From positions 124,001 through 188,000 of the forward strand of contig WHVA01000135.1 in NCBI GenBank assembly GCA_015179125.1: a stretch of DNA of 64,000 nt. Reading direction: 5' to 3'. Each line of letters begins with the position of its first letter. Within the stretch, counting starts at the first letter, position 1. This DNA comes from Gautieria morchelliformis. Lineage: Eukaryota; Basidiomycota; Agaricomycetes; Gomphales; Gomphaceae. Positions 1 to 64,000 of this stretch are shown piece after piece. Made by a program: the position numbers and the translations under genes. The notes beneath the pieces are model-generated. The model did not search any database and was not told the origin of the DNA. It saw only the letters and a program-made list of their open reading frames with translations.

Positions 1-935
1 TGTACCTTTCCTATCTTGTATAGATATTTGTTGAGTGCTACATGGCCTGTTCTGAGCTGTATGAGCAGGCTTGCATGGCGGCGAGGCATGTTTCTCATGA
101 TCTTTGTGAATGTCGCTGATGGTATGGAAGGGTCGATCTCTAGTGCGAACTGCGCCCTCGGGGATCTGGTGAAGATCGTTCTTGCCTCTCTTTTCAGCTC
201 TGTGTTTTGCCTCTGGACTTCAGCCGCTCTGCTTATTGGTAGCAGTCCTCGGCACTCGATGGGTATTGCCTGTTCCTCGCTAGTCTCTCCCCTTGCTGCT
301 CTTTTAGCTTCCTCATCCGCCCTCTCGTTTGCCTCCACTCCTTCGTGCCCCGGCACCCATCTCATAGTCAGCCGTGTCCCTGGTGGGCGATCCACGAGGC
401 CCTGGACTTGCCTGTGGAGCGTGTTGACTAAGTATTGTCCAGGTATTGCTTTTTCTCTTCGCATCGTCTGGATCGCAGCTTGGTTATCCGTGGCTATCGT
501 GTACTTTTCTCCCCTCTCCACGTATAGCATCTTGGCCGCGATAGCTGCTCCTGCCAGCTCTGCCTCAAACACTGTATGCTCCTGCTCTGTCCCCATATAC
601 AGTCTTGTTGATCTTTGCTCCACGCCGTCTCTGTACAGCATGGCTGTGGCTCCTACTCCACCGTCTATGCATGAGCTGTCTGAGAACACCGTAACGCCCG
701 CTACTTCTGCCACTATTTCCTCCGCTGCCTTCTCCTTGCTGTGCGGGATTCTTGTGCGGAATACCGGGGCCCATTTGGGCCCATGTACCACTGTCTCAAT
801 CTTCTCCATTCTGTCTGGCTGAAGATTGTAAGCGTGCAGTATTTCGTGAAGCGGTGAGCGGTGTCTTTTGACGTATCTTTTAGCTGCTCTTTTGACTCTA
901 GCTGCTAAAGGGTGGGTGCGTGGTAGGCACGCAAG
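1..935 (-). pseudogene. LINE RNase H domain (partial)
   Basis: Reading continues in the same frame after the TGA at 936. The RNase H acidic residues can be placed: V-F-S-D-S-S at 672-689 (first Asp), F-E-A-E-L near 556-570 (Glu), A-T-D-N-Q-A-A-I-Q near 470-490, and N-E-R-A-D-E-E-A-K near 305-333. No stop was seen in the part read, so this domain is open although the RT is not. It is cut off by the window edge. The long plus-strand ORF over the same bases is an antisense shadow. Confidence 0.8.
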
Positions 936-1638
936 TCATACTGCGGCCCGGTGTACCATCTTGGAGGCCATCAGCGAAAAGGGGAGCAGGTTGGCATGTG
1001 CGTCTAATGTGTCGGTCATTGTGGTTCTGAGAGCCCCTGTTATGTCTAGTGCCGCTTGCCTCTGTATTCGCGCCAACTTGTTTATATGTCCTTTGGTCCC
1101 CTTTCCTTTTCCAGTATATGGGATGAGAAAGACGTCAGCCGCGTATAATACTCTAGGCACTGCCACTGTTAAGTAATAGTTTCTCATATGCTTAGCTGCA
1201 ACGCCCTTCGTCGGTTTGGCGAGCCTTCTGTACTGCCCGATGTAAGCTTCTCCCTTCCTGAGCGCATAGTTAGTCTGCTCCTTGAACCTCAGTTCCTGAT
1301 CTATGGTTACTCCTAGGAGCTTGTGCGATGCTGTGGGCCTTATGGTATGCTGTCCTATTTTTATCGACGGTCTTGTAATTGGCCTGGTCTTGTTCGGCCT
1401 GTCTGGGTCTTTTTCTCGACGCCTGGTAAGTCCCATGAGACCGAACTTTTCTACGGCGAACTGGCAATCATGTGTCGTGGCCCAGCTACATGCCCCTTCG
1501 GGTCTAGTCATAATATCAGTTAGCTTTCAAAAAGCTTCCTGGAGGTCTTTTCCTTCAGCCACTATCGTTGTATCGTCCACGAATCCCACGCAATCTTCCC
1601 CGTTCTGCTGGCGAGTCCTCTCTATCAAGTCTCCATTG
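936..1638 (-). pseudogene. LINE reverse transcriptase, C-terminal part
   Basis: An FVDD motif, the catalytic YxDD box of reverse transcriptase, is encoded at 1572-1583 (minus) within G-F-V-D-D-T-T-I-V. It is followed by the thumb region with I-T-R-P-S-I-K-I-G and L-L-G-V-T-I-D-Q-E-L. The frame is broken by TGA at 1527-1529 (after E-A-F) and by TGA at 936-938 (after H-R-A-A-V), just before the RNase H linker. Fingers and most of the palm are missing. It cannot encode a working enzyme. Confidence 0.85.
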
Positions 1639-1641
1639 TAG

Positions 1642-2354
1642 ATTTATTGTTTTTTTTTATTTCTGGGTGCCATTTTGTGAGCCCTTTCTATCATATACTA
1701 TGCAAGCGAGACAGTTGACCGCCTCTCCAGTTTTCTCTGGTATTGATCACCATCTTGATCGCTACTCTCATCTTTGATGGTAAGGAGATTCTCGCTGTAA
1801 AACTTCGCTGACCGTCCTCAAAGTCTGCATCATCCACATCCTGTGCCATCATTGGCGGTTTTTCCGACGAACTAAAGAAAACAGACTTCAAATCTCACTC
1901 TTTGTGGTCTTGCGCGTCATCATTTTTTGCATATATCGCGCTGTGGTCACTGTGGCATCCCCTTCGACGACTGCCCATCCGCAGGCCCAGGCTAAAGCCC
2001 AGGCCTGGCCCTTCTTCAAGGGCCAGGCTCAGAATTTGACGAGCCCGAGCCCCTCCAGGCCGAGCCCAAGCCCGGTCTTTTGAGCCCAGCCCGGGCCCGC
2101 AGAACACTACACCAACCTATCAGGCCTGCTCCGAATCAATGGGACTCCAGAGTTTACAGCCAAGACGGGAGAGCTCACGTACACTGATAATCACCATGAA
2201 CTTGGAGAATGGCGATCACCCGGCGATTCATGATGATAAAGTATTGGGGTTCCGAGAAGGTCACGCTCCGGCTGTAACATTTTGAAATAGGTGCGCCGGA
2301 ATACAACAGCCATGTGCTTTTTACTACCAAATGGTAGATATTACATATTGAAGA
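1642..2354. other. Non-coding stretch with a GC-rich degenerate repeat
   Basis: No gene is recognised. About 1976-2104 is a short degenerate array of GGCCCAGGC / GAGCCCGAGCCC-type words on the plus strand, the only structured part. The rest is unremarkable. Confidence 0.5.
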
Positions 2355-2471
2355 ATATCAGAAAGTATAAACCCTTAATTGTCAATGGTAGGGGAGCTAC
2401 AGGTTGATCTTTGCAGGCGGCAGCAGGCGTCATGTATTTCGGACTCCGCCTTGTGTACCCGAAATAGCTGT
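2355..2471 (+). repeat. Dispersed repeat R1, copy 1
   Basis: About 117 bp, starting at the T-A-T-A-A-A-C-C-C-T-T-A-A word and ending near CCCGAAATAGCTG, matches the reverse complement of 44641-44757 over its whole length with scattered substitutions. It contains CTCCGCCTTGTGTACCCGAAA. It carries no ORF and no recognised family. Its right end abuts a copia gag scrap. Confidence 0.75.
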
Positions 2472-2888
2472 AAGGACTTCTGGGCCAAAGGGGGTGGCAA
2501 GTGTTGGGATCTAGAGATCCGGGCGGCACTTCGGTGCAATGACGTGTCGATGACGCGTCGCACTCGCGCAGACAAAGGACTGGACAAGTAGAAGGACGAC
2601 AAAGGGATATAGGAAATACAAGGGACAAAAGGAGAGAATAAGAGTATATTTAGTACGAGCTTTCTTGTATATAAGGCAGCGACCAGGCATCGAATCTACG
2701 GTCAAAACCCCGGACTATTATTCTACTTCGACCTATAGCAAGGAGGGGCAGGCGCCCAAATGGCGGAAGGATTCAGCTAAAAATTCAACTGCAGACTCCG
2801 CTAAACAAGCTACCAAAAGCAAAAGTGCTGCTGATGACTTACAAGCCTTCAAGCTTCACAGGTCGAAGTCCAATGCCATCCGGTAAAT
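2472..2888 (+). pseudogene. copia gag scrap split by a solo LTR
   Basis: The end of a copia CCHC zinc knuckle and its downstream linker (D-F-W-A-K-G-G-G-K, then E-G-Q-A-P-K-W-R-K-D-S) read through if the LTR at 2502-2737 and one copy of its GCAAG duplication are removed. Copia A and copia F carry the same C-W-A-K-G-G-G-K-E-G-Q segment (near 8735 and near 55080). The expected Cys of the knuckle is Phe here. Only about 60 residues survive, ending near 2888. Confidence 0.75.
2502..2737 (+). repeat. Solo LTR of a copia F-related family
   Basis: 236 bp starting TGTTGGGATC and ending TTCGACCTATA, flanked by the 5-bp duplication GCAAG (2497-2501 and 2738-2742). The second half (TATAAGGCAGCGACC, CTACTTCGACCTATA) matches the LTRs of copia F (51559-51816, 55883-56140); the first half is diverged. 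No internal element sequence is present, so it is a solo LTR. Confidence 0.9.
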
Positions 2889-4226
2889 ATTTTTAAACCC
2901 CGATGTCACTTGTTCACGTGGAATATTTTCTCCGGCTTCTGTCAGTGCCCAAAACATGCTTAGATATTCTTTGCTAGAAGCTAGCGTTATCGTGTCAGGG
3001 ACACCCTATTATTGCGACTCGACAGGATTGATCCGAGCTTCGTCTACATTTGACTGGATGCCGACAGGTATCCACGTTTTTGACACGTAAACTCTATAAT
3101 GCTGTTCCCAGGGTATCGGACTCAACGAAGGCGTGTATTAGGATGACTATTCGTGTGTTGACCCAAGTAGATATATAAAGGACATGCGTTCCTTTCCCTG
3201 TCGCAACTGTGGTTTTATACTAGGAATGATATTGAGAATAATTGATTCAATCTCTTGGTTGTGAGATATATCGAGTGAGATTTTAGAGTAGACAGGAATA
3301 TCTGCGCGCACAGTAAGTATGCGTGTCTTATGACTTTAGTGTCGACTAGAAATTCTACTACGGAATGAGAGGTGAAACGAGGTGCTATTTCGCTTCTATG
3401 TTATTGTACATGGGGTCACGTATTTATTAGTTACTAGTGGCGCTTGGCGGTCAAGGGATTGGTGGTGTGATACTAAAGGGATGATGGAATGGGGCGAGCG
3501 GCGCACATGTAACGATAGGAGAGACGACGTGTGCTGTATAGGTTGGGCTTGGAGATGGAGTGTAAAGTAGGATGCGGGGACGGAAGTTTGGTGAAGGATA
3601 GGGGGCATAGTCTGGGTATAGGCAGGGTCGGCTCGACGCGTCACGTCCCTTGATTGGGTCACGTGACTGATGGAAGGCGCGTGATTCGGGATGGGCTCGG
3701 TGTTCTTGGAGAGCGTTTTGGGTGTTGTGAGTCATGGTAACACGTGATACGTGTCCCTGTGACATTGGGGGAGTCGGGGGATGTGATCGGGTCAGTCTGA
3801 GTGGGCATATGATGATCCGGCGGTCTCGGGTACTAGTGCCGTGATGCATATATCCTGAGAGAGGGGTTATCGGTGTATTGGTCGTGATATGGGGTTGCGT
3901 TTGTTGTGGTTAATGTGTTAATATTGTATTCTTTAATACTTTCGACAGCAACATACTCTGACTCTCCCATACCATGCACTACTACAGCAATACCTCTGGG
4001 TGCAGGTGAGTCTTGCCATTCAATGCCGCATCTCTGCATGCTGACATATGATACCACGATGCATTAGCCCCTATGATCAATACACTGCCCCAAACTCTTA
4101 TGGGCTACACCCATCAGTTCCGGGCCCAAGCAAGCAGCCTGGCATGTATATACCCTACCTCCCGCAAACAAGAGTAAGCATTCATGCTCGAGCTTGCGGC
4201 GTATGCCACTAACAATGTTTTGGCAG
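2889..4226. other. Non-coding stretch; possible 5' part of the host gene at 4227
   Basis: No gene could be supported. 3400-3850 is G-rich on the plus strand, with a short palindrome ACACGTGATACGTGT near 3740. 4090-4160 could hold a first exon (ATG at 4102, M-G-Y-T-H) followed by GTAAGC and an acceptor at 4226, but this is a guess. Confidence 0.35.
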
Positions 4227-4683
4227 GCTGCGATAGGCATATCGGAGCACCGGACGGATCAGGAGAGGCAATTGGCAAATGTGTCACCTGACACTTCGGC
4301 CTTCCCGGCCCAGACCAACAACCTCGGCCAACCTGCTCAGTACGTTTTGTGTTTCTGTCAGAGCGCAGAAAAACTCACTGGCCCACACACAGGTCAGAAT
4401 CTCATCACTTTGTGAGGAGGGACTTCCCGCAGAGTGCTCAGACAGCTGGGAATGGTGCGGAATACCTGCGGTATGCAAAGACCTTTTCTTTGTAACAACA
4501 TATATCTCACCTGTTTATAAGGTGTCAGGAGACCGGATCGGGCTATCAACAGCAAGAGCCGTCCACACACAACAACGCTGCTGAGGGTGTCACCCAAGAA
4601 CTTGGGCCGACATGCAGTGTGGCTCCCAGCAGGGAGATTGACTGGACGTCCCTGCCATATGCGGAATTCCTAGAATATTTCAG
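4227..4683 (+). pseudogene. Host gene fragment (three exons), cut by copia A
   Basis: Three exons keep one reading frame across two introns: 4227-4339, 4393-4470 and 4522-4683, with GTACGT...ACACAG and GTATGC...TATAAG introns and a further donor GTAGGC after 4683. The protein is Gln/Ser/Asn-rich (S-G-Y-Q-Q-Q-E-P; I-D-W-T-S-L-P-Y-A-E-F-L-E-Y-F). I do not recognise the family; low-complexity Q/N/S content would fit a regulatory protein, but that is only a guess. The copia A 3' LTR begins at 4765, so the rest of the gene is missing from this locus. Confidence 0.5.
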
Positions 4684-4764
4684 GTAGGCAGAGAATTTTT
4701 TGTGTAATGGGACAGAAGTATCTGACCTAGTTCATAAGCGTTCAAGACACTGGGCATATGTCTC

Positions 4765-5261
4765 TGTAGAGGACAGGAATTATAGGCAGTAGGAATGGAC
4801 TTCTTGCTCAAAAGAATAGACTAGAAAACAATTCACTCTCTCAGTGAATTTAGTTGTCACTGTAAATATATTATACACTATCTAGAAAACAATTCACTAC
4901 AGAGGATTTCTAGGTTAATAAATCGAAAGAATGCTAGACTAATTTACTTGCCTCTCTCAGTGAATTTAGTTGTCACTGAGAGAGGGGGAAACTGTTTCAC
5001 TGCGCATGTCCTACTACCCGGCCCTTTAGCGCCCAAGAGCTCGCGCGTCGAAGTCATTTCAGACTCCGCTGGGTGCAGCCGCTTGTGAAAGTAGGAATAA
5101 CAAGATGAAATGGAGAGATAGGGAGTGAGTGGAAAATTTCGAAAATAACCAGAGAAATGGATGCATGATACAAGAACAACATGAGAAGAAATTGAGAAAG
5201 CACACAACAAATTGGATATATTATGCTTGATTTTGGTGCAGGAGCATCAATGCACCCAACA
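4765..5261 (-). repeat. copia A 3' LTR (complete, 497 bp)
   Basis: In element orientation it starts TGTTGGGTGC (at 5261) directly after the polypurine tract and ends CCTGTCCTCTACA (at 4765). It contains a perfect 13-bp inverted repeat, CCTCTCTCAGTGA...TCACTGAGAGAGG (4951-4963 / 4973-4985), and a degenerate echo of it near 4836-4863. The base after the LTR (element sense) begins GAGAC, the expected TSD, but its partner is lost on the other side. Confidence 0.9.
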
Positions 5262-5273
5262 CGCCCCCTCAAG
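5262..5273 (-). promoter_or_regulatory. copia A polypurine tract
   Basis: Minus strand reads GCTTGAGGGGGCG immediately before the 3' LTR start TGTTGG. A G-rich tract abutting the 3' LTR is the plus-strand primer site of LTR elements. It overlaps the stop end of the gag-pol ORF by a few bases of spacing only. Confidence 0.75.
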
Positions 5274-5274
5274 C

Positions 5275-8200
5275 TTAATATATTCCGATTTGTTCATTGA
5301 GGATCTTCACTCTAGGACTAGGAAGTCCTTTGGTGAGGATATCTGCCAACATTTGTTCGGTTGGCAAATAAACGAGCTTGGCTTGTTGATTTTTGATTAT
5401 ATCTCGAAGGAAATATAATCTGATGTCGAAATGTTTGGTTCTCGTGTGTTGTTGAGTGCCATACGTGATGGCAATGGCTGATTGATTGTCTGAATAAATT
5501 TTGATGGGTCTGTTCAGTGGTTGGAATATTTCAGAAATAAAATGGCGCATCCAAAGAGCCTCTTTGCCCGCATGGGTCAGGGCGACGAATTCGGCTTCAG
5601 TTGATGAGAGGGCTACTATCGACTGTTTCTGGCAACTCCATGAAACAGTGCCTCCATCAATCTGAAATAAGTATGCCGAATACGAACGCCTATGACTCTG
5701 TGAACCCCAATCCGCATCTGAATACCCCATCAAGCCGTCTCGATTTCTTCCAAGTGTGAGCTTGTAATTCTTCGTGCCTTTTAAATATTTGAAGACACGT
5801 TTGACTGCATTCCAATGTGTGCCACCTGGATTTTCGAGGAATTGCGAAAGCAATGACACCGCAAATGCAATGTCAGGTCGAGTGGCTACAGCTGCCCACA
5901 TCAGTGATCCTATGGCTTGCCTGTATGGAAACTTCGACATGGCTTTCTTGCCTCTCTCTGTAGAAGGACACTGGTCTTTTGATAATTTAACAGCTGGATC
6001 AAGGGGCGTAGCATAAGTCTTTGCATCTTCGAGATTGAATTTCTTGATGATCTTCTCGATGTATGCAGGTTGTGAAATTGCAATAGTTTTCTTCTGCCAG
6101 TCTCTTTCGATTTTGAGATTCAATAGCCAATGAATCTCGCCTAGATCTTTCATACTGAAGACCTGAGCAAGATCTCGTTTGACTTCGTCCAGGACTGACT
6201 GATTCTCAGCTGTGATGGTGAGATCATCCACAGCTGTTGCAATGATCACATGCCCCTTTCCGCCACGTCTATAAAATACAGCCCCATCTGTGGCTGACGT
6301 AGTGAATCCTAATTTGTGGAATTCACCACTTAGACGTTTGTACCATTCCCTTCCAGATTGTTTGAGGCCATAGAGTGCTTTCTTCAAAAGTAGCACTTCG
6401 TCTTTGTCTCTAGACTCATATCCATACGGCTGCTTCATGTAAATAGGTTCAGGTAGTGTAGCATTGAGGTATGCATAGTCCACGTCCATTTGATGGATAG
6501 GCCAGTCATTCCTACCAGCAATGGCGCATATGATCCGTAGGGAGGATAACCGAGCAACAGGTGAGTATGTCTCATCATAGTCGACTCCAAACTTCTGTGT
6601 GAAGCCTTGGGCGACCATTCTCGATTTAGGCATTATTGGTTTCCCTTCTGGATTACGCTTCCAAAGGTAGACCCATTTATTACCGACAATATTGGCTCCA
6701 GGAGGTGGTTTGGCTCGTTCCCACACTCCCTTGTCGATTAGGGCCTCATACTCTTTGTCCATTGATTTCTTCCATATAGGATTATTCAGAGCTTCGTCTG
6801 CATTGCTAGGTTCAATTTGACTCAAATACGGCGCCTTGTTATTGTTTTGACCGTCGGTTAGAAACGCACTGATGGCACACTCATAGCTACTGATGCCATC
6901 AATCTCGGAGGATAATTCTTGGTCGAATAAAACTTCTTTATGGCCCTCAACGTCCTCGTAAGCTAGCGTAGTCATATGTGTGCCAGCTTGTCTCTGGGTT
7001 TGAGATCTTGTTACGGGACCTGATGGGGCCGGCTGCACTTGTTGTTGACGGATCCTTTCGCTTCTCCTTATCGGTTCAGCTTTTCTAGGTCTGTCATCAA
7101 CTCCCTGAATAGGTTGCAGCTTTTCAAGATATTCCTCTGGTGCATTTTCATCAATTTCTTCGATCTTTGCCTCTTCGCTGACTAAGCGACCGGGCACAGG
7201 CACTGATGCCGGAATGGCCTTCTTCTCCTCTCTAGACGTAGGTAGCTTGGATTCCTCAATAGAAATGATTGGGACCTTTCCCTTCTTCATCTCTGAATCA
7301 AACACAACATTCCGCTCGACAGAAACTTTGTGCGAATCAGGCCAATAAATATAATGACCATGGCTCTGCGCAGAAATTCCTATCCACCGAGCTCTCTTGG
7401 CACGAGCTTCCAATTTATCTCCCTGAGTGACCTTAACATAGACTTCAATTCCCCACACGTGAATGTCTTTGAGATTGGGTTTCTCATGGTGGATCATCTC
7501 GTAGGGCGTTTTATCCGGTAGAGCTCTTGTGTGCGTCCTATTCCTAAGATAATTGGCATGCTGTATTGCATAGCCCCATAATATCTTAGGAAGGCCTGAT
7601 TCTAACAGCATGGCACGAGTTCTCTCAGTGAGAGTTCGGTTCAGATGTTCGGCAACACCATTAGACTCTGGTGTGTCGTGTACCGTCAACTGATGCTTCG
7701 TGCCTCGTTTGGCTAGATGCTGTTCGAATTCAGAGCTCGTATACTCGCCCCCTCGATCAGAAACAAGTGCCTTGATGTGCACATTTCTCTGTCGAAGCAT
7801 TAAAGCCTCATAGAGCTTGTACTTTGAGAATGCTTCTGATTTGTTCGCCATGAGATAGATCACCAATTCTCTTGAGTAATCATCGATAAAGGAGACATAA
7901 TATGACTTCTTATCGATTGTGAGGTGCCTTGCAGGTCCCCAGACATCAGAATAAATTCTGTCACCGAATTTTGACGTTCGGTCTCTGGGTTCTCGAGGAA
8001 GAGGTTTGCGTGCAATCTTGGCCTGAATACACGCATCGCAGACAATTCTATCGCCTGTGGAGCTCAGTTCAATGCCCAATATCATGCCATGATTTAATAG
8101 ATGTTGTAGGGACTTCTGTGAGATATGCCCCATTTTTTGATGAATTTCCATGGCAGACAAACACATATGGGCTTGAGCACTTGGTGACTGGAGGTCTAGT

Positions 8201-9519
8201 CGATATAAACCATTGACCTTCGGTGCTTGCATCAATACCTTTCCAGTAGCATTAGATATTGTGCATTTCTGGCCACCGAGTCGAATGTCGTAGCCAGCAT
8301 CATCGCACCGACCGATCGAGACGAGGGTAGCAGCAATTTTTGGAGCATAATATGTATCTTGCAACGTGACTTCTACTGTTTTATCTCCAACCTTGTTGGA
8401 TAATACAAGCAGTCCTGAACCGAAGGCATCAAAAGTGCCTTTGTTGGCTGCTCGGATAGTCCTCGGCTGTGAGAATTGACAGTAGTTCCTCAATAAATTT
8501 TTGTGAGGAGTCATATGCGATGTCGTTCCGGTGTCGAGTATAACTATAACTCCTGAGGATGTGCTCAGATTGAAATTAGAGCACTCGTCAAAATTGGTGA
8601 AGGCAAGATGCCCATCACCACTTTCCTCAGAAGAGGACTCTTCTTCGGCAACATTCGCTTTTGCTTTACCCTTCTTCTTCTTCTTGGCTTTAGCTTTTTT
8701 CTTCTGACGTGGTCCTTGACCTTCTTTACCACCTCCTTTAGCCCAGCAATTTTCGATAGAATGTCCAGGCTTTTTGCAGTTGGTGCATATATGCGCCTTC
8801 TGCCCCTTCTGGTCCTTCTTAGTAGATGAACCAATAAACACCTGCTCTTCTTGCGGGAGTGTTTTCTTCCTGTCATACTGAGCCTTTAGTACCCTAATAA
8901 TATTATCAGGGACCAATGGCATCCCGCATTCTTCAAGCGAAGTGGTAAGGGCATTCATGACTGCCTCATAGGATGGTGGAAGTGACGCAAGGATGATGTC
9001 CATAAATTCTTCTTCGGAAACTCTAGCTCCCATCTCATTAAGACGAGCATATAGGTCTTGGGCCTTGTCCAAATGATCTCTCAAGTCTCCATCCTCAGGA
9101 CATCTCATACTGCGGAGTTGTCTCTGCAGGCTGGTGAGGACCATCTTGGGCTTTTTGGTCATCTCATTGACCAGTGCATCCCAAGTCTCTTTTGCTGTCT
9201 TCTGCTTCTGTAGCATCAGGGCTAATGACTCTGACACTGAGACGATGATTTGGGTCTTGGCTTGTCCTTCTCTAGCAAGGTATCTTTCCAGCTTCTCCTC
9301 AGCCTTATCCATCTGAGTTTCCTCAGCTTCTGTAAGAATATGGCCTGGGGGCATAACTGGAGGATCAGGAGGTCGAGTGACTCTCCCTTCTACATGCTTG
9401 AGTAGATTTTTGGACTCGAAATAGCTGATGAGAGTGGCTCGCCACAATGGCCAATTACTTCCATCAGTAGCAAGCTTCTCAACACGCAATAGCTTCTCAG
9501 AAGTGTCTCCGGGGCCCAT
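5275..9519 (-). CDS. copia A gag-pol polyprotein (1414 aa, intact)
   Basis: A single open frame carries the full Ty1/copia order. Gag at about residues 1-240; CCHC knuckle C-T-N-C...H...C at 245-258 followed by a Lys-rich run; aspartic protease D-T-G at about 329; GAG-pre-integrase and integrase with H-x-H/C-x-x-C and D-D-E residues (S-D-V-W-G-P, S-D-R-G-G-E-Y, and Glu in N-G-V-A-E-H); reverse transcriptase with A-V-D-D-L in place of the usual Y-V-D-D; RNase H with S-D-A-D-W, S-S-T-E-A-E and S-D-N-Q. No stop or frameshift. Gag and pol lie in one frame, as is normal for copia. The start ATG is inside the primer-binding site, giving an N-terminus M-G-P shared with copia B. Confidence 0.95.
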   Translation of the reverse strand: MGPGDTSEKLLRVEKLATDGSNWPLWRATLISYFESKNLLKHVEGRVTRPPDPPVMPPGHILTEAEETQMDKAEEKLERYLAREGQAKTQIIVSVSESLALMLQKQKTAKETWDALVNEMTKKPKMVLTSLQRQLRSMRCPEDGDLRDHLDKAQDLYARLNEMGARVSEEEFMDIILASLPPSYEAVMNALTTSLEECGMPLVPDNIIRVLKAQYDRKKTLPQEEQVFIGSSTKKDQKGQKAHICTNCKKPGHSIENCWAKGGGKEGQGPRQKKKAKAKKKKKGKAKANVAEEESSSEESGDGHLAFTNFDECSNFNLSTSSGVIVILDTGTTSHMTPHKNLLRNYCQFSQPRTIRAANKGTFDAFGSGLLVLSNKVGDKTVEVTLQDTYYAPKIAATLVSIGRCDDAGYDIRLGGQKCTISNATGKVLMQAPKVNGLYRLDLQSPSAQAHMCLSAMEIHQKMGHISQKSLQHLLNHGMILGIELSSTGDRIVCDACIQAKIARKPLPREPRDRTSKFGDRIYSDVWGPARHLTIDKKSYYVSFIDDYSRELVIYLMANKSEAFSKYKLYEALMLRQRNVHIKALVSDRGGEYTSSEFEQHLAKRGTKHQLTVHDTPESNGVAEHLNRTLTERTRAMLLESGLPKILWGYAIQHANYLRNRTHTRALPDKTPYEMIHHEKPNLKDIHVWGIEVYVKVTQGDKLEARAKRARWIGISAQSHGHYIYWPDSHKVSVERNVVFDSEMKKGKVPIISIEESKLPTSREEKKAIPASVPVPGRLVSEEAKIEEIDENAPEEYLEKLQPIQGVDDRPRKAEPIRRSERIRQQQVQPAPSGPVTRSQTQRQAGTHMTTLAYEDVEGHKEVLFDQELSSEIDGISSYECAISAFLTDGQNNNKAPYLSQIEPSNADEALNNPIWKKSMDKEYEALIDKGVWERAKPPPGANIVGNKWVYLWKRNPEGKPIMPKSRMVAQGFTQKFGVDYDETYSPVARLSSLRIICAIAGRNDWPIHQMDVDYAYLNATLPEPIYMKQPYGYESRDKDEVLLLKKALYGLKQSGREWYKRLSGEFHKLGFTTSATDGAVFYRRGGKGHVIIATAVDDLTITAENQSVLDEVKRDLAQVFSMKDLGEIHWLLNLKIERDWQKKTIAISQPAYIEKIIKKFNLEDAKTYATPLDPAVKLSKDQCPSTERGKKAMSKFPYRQAIGSLMWAAVATRPDIAFAVSLLSQFLENPGGTHWNAVKRVFKYLKGTKNYKLTLGRNRDGLMGYSDADWGSQSHRRSYSAYLFQIDGGTVSWSCQKQSIVALSSTEAEFVALTHAGKEALWMRHFISEIFQPLNRPIKIYSDNQSAIAITYGTQQHTRTKHFDIRLYFLRDIIKNQQAKLVYLPTEQMLADILTKGLPSPRVKILNEQIGIY

Positions 9520-9524
9520 AACCC
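9511..9524 (-). promoter_or_regulatory. copia A primer-binding site overlapping the gag start
   Basis: Minus strand GGGTTATGGGCCCC begins directly after the LTR end TCTACA. It is complementary to the anticodon arm of initiator tRNA-Met, the half-tRNA primer known for Drosophila copia. The ATG inside it (complement of the CAU anticodon) is the gag start codon. Confidence 0.75.
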
Positions 9525-9901
9525 TGTAGAGGACAGGAATTATAGGCAGTAGGAATGGACTTCTTGCTCAAAAGAATAGACTAGAAAACAATTCACTCTC
9601 TCAGTGAATTTAGTTGTCACTGTAAATATATTATACACTACCTAGAAAACAATTCACTACAGAGGATTTCTAGGTTAATAAATCGAAAGAATGCTAGACT
9701 AATTTACTTGCCTCTCTCAGTGAATTTAGTTGTCACTGAGAGAGGGGGAAACTGTTTCACTGCGCATGTACTACTACCCGGCCCTTTAGCGCCCAAGAGC
9801 TCGCGCGTCGAAGTCATTTCAGACTCCGCTGGGTGCAGCCGCTTGTGAAAGTAGGAATAACAAGATGAAATGGAGAGATAGGGAGTGAGTGGAAAATTTC
9901 G
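9525..9901 (-). repeat. copia A 5' LTR, missing its outer 120 bp
   Basis: Matches 4765-5141 of the 3' LTR nearly perfectly, then stops at GGAAAATTTCG and passes into copia B gag. In element orientation the U3 start is gone. The LTR frame happens to be open and extends the copia B gag ORF to 9814. Confidence 0.9.
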
Positions 9902-10986
9902 TTGTCCGCGGCAGTGACCGTCCGTGGCGTGATCTCGTCGAAGGTGATGAAGCGATGCCTACTCGGCGACATATGACCTGACGCGCCCGAGTCGTAAACA
10001 TCGACTTCTCGTCCCGTTGACCGACCCGTTCCCAGCACAAGCACGGTCCCAGCGAGTGTCGTGGTAAATGTGAAATACTCACCCTCTACCACTGCGTTCA
10101 CTGAGTCACCTCCTTTCTTATCCTCATCCTTCTTCTCCTTTTTCTTGCCTTTAGAACAACAATCCGCTTTGATATGCCCCTTTTTGCCGCACTTCCAACA
10201 TTCAACATATGTCCGTGTGGTGTTGGAACTACTGCTGTGTGGCTGGTGCTTTCCGCGATTCTTGACCACCGCGAGTGCGTTCTCACTCGCCTTCAATTGT
10301 CGTTCCTCAATTGCTAATCGCTCGAACTCGTCGGTTAGAGTGCTGACTACCTGGTCTGGCTCGAGTCTTGCCTTTGCATGTGTCGCCAACATCGTTATCA
10401 CATTGATGAGCGGCCGATACGACTTCGGGAGCGAGCCAAGGATGACGGTGACCAGGTCATCATTGGTGATTCCTGCGTTCATCCCTGGGAGTTGTTCCTG
10501 CATTCTCATGAGGGACTCCAGGTGCGTGTGGACGTTCGATTCGTCCTCACATTTCAGCTCGTACATGTGTCGTCGCATGTCAACTTTGACCGTGAGTGCC
10601 CTTGTCTCATGCTTTGCACATACGGCCTCCCAGACCTCCTTTGCCGTAGCTAGGTTGCGGACTTCGATAAGGATGCTATCAGGGACAGTGGTAAATATTT
10701 GTGCCATTATCGCTGCCTCGCGCTGATTGTAGTCGTCCCAGCGTTTCTCGAGTTCCTCTAGGTCCTCTTCCTCCTTGTCTGTGAGTGTATAGCCGTCAGG
10801 GTACGTCGGGATCGTGCGAGGGATCCGAGCGGTCCCTTTGAGGTGACGCTTCGCGCCACGGGTCGCCGCCAGCATAGCTAACATCTGGCTTTTCCAGGTG
10901 ACCCAGTTCGTGCTGTCCCTGGCCAGCTTCGGGATGACGAACGACTTGGAGGTGGGGGTAGACGTTGTGGGCTCTGCGGGGCCCAT
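9902..10986 (-). pseudogene. copia B gag and protease start (truncated)
   Basis: About 360 codons from the PBS-embedded ATG (M-G-P-A-E-P). Gag domain (N-W-V-T-W-K-S-Q-M near residue 32), CCHC knuckle C-W-K-C-G-K-K-G-H-I-K-A-D-C followed by a Lys-rich run, then protease motif V-Y-D-S-G-A-S-G-H-M. Homology stops at T-A-A-D-N, where the copia A LTR begins; another 28 codons read into LTR sequence. The matching integrase, RT and RNase H are on the other side of the inversion. Confidence 0.9.
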
Positions 10987-10990
10987 AACC
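10978..10990 (-). promoter_or_regulatory. copia B primer-binding site with gag ATG
   Basis: GGTTATGGGCCCC on the minus strand abuts the LTR end CCGCTACA; the same site as in copia A, E and F. The gag ORF starts at its ATG. Confidence 0.75.
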
Positions 10991-11248
10991 TGTAGCGGTT
11001 ATGCGCAGTGCTAATAGGAATGAAGTCTACATAATAGTAAGTATACCATTAGGACACATAATGGGACGGGGGCACGTACCTCAGTGAACGGTCAGTTCAC
11101 TGAGGGGTTAGTGACTGTGGAGCGAGTAGATATAGGGCCTCGGTCAAACTTGACCGAGGCCAGTAATACTATTTTACTAGACAATGATAAATCCTTCCCC
11201 TAACCTACTTGGCCCTGCATTCGACGCTTACCGACCCTGACTTCAACA
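10991..11248 (-). repeat. copia B 5' LTR (258 bp)
   Basis: Starts TGTTGAAGTCAGGG, ends AACCGCTACA (element sense). Matches the 3' LTR at 17613-17817, which lacks about 50 bp near the end. Holds two strong palindromes, GGCCTCGGTCAA/TTGACCGAGGCC and CCTCAGTGAAC/GTTCACTGAGG. Confidence 0.9.
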
Positions 11249-11278
11249 GACAGTGCTATTGGCAAACCTGCAACATAG
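11249..11278 (+). pseudogene. Displaced 3' end of the host gene at 17818-18050
   Basis: Directly outside the copia B 5' LTR the plus strand reads the 5-bp target copy GACAG, then completes codons A-I-G-K-P-A-T and a TAG stop (11276-11278). Joined to the minus-strand frame that ends F-H-D-S at 17818, it closes that ORF without a frame break. This supports the inversion model and gives the C-terminus of the interrupted gene. Confidence 0.6.
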
Positions 11279-13284
11279 TGATACAATACCAAATGAGACA
11301 TCGTCATCTGCATCGTTGCCACAGACTCCGAGACGAAGCAACTCCCCATATTGAGAAGGAATCATGTCCACATGGACCCACCCATGCCACATGGACCATC
11401 AGCGATTACATAAGGCCTGAGTGTCAGCGCAGCATCCCTGAACTGCTTCAAGTAAATAGTCATCCAATATGTTGCATGTCAATGTCTCTGACGCGGAAGC
11501 TCCATAAACGTTCTTTGTCATCATCACTATCCCTCACAGACCACAGGTCAAGGCACACATTCACTTCAGTGTACCGACCCTTACCTAATTCACCGGTGCC
11601 TACTCACGTAATACAGCACAGCGTGCTGCCGGGAGCCGAGAATAGAAATAGGGTGGCATTCGAAGATCGAAGCCGGCGATACGTCGATCGACGTCTGGCT
11701 TGCAAGGTGCTTCTGCTTCATAAGCTGATGCGTGCCTTGTGGCGTAGCGAGGTGCCTTGCATCAACGCATCTCGATCACCAATCACGATCATGATATAAA
11801 CTGCCATGTCAGGGAGTTGATCAAGCAGGGAAGCGCTCTTCTTGGTAAACCAGCGTGGGGAAGCAGTAACGTGTTGGACACGTGCCAGGAGGTGCCACAG
11901 GACAGGGGCGCTTCCCAGCTAAAATCTTCAGCCAAGACGCACCTCCACCCATCCCACATCGCGCAGTCCCCGAGCCAACAACAATGCTCGCGGTCTCCCA
12001 TCCACTGGGCATCTTCTCGCATATCATCACATACAACGAACGGGGACACAAAGACCTGCACTGCCATGCACAAACCCACACCCAGAACCAAAGCTGATGC
12101 TCCAAAGCAGACTGAACGAAGACAAACACCAAGCAGCATCAACGCAACGCTGCAGGCCGCCCAAAAATGTGTCCCACGTGACGTGCCCCCACGAACACCG
12201 CGCACGTGCACAAGCCACGGTTAGCGCCCTGGTCACTGTAGAAAACTCCGACATTAGATTTCGGTACCTTTTACACAAACGGCAATAATCAGTACCTTTG
12301 AGCACTGACAAATCAGTGCTCAGAAATATCATTAAATGAGCACCAAAAATAAGTGCTTTGGAGCACTGATTTTCAGATACTGAAAAACATGCAAGTATGT
12401 GAAAAAAAAAAAAAAAAAGAAACATGATCGCCCTCTTCACTGTGTATGTTAGACCATTAGGCGTACAGAGCAATTTCCTCTTGTCGTCGAACTGAGTCCG
12501 CCAACTAATTAGCGCTGCTGCCACTATAGCATGAAATATTGCTCACCAAGTCCTGGAGACATCGTAGCGACCAATGCAGTACCTTGTACGCGCGTCCAAA
12601 TTTTTCCCCAAGTGATTTGAATCTCCGACCCGCTCTAATTCTAACTCCTCTCTTCCCCCCATGACCACAGCCAACAGAAAACAAACTATAACGCTTGCCC
12701 TCATCAATTTTTCGATGGTGCCCAGTTATGATGGAGCGAACCAGGAGGAAAATGCAGAGTATGTGAACATCGTGATGTTATCATGTGATCCCCGCTCAAC
12801 ACCCGCATCAAAAAGCTCTTCTTACAAATGATATCGTGGGGTTGGGTAAAAACGTGGTGGTTTAGAGGGTGCCTCCTGGTAAGATACTCTTTCATTGAAA
12901 ATACCATGCATATACTCAATATATATTATTGCTACGTGCCTCTCTGCTGCTCTCGCTCATGCACTCTGGGTCTTGCTCTCGCACTATCTCCCCTCGCCTG
13001 CTCATTCTCACAATAGACCGCTCCCGCCCTCGCTCTTGCAATGTGTCCTCGCTCTTACAATAGACCACTTCTGCTCCCACTCATGTGAAGGTTGCGAAAG
13101 GTGAGTGTGGGGGTTGGGCTGTCGCAAGTATTGGGAGCCATGTTACATGCCTTATATGCCTACCTTCCTCATCGCTCACATACTCACATTCCGATCCTTC
13201 CAGCATACGCAGCCCAGGTGCGCCCATGAACATCTCTACTATTCCTTAACTCAACCTGACCACTGTATTTCTTTTTTTGGACAG
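11279..13284. other. Non-coding stretch with a small perfect hairpin and an A-tract
   Basis: No gene supported; several long ORFs on both strands overlap one another and look like chance. 12300-12321 is a perfect hairpin (GAGCACTGA, 4-nt loop, TCAGTGCTC) with related half-copies up to 12380, followed by a run of 17-18 A at 12403-12420, which could be the end of a small retroposed element. 12940-13100 is rich in CTCGCTCT-type words. Upstream exons of the DnaJ gene may lie in 13100-13280 but could not be placed. Confidence 0.4.
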
Positions 13285-13700
13285 AAACACGGCCTTTATG
13301 AGCGACATGGGGAGGTACGTGTTGCAATTCACCCTTGTCATTGTTCTTTGAGCTTTACTTTACTTTGTCACTTATCGTTTTATACTTGCCCGGACGTGAG
13401 CTGACAAATATTACCCTTCCCTCTCATCCAGAAAGGCCTGAGACAGCACGAAGGCGGCCAGCATGCCAATCCCTTCGATAGTTTTTCGTCCTTCTTCGGT
13501 GGCAGTGGACATGAGTCGTTTCATCGTTAATTTATCGTTCTGCACGCTCAAAATGATACTTTGCCGTATAATACTCCTCATACACATGTGCCATATCATT
13601 CATGACATTTATGATCCTGTGACACTGCAGCTCAGCAACAGGAGGTCCGCCGCAGGCCCATGATGACAAGTGTCTTTGAAGTGAGCCTTGAGAACATCAG
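13285..13700 (+). pseudogene. ER-type DnaJ co-chaperone fragment (Scj1/DNAJB11-like)
   Basis: Three exons share one frame: 13285-13314 (K-H-G-L-Y-E-R-H-G-E, the end of a J domain), 13432-13525 (G-L-R-Q-H-E-G-G, then N-P-F-D-S-F-S-S-F-F-G-G) and 13631-13700 (Q-Q-Q-E-V-R-R-R-P, then F-E-V-S-L-E-N-I). Introns run GTACGT...CATCCAG and GTTAAT...CTGCAG. G/F-rich linker followed by an R-R-x-P-x-M-x-x-x-F-E-V-S-L-E segment is typical of class I ER DnaJ proteins, which assist BiP in the lumen. The HPD-bearing part of the J domain is not visible upstream, and the zinc-finger and client-binding regions are lost at the copia B junction near 13701. Confidence 0.8.
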
Positions 13701-14328
13701 TCTACTGCAGCGGCAGCGAGTACTACATGGAAAGTACTCACATTGGACAAGTTACACTGCCGGATGGGACACATATCCCCCCAGGCCGCTCGCAAGCTCA
13801 TCCGGGACCAAGTCATCACTAGACTGGATCTCAACATGGCGAGTCAGCCAGGCTTTTGCACGGAGTGTGCACAAGCCAAACCTACCCGAAAATCCGTCCC
13901 ACAGAAACGGGAGGGGCCGCGAGCCTCCAAATTCGGCGAAAAGGTGCACTCGGACGTCTGGGGGCCCGCAAACCCCCAGAGCTATGACCGAAAAGACTAT
14001 TTCGTCAGTTTCACCGACGACTATAACCGGTGGACTTACCTGGTACCGATGGCTAGGAAGAGCGACACGTTCAACTGCTACAAGCAGTATGAGGCGTGGG
14101 TCGAGACGCAGTATAACGCGAAAATAAAACACTTACAGACTGACCGCGGGGGAGAATACCTCTCCGACGCATTCACGGCCCACCTGAAGTCAAAAGGGAC
14201 GACCTGGAGCCTCACGGTGCACGATACCCCTGAAGAAAACAGCGTATCAGAACGTTTGAACCGGACATTGCTAGAACACGCACACGCGATGCTTCTAGCA
14301 GCTGGAGTAACGAAGTTCCTGTGGACGG
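13701..14328 (+). pseudogene. copia B integrase, N-terminal part
   Basis: GAG-pre-integrase and integrase: L-H-C-R-M-G-H-I-S, C-T-E-C-A-Q-A-K, first catalytic Asp in H-S-D-V-W-G-P, second in T-D-R-G-G-E-Y, Glu in P-E-E-N-S-V-S-E-R-L-N-R-T. The frame is open until the solo LTR at 14329 and resumes at 15587 with M-E-A-V-Q-N. The catalytic region is complete although split from the C-terminal domain. Confidence 0.85.
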
Positions 14329-15585
14329 TGTCATGACGCGTTTATTTCTCATACTCAGGTGCTCTGTCCTGCCATTTCTCACCCCATTTCCGTGTTTGTT
14401 CCGATCGCCATTGTCCTGTTCGGCAACCGATTCTCGCTGTTCGCGCCAATTACCAAAGCTACGCCGTCAAACGCACGATCGACGTCTTTGGACTGACTTA
14501 GCAGTCATCGCTGGGTCTACCACCTCCTCTGCTCGACCCTCTTCCAATGGTGTTCTGGTAAATTGGATTGTCATGACCTGTGTATTTCCTGCACCTTGTT
14601 ATCCCCATTTCCCCTTTTGCTACTCCTCCCCAGTGTTCGCTGGCTTCGACCTCCACCTTGACCTGTCCTCCTCTATGTCACCTCTGTTCACCCTTCCTCA
14701 CATTTCGCCGAGCGATCATTCGCCAACAGGCACACCATCAAATCACAATCGACATCCCTCTGCGGCATGATGGCTCGTCAGTAACTCCATCAGCTTTTCG
14801 ATCCAACCCCCTTTTGGTGTTCATATGAGCAGGGTGCATTCGCGGGACGTCCTACCTGTAGGTCGTGTGGGATCAACCCAGTATATGAAGAACCCGTGCA
14901 GGGCGGTGTATATGCGGGCCCCAAGACATGATTTCGTATACAGGTGTCTTTGCCACCTTCACTCTCCGTGGTTTCATCTTCTCCCTCTTCTCTCATTCTA
15001 TTGTATGTTTATTCCATCTATGTTGTATCATGACTGCACACCCCTATCCAACCCTGATTCGTGATGGCCTCTTTCCTATTCGCTGATACCTTACGAGCAT
15101 TCGATATAAGTAGTTTACATTCGCATGCATATTCCCCAGTTCAATTATCATACGTCGTTCATCTTGTGCAGCTTTGGCCTCGCTGTGGTCATCGTCTTAA
15201 GCCTCCTCTTGGAGATTTCCATCTTCGACCAGCAGAGGACTTAGGCATCACTGGTGAGTTCTCATACTTCGTCTTTGTTACCTTAGCCTTCGAACCATTT
15301 TCTGTGCTGTTGGCGAAGGGCTCCGAAGGAGCACCTTCGCCAGCAAAGGGATTGTCTCTACTTAGACAGCCCTTCCGTGACACCTTGCACGTTGCATCGT
15401 CAAGAGCCACAGGCCATTTCGCTACGACTGTAGATAGGGTGAGCCCCGTTCGGGCAACCCTCTTACCTTGTGAACATTCATTGGTTCACCTATTCGCCGA
15501 ACGGCATACTTATTCGCACAAGTTATTCGGGCATTCGCTGTGTTCACTAATACACGATATTAACGCCTGAAAACCAATCTTGACC
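14329..15585 (+). repeat. Solo LTR, family G, copy 1 (1257 bp)
   Basis: Begins TGTCATGACGCG and ends CAATCTTGACC (terminal A changed), flanked by a 5-bp duplication GACGG/GATGG. Removing it and one TSD restores the integrase frame W-M-E-A-V. A conserved stem-loop GGCGAAGGGCTCC/GGAGCACCTTCGCC lies at 15312-15341. TG...CA ends with 5-bp TSD and no coding content mark a solo LTR; the size suggests a Ty3/gypsy-type parent, not seen in this window. Confidence 0.9.
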
Positions 15586-17605
15586 GATGGAAGCGGTACA
15601 GAATGCTGTCTGGCTGAAAAACCGGACTTCGATGCGTGCGCTCAATGGCAGAACACCATATGAGGTTGTACACGGCGCGAAGCCGGACCTCACCGATTTA
15701 CCAGAGTGGGGAACTAGAGTCTTTGTTCTGAAAGAAAGCAGCAGCAAGATAGACTCGAAGGCGGATGAAGGAAAGTGGGTGGGGTATAGCGATGAGAGCA
15801 AAGGGCACAGGGTCTACTGGCCCAGGAAACGCCGTGTCACGGTGGAAAGGAATGTCACATTTGACGCCCTTGTCCTTGTGACCCCCAACGACGGTCTGAC
15901 TGAGGGGGAGTCATCCACCCTAGGCACTCAGAACGCCGTCGGCGGCGCTCCCGCTTCTCACACACTCCACCAGCACCCGCCACTACAACCCCCAGACCCG
16001 GTAGCAGACCCTGCAGACACCGGGCAGATCGACCCCCTCAAAGGATTCGAGGCCGCAGATCTCCCAGCAGACCCGCCCCAAGGAAGGGGCCACCGCACAT
16101 GGAAACTGTCCGCGTACGTGCGGGGGATCGCGGACGGCGTGGGCAGCAGCACAGGTCGCCCACACGTGCCCGCGTATCCCCGAGGTCTGCTGATGCCCAC
16201 CAACGACTCAGCCCTAGTCACGCTGACAGGGGGCGCAGGAGATATTGCCAGAGCTGAGGGGGGGCCTCGTCACCCTGCCAGGCACACGACGGCTGCCGCA
16301 GTGCACAGCCCAGGGCCTGACCCGACTAACCTCGACAATGCCTGTTCCCACGCTGACTGGCCGCAGTGGGACGCGTCTATCAGACGGGAGTTGGACCAAC
16401 ATGCGGCACTGTGCACCTGGGACCTCGTCGAAGCCCCAGATGGTGCGAACATCGTAGGGAGCAGGCTCGTGTTTCACTACAAGCACGACGCGGAGGGAAA
16501 GGTTGTAGATCGAAAAACCAGGCTCGCCATGCAAGGATTCTCACAGGCACAGGGAATTGACTACAACGAGACCTGCTCTCCCACAGCAAAGCTCTCTGCT
16601 ATCCCAATAATCGCAGCTATCGCAGTCCAGAACAACTGGGAACTCGAACAAATGGATATAGATGGCGCGTACTTGAATGCACCGATCACGGAGACTATAT
16701 ACATGCGACAGGCCAGGGCATATGAAGCCCCTGGAAATGAGCATAAGGTCTGCCGGCTCAACCGTGCGATATATGGGTTGAAGCAATCCGGTAGAGAATG
16801 GTACGATACGCTGCATGGGTTCATGAACCAATTTGGCTTCACGCGCTGCGAGACGGAACATGCAGTCTTTCACAGATATGCTGGATGGGACGCGCTTATT
16901 GTTGCGGTCGACGTTGACGATCTGACCATGGCCGGTAGCTCGAAGAACGCGATCCTTGAGTTCAAGAACGAGCTACGTATGGTCCTCAAAATCAAGGACT
17001 TGGGCGATCTGCATTGGTTATTGGGTATAGAGGTGAAACGGGTGCGCGAGACGCACACAATATCCTTCTCACAATGTGCTTACATCGAGAGAATTCTCGA
17101 GAGGTTCAGCTTGCAGTATGGGAACGCCCTGAGCATGCTGCTCGACCCGCATCATGACGCTGACTGGGCATCACAAGAACACCAACACTCAATCTCAGGG
17201 TATGTGCTCACAATCGATGGAGGCGCTGTGTCTTGAAGTTCCAAGAAGCAGCCGATCGTCGCATTGTCAACAATGGAGGCGGAATACGTCGCAGCGACTC
17301 ATGCCGCAAAGGAGGCTTTGTGGATACGTGCCTTCCTGGAAGAGATCGCCTGACCACTTAGCCAGCCCATCACAATCCACCTCGACAACCTCTCTGCGAT
17401 ATCTATCACAAAGAATGATGAGTATCAGCCGAGGACCAAGCATATCGACATACGATATCACTTCATACGTCATGCAGTACAGAGACAGTTACTGTACATC
17501 GACTATGTACCGACAGATGACATGGCCGCCGACTTATTCACTAAAGCCCTCCCCCGACACAAGGTTCTACACCTGAACGCCCTACTTGGTCTACGTTCGG
17601 CTTAA
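15586..17605 (+). pseudogene. copia B integrase C-terminus, RT and RNase H (decayed)
   Basis: One frame from 15587 holds the integrase C-terminal region, a Pro-rich linker, RT (I-Y-G-L-K-Q-S-G-R-E-W; V-D-V-D-D-L-T-M as catalytic box) and a junction L-L-D-P-H-H / D-A-D-W-A-S-Q-E where roughly 80 residues between RT and RNase H are deleted. RNase H continues past TGA at 17234-17236 (expected Trp) and TGA at 17351-17353 (expected Arg) to a normal end G-L-R-S-A at 17605. Confidence 0.9.
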
Positions 17606-17612
17606 GGGGGAG
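17604..17612 (+). promoter_or_regulatory. copia B polypurine tract
   Basis: AAGGGGGAG directly before the 3' LTR start TGTTGAAG; it overlaps the pol stop codon TAA. Confidence 0.75.
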
Positions 17613-17817
17613 TGTTGAAGTCAGGGTCGGTAAGCGTCGAACGCAGGGCCAAGTAGGTTAGGGGAAGGGTTTATCATTGTCTAGTAAAATAGTATTACTG
17701 GCCTCGGTCAAGTTTGACCGAGGCCCTATATCTACTCGCTCCACAGTCGCTAACCCCTCAGTGAACTGACCGTTCACTGAGACTTCATTCCTATTAGCAC
17801 TGCGCATAACCGCTACA
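17613..17817 (+). repeat. copia B 3' LTR (205 bp, internally deleted)
   Basis: TGTTGAAGTC...CCGCTACA, matching 10991-11248 apart from a roughly 50-bp deletion before GACTTCATTCC. Followed by the target duplication CTGTC. Confidence 0.9.
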
Positions 17818-18050
17818 CTGTCATGGAAGCATCCCTCTGTTTCAGATCCAAATGTGAAGCGCCCGTTCGATGTGGTTCTGTAGTACTCGCCGTCTGCGTA
17901 AGTACAGCTGGTCCGTGTCTCAGAGGCAACAGTGCATATCATGTTGTGGCTTGGAGTGAGTGAGCTCCATGCACGCCTGGGCATGTGGACCTGTTGTCGC
18001 ACACAACATGTGCAGCTTGTCCCCATTCCCACACCTCTCGAGGACTGCAA
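17818..18050 (-). pseudogene. Host gene 3' exon interrupted by copia B; unknown family
   Basis: Minus-strand frame ending S-C-T-Y-A-D-G-E-Y-Y-R-T-T-S-N-G-R-F-T-F-G...G-C-F-H-D-S at the copia B target site. It is preceded by a plausible acceptor TATTGCAG near 18055. The Cys spacing and the G-E-Y-Y-R/F-T-F-G pattern resemble small secreted fungal proteins, but I do not recognise a family. The last seven residues and stop lie at 11249-11278 on the other side of the inversion. Upstream exons and signal peptide were not found. Confidence 0.45.
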
Positions 18051-19189
18051 TAGATGAAGTGCATATGTAGTGGCGATGATGAAATTTGCGCACTAGGGTA
18101 TGTACGAGCATTCACAATTAATTAAAGGAATTCAGAACGTACTTGCGATGTCACGAAGAGCCAGAATTTAAATACAGATATGCCCCCACAAATGGAAATT
18201 CCACAGTCTGTATACGACACATGATGCTTCGACGCAGAATGGATGTCTCAAGTAATATACATCTCGGTCAGCTAGTTTCACATGCACATATCGAGGTCCT
18301 TGGGGCAAGTGCAATGGACCCCATCACTTGTACACTTGTATACACATGGCAAAAAAAACATCCACGAAACTCTGGCACGAGGCGGCACGCGCGAAAACAC
18401 CAACACAGAAAGTGATTCAAATGCCCCAAAGGATAGTGATGTCATCCAGGGAAGAGATGGACGGGGCCATGCAGCAAGAACCGCAAATAACGCATAGCGC
18501 TCCAGGCGGAGGCGTAGAAAGGGTAGAATATGGGGAATCGTGTAACATTATACATCCCACACCTGACTATACGAGAAACTACGAACATAGAGGCAACAGC
18601 CTGGCCGTGACCAAGAAGGTTGGCAAGTGACAAAATGAAAACGAGGTGAACGCCAAACTCGAAAAAGTACCATCCTTCGTTGAAGATCGAAAGCAGGACT
18701 CACAAAAAGGGAACGCTCCTATCAAAAACATCTTGCAATCCCTGAGGAATGTAGCCCAACCAATGCAGCGTCCTTGATGCTCGACCGATGAAATCATTGA
18801 ACAAGATGGGTGGCATGTGAAATAGTTGCGGAACGTGGTTAGTTGTTTTCATTGAGTACGCTCGGACTTACTTGGCCGTAATAACCCAACGCCACGGCCT
18901 CACAGGCATTCCCTCAAGTGTGCGTATGACACTACCACAAAGAAATAATACAACTGAGGCACGGCTCAACCACAGAAGAAGTGATGTGGGCACCTGCATC
19001 AGCCACTTTTGAACTCGCACAGTTAGAACCTCAGTTAGAACCTCATGTAGCTTGCCTGCCTTATCTGATTTTCGCACTTTGAGAGCAACAGCTGCTGTGT
19101 ATGATGATTAAGCGTGTATTCGATCGATGAGCAAAAAGGACTGACCTGCGATTGCTCCATCTGCAAGCAGCCTTCCTTCGCACCACCTA
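18051..19189. other. Stretch without a recognised gene
   Basis: Several short ORFs on both strands with no recognisable motifs. Could contain upstream exons of the minus-strand gene at 17818-18050. Confidence 0.4.
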
Positions 19190-19639
19190 TTAGTCATCAC
19201 CTGCGAAGGTACGATGCTCATATACTTCAATTTCCAACAGAAGACTCATTGTGTATGGATTTAAGATCACATTGAGACCAACAGAATCGGGGCCACACGC
19301 GGCGCGGATATAGGGCACAGTCATGAGGACGGTGTGGGAGGGCGCAACGACGGCATGAGCACACAAAGGATGGGCATGTACCGCTGTCAGACCTTGGGGA
19401 CTCTTGAGCGCAGTGATAGTAAAGGACAAGAATAATATTCCTCGACTCGTGAGGTCTCAGAAAAATATACAGTTGACTAGCTACTGTAACTATGGGATTC
19501 GAGAGGAGCTTGAACTGGTGGAACCATGAGTGACCATAGATGAGTAAGGAATGGTTGAGCGATGGATACTTCAACAGACCCCTCTGAGCGAAACAAATCA
19601 AAGAAATATGATGGATACATGAGGGGAAAAATCACAACA
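19190..19639 (-). repeat. Probable copia C 3' LTR (outer end not defined)
   Basis: The copia C pol ORF stops at 19632, and TGTTGTGATTTTTCCCC starts at 19639 in the same direction, as expected for an LTR start. The 5' LTR is absent, so the LTR end cannot be set by comparison; the lower limit given is only a bound. Confidence 0.4.
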
Positions 19640-20285
19640 TGCCTAATTTAAGAAACAGAAACTTGTGCTGCGCAAGCGGCAGAGACTTCGTGAAAATGTC
19701 CGCGATGTTCTCAGCGGACCGAACATAAGTAATGTCGGCGTCGCCGTGATCAACGAGGTCGCGGACCCAATGTCCTTTGACGCGCAAGTGTTTGGTGCGG
19801 GGATGGTGGGATGCGTCGTGGATGTTGGAGATCGTCTGCATATTGTCGCAATAGATGTGGATCGGTCTGGCGCAGGGCAACCCGAGCTCCTGGATGAGGT
19901 GGCGAATCCACAGGGTGTGCTTGACACCGGGGATCAAGGCCATGGACTCGGATTCCGTGGTGGAGAGGGCAATCCGAGTTTGCTTCATGGAAACCCATGC
20001 GACGATGCACCCGTGGTAAAGGCAGACATAGCCGCCAACTGAGTGTGAGTCGGCGAGTCCAGCGAAGTCGGCGTCGGAGTAGATTTCGATGAGGGGAGTG
20101 GAAGATGAGCGGTGCAGTACGATGCCTGCGTCGCGTGTGCCTTTCAAGTACCTTATGACACGTTTGACCGCCGTCCAGTGAGCCTCGCTGTAGTCGTGTG
20201 TGTGTTGACTCAGCTGCTGGACGGCGAACACAATGTCGGGGGGGGAACCCATGACGGCGTACATGAGGGATCCAACCACTTGAGC
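19632..20285 (-). pseudogene. copia C RNase H domain
   Basis: Open frame with V-V-G-S-L-M-Y-A, then Y-S-D-A-D-F-A-G-L (Asp), T-T-E-S-E-S (Glu) and Y-C-D-N-M-Q (Asp), ending T-K-S-L-P...L-G-M-L. All acidic RNase H positions are present. The upstream RT frame resumes across the solo LTR once one GTAAG copy is removed. Confidence 0.9.
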
Positions 20286-20290
20286 GTAAG

Positions 20291-21564
20291 TGTCATGACA
20301 CGTTTATTTCTCATACTCAGGTGCTCTGTCCTGCCATTTCTCACCCCATTTCCGTGTTTGTTCCGATCGCCATTGTCCTGTTCTGCAGCCGATTCTCGCT
20401 GTTCATGCCAATTACCATAGCTACGCCGTCAAACGCACGATCGACGCCTTTGGACTGACTTAGCAGTCATCGCTGGGTCTACCACCTCCTCTGCTCGACC
20501 CTCTTCCAATGGTGTTCTGGTAAATTGGATTGTCATGACCTGTGTATTTCCTGCACCTTGTTATCCCCAGTTCCCCTTTCGCTACTCCTCCCCAGTGTTC
20601 GCTCGGCTTCGCCCTCCACCTCGACCTGTCCTCCTCTATGTCACCTCTGTTCACCCTTCCTCGCGTTTCGCCGAACGATCATTCGCTGCTCGCATCATTC
20701 GCCAACAGGCACACCATCAAATCACAATCGACATCCCTCTGCAGCATGATGGCTCGTCAGTAACTCCATCAGCTTTTCGATCCAACCCCCTTTTGGTGTT
20801 CATATGAGCAGGGTGCGTTCGCGGGACGTCCTACCTGTAGGTCGTGTGGGATCAACCCAGTATATGAAGAACCCGTGCAGGGCGGTGTATATGTGGGCCC
20901 CAAGACATGATTTCGTATACAGGTGTCTTCTCCACCTTCACTCTCCATCGTTTCATCTTCTCCCTCTTCTCTCATTCTATTGTATGACTGTTCCATCTAT
21001 GTTGTATCATGACTGTGCACCCCTATCCAACCCTGACTCGTGACGGCCTCTTTCCTATTCGCTGATACCTTATGAGCATTCGATATAAGTAGTTTACATT
21101 CGCATGTATATTCCCCAGTTCAATTATCATACGTCGTTCATCTTGTGCAGCTTTGGCCTCGCTGTGGTCATCGTCTTAAGCCTTCTCTTGGAGATTCACA
21201 TCTTTGACTAGCAGAGGACTTAGGCATCACTGGTGAGTTCTCGTACTTCATCTTCGTTACCTTAGCCTTCGAACCATTTTCTGTGCTGTTGGCGAAGGGC
21301 TCCGAAGGAGCACCTTCGCCAGCAAAGGGATTGTCTCTACTTAGACAGCCCTTCCGTGACACCTTGCACGTTGCATCGTCAAGTGCCACAGGCCATTTCG
21401 CTACGACTGTAGATAGGGTGAGCCCCGTTCGGGCAACCCTCTTACCTTGTGAACATTCATTGGTTCACCTATTCGCCGAACGGCATACTTATTCGCACAA
21501 GTTATTCGGGCATTCGCTGTGTTCACTAATACACGATATTAATGCCTGAAAACCAATCTTGACA
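20291..21564 (+). repeat. Solo LTR, family G, copy 2 (1274 bp)
   Basis: TGTCATGACACG...CAATCTTGACA with exact 5-bp TSD GTAAG (20286-20290 and 21565-21569). Same conserved stem-loop at 21291-21320. It is the best reference copy: perfect TGTCA/TGACA ends and exact TSD. Confidence 0.95.
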
Positions 21565-21569
21565 GTAAG

Positions 21570-22866
21570 GTGCGTCTGGCGTGGGGTCATCTCTGGAGCG
21601 CGGCTCCAAGGACTTGATGTCATGGAGGACGGGTGTGTCGACAGGTGGGGCTTCGACTAGGTTGAACTGTTGGACGATGACATCAACATAATGACCTTGG
21701 GAGAGCTTAATGAAATCGTGACCAGGGTCAATATCAACCCTGATGCCGAGGATCTTGAGCATCTCACCGAGATCCTTCATCGTGAAGTTAGAGTGAAGGA
21801 GGGCTTTGGCACTTGCCATTAGTGTTTTGGTGCTCGCAAACAGCCCGAGGTCATCCACGTAGATGGTGATAATGGTGAGTCGGTCGCCGGTTTTCTTGAA
21901 GAAAACACAGTTATTGGCGTGACTACGAGTGAAGCCATCGTTGATGAGGACCGTGGTGAGCCTTTTGTACCAAGAACGACCTGATTGTTTCAGGCCATAA
22001 ATGGCACGATGCAGCTTTTGGACACGTCCGGATCCGTCATCGAAGCTGTCAGGCTGGCGCATGTAGATCTCCTCATCTAGAGTAGAATTCAAATACGCGC
22101 CTTTCACATCCATCATCTCAATCTCCCATCCCTTTTGGATAGCGAGCGTGAGGATAAGCTGCAGGCTGTCCAGCTTGACAACCGGGGACGTGACTTAGAA
22201 GTAGTCCATGCCGGGATGTTGCGTGAACCCCTGCGCAACCAGCCTTGCTTTTCCCAGCTCGAATGCACCATCTGCGTCTGTTTTGGCCGTGTATACCCAC
22301 CGGCTCCCAACGACGTTCTTCCCTGCAGGTCACTCAACCAGCTCCCATGTCCCAACCTCGGCATGCTGCTGCATCTCAGTCTCCATCGCCGCTCTCCATA
22401 TCGGGAAATCATCCCGATGTAACACCTCTGCATAGGACATCGGCTCTGTCACGATCTCTGTCGCTGACAGAGTCCGCTCGCCCTCATGCATGTGACAATA
22501 GTCAGGAGCGGGCTTACCCGCAAACCTGGTGCTGCGCCGCGGGCCCTCCCTCGGGTCCGCAGCCACAGCACCAGTTGTGACGACACCACCTGGAGGCACG
22601 GCGATCGGTGCAGGGGCAGTGGGTGCAGGGACAGGAGCCAACTGGGCGGCCCCAGGGGCATTCCCGACGATCGGTGTGGCCTCCAAGTCGTCGTCATCGG
22701 GCACAAGGTGGATGGCGGTGTCGGTCTCGTCGAAAATGACGTTGCGGGAGGTTTGGATGTGGTGTGAGTGTACGTTGTAATATTTCCAGGCTTTTGCATT
22801 GGGGGCAACACCAGTGAAGACGTGTTGCTCGGACTTCAGTTCTAGTTTAGTACGGCGTTGGTCAGG
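21570..22866 (-). pseudogene. copia C linker and reverse transcriptase
   Basis: Pro/Ala-rich linker (22704 down), then RT: T-W-E-L-V-E, stop TGA near 22330, K-N-V-V-G, R-L-V-A-Q-G-F-T-Q, M-D-Y-F followed by TAA near 22197, then M-M-D-V-K-G-A-Y-L-N, I-Y-G-L-K-Q-S-G-R-S-W-Y and the catalytic Y-V-D-D-L near 21855. The two stops disable it. The C-terminal end runs to the GTAAG target site at 21569. Confidence 0.9.
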
Positions 22867-23176
22867 GACTTAAATCCAACACTTTTTACCAAACTCCTCC
22901 AACTTCCCGACATCTGGTTTCTTGCCAAAGAACACCTGGTAGGGCGTCATATCCGTTCCAAGCGCACGCGTAGGCGATCCTTTCTTGATATAACAGGCGT
23001 AAGCAACGGCCTCTGCCCATAGGGTCTTGGGTAGCTGTTTCGCAAATATCATTGCGCGTGCGTGTTCTAACAGGGTGCTGTTTAATCGTTCTGCGATGCC
23101 GTTTTGAGCTGGGGAATAAGGGGCAGTGGACTCCATGATGATCCATTTTTCAGCACAGAAAAGCCTAAAAGCCGTG
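22867..23176 (-). pseudogene. copia C integrase, C-terminal part
   Basis: Contains the third catalytic residue region P-Y-S-P-A-Q-N-G-I-A-E-R-L-N and the following conserved L-L-E-H-A-R-A-M, W-A-E-A-V, F-G-K-K-P. Starts at the family-G LTR junction 23177; first two catalytic Asp residues are lost. Confidence 0.85.
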
Positions 23177-23439
23177 TGTCATGACGCATTTATTTCCCAT
23201 ACTCAGATGCTCAGTTTTCATATTTTCTCACTCCACCTTCGTGTTCTTTCCGATCGCCATTGCCATGTTCGGCAACCAATTCTCGCTGTTCACGCCAATT
23301 ACCATAGCCACGCCGTCAAATGCACGATCGACATCTTTGGACTGACTCGGCAGTCATCGCTGGGTCTATCACCTCCTCTGCGCAACCCTCTTCCGATGGC
23401 GTTCGGGTAATTGGATTGTCATGACCTGTGTATTTCCTG
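23177..23439 (+). repeat. LTR family G, copy 3 (5' 263 bp only)
   Basis: TGTCATGACGCATTT and following sequence match the first 260 bp of copies 1 and 2, more diverged, then stop at TTTCCTGGG. The right part and TSD are missing, so deletion or recombination followed insertion. Confidence 0.85.
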
Positions 23440-26104
23440 GGACGGTGTCTTCACATTCATTCACTTTCAATCCATCTTTGTCGGCGGACATCATCTCCCA
23501 GGAGTGGAGCGTTTATGTGCTCTCATCAATGTGACAGCATTTGTTTCTTTAACTGTTCACCGGGGCATGACTTACCAACACATTTGTTATGTCTACAAAA
23601 ATTTCCTATCCTATCTCCGCAACTTCATGTCCATATTTCCAAACAACCGGGCCCTCCATCATGTTCCAGCTCCCGTAAAGGAATCTCTTCAGTGGTGGTT
23701 TCATGTGCTCCGCGCTGTGGTTGTGTGTCCCTTGCTTTTCCCAACATATACGCTGGGGCGTTGGTTTAAGTGTCAGTGACAAATGGGACGCTTGCAATTG
23801 GTCTGGAGGGTGGATGGGCTGATTCAATCGCCCTTGAGCTTGCCATTCTTTGAATTGTTTATCTCTTGGTTTGTAAAACTGTCATTCTCGGACACATCAC
23901 GTGACATACCACCACCACGCAAGCGCAGTTCTATCCATTGCATTACCTCTTCTCTCTTCCCTGCCAATGTCCTCATCACACCTATCTATGCCACCACTGC
24001 AGCCAACAAAGCTTAGCAGATATCTGCTGCTGTTTTTCCTGATGCTACTTTCAATCTGGGTTGCACCTTTGTGTTGCCGGCTGTACTTGGACCAATCCTC
24101 TCCTGTACCACATCCCCGTGGCTCTGACAAGGTCCTTCGAGCCAATCCCACCCTCCTGGGCATGTCCTCTCCAACCTGCATTGCTTCCCTACGCTTCATA
24201 CCCTCTCCCGTTCTCATGTCCACCATGCCTCACCTTCCATCATTACTCCCAGCAATGCATCCGCCGGCAGCTGCCCCCGATCATCTTCACTCTGTTCCCC
24301 TTATGGCCAATCATCCCTTGCAACTGCAATCCAACACTTTACCTCCCTCCTTGATACAATGATAGTCCGCAGAAGATATCAGCCAACTCTATACAACATT
24401 ACTCTGTCTAGTTACTGTCCGGTTTACGTCCTTCTGTGGTTATTAGTATACCTTATCCCTGACGATTTTTGCGTACCTGCTTTGGATGTTCTTTTGTGTA
24501 TTTCATTACCACTCGTGGCGCCAGTTCCAGTTCCGTCCACAAAGGTGCCATGTGTCCATGGGTTTCAGGCCTCAAGTTATGGCACCAAATTAACGATGCT
24601 CCATCTTCGAACACTCCACTCATGGTGCCCGCATCAATTCTGCACTCATCACTGCTGAGACAGGACCCGGATACCATGCTTCACTTACGGGCACTTCAAG
24701 CACATCTTACTCACACCAACTCTTTCGACATTGCCATATTTGTTGTTGCATGCTCATGATCCTTTCGCAAACCCTGTTTGATGGCACAACCTCACTGGGA
24801 TGATATCTCTATACCCCTTTCCTCTGTTCCTGCACTGCTACTACAGCCCTTGATCATCACCTTGTGTCTAATGGGAGATGGGCCGATGGGTTTTGGGAAA
24901 CAATGCGTCAAAATGGGGTTTCTCGCTGCGATCTGGTGACTGACAAATGTCTAGGCCCATTAATCTCATGTGCAAGGCCAGACCTGACCGGTTTCAACCC
25001 TCAACGTCTCCTTGCATTGCAATTCTGTATGTCGCTTACGGTTTTACTTTGCATCTCTGTCCTCTGGGTGAGTTGAGCAATGGGCCTACGTCCAAGCTAG
25101 CAAGGGACCGGACTTATGATATCGACTCGAACAGTCAAACTGATTTAAATTCACAGCAGTGAGGTGGCTGATTTTCTGGTGGTTCAACCTAGCCTGATGT
25201 ATTGGCAGGGTGTTTCATCCTACGCTGTGCGGATCGATTTTACAACTTAGTTGCTTCATGACTTCACACCTCCAGACTTAACATAAGTGGAGGCGCATAT
25301 ATCAGAAGCACCATTTTCCATTACATGCAGAAAACGCAGCCAGGCGAGTCGGCTTGCGTGCTGTCACTCAGAAGTACACGCATTTGCCAGACAACATATT
25401 ATTCTTCCACTTTCAAATTGATGCTCTCAGGAAACCACCCGTACTCGCCACAGGGGACCTGCATCTGCTTTACTTCTATGCCCTCCACCTCCAATGTCAA
25501 CCTCTCTGACAGGTTGCACCCTCCGTGAGTGGACCATGGGGAGAAATCTGCCCTGCAAAGGAAACTACGCGCTGCCATGGATGATAGGACATCGGAATCA
25601 GGGCCCAAAAATTTCAGGGCTGATACAGCGAGAGGAGTCATAGGTCATAGTGTTCAGCGACCCCATGCGCAAAAGCAGACAACTTGAACCGTCAGAAACA
25701 TCGAGCATTGAAGATGTGAACATACCTTTGGCCAACATGCCGTGAGTGCTTTGGCATCCCTATTAATTCGCGAACGACACACATCATAAAGAAGATGTAG
25801 CGTTACTAGCTGGTATATGTTGCATGACTACAAGCCCACAATACCTACCATAGCTCATAGCTTTGAGGCTGCTCCGAAAAAGAAAGACACTACTGGTAAT
25901 AAACAGCCTGAGGCTTCTCAGGGTTCTATCAGCGAGAACTAACAATAAGAGACAGCGAGGCAGGTTCTTACTGCCTTCGTCATTTGGAATCCTATTTGGG
26001 ACAAGTCCCTGTAATTTCATATTTGAAATTGAATTTTTATTGATTTTCTGCTGGTTTTGGGTGCCACACACATCATTCCTCGGAACGATCGTGTTTTCGA
26101 CTCC
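23440..26104. other. Long stretch without a supportable gene
   Basis: 23900-24760 is C/T-rich on the plus strand and gives long overlapping ORFs in more than one frame (for example 23901-24362) without recognisable domains. 25860-26000 has a short coding-looking stretch (K-K-K-D-T-T-G-N-K-Q-P-E-A-S) with stops after it. Nothing firm. Confidence 0.4.
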
Positions 26105-26790
26105 ACGTAATTTGATATTTAAGGTCTGAATTTTTAGGAAAATTATGGTATTTTATTATTATCTGACTATTTAGTTTTGAGGTAGACGGCCTGCTCGCCG
26201 TCTGCAATGACGAGCACAGGATTGGAGCTTATGCCACCTAATTCTATATTGAAGGTCCCTGAATTCCTAAGAAAATTATGGTATTTTTTTAGTATCTGGC
26301 TATTTATTTATGAAGTAGACGGCCTGCTCGCCGTTGCAGATGGCGAGCACGGGATTGGCGCTTAGGACGGAACGACGAACTAGCTATATTCGTCATCTCC
26401 TGATTTTTAGCATATCTGTGATATATTTTTTATGTCTGGGTAATTATTTATAAAGACAATGTTGTGCTCGCCGTCAGCGACGACGAGCATATGTGGTTTG
26501 AGCCAGAGGCTGTGTGGTGGCGGAGTTTGACCGCGGACGGTGCCGTACAGAGTCCACACACAGCAGGGGACCACAGGGCTATACAGGTCAAGGGAACTAC
26601 TACTGACCTGGACACAGTTTCGCGGAATAAACTACGGAATAGACCTACCACGAGGAATTTGCTAGTTAGACTTAGACCACACATGTGGGGTGTGCGTCTA
26701 ACTAGATTACAGTTTGGTGCCGTACAGGTGAACTGGACGCTGAAGCGCCAGGCTACGAAGACAGCTGGGCTGATTAACACGCTGATTAGC
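26105..26790 (+). repeat. Palindrome-bearing repeat element, copy 1
   Basis: Three tandem units of about 135-140 bp, each A/T-rich (TTTTTAG...TATTTATTTA) with a GC palindrome of type GCTCGCC...GGCGAGC centred near 26204, 26337 and 26477. They are followed by about 300 bp that ends with a near-perfect inverted repeat CTAGTTAGAC...GTCTAACTAG (26662-26705) around CCACACATGTGG and a conserved GGTGCCGTACAGGTG word. The same order, same strand, recurs at 41050-41680. No coding capacity; family unknown. Confidence 0.75.
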
Positions 26791-27177
26791 TAAGCTGTCA
26801 CTCTAGTACTTCGGGACTTTCCTTCGCTCGCTTTCTCTCACTTCGCGATTCTTCAGGTAAACAACATTTTCTGTCCAGGATGACTTCCGGTCCAAGGTCG
26901 AACCTTGCCGACATCCACAGCGCCGGAAGGCTGGGTAACCGCGAGGAGATTGAACAGAGAAACTGAAGTATCAGGACAGTAGTATCCCTGCCGTAGCTCC
27001 CAACCATTCTCCTGTTACCACTACTTCCGCAACCTCAACTAACCAGACAGCACTATTATCCGCCGCGACAGTGCCTAACTCGAATCACCCATTAGTACCG
27101 TGAGCCACAGCCGCGACAATCACCGCTTCTAACACCACATCGTCTCGGACCCATTCGCAGCGAGGGGGACAGCAAAC
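26791..27177. other. Stretch without a recognised gene
   Basis: No ORF or repeat that I can assign. It separates the palindromic element from the retroelement remnant. Confidence 0.4.
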
Positions 27178-28100
27178 ATGCGACAAACGATCATTCACGC
27201 TATCCCCGCTCAACTTCCCACTTTGTCTCAGCATTGCGTCTACATAGCCTTTCTTCCGTATCAAAGCATGGAGCGTATCAGGCTCGAACGCGACATAAGT
27301 ACTTCATATTACCCACTAAATCCACCCGCATCACCGATGCTTGCGACTTCATTGACAAGAGAAAGCTTACGTTCACATAGTCCAACCAAGCCTATCACAA
27401 TTCCTCCGATTAGAGATCTGATGCGAACCCGGATCCGACAGTCTAGAGGGTTGGAAGAATCATTTCGAAACGACCACATCAGCGACCGACGGTACAGCCG
27501 TGCAGTCCTGAGGATTCAGCAAGCAATACAACGAGTGTTACGCAGTGGTGCACAGGGACAACAATTATGAACATACGACTGACCCAGCCGAACCTAGGAT
27601 TGCTGCTACGAGTCCTGTCAACTTCAGAAACAACCCTGGTTTGAGTCCAGGGGGAGGTGCCACTCCTTCGGGAACGTGGAGAACCAGCCGCCCGGACCGA
27701 AACTCGGCTTACGCTATGGGAACAAGTATCCTCATATCTCCACCAACTGGGACACCAAGCACAACGACAATCACCCCGATCGCAAGACCCATGTTACGAA
27801 GAAGGACAGATGCCTCGTCTACGACTCAGACAGCGCCGCCGCGCAGTATCTGTACCATCTCTTACCACGGAGCGGCGCAGTGCCCTCGCATCCGAGCTGT
27901 ACACCATCACACCACCGCACAATGCCCGAGGCTTCCAAGGCTTTACCAATCATGCTGCAACACCCACTATTCGTCAACAAACACATTACAGAGGTCGAAG
28001 CGGGGCATAGGTCAGGCCCGTTCAACTTGGACGAGACACACATTGTTTCAATGGGCATCTCCGTACATCGCTGTCCGGTCTTGCAGAGCAGGAGCTAGGG
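27178..28100 (+). pseudogene. Decayed retroelement pol leader (DIRS/tyrosine-recombinase type?)
   Basis: The plus frame 27676-28098 has H-N-D-N-H-P-D-R-K-T-H-V near residue 30 and later H-P-L-F-V-N-K-H-I-T-E-V-E-A-G-H-R-S-G-P-F. From memory, H-N-x-x-H-P-D-R-x-x-H and N-H-P-S-V...G-R-x-x-G-P-F occur in the gag-like and RT-leading regions of basidiomycete DIRS-like elements. Several frameshifts separate the conserved pieces, and RT itself is absent. A shared low-level resemblance is all that can be claimed. Confidence 0.4.
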
Positions 28101-28252
28101 AACAGAAAGTTCCGCCATGAACAGGAATCCGTCCAAGAAGGACGCAAAGACATTCCCATGAACAAAGGCTCGATTCAGATGATCCCCCGACCCTTTTGGG
28201 TCGGGCATCGATGGTCGAGCAACAGCAGACGGCCTGTATGCGGGCAACATGT

Positions 28253-28600
28253 CATGTCCGAATGGACCTGTGACCTGCGTGAACGTGCACATGTCCAGAT
28301 GGACTTGCAACGATGCGCTCAATTCAGATGACTTCCCCACCCGCTTGGGTTCGGCATGGATGGTCGAACAACATGTGAGTCCCAATTCTTTTCATTGCTT
28401 CACGCATCAATTCTCCATGCGTGCAACCGCGATGGTCAATTCCCTGATCCGTGCTGCATCCATCCCCACTGTATCGGGGCAATATATCACGTCCGAACGG
28501 ACTTGTGACCCGCATGAACATGCACATGTCTGAACGGACATGTGACCTGCATGAACGTGCGCCTGTCTAGACGGACTTGTGGCCTGCGTGAACGTACGCA
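28253..28600 (+). repeat. Degenerate 35-45 bp repeats (GTCCGAACGGAC...GTGACCTGC)
   Basis: Words of the form TGTCCGAACGGACTTGTGAC and CTGCATGAACGTGCACATGT recur at 28253-28310 and three times at 28490-28600. GTCCGAACGGAC is itself palindromic. 28170-28250 and 28310-28375 also share a roughly 70-bp block (CAGATGA...GGGT...GGCAT...GATGGTCGA). Confidence 0.65.
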
Positions 28601-28620
28601 CCCACAACTGGATCAGACGT

Positions 28621-29115
28621 GTATGTCATGAGGCCACGACCGAACTTGCTCATCATCTTCCGATCACCGCTTTCGTCGTACGTGGACAGGCAGTCCTCAG
28701 GCGGTGTGCATGAACATCTGGGATATCTGGAAAGCATTCTGGGATCCACCTGTCCCCGTGCATGTTATGATGCCACGGCCAGATTTGCGTCTCATCTTCT
28801 GATCACCGCTTATGTCGTACGTGGGAATGAGCTGAACGGCTGACGTTTCTTGCATTTTCTTAATCCCGCACAGCCCCGCCTGGTACTCAGGCAGCGTGCT
28901 TGGGCATCTGGAAAACATTCCGGATTCACCAGTCCCCGTGTGTCATGATACCACAGCCATATTTGCGTCTCATCTTCCGAACACCACTTACGTTGTACGT
29001 GGGAATGAGCTGAACGGCTGACGTTTCTTTCATGTTCTTATTTATGCACAGCCCCGCCTGGTACTCAGGCAGCAGCGTGCACGAATATCTGGAAAGCACT
29101 CCGGAATCGACAGTC
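28621..29115 (+). repeat. Three tandem units of about 140-178 bp
   Basis: Units start near 28621, 28761 and 28939 with TGTCATGA.GCCACG, contain CTCATCTTCCGATCACCGCTT and TCGTACGTGG, and end with CATCTGGAAA.CATTC. Units 2 and 3 share a further insert (GAGCTGAACGGCTGACGTTTC). No coding frame. Confidence 0.75.
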
Positions 29116-29344
29116 CCACCCACCCGCACACGAGTGCTGCACAACCCTTCACTAGCGAATTGGCAACCATGCAGATCATGCACTACGTTTAGGGCTCGCT
29201 ACGTTTCGGATTCGCCACAGGGGGCGGCCTTCAAGTGACAGTGGCAGACATGATCGCCGACACACTCGCAGCACGAGAACCCAGTAGGTCACTTAATGGA
29301 CAAGGCTATCACAGTGTACATTTATTCACACGACCTTGACACAG

Positions 29345-30373
29345 TGTCACGACCGGTTTACTTCTCCTACCGCGCTACCTCTATGTTCCCCCTCGTCACT
29401 CCCTAGCATCTTCGCCAGAGTTTGCCGCACCTACCGACCACTTCCCCTCTACATCCACCCTACCCGCTGTTCGCCCCATTCTCCGAACTGCTATTCACTG
29501 CTCGCGCATTTCGTCAGCAGGCACGCCATTGAATATGATTGATACCATTCACCCCGCATGATGGCTCATCATAAACCCCATCATCTTCTCAATCCAACCC
29601 CATTGGGTGTTCGTATGGCCAAGGTGTGATCGCAGGACCTCTCTTCCATAGGTCGTGTGGGATCAACCCAGTAAACGGAGAGTCCGTGCAGTGTAGCATG
29701 TATGCGGGTCCCAAGACATGGTTTTGTCCATAAATGCCTTCGCTCCCTTTATTCTCCGTCGTTTCATGTTCTCATTCTCCCCTCACTCTATTGTATGTTT
29801 ATTCCATCTACCTAGTATCATGACTGTGCACCCCTATCCAACCCTGACTTGTGACGGCCTCTTTCCTATTCGCTGATACCTTACGAGCATTCGATATAAG
29901 TAGTTTACATTCGCATGTATATTCCTCAGTTCAATTATCATACGTCGTTCATCTTGTGCAGCTTTGGCCTCGCCGTGGTCATCATCTTAAGTCTTCTCTT
30001 GGAGATTCTCATCTTCGACCAGCAGAGGACTTAGGCATCACTGGTGAGTTCTCATACTTCCTCTTCGTTACCTTAGCCTTCGAACCATTTTCTATGCTGT
30101 TGGCGAAGGGCTCCAAAGGAGCTCCTTCGCCAGCGAAGGGATTGTCGAGACTTAGACAGCCCTTCCGTGAGACCTTGCACGTTACATCGTCAAGAGTCAC
30201 GGGCTATTTCGCTATGACTGTAGATAGGGTGAGCCCCGTTTAGGCAAACCCTCTTACCTTGTGGACATTCATTGGTTCACCTATTCGCTGAACGGCATAC
30301 TTATTCGCACAAGTTATTCGGGCATTCGCTGTGTTCACTAATACACGATAACGCTTGAAAACCAATCTTGACA
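29345..30373 (+). repeat. Solo LTR, family G, copy 4 (1029 bp)
   Basis: TGTCACGACCGG...CAATCTTGACA flanked by exact TSD CACAG (29340-29344 and 30374-30378). More diverged than copies 1 and 2 and shorter by internal deletions, but the stem-loop (30102-30131) is kept. Confidence 0.9.
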
Positions 30374-31692
30374 CACAGTCGTGGTGATCATGCTCCCACA
30401 CTGTGGGTAGTCAACCCAATGAATCCTATTGGGTGGACCCACTGAGGATTCAGTATATAAACCATTATAGCTAGTGTAAATACCAATTCAGGGGCCGCTC
30501 TTCCTGCAGTGTCAAACCTCTCGCACGCTGTATCTGTGTACCGGGTAAGACTGCATTGTGGCATCGTAGGCCACTTGTCAACCTTTGCAGAACGTTGACT
30601 GCTGTGGTTCAGACTGTCTCCAGCATGAGGTGACACATCTATTGGGAGCAGGTTTGCTAGCGAGCACGTAGGTTCGCAGAACATTTATATTAGGCCATAG
30701 CAACTAGGCCACTAAGGTGCTGCTGGAGCTTTTCCAGTGGCCCTGACCCGTTGAAAATTCAATGAATCGGTTTCATTGGAAAAAGTTTTGTTTCAATGAG
30801 TTGGTTTCAGGGGTTGACTTATGGGTATTCAGGGATCCTACAATGGAAGACCAATGGATTGAACCCGGCATTTCGAGTTGACGACCACTGGGTTCCCGTG
30901 AGATAGTCACTTACGACCCCGTGGTTCTATCACCACATTTCAGAGATGCAGCAACTGAATGCCCCATTATTTCAAGTCATAAATCAATATATACAACGGA
31001 AAATACGGATGAAACATAAGGTGAAAATCACGGAAATACCACTTTCCAATCCGTGAAACCCATACCAGGGTGCTTCAGTGGAGCGGCAGAATAGCGATGA
31101 AACCTAAGGTAAAAATCACTGAAAAACTGTGATCGGATCCATGAACCACATACCAGGCTGCTTCAGTACCGCAACAGTGCGCCGGGAGCCGAAAGGAGGC
31201 AAAGGGAGCAGTCACCAGTGACCCGCTGCCTAAGTCAGTGAACACGACGTGACATCAATCAACACTCACCTGGATCGGCCGGCTACTCGGGGCCTCTAGG
31301 ATGGGTGAGTGTGCGCTAAAGAGCGTGGAAGACTGCAAGCAGACGTCTGGGAACGGTGTGCATCTGTGCTTGGCGATGCAAGACATGAGAGCAATGCAAG
31401 ACACGAGAAAAAGTAGACGACCTGCATAATAGCTGGTACCAAAAAGAAAAACAGAATCAGTCACGGCTAGCAACCCCCGCTGTTGGCTGCATGCACCTGA
31501 CTCATGCTCAATGATCGCTACCTTGGGGGATTCTCCCAATCGCGAACAGAAGCTGCAGTTATGCATGCAACACTGATGGTAACATTGTAAATGGACTCGT
31601 CGGCCTCCGGGAACGACACTCTTTACAAACGTGAATTGAGGGGGACTGGCAGTGTATTATGAGTTCGTGCAACAGGAGTGAGATTACAGTCA
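30374..31692. other. Non-coding stretch with a hairpin and a short tandem duplication
   Basis: 30402-30445 is a hairpin (GTGGGT...CAACCCAAT / ATTGGGT...ACCCAC). 31005-31078 and 31095-31170 are a diverged direct duplication (AAAATCAC.GAAA...CCATGAA.CCCATACCAGG.TGCTTCAGT). No gene seen. Confidence 0.5.
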
Positions 31693-31970
31693 TGAAGGTT
31701 TTTATTTTTTATTTTTTATTTTTTTTTATTTTTTATTATCCAATTGTGTCTTTTGGGGCCGCGCCCTATGTAAGACGATGCATACATGTATTCTACCTCC
31801 CTGATTGCTTGATCTCGCTGTTCCAATCTGTTTCTGCATGAGCTCGGTGGGCGATGCCCCGAGCATATCCATGCCTTTGTGAAAGCGAGGTGATTGGCTC
31901 TGTGTGGCTTGCACAGGCTGGTCTATCTTTTGTCTCTTATCTCCGGCAACGCCACAGCTCCAAATGTTTG

Positions 31971-33098
31971 TCAAAACCTCCCTGTGTCATTTATGTATCC
32001 GAAGAGCGTTTCCATGGCCTTTGGTCTGGTCAGTAGTGTTCCCATTGATCTAGCTCTACGCCTCAGCTTCTTCTCCATCTGTCCCCTTTGCTCTCGGTAC
32101 ACTGGGCACTGTAGTAGGTAGTGGTGCACGGTTTCGTCGCTGCTGAGGCAAGCTGCGCAAGTGGGTGAGTCGGCCTTCCCTATCCTGAACAAGTGCTTCG
32201 CGAGTGGTGCGTGGCCCGTTCTCAACTGGACCAGTAGTGAACTGTGTCGTCTTGTCATGCCCCTGGTGAGTTTCATGTATGCTGGCGATGGCATTGTTGG
32301 GTCGATCTTGTGCGCATGCTTGGCCCTCGGCGATCTCACGAACGTCTCCCTGGCTTGTGCCTTCAGCACTTTGTGGTGTCTCAGTAGTTTGGCTGTCTTG
32401 CTGGTGGGCATTCTCCCCTGACATATCGGCAAGTCATTTGCGCTTCTGGTGGAGTCGCCTTCCGCTGCCCTCTTAGCTTCCCTGTCCGCCCGCTCGTTTC
32501 TTTCTATCCCCTTGTGCCCAGGTATCCATCTCACTGTCACCGTTGCTTTTCCTCCCTTTTCCTCCCTTATTGCTTCCATCTGGTCGTGTATGGCTTCAAC
32601 CAGGTACTGTCCCGATATTGCTCACTCCTCTCTGGTCGTCTGTATCGCTGACTGGTTGTCCAATCCCAGCATGTGCGCCCCACATCCCTCATCCCTGATC
32701 ATCCTAGCCCCCATCGCCGCTCCAAGGAGTTCCGCTTCGAAGACGGTATGTTCGTCCACTGATCCCATGTATTTCCTGGCGACCCGCTTCACCGCTCCTG
32801 TACGGCACAGCACCGCTGCAGCCCCCACCCCGCCCTCGATCATTGATCCGTCCGTGTATACCTTCACTTCCGCATCATCTCCTGCTCCCATTTCTGCTGC
32901 TTCCTCCTTGTTTTCGGGTATATTCACGTTGAAGACAGGCTTCCATTTGTGCCCCCGTCTTACCACTTCGATCGTCTCCATTCGCTGCGGCTGTAGGTGG
33001 AATGCATGTAGGATTTCGTGGAGCGATGACCTGTGTTTCTTGACGTATCTATGCGCTGCTTTTCTCACGTGTTTGGACAGGGGGTGCTGTTTGGGCAA
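31971..33098 (-). pseudogene. LINE RNase H and C-terminal zinc knuckle
   Basis: RNase H with V-Y-T-D-G-S-M, F-E-A-E-L and L-D-N-Q-S-A-I-Q, an in-frame TGA (32619-32621; Lys in copy 1, probably CGA originally), then W-I-P-G-H-K-G and E-R-A-D-R-E-A-K. The C-terminus has C-A-A-C...H-H...C, the knuckle found at the end of LINE ORF2. A one-base loss relative to copy 1 just after 33107 shifts this part out of the RT frame. Confidence 0.85.
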
Positions 33099-33106
33099 AC
33101 ACGTAG

Positions 33107-33913
33107 TCAGACTGCGGCTCGATGAACAACCTTGGATACTAGTAGCGAGAATGGTAATAGATTTGCGTGTGCATCAGCCCTGTCGCTCGCTGTCATTCGC
33201 ATCGCCCCTGTGATTGCGAGGGCGGCTTGCCTCTGTACTCTTGCCAGTTTGGTGATGTGCCCCTTTGTGCCTTTGGATCGTTTAGATTCTGGGATTAGAT
33301 AGGTGTCAGCCACGTATAGCACCTTCGGCACTGTTACCGCTATATAGAATTGTCTCATATGCTTAGCTGATATCCCCTTCGCGGTTTTCGCGATTCTATG
33401 GTATTGATCCATAAGCTTGGTACCCTTCTTCAGCGCATAGTTAACCTGTTGTTTAAATCTCAACTCTTGATCCATTATTATCCCTAGGTACTTGTGTGCT
33501 TCGGCCGGTACAATCTCCTGGGTGCCGATCATGATAGACGGTCTGGTGATCGGCCTTGTGACCTGTTGGGACAGTTCAGCGGTGGCCTTGTCAATCAGCG
33601 CCATGGCCTCTATTATCTTGACTGACAGTGCATTGCCCTCTGCAGCGAGGCTCCCCTTCACCTGACTCGCTATCCTTTCACACCTTGCATCATCCTCTAC
33701 CTGCTCTAGTACAAATGCGATTGACCTCAGCGCATTCACCGCTTGCCTCGATACCCCTTTGTACTGCATAACTTGGAGGATAGCGGTGGATAACGTGTCG
33801 ACCGTCCACGGCTTACCTCGCACAATCAGCAGTGTAGGCTCGAGATACTGCTTACCTTCTTCCGCATCTGCTATCTCCTGCCCTGGAAGGTCCCTTATCT
33901 CATCTCTGGTCAT
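33107..33913 (-). pseudogene. LINE ORF1 N-terminus fused to RT thumb
   Basis: About 150 residues resembling the N-terminus of fungal LINE ORF1 (L-S-T-A-I-L-Q-V, N-A-L-R-S-I-A-F-V-L-E) pass without a stop into I-T-R-P-S-I-M-I-G, the RT thumb segment seen in copy 1. The join is near 33550. The frame then ends at a TGA (33107-33109) after H-R-A-A-V, the same codon as in copy 1. ORF1 assignment is from memory of related elements; the deletion itself is directly visible by comparing the two copies. Confidence 0.75.
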
Positions 33914-33993
33914 CGTCTCTGGATCTCCTGAAAACTAGTCTTCTCCTCATCTGTTATGCCTGAAAGCCAAGCAACAACAAGTTAAGTGGGAAA

Positions 33994-34311
33994 ATGTCAC
34001 TAAGAGTTGGACAATGTACTTCCATTACATCCCTCAAGGAAACCTTCAATTTGCTTTGCAGCATTGAATACGCTCACAGCACGTCTTTGACGGACAACAC
34101 ACCCACCTTGAAAGAATTGGTGTTGAGACCAGGCAATAGAGCGGTGGTGCCTTTTGCTAAGTCGTTTGGCCTCATGGTCAATAACTCTCAGCATCGAATC
34201 TACATCATTATTAATAGCGACACATTTGGACAGAGCAGCAGCACGAGCTTGCTGACGTTGACGATATGTGAGAGTGGGGCCTTTACATCTGTTCTTGCCA
34301 CTAGGATGCAT
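33994..34311 (-). pseudogene. Fragment of a basidiomycete repeat-associated protein
   Basis: About 103 residues with a basic T-Y-R-Q-R-Q-Q-A-R-A-A-A-L motif, a predicted helical middle and R-Q-R-R-A-V-S-V-F-N-A-A. It resembles N-termini of large uncharacterised proteins common near KDZ transposons in mushrooms (from memory). It ends at 33994, close to the 5' end of LINE copy 2, which probably cut it. Confidence 0.4.
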
Positions 34312-34460
34312 GATAGAGGTGGTTCAAGCATAAAAAATTCTGAGATCAAACTCTGAAAGCTAATTCGATCCATAGTAACATAGACACTGTTTGATTCATG
34401 GTAACATAGACACCATTTGATTCATAGTAACATTGCACTAACTGAACTAGTTGCTATTAT

Positions 34461-35535
34461 TTATTTTCCAGATTCTGAGCAACGGCTGCGAGAGCATAAG
34501 TGCAAGTGGCTCGGTGGAACAGCAAAGGCTGTGTCTATGAGACACTGTGCCCATCTCATCGTATCCCTGTCACCAGGGAATTGCAAGTTGTCCACCATAT
34601 CGAATAGCATGGCTGGGACTTTCCTTGAATTGCACTGAGGCTGCATGTCAGCCTGGTCTGCCATTTCGAGTTTCAGCCTAAGCCACGAGTCAAATAAGAA
34701 ATCTGGGATGGTCGAAGGATTCTCTATAGGCTTAGGAGTAGGTGGCTTCTCATTAGCAGTGACAGGCGATGGGCTATGCAGATAGCCTTTGTGAGCAATG
34801 TGATCCCTCTTTGCTGGTGAGGTCACCAGTTCAGGGGTTTTATCGCCATCATGAACAATGTCAGGGGTGACTGCTCATGAATCAGCAGCATTCAAGGAAG
34901 ATACTCGACACTCACATCTGGTAATACATCCTGCTTTGGCCACCCTTTTTTTCCATTCATGAGTCCATGGCAAGGCAACACTGCTGACAAAAGCCTCAGC
35001 AAGGGCAGTCACTGCCAGGCGGTGGCCAGATATATTGTCCCCAGGGATTATCAGGGTGTTACGCTTGAGAAGTCTTGGCCCAACTTCTGCCGGCGCCAAC
35101 ACTTGGGGTCATGCTCAGGGTGAGTGGTGATGAAAAGACATGCAGAAGCTGTGAGGGTATTATAGACCGTGACCTAAAAACCATGGATATGACATTCGTA
35201 AGTAACTATCAGTGGCATGAAAAATGTACAGAACTTACTAGATCGTTTATGTCCCGTAAAATATCCATGCGCACGTGTGTGCGTTCACTTATGTTATGAA
35301 TCCAGCCCGGAGGTAGCTGCAATGCCATGTTGGGATCCTATTGCTGTGATCCAAATCCAAAGGCATGAACACGCCGCTCACCCGCAATAGTGGCAGCTGT
35401 TGGCACAATACCATGGGTTTCTTGCTCTTCAATCCACCAGTGGATATGCTCAGGGAGAAGCGAGGCGATTAATTGGCCTGGAGGGCCAGGAATGCCAACT
35501 GAACGACCTGGTAAGTAATCTGAACTGTAGACCAT
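34461..35535 (-). pseudogene. Spliced gene of unknown function, decayed
   Basis: Three exons can be seen: 35535-35239 (S-S-D-Y-L-P-G-R-S-V-G...W-I-H-N-I-S-E-R-T-H-V-R-M-D), 35173-34916 (P-G-D-N-I-S-G-H-R-L-A-V and W-T-H-E-W-K-K-R-V-A-K-A-G) and 34870-34461, with introns GTAAGT...TTTTAG and GTGAGT...GAGCAG. An in-frame TAG at 35338-35340 and a frame change near 35100 disable it. I do not recognise the family. Same strand as, and downstream of, the KDZ gene; it may be part of the same transposon cargo, but no ends were found. Confidence 0.5.
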
Positions 35536-36380
35536 GTTGTTCAGGAGCTCTGAGCACCTGGGTTGGGCCTGTCAATAACAAGCACACGATGGAAGAGAGC
35601 AACTCGTGTTGTCACAGGCAGGTCATAAGCCTCACAGCTTTCAAACTAGAGAACAGCGTGCCGGTGCAGCCCTTGTCGAAGAACTTCCAAATAGTTAAGT
35701 CAGTAATTCAACAAGATTTACAATAAATTTGTATTATAGAAAAAAATTGGAGAAAACTGGGTTTTTATTCATAATGACGTCAGCAAAGGAATATAAATTT
35801 TGTCAAATGTTAAATCCCACACCTTTGGGAAACTACCTGTAACACAGTTTTCATGAGAAAATATCGAAAGCGAAGGAAATCAAAGAGGTAAGTCATAATG
35901 GATGTAAGATTAAGTTGTGTTCAAGAAGGAACATTAATTAGATGCCTTATATCGTCATGGTCGAACATCAGGGACTCATCTCCTCACTATACTACTACCC
36001 GCCGCCATTCCCTCTATGGGACAGAAGATAGAATAATACTTGATCGAGGGTCCAGGGTTTTGTGTGTTGGTTCAGGGGTTACGTGTGGCAGGAGGGCTTT
36101 GGTTCGGCTGTGTGTGTTTCCAAAATCTGTAGTAAGTACCTTACAGCTAGATCATTATGAATAGATACATGTATATTAGAAGCATACCTAACACATCAGG
36201 CCCAGTGAGTGGTATAGATAGTGTTGTGTGAATCACTAGTATGAGTATACATCATAACTTAGCATGCATATAAGTTAGCCTGAGTATAGCTGCGTGAGTA
36301 TAGCTGCGAACATGCCATGGCAAGAGCGTGTGATCAGGACAAACACCCATTTTGAGATTGCATGTGTGACTAGTTACAGT
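35536..36380. other. Stretch without a recognised gene
   Basis: Short ORFs only; A/T-rich 35700-35900 and GTGTG-rich 36050-36120. Lies between the KDZ gene and the unknown spliced gene. Confidence 0.4.
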
Positions 36381-36675
36381 CTATTCAGCTAGTGTTAACT
36401 TCATAACACCTTCAAAAACATCATTGATCATATCATCCATTTCCTTGTCCTGTTCTGAGCCCAGATCTTCGTTGACACCATCCCGATGTCCTGCCTCCCG
36501 CTGTCCAATCCCAGCCTCACGCGAGTATCCATCAAGGTCATATATGTTGTGCAGAGTAGCTTGCACATGGCGGTTAACTCGTTTCTGCTCGGCAGTAAAA
36601 CCCATCATTGCCTTGGCAAACAGCGGATCCAATCCCTGACACTTTGTAATTGCCGCATCCAGACTGGCCTCATCA

Positions 36676-37214
36676 CACTGGAGACATGGCAAAATTTCCT
36701 GACTTGGGAAATCTACTGGAAATCCTAAGGATATTCTATATTTTTCAAAATTTCCCAGTTCAGAAAATTGGATGAAAATTTAATGTTTTGTCAGAGTGTT
36801 TTGGGTGCTGGAAATCCTTCAGAAATTGGAAAATTAGTACCTACAAATCTTCAAGAAATGCTCAGGAAACATTGAATTTCCTCTTTCATGAAACTAAATT
36901 TTTAGTCAAATTTCCCCAGTTAGGAAATTCTATAGAAACACTGATTTCCACAAAGTTTCCCTGTCATATGTTCAGGAAACCAACATTTTCATAGAATTTC
37001 CTAACTGGGGAAATTTTACTAAAATTTTAGTTTCTTGAAGATTTTGAAGTGATAATCTTATGATTTTTGAAGGATTTCCTGAAGTCAAAAAACTCTGATA
37101 AAACATTAAATTTTCAACCAATTTCCTGAACTGGGAAATTTTGAAGAAACCTGGAATATCCTTAGGATTTCCAGTAGATTTCCAAAGTCAGGAAATTTTC
37201 CCATGTCTCCAGTG
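36676..37214. mobile_element. Fold-back MITE with CACTA-type ends
   Basis: 539 bp that is an inverted repeat over nearly its whole length: CACTGGAGACATGG...CCATGTCTCCAGTG, with 3-bp duplication TCA (36673-36675 and 37215-37217). Removing it restores the KDZ frame W-I-V-N-E-A-S-L. CACTG ends with a 3-bp TSD fit the CMC/EnSpm superfamily. No coding capacity. Confidence 0.9.
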
Positions 37215-38927
37215 TCATTGACAATCCAGGTTGCCAAGTGTTTCACCTCAATGTTTAATGTTTAACCTCTGAAGCTCCTCCTGCGCATGGAAGATTTTCA
37301 GCTGGCAAATACCAGCTTCCCGATGTCTGGCTTTTGCCCAATCCAGGTTACAGATGTCATCGCGGGCTCCTGATCGTAAGAGCTCAAATTTGGCGAGAGT
37401 CATATATTCTACAATTTGTGACCAAGTGAGGTTGGGACGTGGAGGGTCGAGGGTGAGAGCTGCATCATTGTACACCTTCAATGCTCGTTGGATTGCTTTC
37501 GATCTACTCTGAAGTGCCTTGTATATATGCATGCGCATCTTGTAGCCTTTTATAGATTAGTAGGATGCCAGGATGCAGTGTCTCAATGTCCATACCTGTC
37601 TGTGATACATTTGCCTTTGTTAGTTCAAATAGCCGCTCCACAACGAGCCCCTCAAGCTTGTCAACCGCAACTTGAAACTTGCAGGTATGGATATAATCAG
37701 CTCACACTGGTATTCAGGCTGTTCGGGTGTCCATTGTGTGCCTATGTCTAAGTTTTCCTCAACCTGCTGAAGTTCCTTCTGAAGGAAAACCACACTCTCC
37801 CATGCATCGTGGGTGACCTGGCGCAAACGTGCCTGATCGGTAGCCCGGGTTGCTTGCGCTGCGAGCTTTTGAGAGGACTCCCAGAGACTGTGGGCATCTT
37901 CATGTTTGCTGAGCAATCCAACATACTGGGTAGCTAAGATATCCTTTTCCGGTTCACTTTTCTTTGAGTTGAGATATTTGTGTTCTTCTTGAAGCCATGT
38001 TGAGAACTGGGCATCTGATATATGCTGTCCTGGAAGCAGGCTTTGGATGTGGACAGGCATATCACGAAGTATTTATAACGCCTGCTTGTAGTTGTTAAGC
38101 AAAAACTGACCTAAAATGTGAATGAGTTGCTATCCACAATTTAAAGCCTGTCTTACCCAGGTGCTCATACTTTTCTGCATCCCATTGGCAGAAGAACATT
38201 TCAATGAACTGCCGGCGATGGAACTGGGTTGCATGCCGCGTGAGCCGAGCAACACTATTTGAAGCTGAAACACGCGTTCACATGTTTCCAGGTCCTCCAA
38301 GCCAAACCCTTGAGACATAAGTATGTGAAAACCTAGCTGGCAAAACCTGTTATGTGCATGCCCATGGAATGCAGGGACTACCATGCGCAGCCCAGTCATC
38401 TGTTGCCTCTTACCAAGCGAACTCTGCCTCAGCATCGTGGAAAAGGAGCAAGTGATGTCATAACCAAGCCCAAGACCGGGAGGGAGCACTGATAGCAACC
38501 TATCTATGGTGGCCAATGGGTATTTTTCCCTGATGCCTGTGTTAGTGAATAATATAACACAATATAGATAGATCATACCCACAGTTTGTCACTTCTTATC
38601 ATGTCCACAATTATCCAAATGAAGCCATGCCGACACACTGATACAATGACACCTGTCTCCTCAAAAGCATTGTACATGCCCTTGAGCGTATCGGCCATTG
38701 CTGCACGCCAGCGATCCGAACAAGTGGCCACACTTGAATGTCCATCAGTGGGGTGACGGGTCACCCTCTATCTCAACTTCAACCTGAATCATGTCTTAAA
38801 TAACATACTAACATCAAAGAAGCATACTTACAGATTCCTTGTCTGATGTCTTGACTTTGCGTTTGACCTCATGTGCAAATTGATCAACAGTCTCCTGAGA
38901 AAGGAAGTAGTTGCTGTTGAATGTGAG

Positions 38928-39582
38928 TGTTACGTATTGTGATTTTCGCTAAGTCGGAACTGGAAAGGATAGCAGCGTCAACTTGTAGGTTGCGCCCCCA
39001 ATGAACTATCGTCCTAGGTATTTCGGAAATGTGTCAGAAGGTGGAATGTACTGAACTGAAGACTCGTCAGAACTTGGGGAGGAATAGAGGCGGAAGATGG
39101 AAGGCTGGGAGACTGAGGTCTTGCTAGACTCGCTGTACTAAGAACAGGAGATGGAGCGAAGGAGATCAAGTATCGAAGGTGATTATCTGAGTGCAGAATA
39201 ACAGAAATACATGACAGGCTTTTATACAAAGAGCTGAGACAACAGGTAATGGGGTAATACTAGGCAGATTCCGGGGGAAGCGGAAGTCGGGTAGGCAATG
39301 TGTGGGAACTAACTAGTCAGGAAACAATGGGACTACAAGGGGGGTTCAGGGTAAGGTAAAACAATGGCAAAGAACAAGGGGTCAGGAAAACATGTCTGAC
39401 AACGAACTACAAGGGTGACCGGATATATGGTCTTGATGAACGATGAAGCGGGTCCAGTGGGTCCGAGTAATATAGTCGAAAGAACAAGGGAATAGAACCA
39501 TTGGCGGAATGTCAGAAATATCGGAGGGGCGGAAAGTGTTGCAGAACTGAAGGTCGGAAGTCGGAAATGAACGGTCGTAACA
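38928..39582. repeat. Solo LTR, family H (655 bp), in the KDZ gene
   Basis: Starts TGTTACGTATTG and ends GGTCGTAACA with 5-bp duplication GTGAG (38923-38927 and 39583-39587). Removal rejoins the KDZ frame R-Q-S-D-T-L-T-F-N-S-N-Y-F. Ends form a short inverted repeat TGTTACG/CGTAACA. No second copy in the window. Strand unknown. Confidence 0.9.
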
Positions 39583-40957
39583 GTGAGTGTGTCTGACTGT
39601 CGATCAGCCCTGACAAATCGCTTCAGGCTATTGTTACCGTCCAAGGCACCCATGATCGATGGGTTAATTGGAGCTTCCCCGTCGAGCTGTGAATTTCGGC
39701 TTGAGATAAAAATATACAAATTGATGGCATCACGTACTTTATATTAACATGGTGGGCAGCTGTGAAGAATACACAATGTAGGTCCATTGCGGCCCAGAGC
39801 CATTTTCAGGGTCTTATCCACATGATGTAATATATCGAGGTATGCGTCGAATGCATTGGAAAATTGCTCCCGAAGTGTTGAAGTATAATTGATCTACATT
39901 AGATCAACTAGTTGCCCATAACCTAGGGAAAGTACATACACTTACATTGGTCAGATCACCTAGGACCTTCATCCACTGTTGCACACTGAATTGGGGGCAC
40001 TGAAGCCGGCATCGCCGATAAAGCTCCAGGGTCGGAATAGGTATGGTGAGCTCGGGTTCTAATGGTGATGCTCCCAAAAGACCATGAAACAGGAGAGTTT
40101 CGTTCAGATAGTCATGCCGTTCATCCTGAGGTAATCCTCGCGTGGGTTCATAACCTTTGGAAATCAATGCGAATGATGTAGCTATTATTAGAAGACTTAC
40201 CTTCGATCCCCAGGACACAAATATATACATATTTTGAACCACCTTGAGCTATCGATGCATGAACACCATACTTATACTGCATGTATGAATTATATAAGAC
40301 CGGCATTTGCATCTGCCAAGCCTCACGAAATAAGTGTCTTCGAGACTGTTTGCTTTGAGAGGCATACTTTCGTTCGCTGAATGTATGTAAGAAATTTGTT
40401 TATGTGTGTGTAGTGTAAATACATACCTGCCAACGGCGTCTTGTGCCATGTTGAGAAATTGGAAGTTGTCACCTCCTTCGTGGCTTAAATCCACCAGTAC
40501 TTCATGATCAGGTACCGGAATGTTCAATAGTAGGTCTTCCCATGCGTCTGCATCACCTATCATCCCGTCATCTATACCGACTGTGTTCCCAGTATCCAGT
40601 GCAACTTGGATAGCAGCGCGGCGCGACTGCTCTGGTAGCGCTAAAATAAGTGTGTTAGATGAATAAAGTGTTACTGTGAACCCTGCAGTACACACCATAG
40701 AGTTCAGCGCGTCGCACTTCATCCTCAAGTTCCCGGTGGGCTGCCAATTTCGCGTTGGAAATACATTGCAAGCCTGGTGCTATACGAGCACGACCGTCTC
40801 CAACATCTGAGGGAGATCTCCGTCTTCTCCCTAAGCGGTTGATAATTACCCCTTTGCTCCCACCGGTCTTCACGCGTTGAACCGTGAAGCCTTGCATATT
40901 TGTAAGATGAGGTAGCGAATTTGTTAGGTCACGTGATTCAACCTCCTCGGTTTGCAT

Positions 40958-41049
40958 GATGTCATTCCACTGAAGTCCTTTCGAAAAGCTTCAAATGACA
41001 TTATGCCAACCTTCCAAGTATCTCCTGAATTTTAGGTATCTTCAGTAAA
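40958..41049. other. Probable KDZ 5' flank
   Basis: Short spacer between the KDZ ATG and the palindromic repeat; no promoter element is recognised. Confidence 0.3.
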
Positions 41050-41680
41050 TTTTTCTTGTCTATCTGCTTAGTTTTGAAGGCGACATGCATGCTCTCTGGC
41101 TGCCACGATGAACATGGGCTCCGCACGAACCGCTAACGCTGGGAGAAGCTCAGATTCGTCATCTTCTCATTTTTAGCATAATTTTCATATATTTATATAC
41201 ATCAATATTTATTTACAATGTTGACTGCATGGTCATCGTCGGCAACGGCGAGCATGGGCTCCGCGCGATGCGCTAACGCTGAGAGAAGCTCAGATTCGTC
41301 ATCTTCTCATTTTTAGGATAATTGTCATATATCTATTATACATCAATATTTATTTACAATGTTGACTGCGTGGTCCTCGTCGGTGACGACGAGCACGAGT
41401 GGTTTGCGGTGGTCCGTGGGATGATGCCGTGTTGTTCCGGAAACTGACATTGGAAGACGCCGGATGCATGAGCCTAGACGTGTCGATGACATGAGTCCAC
41501 ACCTGACAAGAGACCACAAGACGAGCACTGACCTTTTCCATGGAATTATTGGCGGAATAGGTCCTTCACGAGAAAATTTCTAGTTAGGCTGAGACCACAC
41601 ATGTGGGGTGTGGGTCCAACTGGATTTCCATTTGGTGCCGTACAGGTGCCACTGGCATTGTCCACCGAATCCTTGATGCG
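41050..41680 (+). repeat. Palindrome-bearing repeat element, copy 2
   Basis: Same architecture as 26105-26790: tandem units of about 138 bp with TTTTTAG, TATTTATTTACAATGTTGACTG and palindromes near 41243 (GTCATCGTCGG...CGGCGAGCAT) and 41384 (GTCCTCGTCGG...GACGAGCAC), a degenerate one near 41105, then the distal block with CTAGTTAGGCTGAGACCACACATGTGGGGTG (41580-41610; two words shown joined) and TTTGGTGCCGTACAGGTG. The CTAGTTAG arm is less perfect here. Confidence 0.75.
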
Positions 41681-41709
41681 GTGCATCTTGCGCGTCTTGC
41701 AGCTCAAAA

Positions 41710-43217
41710 ATGCAGACTGACTATGCGGCCCCATACAAGTCCTCGTCTGCACACACGCCCATGCCAATCGCCACCAACACCAGCAGCTCCCAAACGCTCT
41801 CGGAAGAACAAGTCATCGATGGGTTCCATACGTTTCTGCAGTCTGCCCTTACGCAGGCGAGGGTCCAGAGACTGCTCGATGCGGATACGCTGGCGAGTGC
41901 GGAGGCGGACCTTATGATATCATGTCCGTGATCGTTGGCCAGGGCATGCTGGGGACATATCTTCCGTCCACCCGGACATCTGCCGGTGTGCGCACGAGAT
42001 ACGTCTCCGGTGTGTCTAGCATATCCTGGCCAAGGCATTCCATTCCCGCGCAACACGTATACTCACCCCGCCCCGCCCCCATGCAGGTCCCGCAATATGT
42101 CTCTTCTTCGGTGCCCTCCCCTCCAGCACCCACCCCCCTTCTGTTCCACTCCCCCGCAGCCGCTTACACAGATCCAATCCCCCCCTCTCCCTCTCGCGCA
42201 CGACATGCCCCCCCGCCTTCGCGTCATTTATCCAGGTCTGGGCAGCGACCGTCCCCATCATCCAGGGGCTGCCCCCGCCACACCTGCTCGACCTCACGCG
42301 TGTCATCTGCGACCTCCCCGCCCGCACATGCCCGAATAAATCGCATCGCGGCAAATCTAAGGGCGGTGGCGATTGAGATTAGCCAGAGGTGCACCTTCCA
42401 GGAGCGCTATTGGGTGGATTTGCAGGCGGCGCTGCATGCGGGGCAGGTCGGGATCTGGGGGAGGAGGCGAGAGGGGGCGACGGCGCAGTTTATGCCGCCG
42501 CCGATGTATGTGTATGATGAGAACGACGTGTCGTCCACTGGGTCGCGCACCCCCAAGCCAGAGCCAGACCAAGAGCCGCAAGCAGAGCGTGAGCGGGAGT
42601 AAGACCCTCCAGAAATACCCCACGCCGCCAACCCACCCGAGGCCGGCGGCACCCTCTCCCAAAGCACATCCGCCCTCACCCTCATCCGCGAATCCCTCTT
42701 CGCCGCGCTTGCCAACATCATCTCCAGCACGCCCGCCCTCCTCTCCACCGACCCCACGCACGCCTACTTCTCCAGCGTCACCCTCGCGATCCTGCGCGTC
42801 GCCCTCACCACCCTCACCCCTGCCGGCGCCGTGCTTAGCGTGCTTGAGTGCGAGCTGACGCTGCAGGACTGCCCGGAGGCGCTGAGGCCGCTGATGCGTG
42901 AGCTCGGGGCGGTGGGCACAGAAGCGAAAAGATGCGTGGAGGAGGACGATGAGGATGCGGTACGGCTGGTGGGCGAGGGGCGGGTCGTGCCGCAGCCGCG
43001 GATGGAGCGCGTGGTTAGGCTGCTGGAGAGCGGGGTGGGGTGGGACAAGCGGGAGCGCAGCCCTGATTCCGCCAAGCATGATGGGCGCAGGAGCGTGGAG
43101 GGCCGCGCGGTGCAGTTCGCGAATAGGGTCAATAGGCTCGCTCTGACGATGACGGGGCTGCCTACCTTCCAGGCGTATGCGAAGGATGTGTTTGAGGTTC
43201 TCCGTGCATTAGGATGA
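41710..43217 (+). CDS. Conserved basidiomycete hypothetical protein (gene model uncertain)
   Basis: N-terminal piece 41710-41931 (S-E-E-Q-V-I-D-G-F-H-T-F-L-Q-S-A) and a longer frame 41922-43217. The latter has a Pro-rich middle, an acidic stretch, and a C-terminal helical domain (L-T-L-I-R-E-S-L-F-A-A-L-A; R-P-L-M-R-E-L-G-A-V-G; R-S-V-E-G-R-A-V-Q-F-A-N-R; V-F-E-V-L-R-A-L-G) like single-copy proteins of unknown function in mushrooms. A TAA at 42600-42602 interrupts this frame; it could be a real stop or lie next to an intron donor (GTAAGA). GC-rich third positions distinguish it from surrounding repeats, so it is probably a host gene, perhaps recently broken. Confidence 0.55.
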
Positions 43218-43508
43218 CTCGACTGGAAGGACTCTGACTCCGCTTTTTTTTGCTTCATCTGATACTCTACGAGATATTATACCCCCGGCTATGATATCCT
43301 GTATTCTATGTGATGCGAGCATGGATGTAGCCATTATGAATTATTTCTATTTGCAAAAAAATATGTCTTTTCGAGGTGTCGTGCCCATTCCGAGTCCTTG
43401 AGTCTGCAGTGGTCAGTCAGTGTTGAAGTCGATTGCTCTCCCCCAAGGCTCACGTGGTGGGCATCACATGACTGGAGTACTGTCTTTGAAGAATCCACAA
43501 CGCAAATA

Positions 43509-43625
43509 TACCAGCACATACGAGTCGAAATATCCTTGAACAGGACGTTGCTCCTCAGGCTTCTGGTGGTTTGAGCGGGAGTTGTTTATCGACCGACCCG
43601 CATATAGTATATATGCGATGGGCGG
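43509..43625 (+). repeat. Dispersed repeat R2, copy 1
   Basis: ACCAGC...CAGGACGTTGCTCC...TTTGAGCGGGAGTTGTTTATCGACCGACCC (separate words), matching 43689-43805 and 44250-44350. The GCATATAGTATATATGC palindrome at its right end is unique to this copy. Confidence 0.7.
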
Positions 43626-43688
43626 ACGAGCCGATGTTTGGAGAAGAATGTGCACATGCAAATGTGAAGGTCCAGTCACGGAGGAATT

Positions 43689-43880
43689 TACCAGCCCATC
43701 GAAGTTGTAAACTTAGTATACTTGCACAGGACGCTGCTCCTGATCTGATGATTTGAGCGAGAGTTGTTTATCAACCGACCCATGCAATGGGAGCGCCAGC
43801 CAATACGGGTTGAAGAATCATGGCTGTTCTAGCCCGAATCCCAAATGAATAATACCAAGCAGAACGTGAGTCTGATCAGT
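43689..43880 (+). repeat. Dispersed repeat R2, copy 2
   Basis: CAGGACGCTGCTCC...GAGAGTTGTTTATCAACC...CAATGGGAGCGCCAGCCAAT; the matching region with copy 3 runs on to GAACGTGAGT at about 43875. Confidence 0.75.
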
Positions 43881-44232
43881 TGCACGCACACATCACATGG
43901 TCCGAAATTAGTAGGGAGCAGCATCTTGGTGGCTAGGTGTCCAAGGTTTACTTTGACCCTGGCAGCTATATAGTGCATGAGTCTAGGACATGGGTGTAGT
44001 TATGTCAAGATTCTGCACAAGTCTTCGGGAAAGGAAATGCAACTTAGGCGAGGGGTCAGGACGTACGGCATAACCAGGTTAGACGGCCACCATGGGCAGG
44101 GGCCTGGGGAATGCAGGGAAGGTGGGGGTTGAATTTATGGGTTATGGTCAGCACAAGGACTCGTACTGAGTGCTGCGCATTAAGAATTGAGAAGATCTTG
44201 TCAGTCAGTGCTAGGTCGTTCTACTGGCACAG

Positions 44233-44430
44233 TAGAGAGCAGGACAGTTGCTGAAGTTCACGCACAGGACGCTGCTCGCCGTGCCTGATCTGATGGTTTG
44301 GGCGAGAATTGTTTATCAACCGACCCATGCAATGGGAGCGCCAGCCAATGATGACTTACAGCCGTACTAGCCCAGCGCATTCCAAATCGACTTGAACGAG
44401 AACTACCATGGAGAACGTGAGTTTGTCTGC
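44233..44430 (+). repeat. Dispersed repeat R2, copy 3
   Basis: Closest to copy 2: CAGGACGCTGCTCG, GAATTGTTTATCAACCGACC, CAATGGGAGCGCCAGCCAAT, then CTAGCCC...GGAGAACGTGAGT. No coding frame. Confidence 0.75.
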
Positions 44431-44640
44431 AGTCGGGGAACGACTGCATTGTTGTGCTTCCATGGGTAGTTGTGCGATATTTACCATCGTACTCAAGTCC
44501 CTATTGCGCAAATTCTGCATGTATTTTTTTGCCGGTATGGAAAGAATGAGTGTAAGCGCAAGGGTGCCTTTTGGGTCGAATCGTCGATGAGAACCGTGGT
44601 ATAAGTAGCCATCCAGATTCCGGAAGAGTTAAGTACGCAC

Positions 44641-44757
44641 AGGGATTACAGCTGTTTCGGGTACACAAGGCGGAGTATGAAATTCATGCCGCCCGGTGCC
44701 GCCCGCGAAAATCGACCTGTATCTCCACAACCATTGGATATTAAGGGTTTATACTTT
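44641..44757 (-). repeat. Dispersed repeat R1, copy 2
   Basis: Reverse complement of 2355-2471 with scattered changes; shared words TATAAACCCTTAAT, CTCCGCCTTGTGTACCCGAAA. Followed by A/T-rich sequence to 44950 on the plus strand. Confidence 0.75.
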
Positions 44758-45110
44758 GTATATAATCTGTACTATATATTAGCTACCATTATATATACAA
44801 ATCTTGGCTTATTATGATTTATTTAATATTTGGATAATTTCACTTATATGCATCATTATGACCTCAAATTCTTTCAATAAAGGCCATAAATTGGTCAGAT
44901 TATAGTAATATACATATACAAATGTTTTAAACAGAAAACAAGGGTGAAATCATCTGGCTGTGGAAGGGGGGAGAGGTGCATCATGTGCATGTCTGTTTGC
45001 CTGCTCCCAGCCCTTTTAGCCTTCTACATCAAGTCCTCAGCTTTACATAAGATTAAAGTACATATTTATACATAACAAAATATAATACCTGTAGTTTCGG
45101 CATACCTGGC
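44758..45110. other. A/T-rich spacer
   Basis: TATATA-rich to about 44930; nothing else recognised. Confidence 0.4.
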
Positions 45111-45997
45111 ATGATAGCAGCGCGTTGTGCTATGACGCGGGGTAGCGCGACTGAGTTACGTGACTGCCTGGCGCCTCGTTGCAGCCTCCTTCCTGCCATG
45201 CACGACGAGCAGCCTTCCCTCCTACCACAACCACTTGACGCGTTCCTCTCCCCTCTCATGGCTGGCAAAAAGAAAAAGAAAGCTAAAGCTGAGCTACTTG
45301 GGGATTCAAACATGCTGAAAACACGCCAGCGGGACTCGGTTGACCCTGCCCTCATCGTCGATGGCAAGCGTAGTCGCACGCCGTCAGCTCGACTGCGTGA
45401 CGCTGGTGTGATCCCCCCAATTCGACCTCCTGCCTCAAAGACGAAGGCAGGCAGCAAGGTGCCGGCTACCAACGATGGTTCCACATCCAAACCACCCGTT
45501 GCCAAAGACCCCTTCCCTCTATTGCCCCGACATCCACCTCTGCCTCCAAAGGGCCGTCCAAGTCCGGCGACCCTGCAACCAGGAAAACCGGTGCCGCTGA
45601 TGCTATCGTCGGCCGCCTCGTTCTCAGCACAATTCCCGAGGAGGACCAGCAAGAGGGGGACCAGGGGGACCAGGAGGACCAGGGGGATCGAGAGCCAGGG
45701 TTGGGGTTAGTCAGTGAGGATGACCTTGGGCATGCCGATGCGTTTGGAGACTCTGAGAGAGAAGAGGACGAGGAGGAAGAGGTCGCAGACCTGTCAGAAG
45801 ACTTCGAGTCCCCCAGCAGCGACGATAATCCCGACAGCGATGGGGAACGGCTCTCCTCTCCGGTCGAGCCTCCCAAGAAGAAGGGTAAAGCGGCGGCCAC
45901 AGAAAAGGCAGTGGCTTCTATGCCTGATAGTAAGTGTTTTATTGTATATTTGTGATGTTTACCTGACACTTTATCTACAGAAATGAAATTTATCATC
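45111..45997 (+). pseudogene. Gene fragment with Lys-rich N-terminus and acidic domain
   Basis: First exon begins with a K-K-K-K-K-A-K-A run (near 45265) and R-D-S-V-D-P-A-L-I-V-D. The frame shifts near 45530 and continues as G-A-A-D-A-I-V-G-R-L, E-G-D-Q-G-D-Q-E-D-Q-G-D and a strongly acidic stretch, to A-V-A-S-M-P-D. It is followed by a donor GTAAGT at 45930 and an acceptor TCTACAG at 45980. After a few codons it meets copia E at about 46000. Composition suggests a nuclear protein; family not recognised. Confidence 0.45.
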
Positions 45998-46000
45998 CCT

Positions 46001-47759
46001 TTACGTCAGGGCGTGTGTTTGCGTTGTGAACAGGTAACGGAGGATGTGTTGGGCGGCGAGTAAGTGGTCTGCCGTGGGATTTGCGCCAAATTGCGAGAGC
46101 CGGTTGACCGCGAAGCATATGTCTGGTCTCGAGCCAAGCATGGCGTACATGAGTGATCCTACTATTTGTTGGTAGCGTGAGGTGACGGTTGAGTCGGAGA
46201 ACTTTTTGGTGTTGGGTACAAGCTTTATGCCTGGCGCGAATGGCGTGTACACCGGTCTACACTCCAGCATATCGTATCTGGTCAGCATGCGTTCGATATA
46301 ATGGGATTGATCTATGCTTATCGTTCTTTTTGGGTGATCGCGCGTGATGTGGATTCCCAAGAAATTATTTATCTCCCCTAGGTCAGTGATCTTGGAGCGC
46401 GTCCCAATTTTCACTTTAAGATCGTTGACAGCTGCAAGGACTCCAATTATTGCTATGTCATCCACATATACGAGCACGATGGTGGGGGTGGTCTCCCCCG
46501 TCGTCACGTTTGATGAAGATAGATACATCGCAGCGATGTTTTTTTTGGAATCCCAGGGTGTCGAGCGTCTCTTGCAGGTGCGCGTGCCATTGCTGTCCCA
46601 CTTGTTTTAACCCGTAGATGGCCTTCGACAGTTTGCACACCTTGTTTTCCTTCCCTGGGACTGCAAAACCTTCCGGTTGGTCCATGTACAGTTCTTCATC
46701 CAGGTTGCCGTTGAGGGAGGCAGATTTTATGTCGATTTGGTGTACTTCTAGGTCGAACCTCGCTGCAAGTGCTAGCAGTAGCCTCAGGGAGTCGAGCCTG
46801 GTGACTGGCACGAAGGTCTCTTCATAATCAATGCCTAAGGTTTGCAGAAAACCTTTTGCGACGAGTCGGGCCTGGTATCTGGTGATTTTTCCTTGAGTGT
46901 CGCGCTTCGTTAGGTACACCCATCTGCATTTCACCGTGCGTCTGTCTTTCGGTAGGTCGGTCAGCTCCCAAGTCCCATTATCCAGTAAGCATTTTATTTC
47001 TTCTGTCATGGCCCGATGCCAGAAGTCGGCTTCTGCGGAGGACATCGTGGCCTGATATGATGTTGGATCTCCCGTGGGTGTCGTGTCCACGGCAGCCAGT
47101 AACACTGTAATTGTGTTCGTCCATACCGCAGGTACCCAGCGCTGAGCCCTGTCTGGTCTAGCGTTCGTTGGGTCAGGGCGCAGGGACCTCCCAACGATGC
47201 GTGCAGATCTTCGCGGAGGTACTGGTATGCGTGGTGGAGCCTGTTGTGGGACGTGGCCTGGGACTGGTGGTCCTGGAGGCGGCGGTGGACCGTGTGCTGG
47301 TGCGTGGTCTTTGAGATCTTCGTCGTCTCTCTCTGGCAGTGCCAATTTGACTAGTTCAGGTGTCGGTTGCGGGGTCTGTGAAGGGTTAGGGTTTGGCTGC
47401 GCGATCGGGACAGTTGGGGCGCGGAGAGGATATGCGTTTTCCTCAAATGCAACGTTCGTAGATACCAGGATTTTGTGTGTAGATGGATCGCACAGCTTGT
47501 ACCCCTTGGTGGATCCATCATATCCTATGAAAATCAGTTTCTTTGACGTTGGGTCGAATTTGGTGCGCTGCTTTGTGGTGTGTGCATAGGCGAGGCATCC
47601 GAAAGTTCGGAGATAGCTGAGGTCGGGTGCGCGTCCAAAAAGGCATTCATGTGGAGAGAGGTAATTGCTTGCACATGAGGGAGCGCGATTTCTTACATGT
47701 ACAGCTGTGGCAACAGCGCTCTCCCAGAATCCGTGAGACATGCCGGCACTTTGTAGCAT
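46001..47759 (-). pseudogene. copia E integrase C-terminus and RT
   Basis: A frame from 47759 holds the integrase C-terminus (N-R-A-P-S...E-C-L-F-G-R-A-P-D), a Pro-rich linker and RT to I-Y-G-L-K-Q-V-G-Q-Q-W. A shift near 46490 moves the catalytic Y-V-D-D-I into another frame (46528-46001), which runs to the RT thumb (S-L-M-Y-A-M-L-G) and stops at the truncation. Confidence 0.9.
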
Positions 47760-47845
47760 GGCACGCGCGGCTTCTGCAATCGTTCGGTTCGCTCTCTCAG
47801 CGACGCCGTTCTGTTGTGGTGTGTGTGGCGTGGTAAGTTCGTGCT

Positions 47846-48990
47846 TTATTCCGTTCTCTGTGATGTACTGGATGAATTCCGTCGATAGGAATTCCCCCCT
47901 GCGATCCGAGCGTATGGCTCAGAGCGTACCTTTGTAGTGCGTGGAGATGAGCGCATGGTACTTCTTGAAGCAGTCAAAGGTGTCGGCCTTCGCAAGAATA
48001 CCCATTTGTAGCGCTTGTAGTCATCCACCTGTACGTAGTGGTAGCTATGGCCCTGGATGGAGTGCGTTTGCATGGGGCCTGCGAGGTCCATGTGGATTAG
48101 CTCGAACGGTTGAGTGCGGCGGTGAGTCGAGGATTTGAATTTCCTCCTTGTGGATTTCCCTAATAGGCAGCCTTTGCACGTCGATAGTGCGCATCGCGAA
48201 TTTGGATCCATTTGGTTGTTAATCCGTTTCAAGGATGACCAAGAGAGATGACCAAGGCGAGCGTGAAGGATGTCTAGGGGGACATTCGTTTGCGCTGAGT
48301 GGATGGAAGGCATTGCGCAGCTTAGTGCGAGCCAATAGTGCTGCCCGGTAAGTTGGCCTTCCACATACTGTGCCCCGTTTTTACTGAGGTTTACTTTTTG
48401 ACCCTTGAAACTGATGGTTATTCCTTTCTCCCCTATTTTGAGGATCGAGATGAACCAGCCACCGATGTCTGGGGTGTGAAGTACGTTCTGGAGCTCGATT
48501 TTTCTCTCCATTCCACTCACTCTCGTTCGCGTTACGACTGTGCCGATGCCAATGTAGGGTACACCTTTCTTTTTGTCAGCTAGGTATACGGTGCACTGTG
48601 TCGGGAGCATTCAATACGTCGAGTAGTCGGCTATGTCGTGCGTTATATGGTCAGTGCAGCCCGAATCGAGCATCCAATTGTGCGTGCTCACGATATAGAA
48701 GCAAATGGTATCATTTGCGGCATCGGAGGTTACAACGGGTGTAGTATCTGACGAGCCTGGAGAGCTGCCTGCGATCGCAGTGCTTACAGAGGGCGCCGTT
48801 TCCTCTTTCTCCTTTTCTTTCGCTTTTCTTTTGCCCTTTCTGTCACCGGCTCCTTTTTTTCCTCTCGGACTGCGCCTCTTCTCAAGACAAGCCACGCACC
48901 TTGCGCCGGCAGTCCTTTTCCCAGTGTCCGGTGCCTCCACAATAATTACACTTATCTTTGCCTGTACTTGACATCGCGTGGATGGCATTC
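47846..48990 (-). pseudogene. copia E protease and integrase N-terminus
   Basis: 48988-48611 has a CCHC-region Cys pair followed by Lys-rich sequence and protease L-D-S-G-C-T-D-H-I-T; 48610-47846 has GAG-pre-integrase (H-A-R-L-G-H-L-S), C-K-G-C-L-L-G-K and H-M-D-L-A-G-P. The second catalytic Asp region is shifted near 47900. Confidence 0.85.
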
Positions 48991-48999
48991 ACGTTTGGC

Positions 49000-49655
49000 T
49001 GAGCTCCCTGTCGAAGTTCTTCAGACAGGATTCAGCTCCACGTGTTCGCCCAATCGATTTGCGAGAAGTCGGAAATGGTGGCAAGTATTGTCTGTTGTGC
49101 GATCTCGTAGGATGCAGGTAAGGCTTGAAGCACGTTGAGGGTGTGAAGAGGGTCGCTGATGGCTAGACCCGCAGCAACGATTCGATTTCTCAACTAAGAC
49201 ATTTCGTCAATCTGTTGCGTGATTTGGGTGTCGTGCGAGAACGTCATGGTCGTATATTTACGGTAGTCGACCCATAAATTGAGACCGGTCCTCATGCCAT
49301 AGGTCGTTTTTAAATTGCTCCAGTTCTGTTCTAGAGTTTTCGCCATGTCGAGGGATTGATGGACGGAAGGCTTGGTGGATACCAGCAGCAAGGAGAGGCC
49401 CTGGCGAGATCGCTTCTCCCAGTCCTTGAGTCGCTTGCGCTCATCGTCTGTTGGTGGCATGCTCAGGGAGGGTGTCGATTCTTGACCCTCAGCGATGCGC
49501 AGGGCGTCGATGATCATAAGGGCGGCTTTTAGTGAAAAGGCCCATGTTTCCCAGTTATTCCCATCGAACTTTTCAATTGTTGATAGGAGCTTCAATGTAG
49601 TTGTGTCAGCCATGGTGCGGCTGGCTTGCTGTGAGACAGTGGTGGGTTTTTGCAC
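49000..49655 (-). pseudogene. copia E gag
   Basis: Frame from near 49612 (M-A-D-T-T-T-L) with F-D-G-N-N-W-E-T-W-A, typical copia Gag start; a TAA/TAG-type stop near 49194 breaks it, and the same frame resumes (L-R-N-R-I-V-A-A-G-L). A CCHC knuckle C-N-Y-C-G-G-T-G-H-W-E-K-D-C follows near 48930. The PBS ATG here opens only a 5-codon ORF, so gag must start downstream. Confidence 0.8.
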
Positions 49656-49690
49656 GCGACGATTAGGTTAGGTTAAGTTTTTCAGGGAGC

Positions 49691-49703
49691 GGGGCCCATA
49701 ACC
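49691..49703 (-). promoter_or_regulatory. copia E primer-binding site
   Basis: GGTTATGGGCCCC abutting LTR end CTCACAATA; its ATG opens M-G-P-A-P then a stop. Confidence 0.7.
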
Positions 49704-49919
49704 TATTGTGAGCAACCTTTATAGGCAGTATTAGAACCTGGACGGCCTCAGAAGAATGTCTGATATTAAGAGGTCTAACTGCAAATACCTGGACGGCGTC
49801 AGAAGAATATCTGAAGCGCCGTCTTACACGCGTTGGGTAACTATACTAGTTGCTTAGTAATATCGTCTGTAAAGAGAAGGTGGTGTCGACTCAGTGACTG
49901 GTCATTCGGATTCACAACA
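49704..49919 (-). repeat. copia E 5' LTR (216 bp)
   Basis: TGTTGTGAATCC...CTCACAATA in element sense. On the plus strand it contains a direct repeat CCTGGACGGC.TCAGAAGAAT.TCTGA (49739-49765, 49790-49816), the only such U3 duplication among the copia LTRs here. Confidence 0.8.
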
Positions 49920-50630
49920 GCGAGAACAGGAATGTCTTTGGAGCCTTCCATACGACTGGCACAATAATCTGGTATCAAGATCGCCCACGGGATGAATGTC
50001 AACACGTACCTGAATATGTTGAACATTCGGTAACGTAATACGAACCTATAGAAAGTTGCTTTTTATCGGCACCCCACAGCCTTTGAGTATGAACTTGGCT
50101 TTACTCACGTGCCTTCGGTTCGTACAGACAGATCCTACGTTGCAAAATTTTGTGTCAGCGTGTCAGAGAAAGGAGATATTAGACGCACAGAAAACACAAA
50201 ACAGACGACTTCATCTCCATCCAAGCCCTTGATCTGGGAGGCATGAGCGAACGTGGTACCAAACAACGACTCTGTAACCTTGCTTTCTTTGGCAGGTGGT
50301 ACAGGGGCGACAAGTGTAGGGGGTTGAGCGTCCGAAGCTGCCGAAGAGCCTTCACCAGAACTACCCACCGGCATTAAGTGAGGATAAGGCATAGGTTGGA
50401 TAGGGTAAATATCGACGTGACAAATTAGTCCCACAACCTCAAGTTGTCTGCAAATACAAAAACAGTGGTCAGAACGACTAAAAACAGAGGCCAAGGCCAT
50501 ACTTGGCTGGAATTTCCTGTTCGGTGGGATGGTCGGTTTCGGCATCAAATACTTTGTACATTCGTAGATGAAAGGTGTTACTAAGGGCTTTGGGGGGTGT
50601 CCGGTAGCTAGATGCAAGTAGGGACTACCA
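49920..50630 (-). pseudogene. Velvet-domain regulator gene, cut by copia E
   Basis: Five exons in one frame: about 50630-50503 (L-R-M-Y-K-V-F-D-A-E-T), 50447-50189 (V-V-G-L-I-C-H-V-D-I-Y-P, a Ser/Pro insert, F-G-T-T-F-A-H-A, C-F-V-F-S), 50134-50109 (D-L-S-V-R-T-E-G-T), 50045-50010 (L-R-Y-R-M-F-N-I-F) and 49955-49920 (K-D-I-P-V-L-A). Introns are 47-63 nt with GT-AG ends. F-x-F-S-D-L-S-V-R-T-E-G-T-F...R-Y-R-x-F-x-I-F...I-P-V-L-A is the signature of basidiomycete velvet factors, DNA-binding regulators of development and secondary metabolism. The expected E-C-Y-G-G and C-terminus are missing at the LTR. The first velvet motif upstream was not found, and a stop lies just upstream of the first exon shown. 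Confidence 0.9.
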
Positions 50631-51553
50631 GCATTGTGGCCGTAAAGCTTTGCTGCTATGGGTATGTGGGACGTTTGTTGAGCCAGACTGATGGAATAGG
50701 GCAGAGATTTTCTGTACGCCAGGTGTTCGGCGCAGACAAATAATATATTTTGGTGAGCCTGAGGCGGTTCAAGATCTGCTCCCGGCGTTATCTAGATGAC
50801 CCTAGAGTTATGACGGTGCTTCCGTAGCCTTCCGTACCGTATCATATTAATACGCGAGATTCACACGGAAGAAGTGAGTGGCTGAAGGCTGACCACGAGG
50901 TGCGTTCCACATTACAATATACTTCACAGGTCATCCTCGGCACCCACCCACTCTCCCTGCCGGTATCCGAAGGGTGGCAAACTTCCCCCACAGCGGCACC
51001 ATGCCCGTGCTGGCACAGAATGGCGCGCAGAGCACCCCGTCTGTCCACGGTGATGATGGGTGACACAATAGGCATTGGGAGGTGTTAGGTGGGTATGCGA
51101 GGGCAGGGACTGCGGACGGTAACTCAACTATTCACCGGTGGATCAAGTGGTGGATCAAGCGCTGAAAGCTGCCATAGGGCACGTGGGGCTTGGCTTCAAG
51201 GAATTCATGGGCACTTGTGTGCAATGCCATTGGCGGTTGGCATTGCGGGTGGGTAGGAGGACAACACTTCTATTAAATAAGATGATTCAGGATGAATTCA
51301 GACCCGAGTCTGTGGAAGCGGCGATGGGATGTACAGTGTACACGTAACGCGCCCTCAGAATTACAGATAAGTACTGGTCACTGGCAATGTGGAAGCAATG
51401 TTCTTGGCAAGCATGTCACGTGGGGAAGCAGTGACGCAGGGGCACACATGCCAGGGTTCCGGTAGGAACCCTGCAGTCCGTGCGTACCAGGCACCCGCAC
51501 TTGCTGCCAGACTCCCGGACGTGGGGTGAAAGTACACGAGTGGAGGCCGACTT
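50631..51553 (+). repeat. Segmental duplication, copy 1
   Basis: Matches 57615-58610 in direct orientation with many substitutions and indels: CAAATAATATATTTTGG, ATCTGCTCCCGGCGT, CGGTGATGATGGGTG, CACCGGTGGATCAAG, AGGGCACGTGGG, GTGGGGAAGC.GTGACGCA, GCACCC...CAGACTCC.GG...GAAAGTACA. It lies just 5' of the velvet gene and probably includes its promoter. No other gene is recognised. Confidence 0.75.
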
Positions 51554-51558
51554 GGGGG

Positions 51559-51816
51559 TATAGGTCGAAGTAAGATATAGAATGAAGTAGTGAATTCGAT
51601 AGTGAGAAGCGACCCAGGTCGCTGCCTTAAATACACGGGAGCTTGTTCTAATTATACTATGGGTCTATTGTCTGCAAGAGCCACTGGCTTTGCATATTCT
51701 CCACTGTCCACCGTTCCTTGCCCCCTGCATACTTTCCACCATCCACCATCCCTTGTCTCGGTACTGAGACATGTCATTGTACCGAAGTGTCGTGTGCGAC
51801 AACTCAATTCCCAACA
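51559..51816 (-). repeat. copia F 3' LTR
   Basis: TGTTGGGAATTGAG...CTTACTTCGACCTATA in element sense, preceded by polypurine tract GTGAGGGGGAG (51817-51827). Confidence 0.95.
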
Positions 51817-51879
51817 CTCCCCCTCACTTCGGTAAGATTGACACTCCCCCTATCCTCAACCAAACCCAATTTCCCACGC

Positions 51880-52324
51880 AGATATCTGTGTTGACGTCCC
51901 TCAAGGCCCTTAGTCAATAAATCTGCAGGATTCCCCTTCGACCTGACGTATGTGAGTGAAGCTTCGTTAGAAGCCACTTCTCACGGATGAAGTGGTAGGC
52001 AACATTTATGTGTTTAGTCCAAGCATGGTACGTGGCATCGTGGGAAAGTGTGATGGCCCCAAGATTATCGGATCTGATCGACGTCGGTTCATCTTGATCA
52101 AAGCCTAGTTCTTGGAGCGCCCTCCTAAGCCAAACGAGTTCTTTAGCCCCCTCGGTAATGGCAATATATTCAGCCTCGGTTGTGGATAAAGAGACGGTGC
52201 ATTGGACCTTCGAACTCCAGGCAATTGATCACTCACCAAGTATCGCCACATATCCGCCAATTGATCTAGCGTCGGATCAGTTGGCATAGTCTGCATCGGT
52301 GAACAAATCAAGGCTGTTTTTGGT
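51880..52324 (-). pseudogene. copia F RNase H, broken
   Basis: In-frame pieces show T-D-A-D-Y-A-D-W, S-L-S-T-T-E-A-E-Y and R-S-D-N-L-G-A-I with stops (for example near 52225 and 51920). All acidic residues survive, but the frame does not. Confidence 0.8.
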
Positions 52325-53329
52325 TTATTTTCTGTAGAGGATACCCCCGTCTCGCGTCCCTTTGAGATAACGAAGGACGTGTTTGATCGCAGTCCATTGC
52401 TCTGGCCCATAGGAATTAGTGAATTGGCTGAGGTGCTGGACTGCGAAAGCGATGTCGGGTTGAGTTCCAAGCACCGCATACATGAGCGACCCAATTGCCT
52501 GGGCATAAAGCATGTCGATTTTAGGCTCTCCCACTGATTCAATAGGTATGTCAAGTTTGGTGGAGGTGTTGAACGGGGTTGCTACCGGGTACGCCTCCTG
52601 CATATTGAATCGTGCGAGCATAACGTCGATGTACGGCCCTTGCGAGATCTTGAGGGTCCCTTCCTCCCTGTTCCTTTCCACCCATATACCCAGAATCCTG
52701 TCCATTTTCCCTAAATCCATCATCACAAATTTCCCATTGAGCTCTTCCTTTACCCTGATCATCCCACTAACTGTGTTCGCCACCAATCCCAAATCGTCAA
52801 TGTAAATGGCTATGGCCTCGATGTTGTATCCGGACTTCCTAATGTAGATACACTCATCTGCTGAGCTTTGAATGTAACCAAGGTCAAGTAGTTCGTTTCG
52901 GAGCCGCTGGTGCCAGGCGGGCCCTGCCTGCTTAAGTCCATAGATAGCCCGGCGTAGCTTCAATACCCGTCCAGATCCATCATTGCATCCTTCTGGGTGT
53001 CTCATGTAGATTTCCTCCACCAACTCTGAGTTCAGATAGGCTCCCTTCACATCCATCATCTCGATCTCCCAGTCCCCCAAGTTCACAATGGCTAATAGAA
53101 GTCGTAGTGAGTCAAACTTGACAACGGGTGAGGTTATATCATAGTAGTCCATTCCTGGCCTTTGCATGAACCCCTGTGCCACCACTCGAACCTTCCCCTT
53201 CTTGAACTCTCCATCTGGCTTTGTTTTTACCACGTATACCCATCGGCACCCAATGGTATTCTGGTCTGGCGGCAGTTTTACCAGTTCCCATGTCCCAATC
53301 TCGCGGTGTTGTTCCATTTCTGTTTCCAT
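52325..53329 (-). pseudogene. copia F reverse transcriptase (open domain)
   Basis: 334 codons open: T-W-E-L-V-K-L, C-R-W-V-Y, R-V-V-A-Q-G-F-M-Q, M-M-D-V-K-G-A-Y-L-N, I-Y-G-L-K-Q-A-G-P-A-W and the catalytic Y-I-D-D-L. The domain itself is unbroken; a stop separates it from the linker ORF upstream (53333-54022) and another follows before RNase H. Confidence 0.9.
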
Positions 53330-53332
53330 GGC

Positions 53333-55421
53333 TTATTCCCAAATGGGCGCATCTGGTCGATTAATTGCCTTGGTATTGTTTGGTTCGGTGATGATGTCTT
53401 TGCTGACTAGCGCTCGATCTGGATCGTTAAGTTTCCTGTAGTCTGGCCTATTAGTTATTTGACTGCTGCGTCGGATCTCAGGCATCTGTGTCTCAGTTAG
53501 CGTTGTCGACGTGGTAATCACAGATGTGTCTGGGGTCACTTCCTCTCCTTCGTTCACTTCCGCCTCCACTCCTTCTTCCGCTTCCACTCCCCCTGGCTGC
53601 TGCTCACTCGCTCCTGTCTCCCTCTCAAACACAGCTGTTCCGGTCTCATCCTCATCAGGTATAGCGTAAAGTTGAGTATCGCCTTTGTCGAATGTGATGT
53701 TTCTGGAAATCTGAATGTGCCTGGAATGTTTATTATAGTACTTCCAGGCCTTCGTGTGTTCGGTGACGCCGACGAATAAGTGGTCCTCTGCCTTTGGGTC
53801 CAACTTGGCACGCCGTTGGTCCGGTACCATTACCCAACAACGTGTCCCAAACTCCTCAAGTCGCGATACATCGGCCTTCCTCCCAAAGAAAGCTTGGTAA
53901 GGCATAGTCCCAGTTCCAAGAGCTTGGGTTGGTGACCTATGTTTAATATAGCATGCGTATGCCACTGCCTCGGGCCACAAAGTTTTGGGTAAGTTCTTGG
54001 CAAAAAGCACGTGTGTGTTCAAGTAGGGTTCTATTGAGTCGTTCGGCGATGCCGTTCTGGGCCGGTGAATAGGGTGCGGTCATTTCCATAATGATACTGT
54101 TCTGGGTGCAATAGTCTTTGAAAGCTTTATTAACGTATTCCCCCCCGTTATCAGAATGAATGACTTTGACCCTGGTACCAGTTTTTGTCTCCACCAAGTT
54201 ATTGAAACCCTCAAAGTTTTTTAGAGCCTCATCTTTTGTGTTTCCAAAGTAGATCACCGAGTATCTTGTTTTGGCATCTGTGAAGGAGTAAAAATAACGC
54301 TCACAGGCTGGTCCTTTAACTTGGGCTGGTCCCCATACATCAGACACAATCAGATCACCTGGGGCTTTGGCGATCTCCTCGGCATACTTTGGGAATGGTG
54401 CCACATGTCGCTTCCCCTGGATGCAGGCAGTGCATTTGGTGGGTTCCTGTGACTCGTTGACAAGTAACCCTTGGACAAGGTTATTGCTTTGGATGGTTTT
54501 GATGGTCCACGGGTTGACATGACTGAGCACGCGGTGCCATTTGTCTAAGGTGCATGCTCCCGCTACTGCCACAAAATCTCTTGCCTCACTCCCCACTGTT
54601 CCTCTACACCTCATCCGGTACATCCTCCCCACCTTCTGCCCCATTTCGAACAAAACTCCTGATTTCGATCTGAATTCGACGATAGATGAGGTAAATGTGG
54701 CTGTGTGCCCGAGATCTGTGAGGCACCCTACGCTCATGAGATTATTGGGTGTATCAGGGGCATGTTTTACATCATTAAGCTTGATATTGAATGTAGACGT
54801 GCCGACTTTGAATTCTATGGGTACCGTTCCTCGCCCCAGTGTTGTGAGTGAGGCTCCAGGCATGATGCCGTCAATGACCGTGCTTTCTTTAGTGTAGGTC
54901 GAAAAATTGTGTCGATCACGTGCTATGTGAGTAGTCGCCGCCGAGTCTGTGAGCCAGTCCGATGCCGAGATAGAGATAAAGATTCTGTCATCAGCCATAA
55001 AAGCAAAATCCTTTTCCTCGGCCTGTTGGGCCGTATCGTTATCTTTTGACTTGTACCACGCCGGTGCTTGCCCTTCCTTTCCTCCTCCCTTCGCCCAACA
55101 GTCCCTCACATAATGCCCCTTCTTGCCGCAATTTCGGCATTTCCCTTTTGTGGCACCTGAATCAACACGTGACTGCTGTGCCCTCAGCACCGTTTTCCGT
55201 GCCGTGCCTGCCTGCCGAGCCCGATCTTCATCCAAGATCCTGGCTATTAAGATGTCTGATGTGAGTACCGCGCCACCTGTGTTTACTGCTGTCATGAATG
55301 GAGACCATGAATCGGGCAAGGATGTGAGGAGCATATTCGTGAAATCAATGTCAGTAATCAGTTGTCCGCCGGCATTCAATTCCTGTTGGATCCCGCGGAG
55401 TTTTCCCACATGTTCCTCCAT
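53333..55421 (-). pseudogene. copia F gag end, protease, integrase and linker
   Basis: 55421-53943: gag C-terminus, CCHC knuckle C-R-N-C-G-K-K-G-H-Y-V-R-D-C, protease-like L-T-D-S-A-A-T-T-H-I-A, GAG-pre-integrase (H-R-V-L-S-H-V-N), C-T-A-C-I-Q-G-K, catalytic S-D-V-W-G-P, H-S-D-N-G-G-E-Y, and Glu in N-G-I-A-E-R-L-N. A one-base shift near 54010 moves the integrase C-terminus and acidic linker into 54022-53333. Confidence 0.9.
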
Positions 55422-55869
55422 GTTAGACCCTTCCTCGGCAAAGGTTCTGAAAAAGTCGTCTCAGCGTAGGTTGACAATTCCTACCGCCCCTTTAGACTCG
55501 AAGATGCCTTGTAACCTAGACCAGATAGCAATATAGACTAGATGCTCATCGGTTATGCGTAGGTAAATTTCTTTTCTGGCTTTCTTGTCTTTCTTCTTCC
55601 AATCTGCAATCGCCTGTTGCTCAGCGGCTGTTACGTTCCTGGGATCAGCCGGTTCCGGTATCGTTTCGGTTCCGATGGTGACATCCCATAGGTCTAGGTC
55701 GTCGAGGATCCACTCGAGTCGGCAGCGCCATGCGGCATAATTGTCGCCATTGAGTGGGTTGACCTTATTCGTGTTGTTGGAGCCGAATGAGATTCTTGGT
55801 CGATTGTTACAGATTCTGGGTGTTTATAGAGATGTAGTTTATGCTTTCTTCGATATTTTAGTTACGGCT
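55422..55869 (-). pseudogene. copia F gag N-terminal region, broken
   Basis: Coding-like but with stops, starting with a 6-codon ORF from the PBS ATG (M-G-P-S-R-N). A more likely gag start lies near 55790-55800; the frame is broken near 55440-55540. Confidence 0.6.
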
Positions 55870-55882
55870 GGGGCCCATAACC
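55870..55882 (-). promoter_or_regulatory. copia F primer-binding site
   Basis: GGTTATGGGCCCC followed by AGC, the longest match to the initiator-Met anticodon arm (CTGGGCCCATAACC) among the four elements; abuts the LTR end CCTATA. Confidence 0.75.
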
Positions 55883-56140
55883 TATAGGTCGAAGTAAGAT
55901 ATAGAATGAAGTAGTGAATTCGATAGTGAGCAGTGACCCAGGTCGCTGCCTTAAATGCACGGGAGCTTGTTCTAATTATACTATGAGTCTATTGTCTGCA
56001 AGAGCCACTGGCTTTGCATATTCTCCACTGTCCACCGTTCCTTGCCCCCTGCATACTTTCCACCGTCCACCATCCCTTGTCTCGGTACCGAGACACGTCA
56101 TTGTACCGAAGTGTCGTGTGCGACAACTCAATTCCCAACA
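55883..56140 (-). repeat. copia F 5' LTR
   Basis: 258 bp, nearly identical to 51559-51816. Followed on the plus strand by TSD GGGGG and host-like sequence TCTGTGGCGCGAG. Confidence 0.95.
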
Positions 56141-56337
56141 GGGGGTCTGTGGCGCGAGTAAGTCTCGGGAGGCGCTCGCAGAGGGGGAGGGCGAGGTGCC
56201 ATTCGCAGCGGGAGAGGAGCAGCGTTTCCGCACGGACAGATTAGGGAGGATTAGGAAGATGCACTGTGTGTCCGTGTGGGTGCCGCTGTTATACGCGGCG
56301 TGATAGGTCTATTTATATACACTACCCAGTTCTTGCC

Positions 56338-56392
56338 GCTCTTCTCTTCTCTTCTCTTCTCTTCTCTTCTCCTCTCTTCTCTTCTCTCTCTC
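56338..56392 (+). repeat. TTCTC microsatellite
   Basis: About ten TTCTC units with two variants (CTCCTC, CTCTCTC). Confidence 0.9.
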
Positions 56393-56639
56393 CACGGTGC
56401 GTGGACGGTTAGGTAATGCTTCTTCAATTGTCTCCCCAAGTCCAATCGGGGTCTTCCGCGGCCCTCACAATCCGATCAGCGTCAGAGTCCTTCTTCCGCA
56501 AACTCCCCCCTCCCACAAATTCCCCCCACGCCAGCCTCTTTCTCTCAGCCCACCCCCATCCGCCCAAGCATTACCGCACAGGGTACCCCATCCCACACCA
56601 GTCCTCTCACCTCCTCACCCAGTCAGTCCTCTGTACCTC

Positions 56640-57614
56640 GGCGTCCTACCCTCCGCCACCCAGAAGCATATGAACACACACAGGCCCGAACCTGCAGTCG
56701 GCCCAGAGGCAGATGCAGCACCCGCCGTCGCCAGCCACGCAGTGAGGCAGAGAACCCCGTGCACCTCCTCGCCGACCCAGCGCTCCCCACGGACGTCGCT
56801 TTCCTACCCCATGCCATCCACCAGTGGACAGCTCAGCCGCGGACACCGCATACCCCTCCGCCACCCAACAGCGCATAGCGCAGCCGTGGACGCTGCCTAC
56901 CCCTCCGCCATCCCGGACGCATACGATGCCCACACACAGCATGCCCCACCGTCGCGCGCCACGCACAATGTGGCGTTTTCGTCCAGAGATCTGCGCACGG
57001 TACACGGCACGATGTAGATGCGCGTAGAGAACTCCAATAGGGACACGGTATCACATCTAACCAGCGCGCGGCGTGATTCGATGATGGTGGCGCCGAACGT
57101 CAACTCCCACCTCCGCACCCGTCCACCACCACACCCTCCCTATGCATCCATCCTCGCCGTGCTGTTATACACACACCCTCCGTCAGCCTCCCGGGAGTGC
57201 ACAGCGCAGCTGTGGCCTACCGCGCCCTCTTCGCCAGCGAGGTTTCCCGGCCGCAGGCCGCAGGTCTCTGTGGCCTTGCGCATCCACAGGGCAGGCACTG
57301 GCAATTCCAATACCGATATTCCCACGCTCGCAACAAGCCATCACGATGTGCGCGTGCACACGTTTACGCCCACGCATGCGGGTGCGCAGGACGGCCAGAC
57401 ACTCCCAGACGCATGCGCACAGGCCCAGAGGCAACACAGCATTTCCTGTCGTCGCTCGCCACGCGCAATGACGCGGTTTCGTGCATAAATCCGCGCACGG
57501 GACACGGGGTGATGTCGATGGGCGTAGGGCTATAACAGGGACGATGCTTCTGGCGGTCTGGAGGCTTCTTCCTTACGGCATCAGATCTAATCAGCGAGCG
57601 GCGTGATTCAATGA
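56640..57614 (+). repeat. Imperfect tandem duplication, unit about 490-520 bp, GC-rich
   Basis: 56640-57090 and 57180-57614 share, in order, CACAGGCCC, CAGAGGCA, CGTCG.TCGCCACGC, CCGCGCACGG.ACACGG, GATGT.GATG.GCGTAG and GCGTGATTC.ATGA. Pro/Thr-rich ORFs in several frames on both strands are a composition effect, not a gene. Confidence 0.65.
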
Positions 57615-58610
57615 GGAGCGGATGTGGCTGGGCCCTGACGGTTTATCCCTGAGGTTCTGGGCCGGGTGATGAAGGGTTGTGCTAAGAAGTGTGCGGTCGC
57701 TTGACGCAAGCAGGAACTAGGATTACTGGCACGGTAACCGGATGTGGTGGCTGCAAAGCTTAGCTGCGCGGTGTTATTGTTAGACATGGGTGGAATAGGG
57801 TTGGTTAAGCGAGGTGTACGGCGCGGACGAATAATTAATATATTTGGGCGAGGCATGTTGGACTGAGGCAGTTCGAGGTCTCATAATCTGCTCCCGGCGT
57901 GATCTCGATGCGCGAGCTTCTGCAGCGTTGATTACGGTATAATATAATATTTAGTGAGCGACGATGAGCGCGGAGAAGCGAGCGCCTGAAGCATGACGGG
58001 CTGCGCGAACGTGGTGCATTCAGTGGAGACCTGTTCCTGAAATGATCTAGATGAGCGAGCTCCTGAGGTAATATTTACTGGGCGACGCGAGCGCCTAATG
58101 CCTGGAGGCTCGTAGGTCACGGTGATGATGGGTGGCACAAAAGGGATTGAGATGTTAAGGACAGCGCACGGTGACTCAGCTACACCGGTGGATCAAGCCG
58201 TGGATGGAGCGGTGTGAATGATGCAGTGGAAAATAGCCGATGCCTACCGGGTGCCACAGGGCACGTGGGTGAACTTGGAGCTTCGCAGCTTTTGCACTGA
58301 CCAATTTTGCGAGAGTGAGAGTGGGGGAGTTGGCGTGCGGGAGGACGGTGCTTCCCTTCGCATGATAGCAACTGTCGGTGACTGGCAATGAGAAGGAGCT
58401 CGATTCTCGAAGGGGTTCGGCAACCGAGTTGATTGAGTGTGGAAGTGCTGTTGGCCTGTCCTTGGCGTGGGGAAGCGGTGACGCAATGGGCGCAGGTGCC
58501 AGGGGGTCGTGCGAACCAGGCACCCCCATGCACCCCAGACTCCGGGAGAAAGTACATTGCGCTAGGGGTGTGTCGTAATCTCCTGGCACGCGTGTCCACC
58601 ACGCTCTGCT
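57615..58610 (+). repeat. Segmental duplication, copy 2
   Basis: Diverged direct copy of 50631-51553; order of shared words is the same. Its left edge falls where the velvet coding region would begin, and no velvet exon follows, so only the upstream segment was duplicated or kept. Confidence 0.75.
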
Positions 58611-59029
58611 TCTCGCCAAATTGTCGGGATCGTCACAACAGTCACAGCTCCCCCAACCCGCGCAACCTGCAGAAACAACGGCTACAACCGCTATAGCCCA
58701 TCCAAGCACACTAACCGCCTCAACCGTCCTAATCCCCATGCCCTGTGGTCATCAGCGATCGGTTGGCGGCGCTGGAGAACTCGAGGAGCCGCTTCGCCAT
58801 TTCGTCCACCGTGGTGTTATTCGCGCTGGCGTCATCGCGAATCACGCTAAGATCTATCCACACGACATGCTACGCGAGAATGCCCCGCTACCAATAATAA
58901 AAGGCCTACGGGTTAGTTTAGGGGCGCCGGTAGTGCCTGTCAAGTCTAGTGCCTGTCACGGTCAAGTCTATTCATTCCACGTTCTGACCGCAGTTCCCTC
59001 GCCCAGCCTCCTTCGTCCCCCATACCACC
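58611..59029. other. Upstream region of the NLR-like gene
   Basis: No gene recognised; an open frame from 58621 shows no domain. Presumably promoter and 5' UTR of the gene starting at 59030. No clear TATA box. Confidence 0.4.
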
Positions 59030-62000
59030 ATGACCTCTAACTCCTCAATAGATCACAATGAGCAGGTCGCCAAAGCTTTTCCTTCATCCGGGCATGACGA
59101 AACGCCACCGATCGTAGGACCCTCCCTGGTACCCACGAAGGTGAGCAAGCTTTATTCCAGGAGGCTAAAGAATCAACGGGACTGACTATCTGACGAATCT
59201 TCATGAATAGGTCGTATCGCTGTCTACTTCTTGTCTTGCTACAAGGGGAAGGGGCTTCGAATCTAACCCCACCATGCAAGCCGATGAGCATCGCGGTGCC
59301 GGGATCAGGTTGCTTTCACTCGGTAATGTTTTCATGCTTGTTATATGACACCTTCTGACTCCCTCAGATGGCGGCGGCATCCGTGGCTTGTCCGAACTTA
59401 TCATTTTACAAGAACTCATGCAACGAATCCAGCGCCAAGAAAAGCGACCCACGGTGCCCCTTCCTTGCGAATATTTCGACTTAATCTGCGGTACGAGTAC
59501 AGGCGGGTAAGTTGCTTAACGATCACCGTCACTCTCTAATATGGTCCATGCAGGCTCATAGCACTTATGCTGGGCCGCCTCCGGCTCCCCGTAGATAAAG
59601 CGATCGAAGCCTATGCCAATTTCGCCTCAAAAGTGTTCTCGGAGAAGAAACCATTTTGGAAGGATGGAATATTCAAGGCTAGCAATTTGGAGAAAGCTAT
59701 CAAGGTGATCATCCAGGAATCGACTAGCGACCCTAACGCACGCATGCTCGATCCAAGACCGAGCAGCGAAGTGTGCAAAACGTATGTTCACATTGCCGCT
59801 CTTTCTTGACTTGGTGCATAGCTGACCGTAGCCCAGTTTCGTCTGCGCGATGCCCGCAAATAATATGACCACACCCCGCCTCTTTCGGACGTACATCGTA
59901 AACAAATACGAATCATTCGACTGCGCTATATGGGAGGCGGCTCGTGCCACGTCTGCTGAACCTACCTTTTTCAAACCGATTTTCATCGGGAGCCCACTTA
60001 TGCCTGAATCCTTCGTCGATGGCGGCCTGGGATGCAACAATCCTATCAGGCAAATCCTCAACGAAGCAGAGTACATATTTCCCCACCAACATATTGCTTG
60101 CATCATCAGTATCGGCACCGGATATGTCACCACTCCCAGCCTGCCAGCACCTAGTCTGCGTAAAAATGTCATACCATTAGGTGTAGTTGAGGCATTGAAG
60201 AAGATTGCCATGGAATGTGAGACAACAGCAGAGGATATTGAATGGCGTTTCAGATCTGCACCAAATGTCTACTTCCGGTTCAACGTGGAGCAAGGATTGC
60301 AGAGTGTAACATTGGCACAGTGGGAAAGGTTATCTGAGGTGAAGACACAGACATTGCAGTATCTTCAGCGGGGAAAAGTAGATGGTATGGTAGCAGCTGC
60401 TGTCATTGCTCTCAGGGAGCGCTGGGAAGTGATAGCTGCTGCATGCCTGAGTGTGTACAACCTGTAATGCCTCACAGCTGATGACATATGTTTTATGGTA
60501 GACACTGTAGGTGCAGGCACTATTTGCCAGCTGTTGGGAAAACATGGAGGTCGCCGTAGGACTTGTCCTCCACCAACAAGCAGATTTACTGGAAGAGAAG
60601 ATATCCTTTTGCAACTCAAGGGATATTTCTTCCCAGACCAGACATCCACTGTTAAGAAGGAACAGCGCATCTTTGTCATGTATGGGCTTGGTGGGGCTGG
60701 AAAAACACAGATTGCATTGAGATTCATTGAAAAGTTTTATCGATGGTGGGGTAGTTTATCTGGTTCTGTTATGTTTGGACTAAGTTGTGTTATGGTTATG
60801 TTTAGTTTTTGGAGAGTCTATTATGTTGATGCAAGTAGTGTGACCACTATAGAGTCTGGCCTTGAAGATATTGCTCGGGAAGAGGGTATCGGTGAGACTG
60901 CCGAAGATGCTCTTCTCTGGCTTTCTGAAGAACACCAACAGTGGTTGCTTTTCATGGACAATGCCGATGACCATGATATAAACCTTCGAACATACTTCCC
61001 ACAGTGCAGGCATGGAAATATCATTCTGACAAGTCGCAACATGGGGCTTCGTGGGCATGCACCCAGATCCAACTGTCATGTAGCAAGTATGAATGCTAAG
61101 GAAGCTATTCATTTGCTCCTTGCATTCTCTGCAGTCAAAGATTCTGCAAAGAACCTTAGGTTGGCATCTGTGATTGTTGAAGAGCTGGGCCATCTTCCAC
61201 TGGCCATTGTACAAGCAGGTGCCTATATCTCAAAGGGATGCAGTCTAAATGAATACCTGAATATTTTCCAGAAGGATCGAGCTCAACTGATGAGTAAGCA
61301 CTCAGTACAAATGGTGGATGATTATCCATGGGCAGTATATGCAACATGGGAAATTAGCTTTAAAAAACTAAGTCCCATTGCAGCAACCCTGCTACACCTG
61401 TGTGCATTTTTACATTACAGGGGGATATCCAAAAGCATCTTTCAAAAGGCTTCTGTTGTGGATATAGATGGACCATTTGATGAGGCAAGACAATTTCTGC
61501 ATAACTTTCAAACCAAAGATGGTAGCTGGAGTGACTTTCAATTTCAAGAGATCATTCATGAATTAGCTTCATACTCATTAATTAGTACTGATGAAGAAGA
61601 CAGTACATTTTTCCTTCATCCACTAGTACATGTCTGGGCTCGAGATAACCTAGAGGTGGCAGAGCAAGGAAATAAGCAACAATGTACAATGCAGATACTA
61701 GCACTTTCTATCCCATATGAAGATAGTACAGATGATTATGCTCATAGGAGATCTCTTCTGGCTCATATCAATGAGCTACATACAAAGGCTACAGATTCAT
61801 ACATGGCAGAAAAATTTGCAAGAGTGTTCAGTGAAGCAGGACGATGGAAGGATGCTGAAGAGCTGGAGGGTAAGGTCATGGAGGCAAGGAAGAGGGTCCT
61901 TGGTGAGGAGCATCCCAACACCCTGACCGCCATGGGTGACCTTGCCTCAACCTATTGGAATCAGGGCCGGTGGAAGGATGCTGAAGAGCTGGAGTTTCAA

Positions 62001-63164
62001 GTCATGGAGGCAAGGAAGAGGGTCCTTGGTGAGGAGCATTCTGATACCCTGACTGCCATGGACAACCTTGCCTCAACCTATCAGAATCAGGGCCGGTGGA
62101 AGGATGCTGAAGAGCTGGGGGTTCAAGTTATGGAGGCAAGCAAGAGGGTGCTTGGCAAGGAGCATCCTGACACCCTGAGGGCCATGGGCAACCTCGCCTC
62201 AACCTATCAAAATCAGGGCCGGTGGAAGGATGCTGAAGAGCTGAAGGTTCAAGTCATGGAGGCAAGGAAGAGGGTCCTTGGTGAAGAGCATCCTGACACC
62301 CTGCTGGGTATGGGAAAACTTGCCTTGACCTATCGGAATCAGGGCCGGTGGAAGGATGCTGAAGAGCTAGAGGTTCAAGTCATGGAGGCAAGGAAGAGGG
62401 TACTTGGGGGGGAGCATCCTGACACCCTGATGGCCATGGGTAACCTTGCCTTAACCTATTGGAATCAGGATCGGTGGAATGATGCTGCAGAACTGGGGGT
62501 TCAAGTCTTGGAGGCAAGGAAGAGGGTCCTTGGTGAGGAGCATCCTGACACCCTCAGGGTCATGGGAAACCTTGCCTCAACCTACCATATTCTGGGCCGG
62601 TGGAAGGATGCTGAAGAGCTGGAGGTTCAAGTTATGGAGGCAAGGAGGAGGGTCCTTGGTGAGGAGCATCCCGACACCCTGCTCACCATGGGCAACCTCG
62701 CCACAACCTATTGGGATAAGTGCCAGTGGAAGGATGCTGAAGAGCTGGAGGTTCAAGTCATGGAGGCAAGGAAGAGGGTCCTTGGTGAGGAGCATCCTGA
62801 CACCCTGATGGCCATGGGTAACCTTGCCTTAACCTATCGTAAATTGGGCCAGTGGAAGGATGCTCAAGAGCTAGAAGTTCAAGTGATGGAGGCAAGGAAG
62901 AGGGTGCTTGGTGAGGAGCATCCTGACACCCTGAGCGCCATGGGCAACCTTGCCTCAACTTATAGGGATCAAGGCCAGTGGAAAGATGCTGAAGCACTGG
63001 AGATTCAAGTCATGGAGGCAAGGAAGAGGGTGCTTGGTGAGGAGCATCCTGACACCCTGAGCACCATGGGCAACCTTGCCTCAACCTATAGGGATCAGGG
63101 CCAGTGGAAGGATGCCAAAGAGCTAGAGATTCAAGTCATTGAGTTAAGCAAGAGGTCCTGGTAA
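59030..63164 (+). CDS. Patatin-NB-ARC-TPR protein (fungal NLR-type)
   Basis: Six exons: 59030-59140, 59211-59322, 59368-59506, 59554-59781, 59837-60450, 60502-63164; GT-AG introns of 45-70 nt keep one frame (about 1288 residues). Patatin-like phospholipase: D-G-G-G-I-R-G at 75-81 (oxyanion hole), G-T-S-T-G at 116-120 (nucleophile Ser118), D-G-G with Asp258, so the catalytic dyad is complete. NB-ARC: P-loop G-L-G-G-A-G-K-T-Q at 463-471, Walker B F-M-D-N-A-D-D at 552-558, L-T-S-R, G-H-L-P-L-A at 631-636. C-terminal array of ten 42-residue TPRs plus a fragment from 848. Such architecture is known in fungal NLR-like proteins (for example the Neurospora PLP-1 class, linked to allorecognition cell death), where the phospholipase is the presumed effector. 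Odd points: a 60-nt in-frame intron candidate inside NB-ARC and a ragged last repeat. Confidence 0.93.
60746..60805 (+). other. Candidate in-frame 60-nt intron in the NB-ARC domain
   Basis: GTGGGGTAG...GTTTAG with a CTAAG branch-like word, length a multiple of three and no stop. Unspliced, it inserts a hydrophobic run (G-S-L-S-G-S-V-M-F-G-L) between the P-loop helix and V-Y-Y-V-D-A-S, where related NB-ARC domains have only a few residues. Spliced, the junction reads F-Y-R-C-F-W-R-V-Y-Y. Confidence 0.55.
61839..63161 (+). repeat. TPR-coding array: ten 126-bp units plus a partial
   Basis: Ten in-register 126-bp units (61839-63098), consensus G-R-W-K-D-A-E-E-L / V-M-E-A-R-K-R-V-L-G-E-E-H-P-D-T-L / M-G-N-L-A-S-T-Y, then 63 bp of an eleventh. 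Units are highly similar in DNA. Differences concentrate at repeat positions 2, 10-11, 30-31, 37 and 40-42. Confidence 0.95.
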
Positions 63165-63712
63165 GCAGCATCCCAGAACACTGATTTACCTATTTTAATA
63201 TGCAATGATATATAGACTTAGTTTTGGTAACCTGTATGCTGATCTATTGTTACATATTGTGAAACATGGTGTTGTGACTAGAAAGGACTGAGGCTTCAAT
63301 ATGTGTTGCACCTCCAATAAACTACTGGTCTTAAGTATTCGGAAGCCAAAAGTGTCAGAAGAGTCAGACCGATTTTGACAAATATTTGAGGTTTTAAAGT
63401 TGATTTCAGAAGTCGGCGGTTGGGAGTGCATTTGCTATCACTTACTGAAGTATCCAGAGCATTTTCACAAGGAATTGTCAGTGAAGCTTTAATGATACAC
63501 CACTGCACAGTGGTGGATACCAGTAGTGGCACACCAGGTGGTGTTGGAGCTGTCCTGTAAAAGAACAGTACACTCTGTACCATCTTCTATCTGCATCAGC
63601 AGAATGAGAAGCCCATGAAGGATGTTACACCCTTCCTGGACCAGGATATTATTGAAGCAACATCACTTGCTGTTGGTATTGAACAAAGCTTGATATGTCT
63701 GAAGCATATGAC
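63165..63712. other. 3' flank of the NLR-like gene
   Basis: 63165-63205 still resembles TPR-unit sequence out of frame (CAGCATCCCAGAACACTGATTTACC). The rest has no recognised gene; a 95-codon minus ORF has no motif. Confidence 0.4.
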
Positions 63713-64000
63713 TGTCATGACTCATTTATTCTTGTATCAAGTTACCCCCTATTTTCCCTTTCATTCCTCCATATCTATGTTTGCTCTGTTCACCACTCGC
63801 CGGGTTTGCCAAATGGCCATTCACTACTGACATCATTTGCCAGTAGGCATGCCATCAAACACAATCGACATCCTCTAACCGGTGTCATGGTTCATCACTG
63901 GCCCATCACCTTCCCGATTCGACCCCCTTTGGGTGGTCCTCTGGCTGGCATGCATTCGTGGAACATCCTACAGGTAGATTGTGTAGGATCGACCTGTCAG
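63713..64000 (+). repeat. LTR family G, copy 5 (cut by the window edge)
   Basis: TGTCATGACTCATTTATTC begins at 63713, and later words (GCCATCAAA.ACAATCGACATCC, CAGGTAGATTGTGTAGGATC) follow the order in copies 1 and 2. Several internal deletions; the right end is outside the window. Confidence 0.8.

What the first reader, a model, noticed from the sequence alone, without database searches (positions are those of the whole stretch)
9902..18050. One copia insertion split into opposed halves by an inversion, readable from its TSD and from a host ORF
The 5' half of copia B (LTR, gag, protease start) is on the minus strand at 9902-11248, and its 3' half on the plus strand at about 13701-17817. In element sense CTGTC precedes the 5' LTR and CTGTC follows the 3' LTR: one TSD on two distant ends. 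Independently, the minus-strand ORF ending F-H-D-S at 17818 is completed by the sequence outside the other LTR (A-I-G-K-P-A-T-stop at 11255-11278). Inverting about 9902-13700 restores one element in one host gene. The inverted block also carries the DnaJ exons.
Basis: partly seen in the sequence, partly recalled or inferred. Interest (0 to 1): 0.8.

Follow-up and report, generated by a model that had tools for sequence, protein, structure and literature searches.

The report
Jumping gene split by an inversion
A copia-type jumping gene in a mushroom-like fungus was cut in two when a 3.8-kilobase piece of chromosome flipped over; related places elsewhere in the same genome show that the two outer edges used to touch, so the reading is sound but the event is ordinary genome wear and tear.

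Summary
The core of the finding holds. Copia B's 5' part (9902-11248, minus) and 3' part (13693-17817, plus) are one insertion. CTGTC flanks both outer ends; its two LTRs are each other's best match among 29 compared and share a base seen in 0 of 28 other LTRs. Decisively, the joined outer flanks match C970 and C60 (near-identical places) contiguously across the join, and C781 has them head-to-tail around a different insertion. So the block 9902-13692 is flipped.

Corrections. The 3' half starts at 13693, not 13701. Re-inversion does not restore the element: 245 bp are missing. The left junction lies inside the LTR of a young copia A (120 bp lost), the right one inside a 2.2-kb DNA transposon carrying DnaJ-like exons (about 0.7 kb lost). 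The junctions overlap by 0 and 2 bp, as in end joining. The 'host gene' is not supported: the flank is repeat DNA, the ORF runs from 17852 into an unrelated repeat, and it has no Pfam match.

An assembly error is unlikely but untested: no reads and no sister genome were available. Ordinary transposon archaeology of a documented kind.

The parts
4765..9901 (-). copia A, young; 3' LTR 4765-5261 (497 bp) complete, 5' LTR 9525-9901 cut at 9901 (outer 120 bp missing); left target-site candidate GTCTC 4760-4764
   Evidence: LTRs differ at 2 of 377 positions; 14 listed places, this one included, are identical over 9560-9901 (40 of 2439 candidates scored); 4 of 4 copies viewed continue past 9901 as LTR
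9902..11248 (-). copia B 5' part: LTR 10991-11248, gag, zinc knuckle, start of pol
   Evidence: Pfam Retrotran_gag_2 8.8e-27
9901..9902 (.). junction 1: copia A LTR interior joined to copia B interior, 0 bp overlap; its 28-mer occurs once in the genome (up to 2 mismatches)
11249..12233 (-). original left flank of copia B, ending CTGTC in element sense; repeat-like, paralogues at C970, C60 and C781 (71-83%)
12234..13692 (+). 5' 1.46 kb of a ~2.17-kb DNA transposon (CACTGTAG...CTGCAGTG, 4-bp TSDs in most copies viewed) carrying DnaJ-like exons; 3' ~0.71 kb missing here
   Evidence: DnaJ-like exons of copy L010 match DNAJA1 (8e2o) at E 4.4e-4
13691..13693 (.). junction 2: DnaJ transposon interior joined to copia B interior, 2-bp overlap (AG); its 28-mer occurs once in the genome (up to 2 mismatches)
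13693..17817 (+). copia B 3' part: integrase, reverse transcriptase, end of RNase H, LTR 17613-17817; nested 1.26-kb insertion about 14327-15590; 270-bp deletion at 17154/17155
   Evidence: Pfam rve 4.7e-10, RVT_2 9.9e-65; RNase H is read by eye and was not tested
17818..17851 (+). original right flank of copia B, beginning CTGTC; contiguous with the left flank in C970 and C60

Best explanation
A copia element (B) inserted once, with a 5-bp TSD CTGTC, into a dispersed repeat. A DnaJ-carrying DNA transposon inserted nearby in the left flank. Later, two double-strand breaks, one inside copia B and one inside or beyond that transposon, freed a piece now measuring 3.8 kb, which was rejoined in the opposite direction by end joining. 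That left copia B in opposed halves. Sequence was lost (120 bp of copia A's LTR, unknown flank, ~0.71 kb of the DnaJ transposon, 245 bp of B), either in the same event or by one later deletion across the left join. Shown: single insertion, flipped orientation, the junction sequences and the losses. Inferred: that the flip happened in place next to copia A, the double-strand breaks, and the order of loss.
For: Flanks contiguous in paralogues: the joined flanks match C970 and C60 over query 1-109, across the join at 80/81, 83%. The 29 bases right of the join match at 25 of 29, reached by 1 of 127,942 window 29-mers on both strands, namely the true one (next best 19). C781 has both flanks on one strand with CTGTC on each side of a different insert. 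Same 5-bp TSD; 4 of 4 other copies with both ends in hand have 5-bp TSDs. LTR pair: 3 substitutions in 205 aligned bases, each the other's best match among 29 compared, and a shared A at position 6 absent from 28 of 28 other LTRs. The halves do not overlap and leave a 245-bp gap by comparison with 6 of 6 copies. Junctions show 0 and 2 bp overlap and no shared repeat.
Against: The LTRs differ in length (258 and 205 bp) through two different internal deletions between short repeats, so they are not identical; C570 has the same mix (206 and 317 bp) with a matching TSD. LTR identity is modest evidence: the next best matches are close (97.3% and 97.6% against 98.5%), and in the multiple alignment, where the 3' LTR was misaligned over its deletion, the two did not rank together. 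The best-matching copies of the two halves differ. The flank that should lie right of copia A, as seen in C478 and C471, is nowhere in the window, so in-place inversion is not directly shown. Both junctions join repeats, and no reads were available.
Confidence: 0.88

Rival explanations
1. The arrangement is an assembly error: the contig was joined wrongly among repeats, and the real chromosome carries copia B in one piece.
For: Both junctions join repeat to repeat; copia A has many identical copies; 1113 contigs.
Against: Both joins lie at unrelated interior points rather than at repeat ends or between shared sequences; an assembler's false flip is expected between inverted repeats, and the inverted repeats here (11080-11248 and 17613-17781) are not the breakpoints. 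245 bp of B are missing, which a mere flip would not cause. No N in the window. Each junction 28-mer is present once, and the lists, each of 40 scored candidates, show no near-identical second copy of the locus.
Confidence: 0.06
2. Two independent copia B insertions, each truncated, lie by chance in opposite directions.
For: The LTRs differ in length, and the nearest relatives of the two halves are different copies.
Against: Same 5-bp flank, private shared base and reciprocal best match of the LTRs, complementary non-overlapping halves and, above all, outer flanks that are neighbours in paralogues.
Confidence: 0.01
3. The flipped block was copied rather than turned over: a replication or repair template switch wrote an inverted copy of the left side and the original was lost.
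For: Short overlaps at the joins (0 and 2 bp) and large losses fit template switching as well as end joining.
Against: No second copy of the left flank close to identity appeared (40 of 294 candidates scored) or (8 of 8 scored); it needs an extra loss.
Confidence: 0.1

Closest known systems
Inversions read through transposon target-site duplications (Galileo inversion 2z3 of Drosophila buzzatii, PMC2775673; start of abstract and passages seen)
   Same: TSDs and elements in opposite orientation are used to deduce the ancestral order and the mechanism
   Different: There two Galileo copies recombined, with exchanged TSDs, no loss and chimeric elements; here one element was cut internally, its own TSD was separated, and there is no homology at the joins
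Ty1/copia LTR retrotransposons of fungi (Pseudoviridae; family name recalled)
   Same: gag with zinc knuckle, integrase before reverse transcriptase, LTR TG...CA, 5-bp TSD
   Different: This copy is broken and not complete
Gene-carrying non-autonomous DNA transposons (Pack-TYPE, PMC8903248; search listing and start of abstract only)
   Same: Host exons and introns amplified inside a terminal-repeat element
   Different: Fungal, mostly 4-bp TSDs; superfamily not settled here (CACTA/Chapaev-like is recalled, not tested)

Membership tests
Ty1/copia LTR retrotransposon (copia B) | integrase upstream of reverse transcriptase, copia-type RT | tested here: met
   rve in 13692-14333, RVT_2 in 15584-17233
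Ty1/copia LTR retrotransposon (copia B) | 5-bp TSD and TG...CA LTR ends | tested here: met
Single insertion split by inversion | outer flanks contiguous in an empty paralogue or orthologue | tested here: met
   C970 and C60 contiguous, C781 head-to-tail; no orthologue was available
Single insertion split by inversion | two halves complementary in element coordinates | tested here: met
   no overlap, 245-bp gap by comparison with 6 of 6 copies
Single insertion split by inversion | other breakpoint's two sides were neighbours before the flip | tested here: inconclusive
   tail of the DnaJ transposon and right flank of copia A both absent from the window
TE-mediated ectopic recombination inversion | homologous repeats at both joins | tested here: not met
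   0 and 2 bp overlap
Host protein-coding gene at the insertion site | ORF conserved or with known domain across the site | tested here: not met
   ORF crosses into an unrelated repeat at 17852, no Pfam family at E up to 1. Against this: in the C970 paralogue the same short frame is also open to a stop over the 18 codons compared
CACTA/Chapaev-type DNA transposon (DnaJ carrier) | terminal CACTG...CAGTG and fixed TSD length | tested here: inconclusive
   5 of 8 copies show exact 4-bp TSDs, at 4 distinct sites (L011 TCGA, L013 TCCA, L014 TCTG, L015 and L016 ATAG with the same flank); L012 is one base off, L010 does not fit and the end of L018 was not in view (ends read by eye). No transposase tested

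The most novel reading that the evidence does not exclude
The host repeat holds an integration hot spot: two different LTR elements (copia B here, a small LTR-like element of about 1.6 kb at C781) each entered the same 5-bp site CTGTC of paralogous copies, perhaps because the near-palindrome TGACAcTGTCA is preferred by copia-type integrases in this fungus.
Probability: 0.15. Interest if true: 0.35.

Novelty: new member of a known kind. Interest (0 to 1): 0.25.

Why it matters
It shows that, without a sister genome, one retrotransposon's own TSD plus an empty paralogous site in the same genome can prove a small inversion and its orientation. It also warns that annotation could call two truncated elements and a DnaJ gene here where there is one element and transposon cargo. 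It does not open a new question on its own.

Tried and rejected
Nested-insertion reading (copia A inserted into copia B, with B continuing on the far side of A): rejected, since the missing B segment is found nowhere in the window. Breakpoint at a transposon end, as in aberrant transposition: rejected, since copies of the DnaJ transposon continue about 0.71 kb past 13692. Host-gene reading: rejected. Target preference from the C665 copy, whose left flank also ends CTGTC: dropped, since that copy lies beside a tandem repeat full of CTGTC and its 3' end was not in the piece fetched. Sister-strain comparison: not possible, no relatives held. A plasmid-collection search with 18092-18500 found nothing. 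The first DnaJ check, a 62-residue fragment of the window copy, found no Pfam family at 0.01 and no PDB match at 0.001. The 76-residue reading of copy L010 matched one PDB chain at E 4.4e-4 and no DnaJ family in Pfam, so 'DnaJ-like' rests on modest evidence. Three papers opened for precedents of a split element (PMC2773423, PMC10462019, PMC3026039; passages only) showed nothing on the point. Paper searches were few and do not show that no such case is in print.

Full report
What was checked. The window is G000:C155:124001-188000 of a 122-Mb genome in 1113 contigs with no relatives held. Copia B's two LTRs were read directly and measured: 10991-11248 on the minus strand and 17613-17817 on the plus strand. 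Outside each, in element sense, is CTGTC. Where both ends of another family copy were in hand (4 copies, 3 distinct sites), all 4 had matching 5-base flanks, so a 5-bp TSD is the rule and the match here has a chance of about 1 in 1024.

One insertion. On 205 aligned bases the two LTRs differ by 3 transitions. Aligned pairwise, each is the other's best match among 29 (98.5%, next best 97.3% and 97.6%), and both have an A at position 6 that none of 28 other distinct LTRs has. Those 28 come from the loci in hand: the window's own loci, overlapping loci, exact duplicates and LTRs with an end missing were left out, and the search behind most of them scored 40 of 104 candidates. In the multiple alignment the 3' LTR was misaligned over its deletion and the pair did not rank together; one search mends this. 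Their lengths differ, 258 and 205 against a common form near 317, because each lost a different stretch between short direct repeats. The same kind of difference is seen between the two LTRs of the C570 copy (206 and 317), whose TSDs match. LTR identity alone is therefore modest support.

The decisive test. I joined the left flank (reverse of 11249-11328) to 17823-17898 and searched the genome (8 candidates, 8 scored). C970:117337-117445 and C60:4236-4344 match bases 1-109 of the join at 83%, straight across the seam at 80/81; these two places are 99.8% alike over 3.1 kb, so they count as one. The alignment extends to 409 columns at 74%. To the right of the seam 25 of 29 bases agree; among 127,942 29-mers of the window on both strands only the true one reaches 25, and the next best is 19. 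A third place, C781, carries the left flank to its last base, CTGTC, then about 1.6 kb of a different small LTR-like element, then CTGTC and the right flank on the same strand. So the two sequences that now lie 6.6 kb apart in opposed orientation were neighbours, head to tail. The other search with the flank, 11249-13700, had not shown these places; there 40 of 294 candidates were scored. A 24-base right-flank pattern has 7 places within 3 mismatches; the three on C670, C637 and C814 were not looked at further.

The breakpoints. Homology to copia B ends at 9902 on one side and begins at 13691-13693 on the other. In 6 of 6 copies the two points are 245 bp apart, so that much is missing, and turning the block back would not restore the element. 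Left of 9902 is copia A's 5' LTR, cut at 9901: its other LTR (4765-5261) is 497 bp, this one 377 bp, with 2 differences. Four of 4 copies viewed carry on past 9901 as LTR. Right of the block, 12234-13692 belongs to a transposon of about 2.17 kb (CACTGTAG...CTGCAGTG) present in many copies. Of 8 copies viewed, 5 have exact 4-bp TSDs (4 distinct sites), one is off by a base, one does not fit, and one end was out of view. Its last 0.71 kb is not in the window (7 copies compared). The joins show no overlap (left) and AG (right). Each join occurs once in the genome within 2 mismatches.

Mechanism. No shared repeat lies at the joins, so recombination between repeats and transposase action at element ends do not fit; end joining of two breaks with a turned fragment does. 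All the missing sequence can be placed at the left join: a clean flip followed by one deletion across the new left join would remove the LTR end, the unknown flank, the transposon tail and the 245 bp of B. If so, the flip could be older than copia A; if flip and loss were one event, it is younger. The data do not decide. The sequence that should follow copia A's target site, judged from C478 and C471 (89% alike over 615 aligned columns), is absent from the window, so that the block turned in place beside copia A is the simplest reading and not shown.

The 'host gene' is not supported. The right flank resembles the paralogues only to 17851; from 17852 the window enters another repeat (copies at C970:102171 and C453), and in C970, C60 and C781 the flank goes on differently. 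In fairness, the C970 paralogue has the same short frame open to a stop at nearly the same place; over 18 codons that does not make a gene. The DnaJ-like exons are cargo of the transposon. In copy L010 none of three raw frames is open throughout, and a 76-residue hand-joined reading matches DNAJA1 at E 4.4e-4 but no DnaJ family in Pfam.

Further damage to copia B. A 1.26-kb repeat interrupts the integrase region near 14327-15590, and 270 bp are missing at 17154/17155 by comparison with 4 of 5 copies viewed (265 by comparison with the fifth).

Standing. A small inversion that splits a transposon and is read through its TSD is a known kind of event; the Galileo inversion of Drosophila buzzatii (PMC2775673; start of abstract and passages seen) is a close parallel in method, with a different mechanism. 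The value here is a clean single-genome proof and a corrected annotation.

Noticed in passing
C781:326441-328029 (L081, L086): A different small LTR-like element (LTRs about 108 bp, beginning TGTTAGAACGC) sits at the same 5-bp site CTGTC in a paralogue of the host repeat; the site is a near-palindrome. Possible integration hot spot.
   Followed up: partly
12234-13692; copies L010-L018: A multi-copy DNA transposon carries DnaJ-like exons with introns; listed relatives fall at 93-97%, 85-90% and 73-80% identity, which suggests repeated bursts (40 of 294 candidates scored). The reading looks decayed.
   Followed up: partly
4765-9901: Copia A has a single 1430-aa open frame (5275-9567), LTRs differing at 2 of 377 positions, and 14 listed places, its own included, identical over 342 bases of LTR, so it was active recently.
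   Followed up: no
14340-15580 and 20302-21559: The 1.26-kb repeat nested in copia B occurs again 6 kb downstream at 96% identity and in 35 other near-full-length places listed at 87-93% (40 of 3966 candidates scored); not classified.
   Followed up: no
C341 and C349 (L003, L004, L049, L052): Two copia B copies on different contigs share the same flanks caggccatac / catactacca, which points to a segmental duplication or a second haplotype in the assembly.
   Followed up: no
L005, L070, L072 and others: Copia B LTRs lose blocks between short direct repeats (25-bp CTCAGTGAACTGACCGTTCACTGAG and 16-bp ACTTCATTCCTATTAG), giving 317, 258 and 205-bp forms, even within one element.
   Followed up: partly
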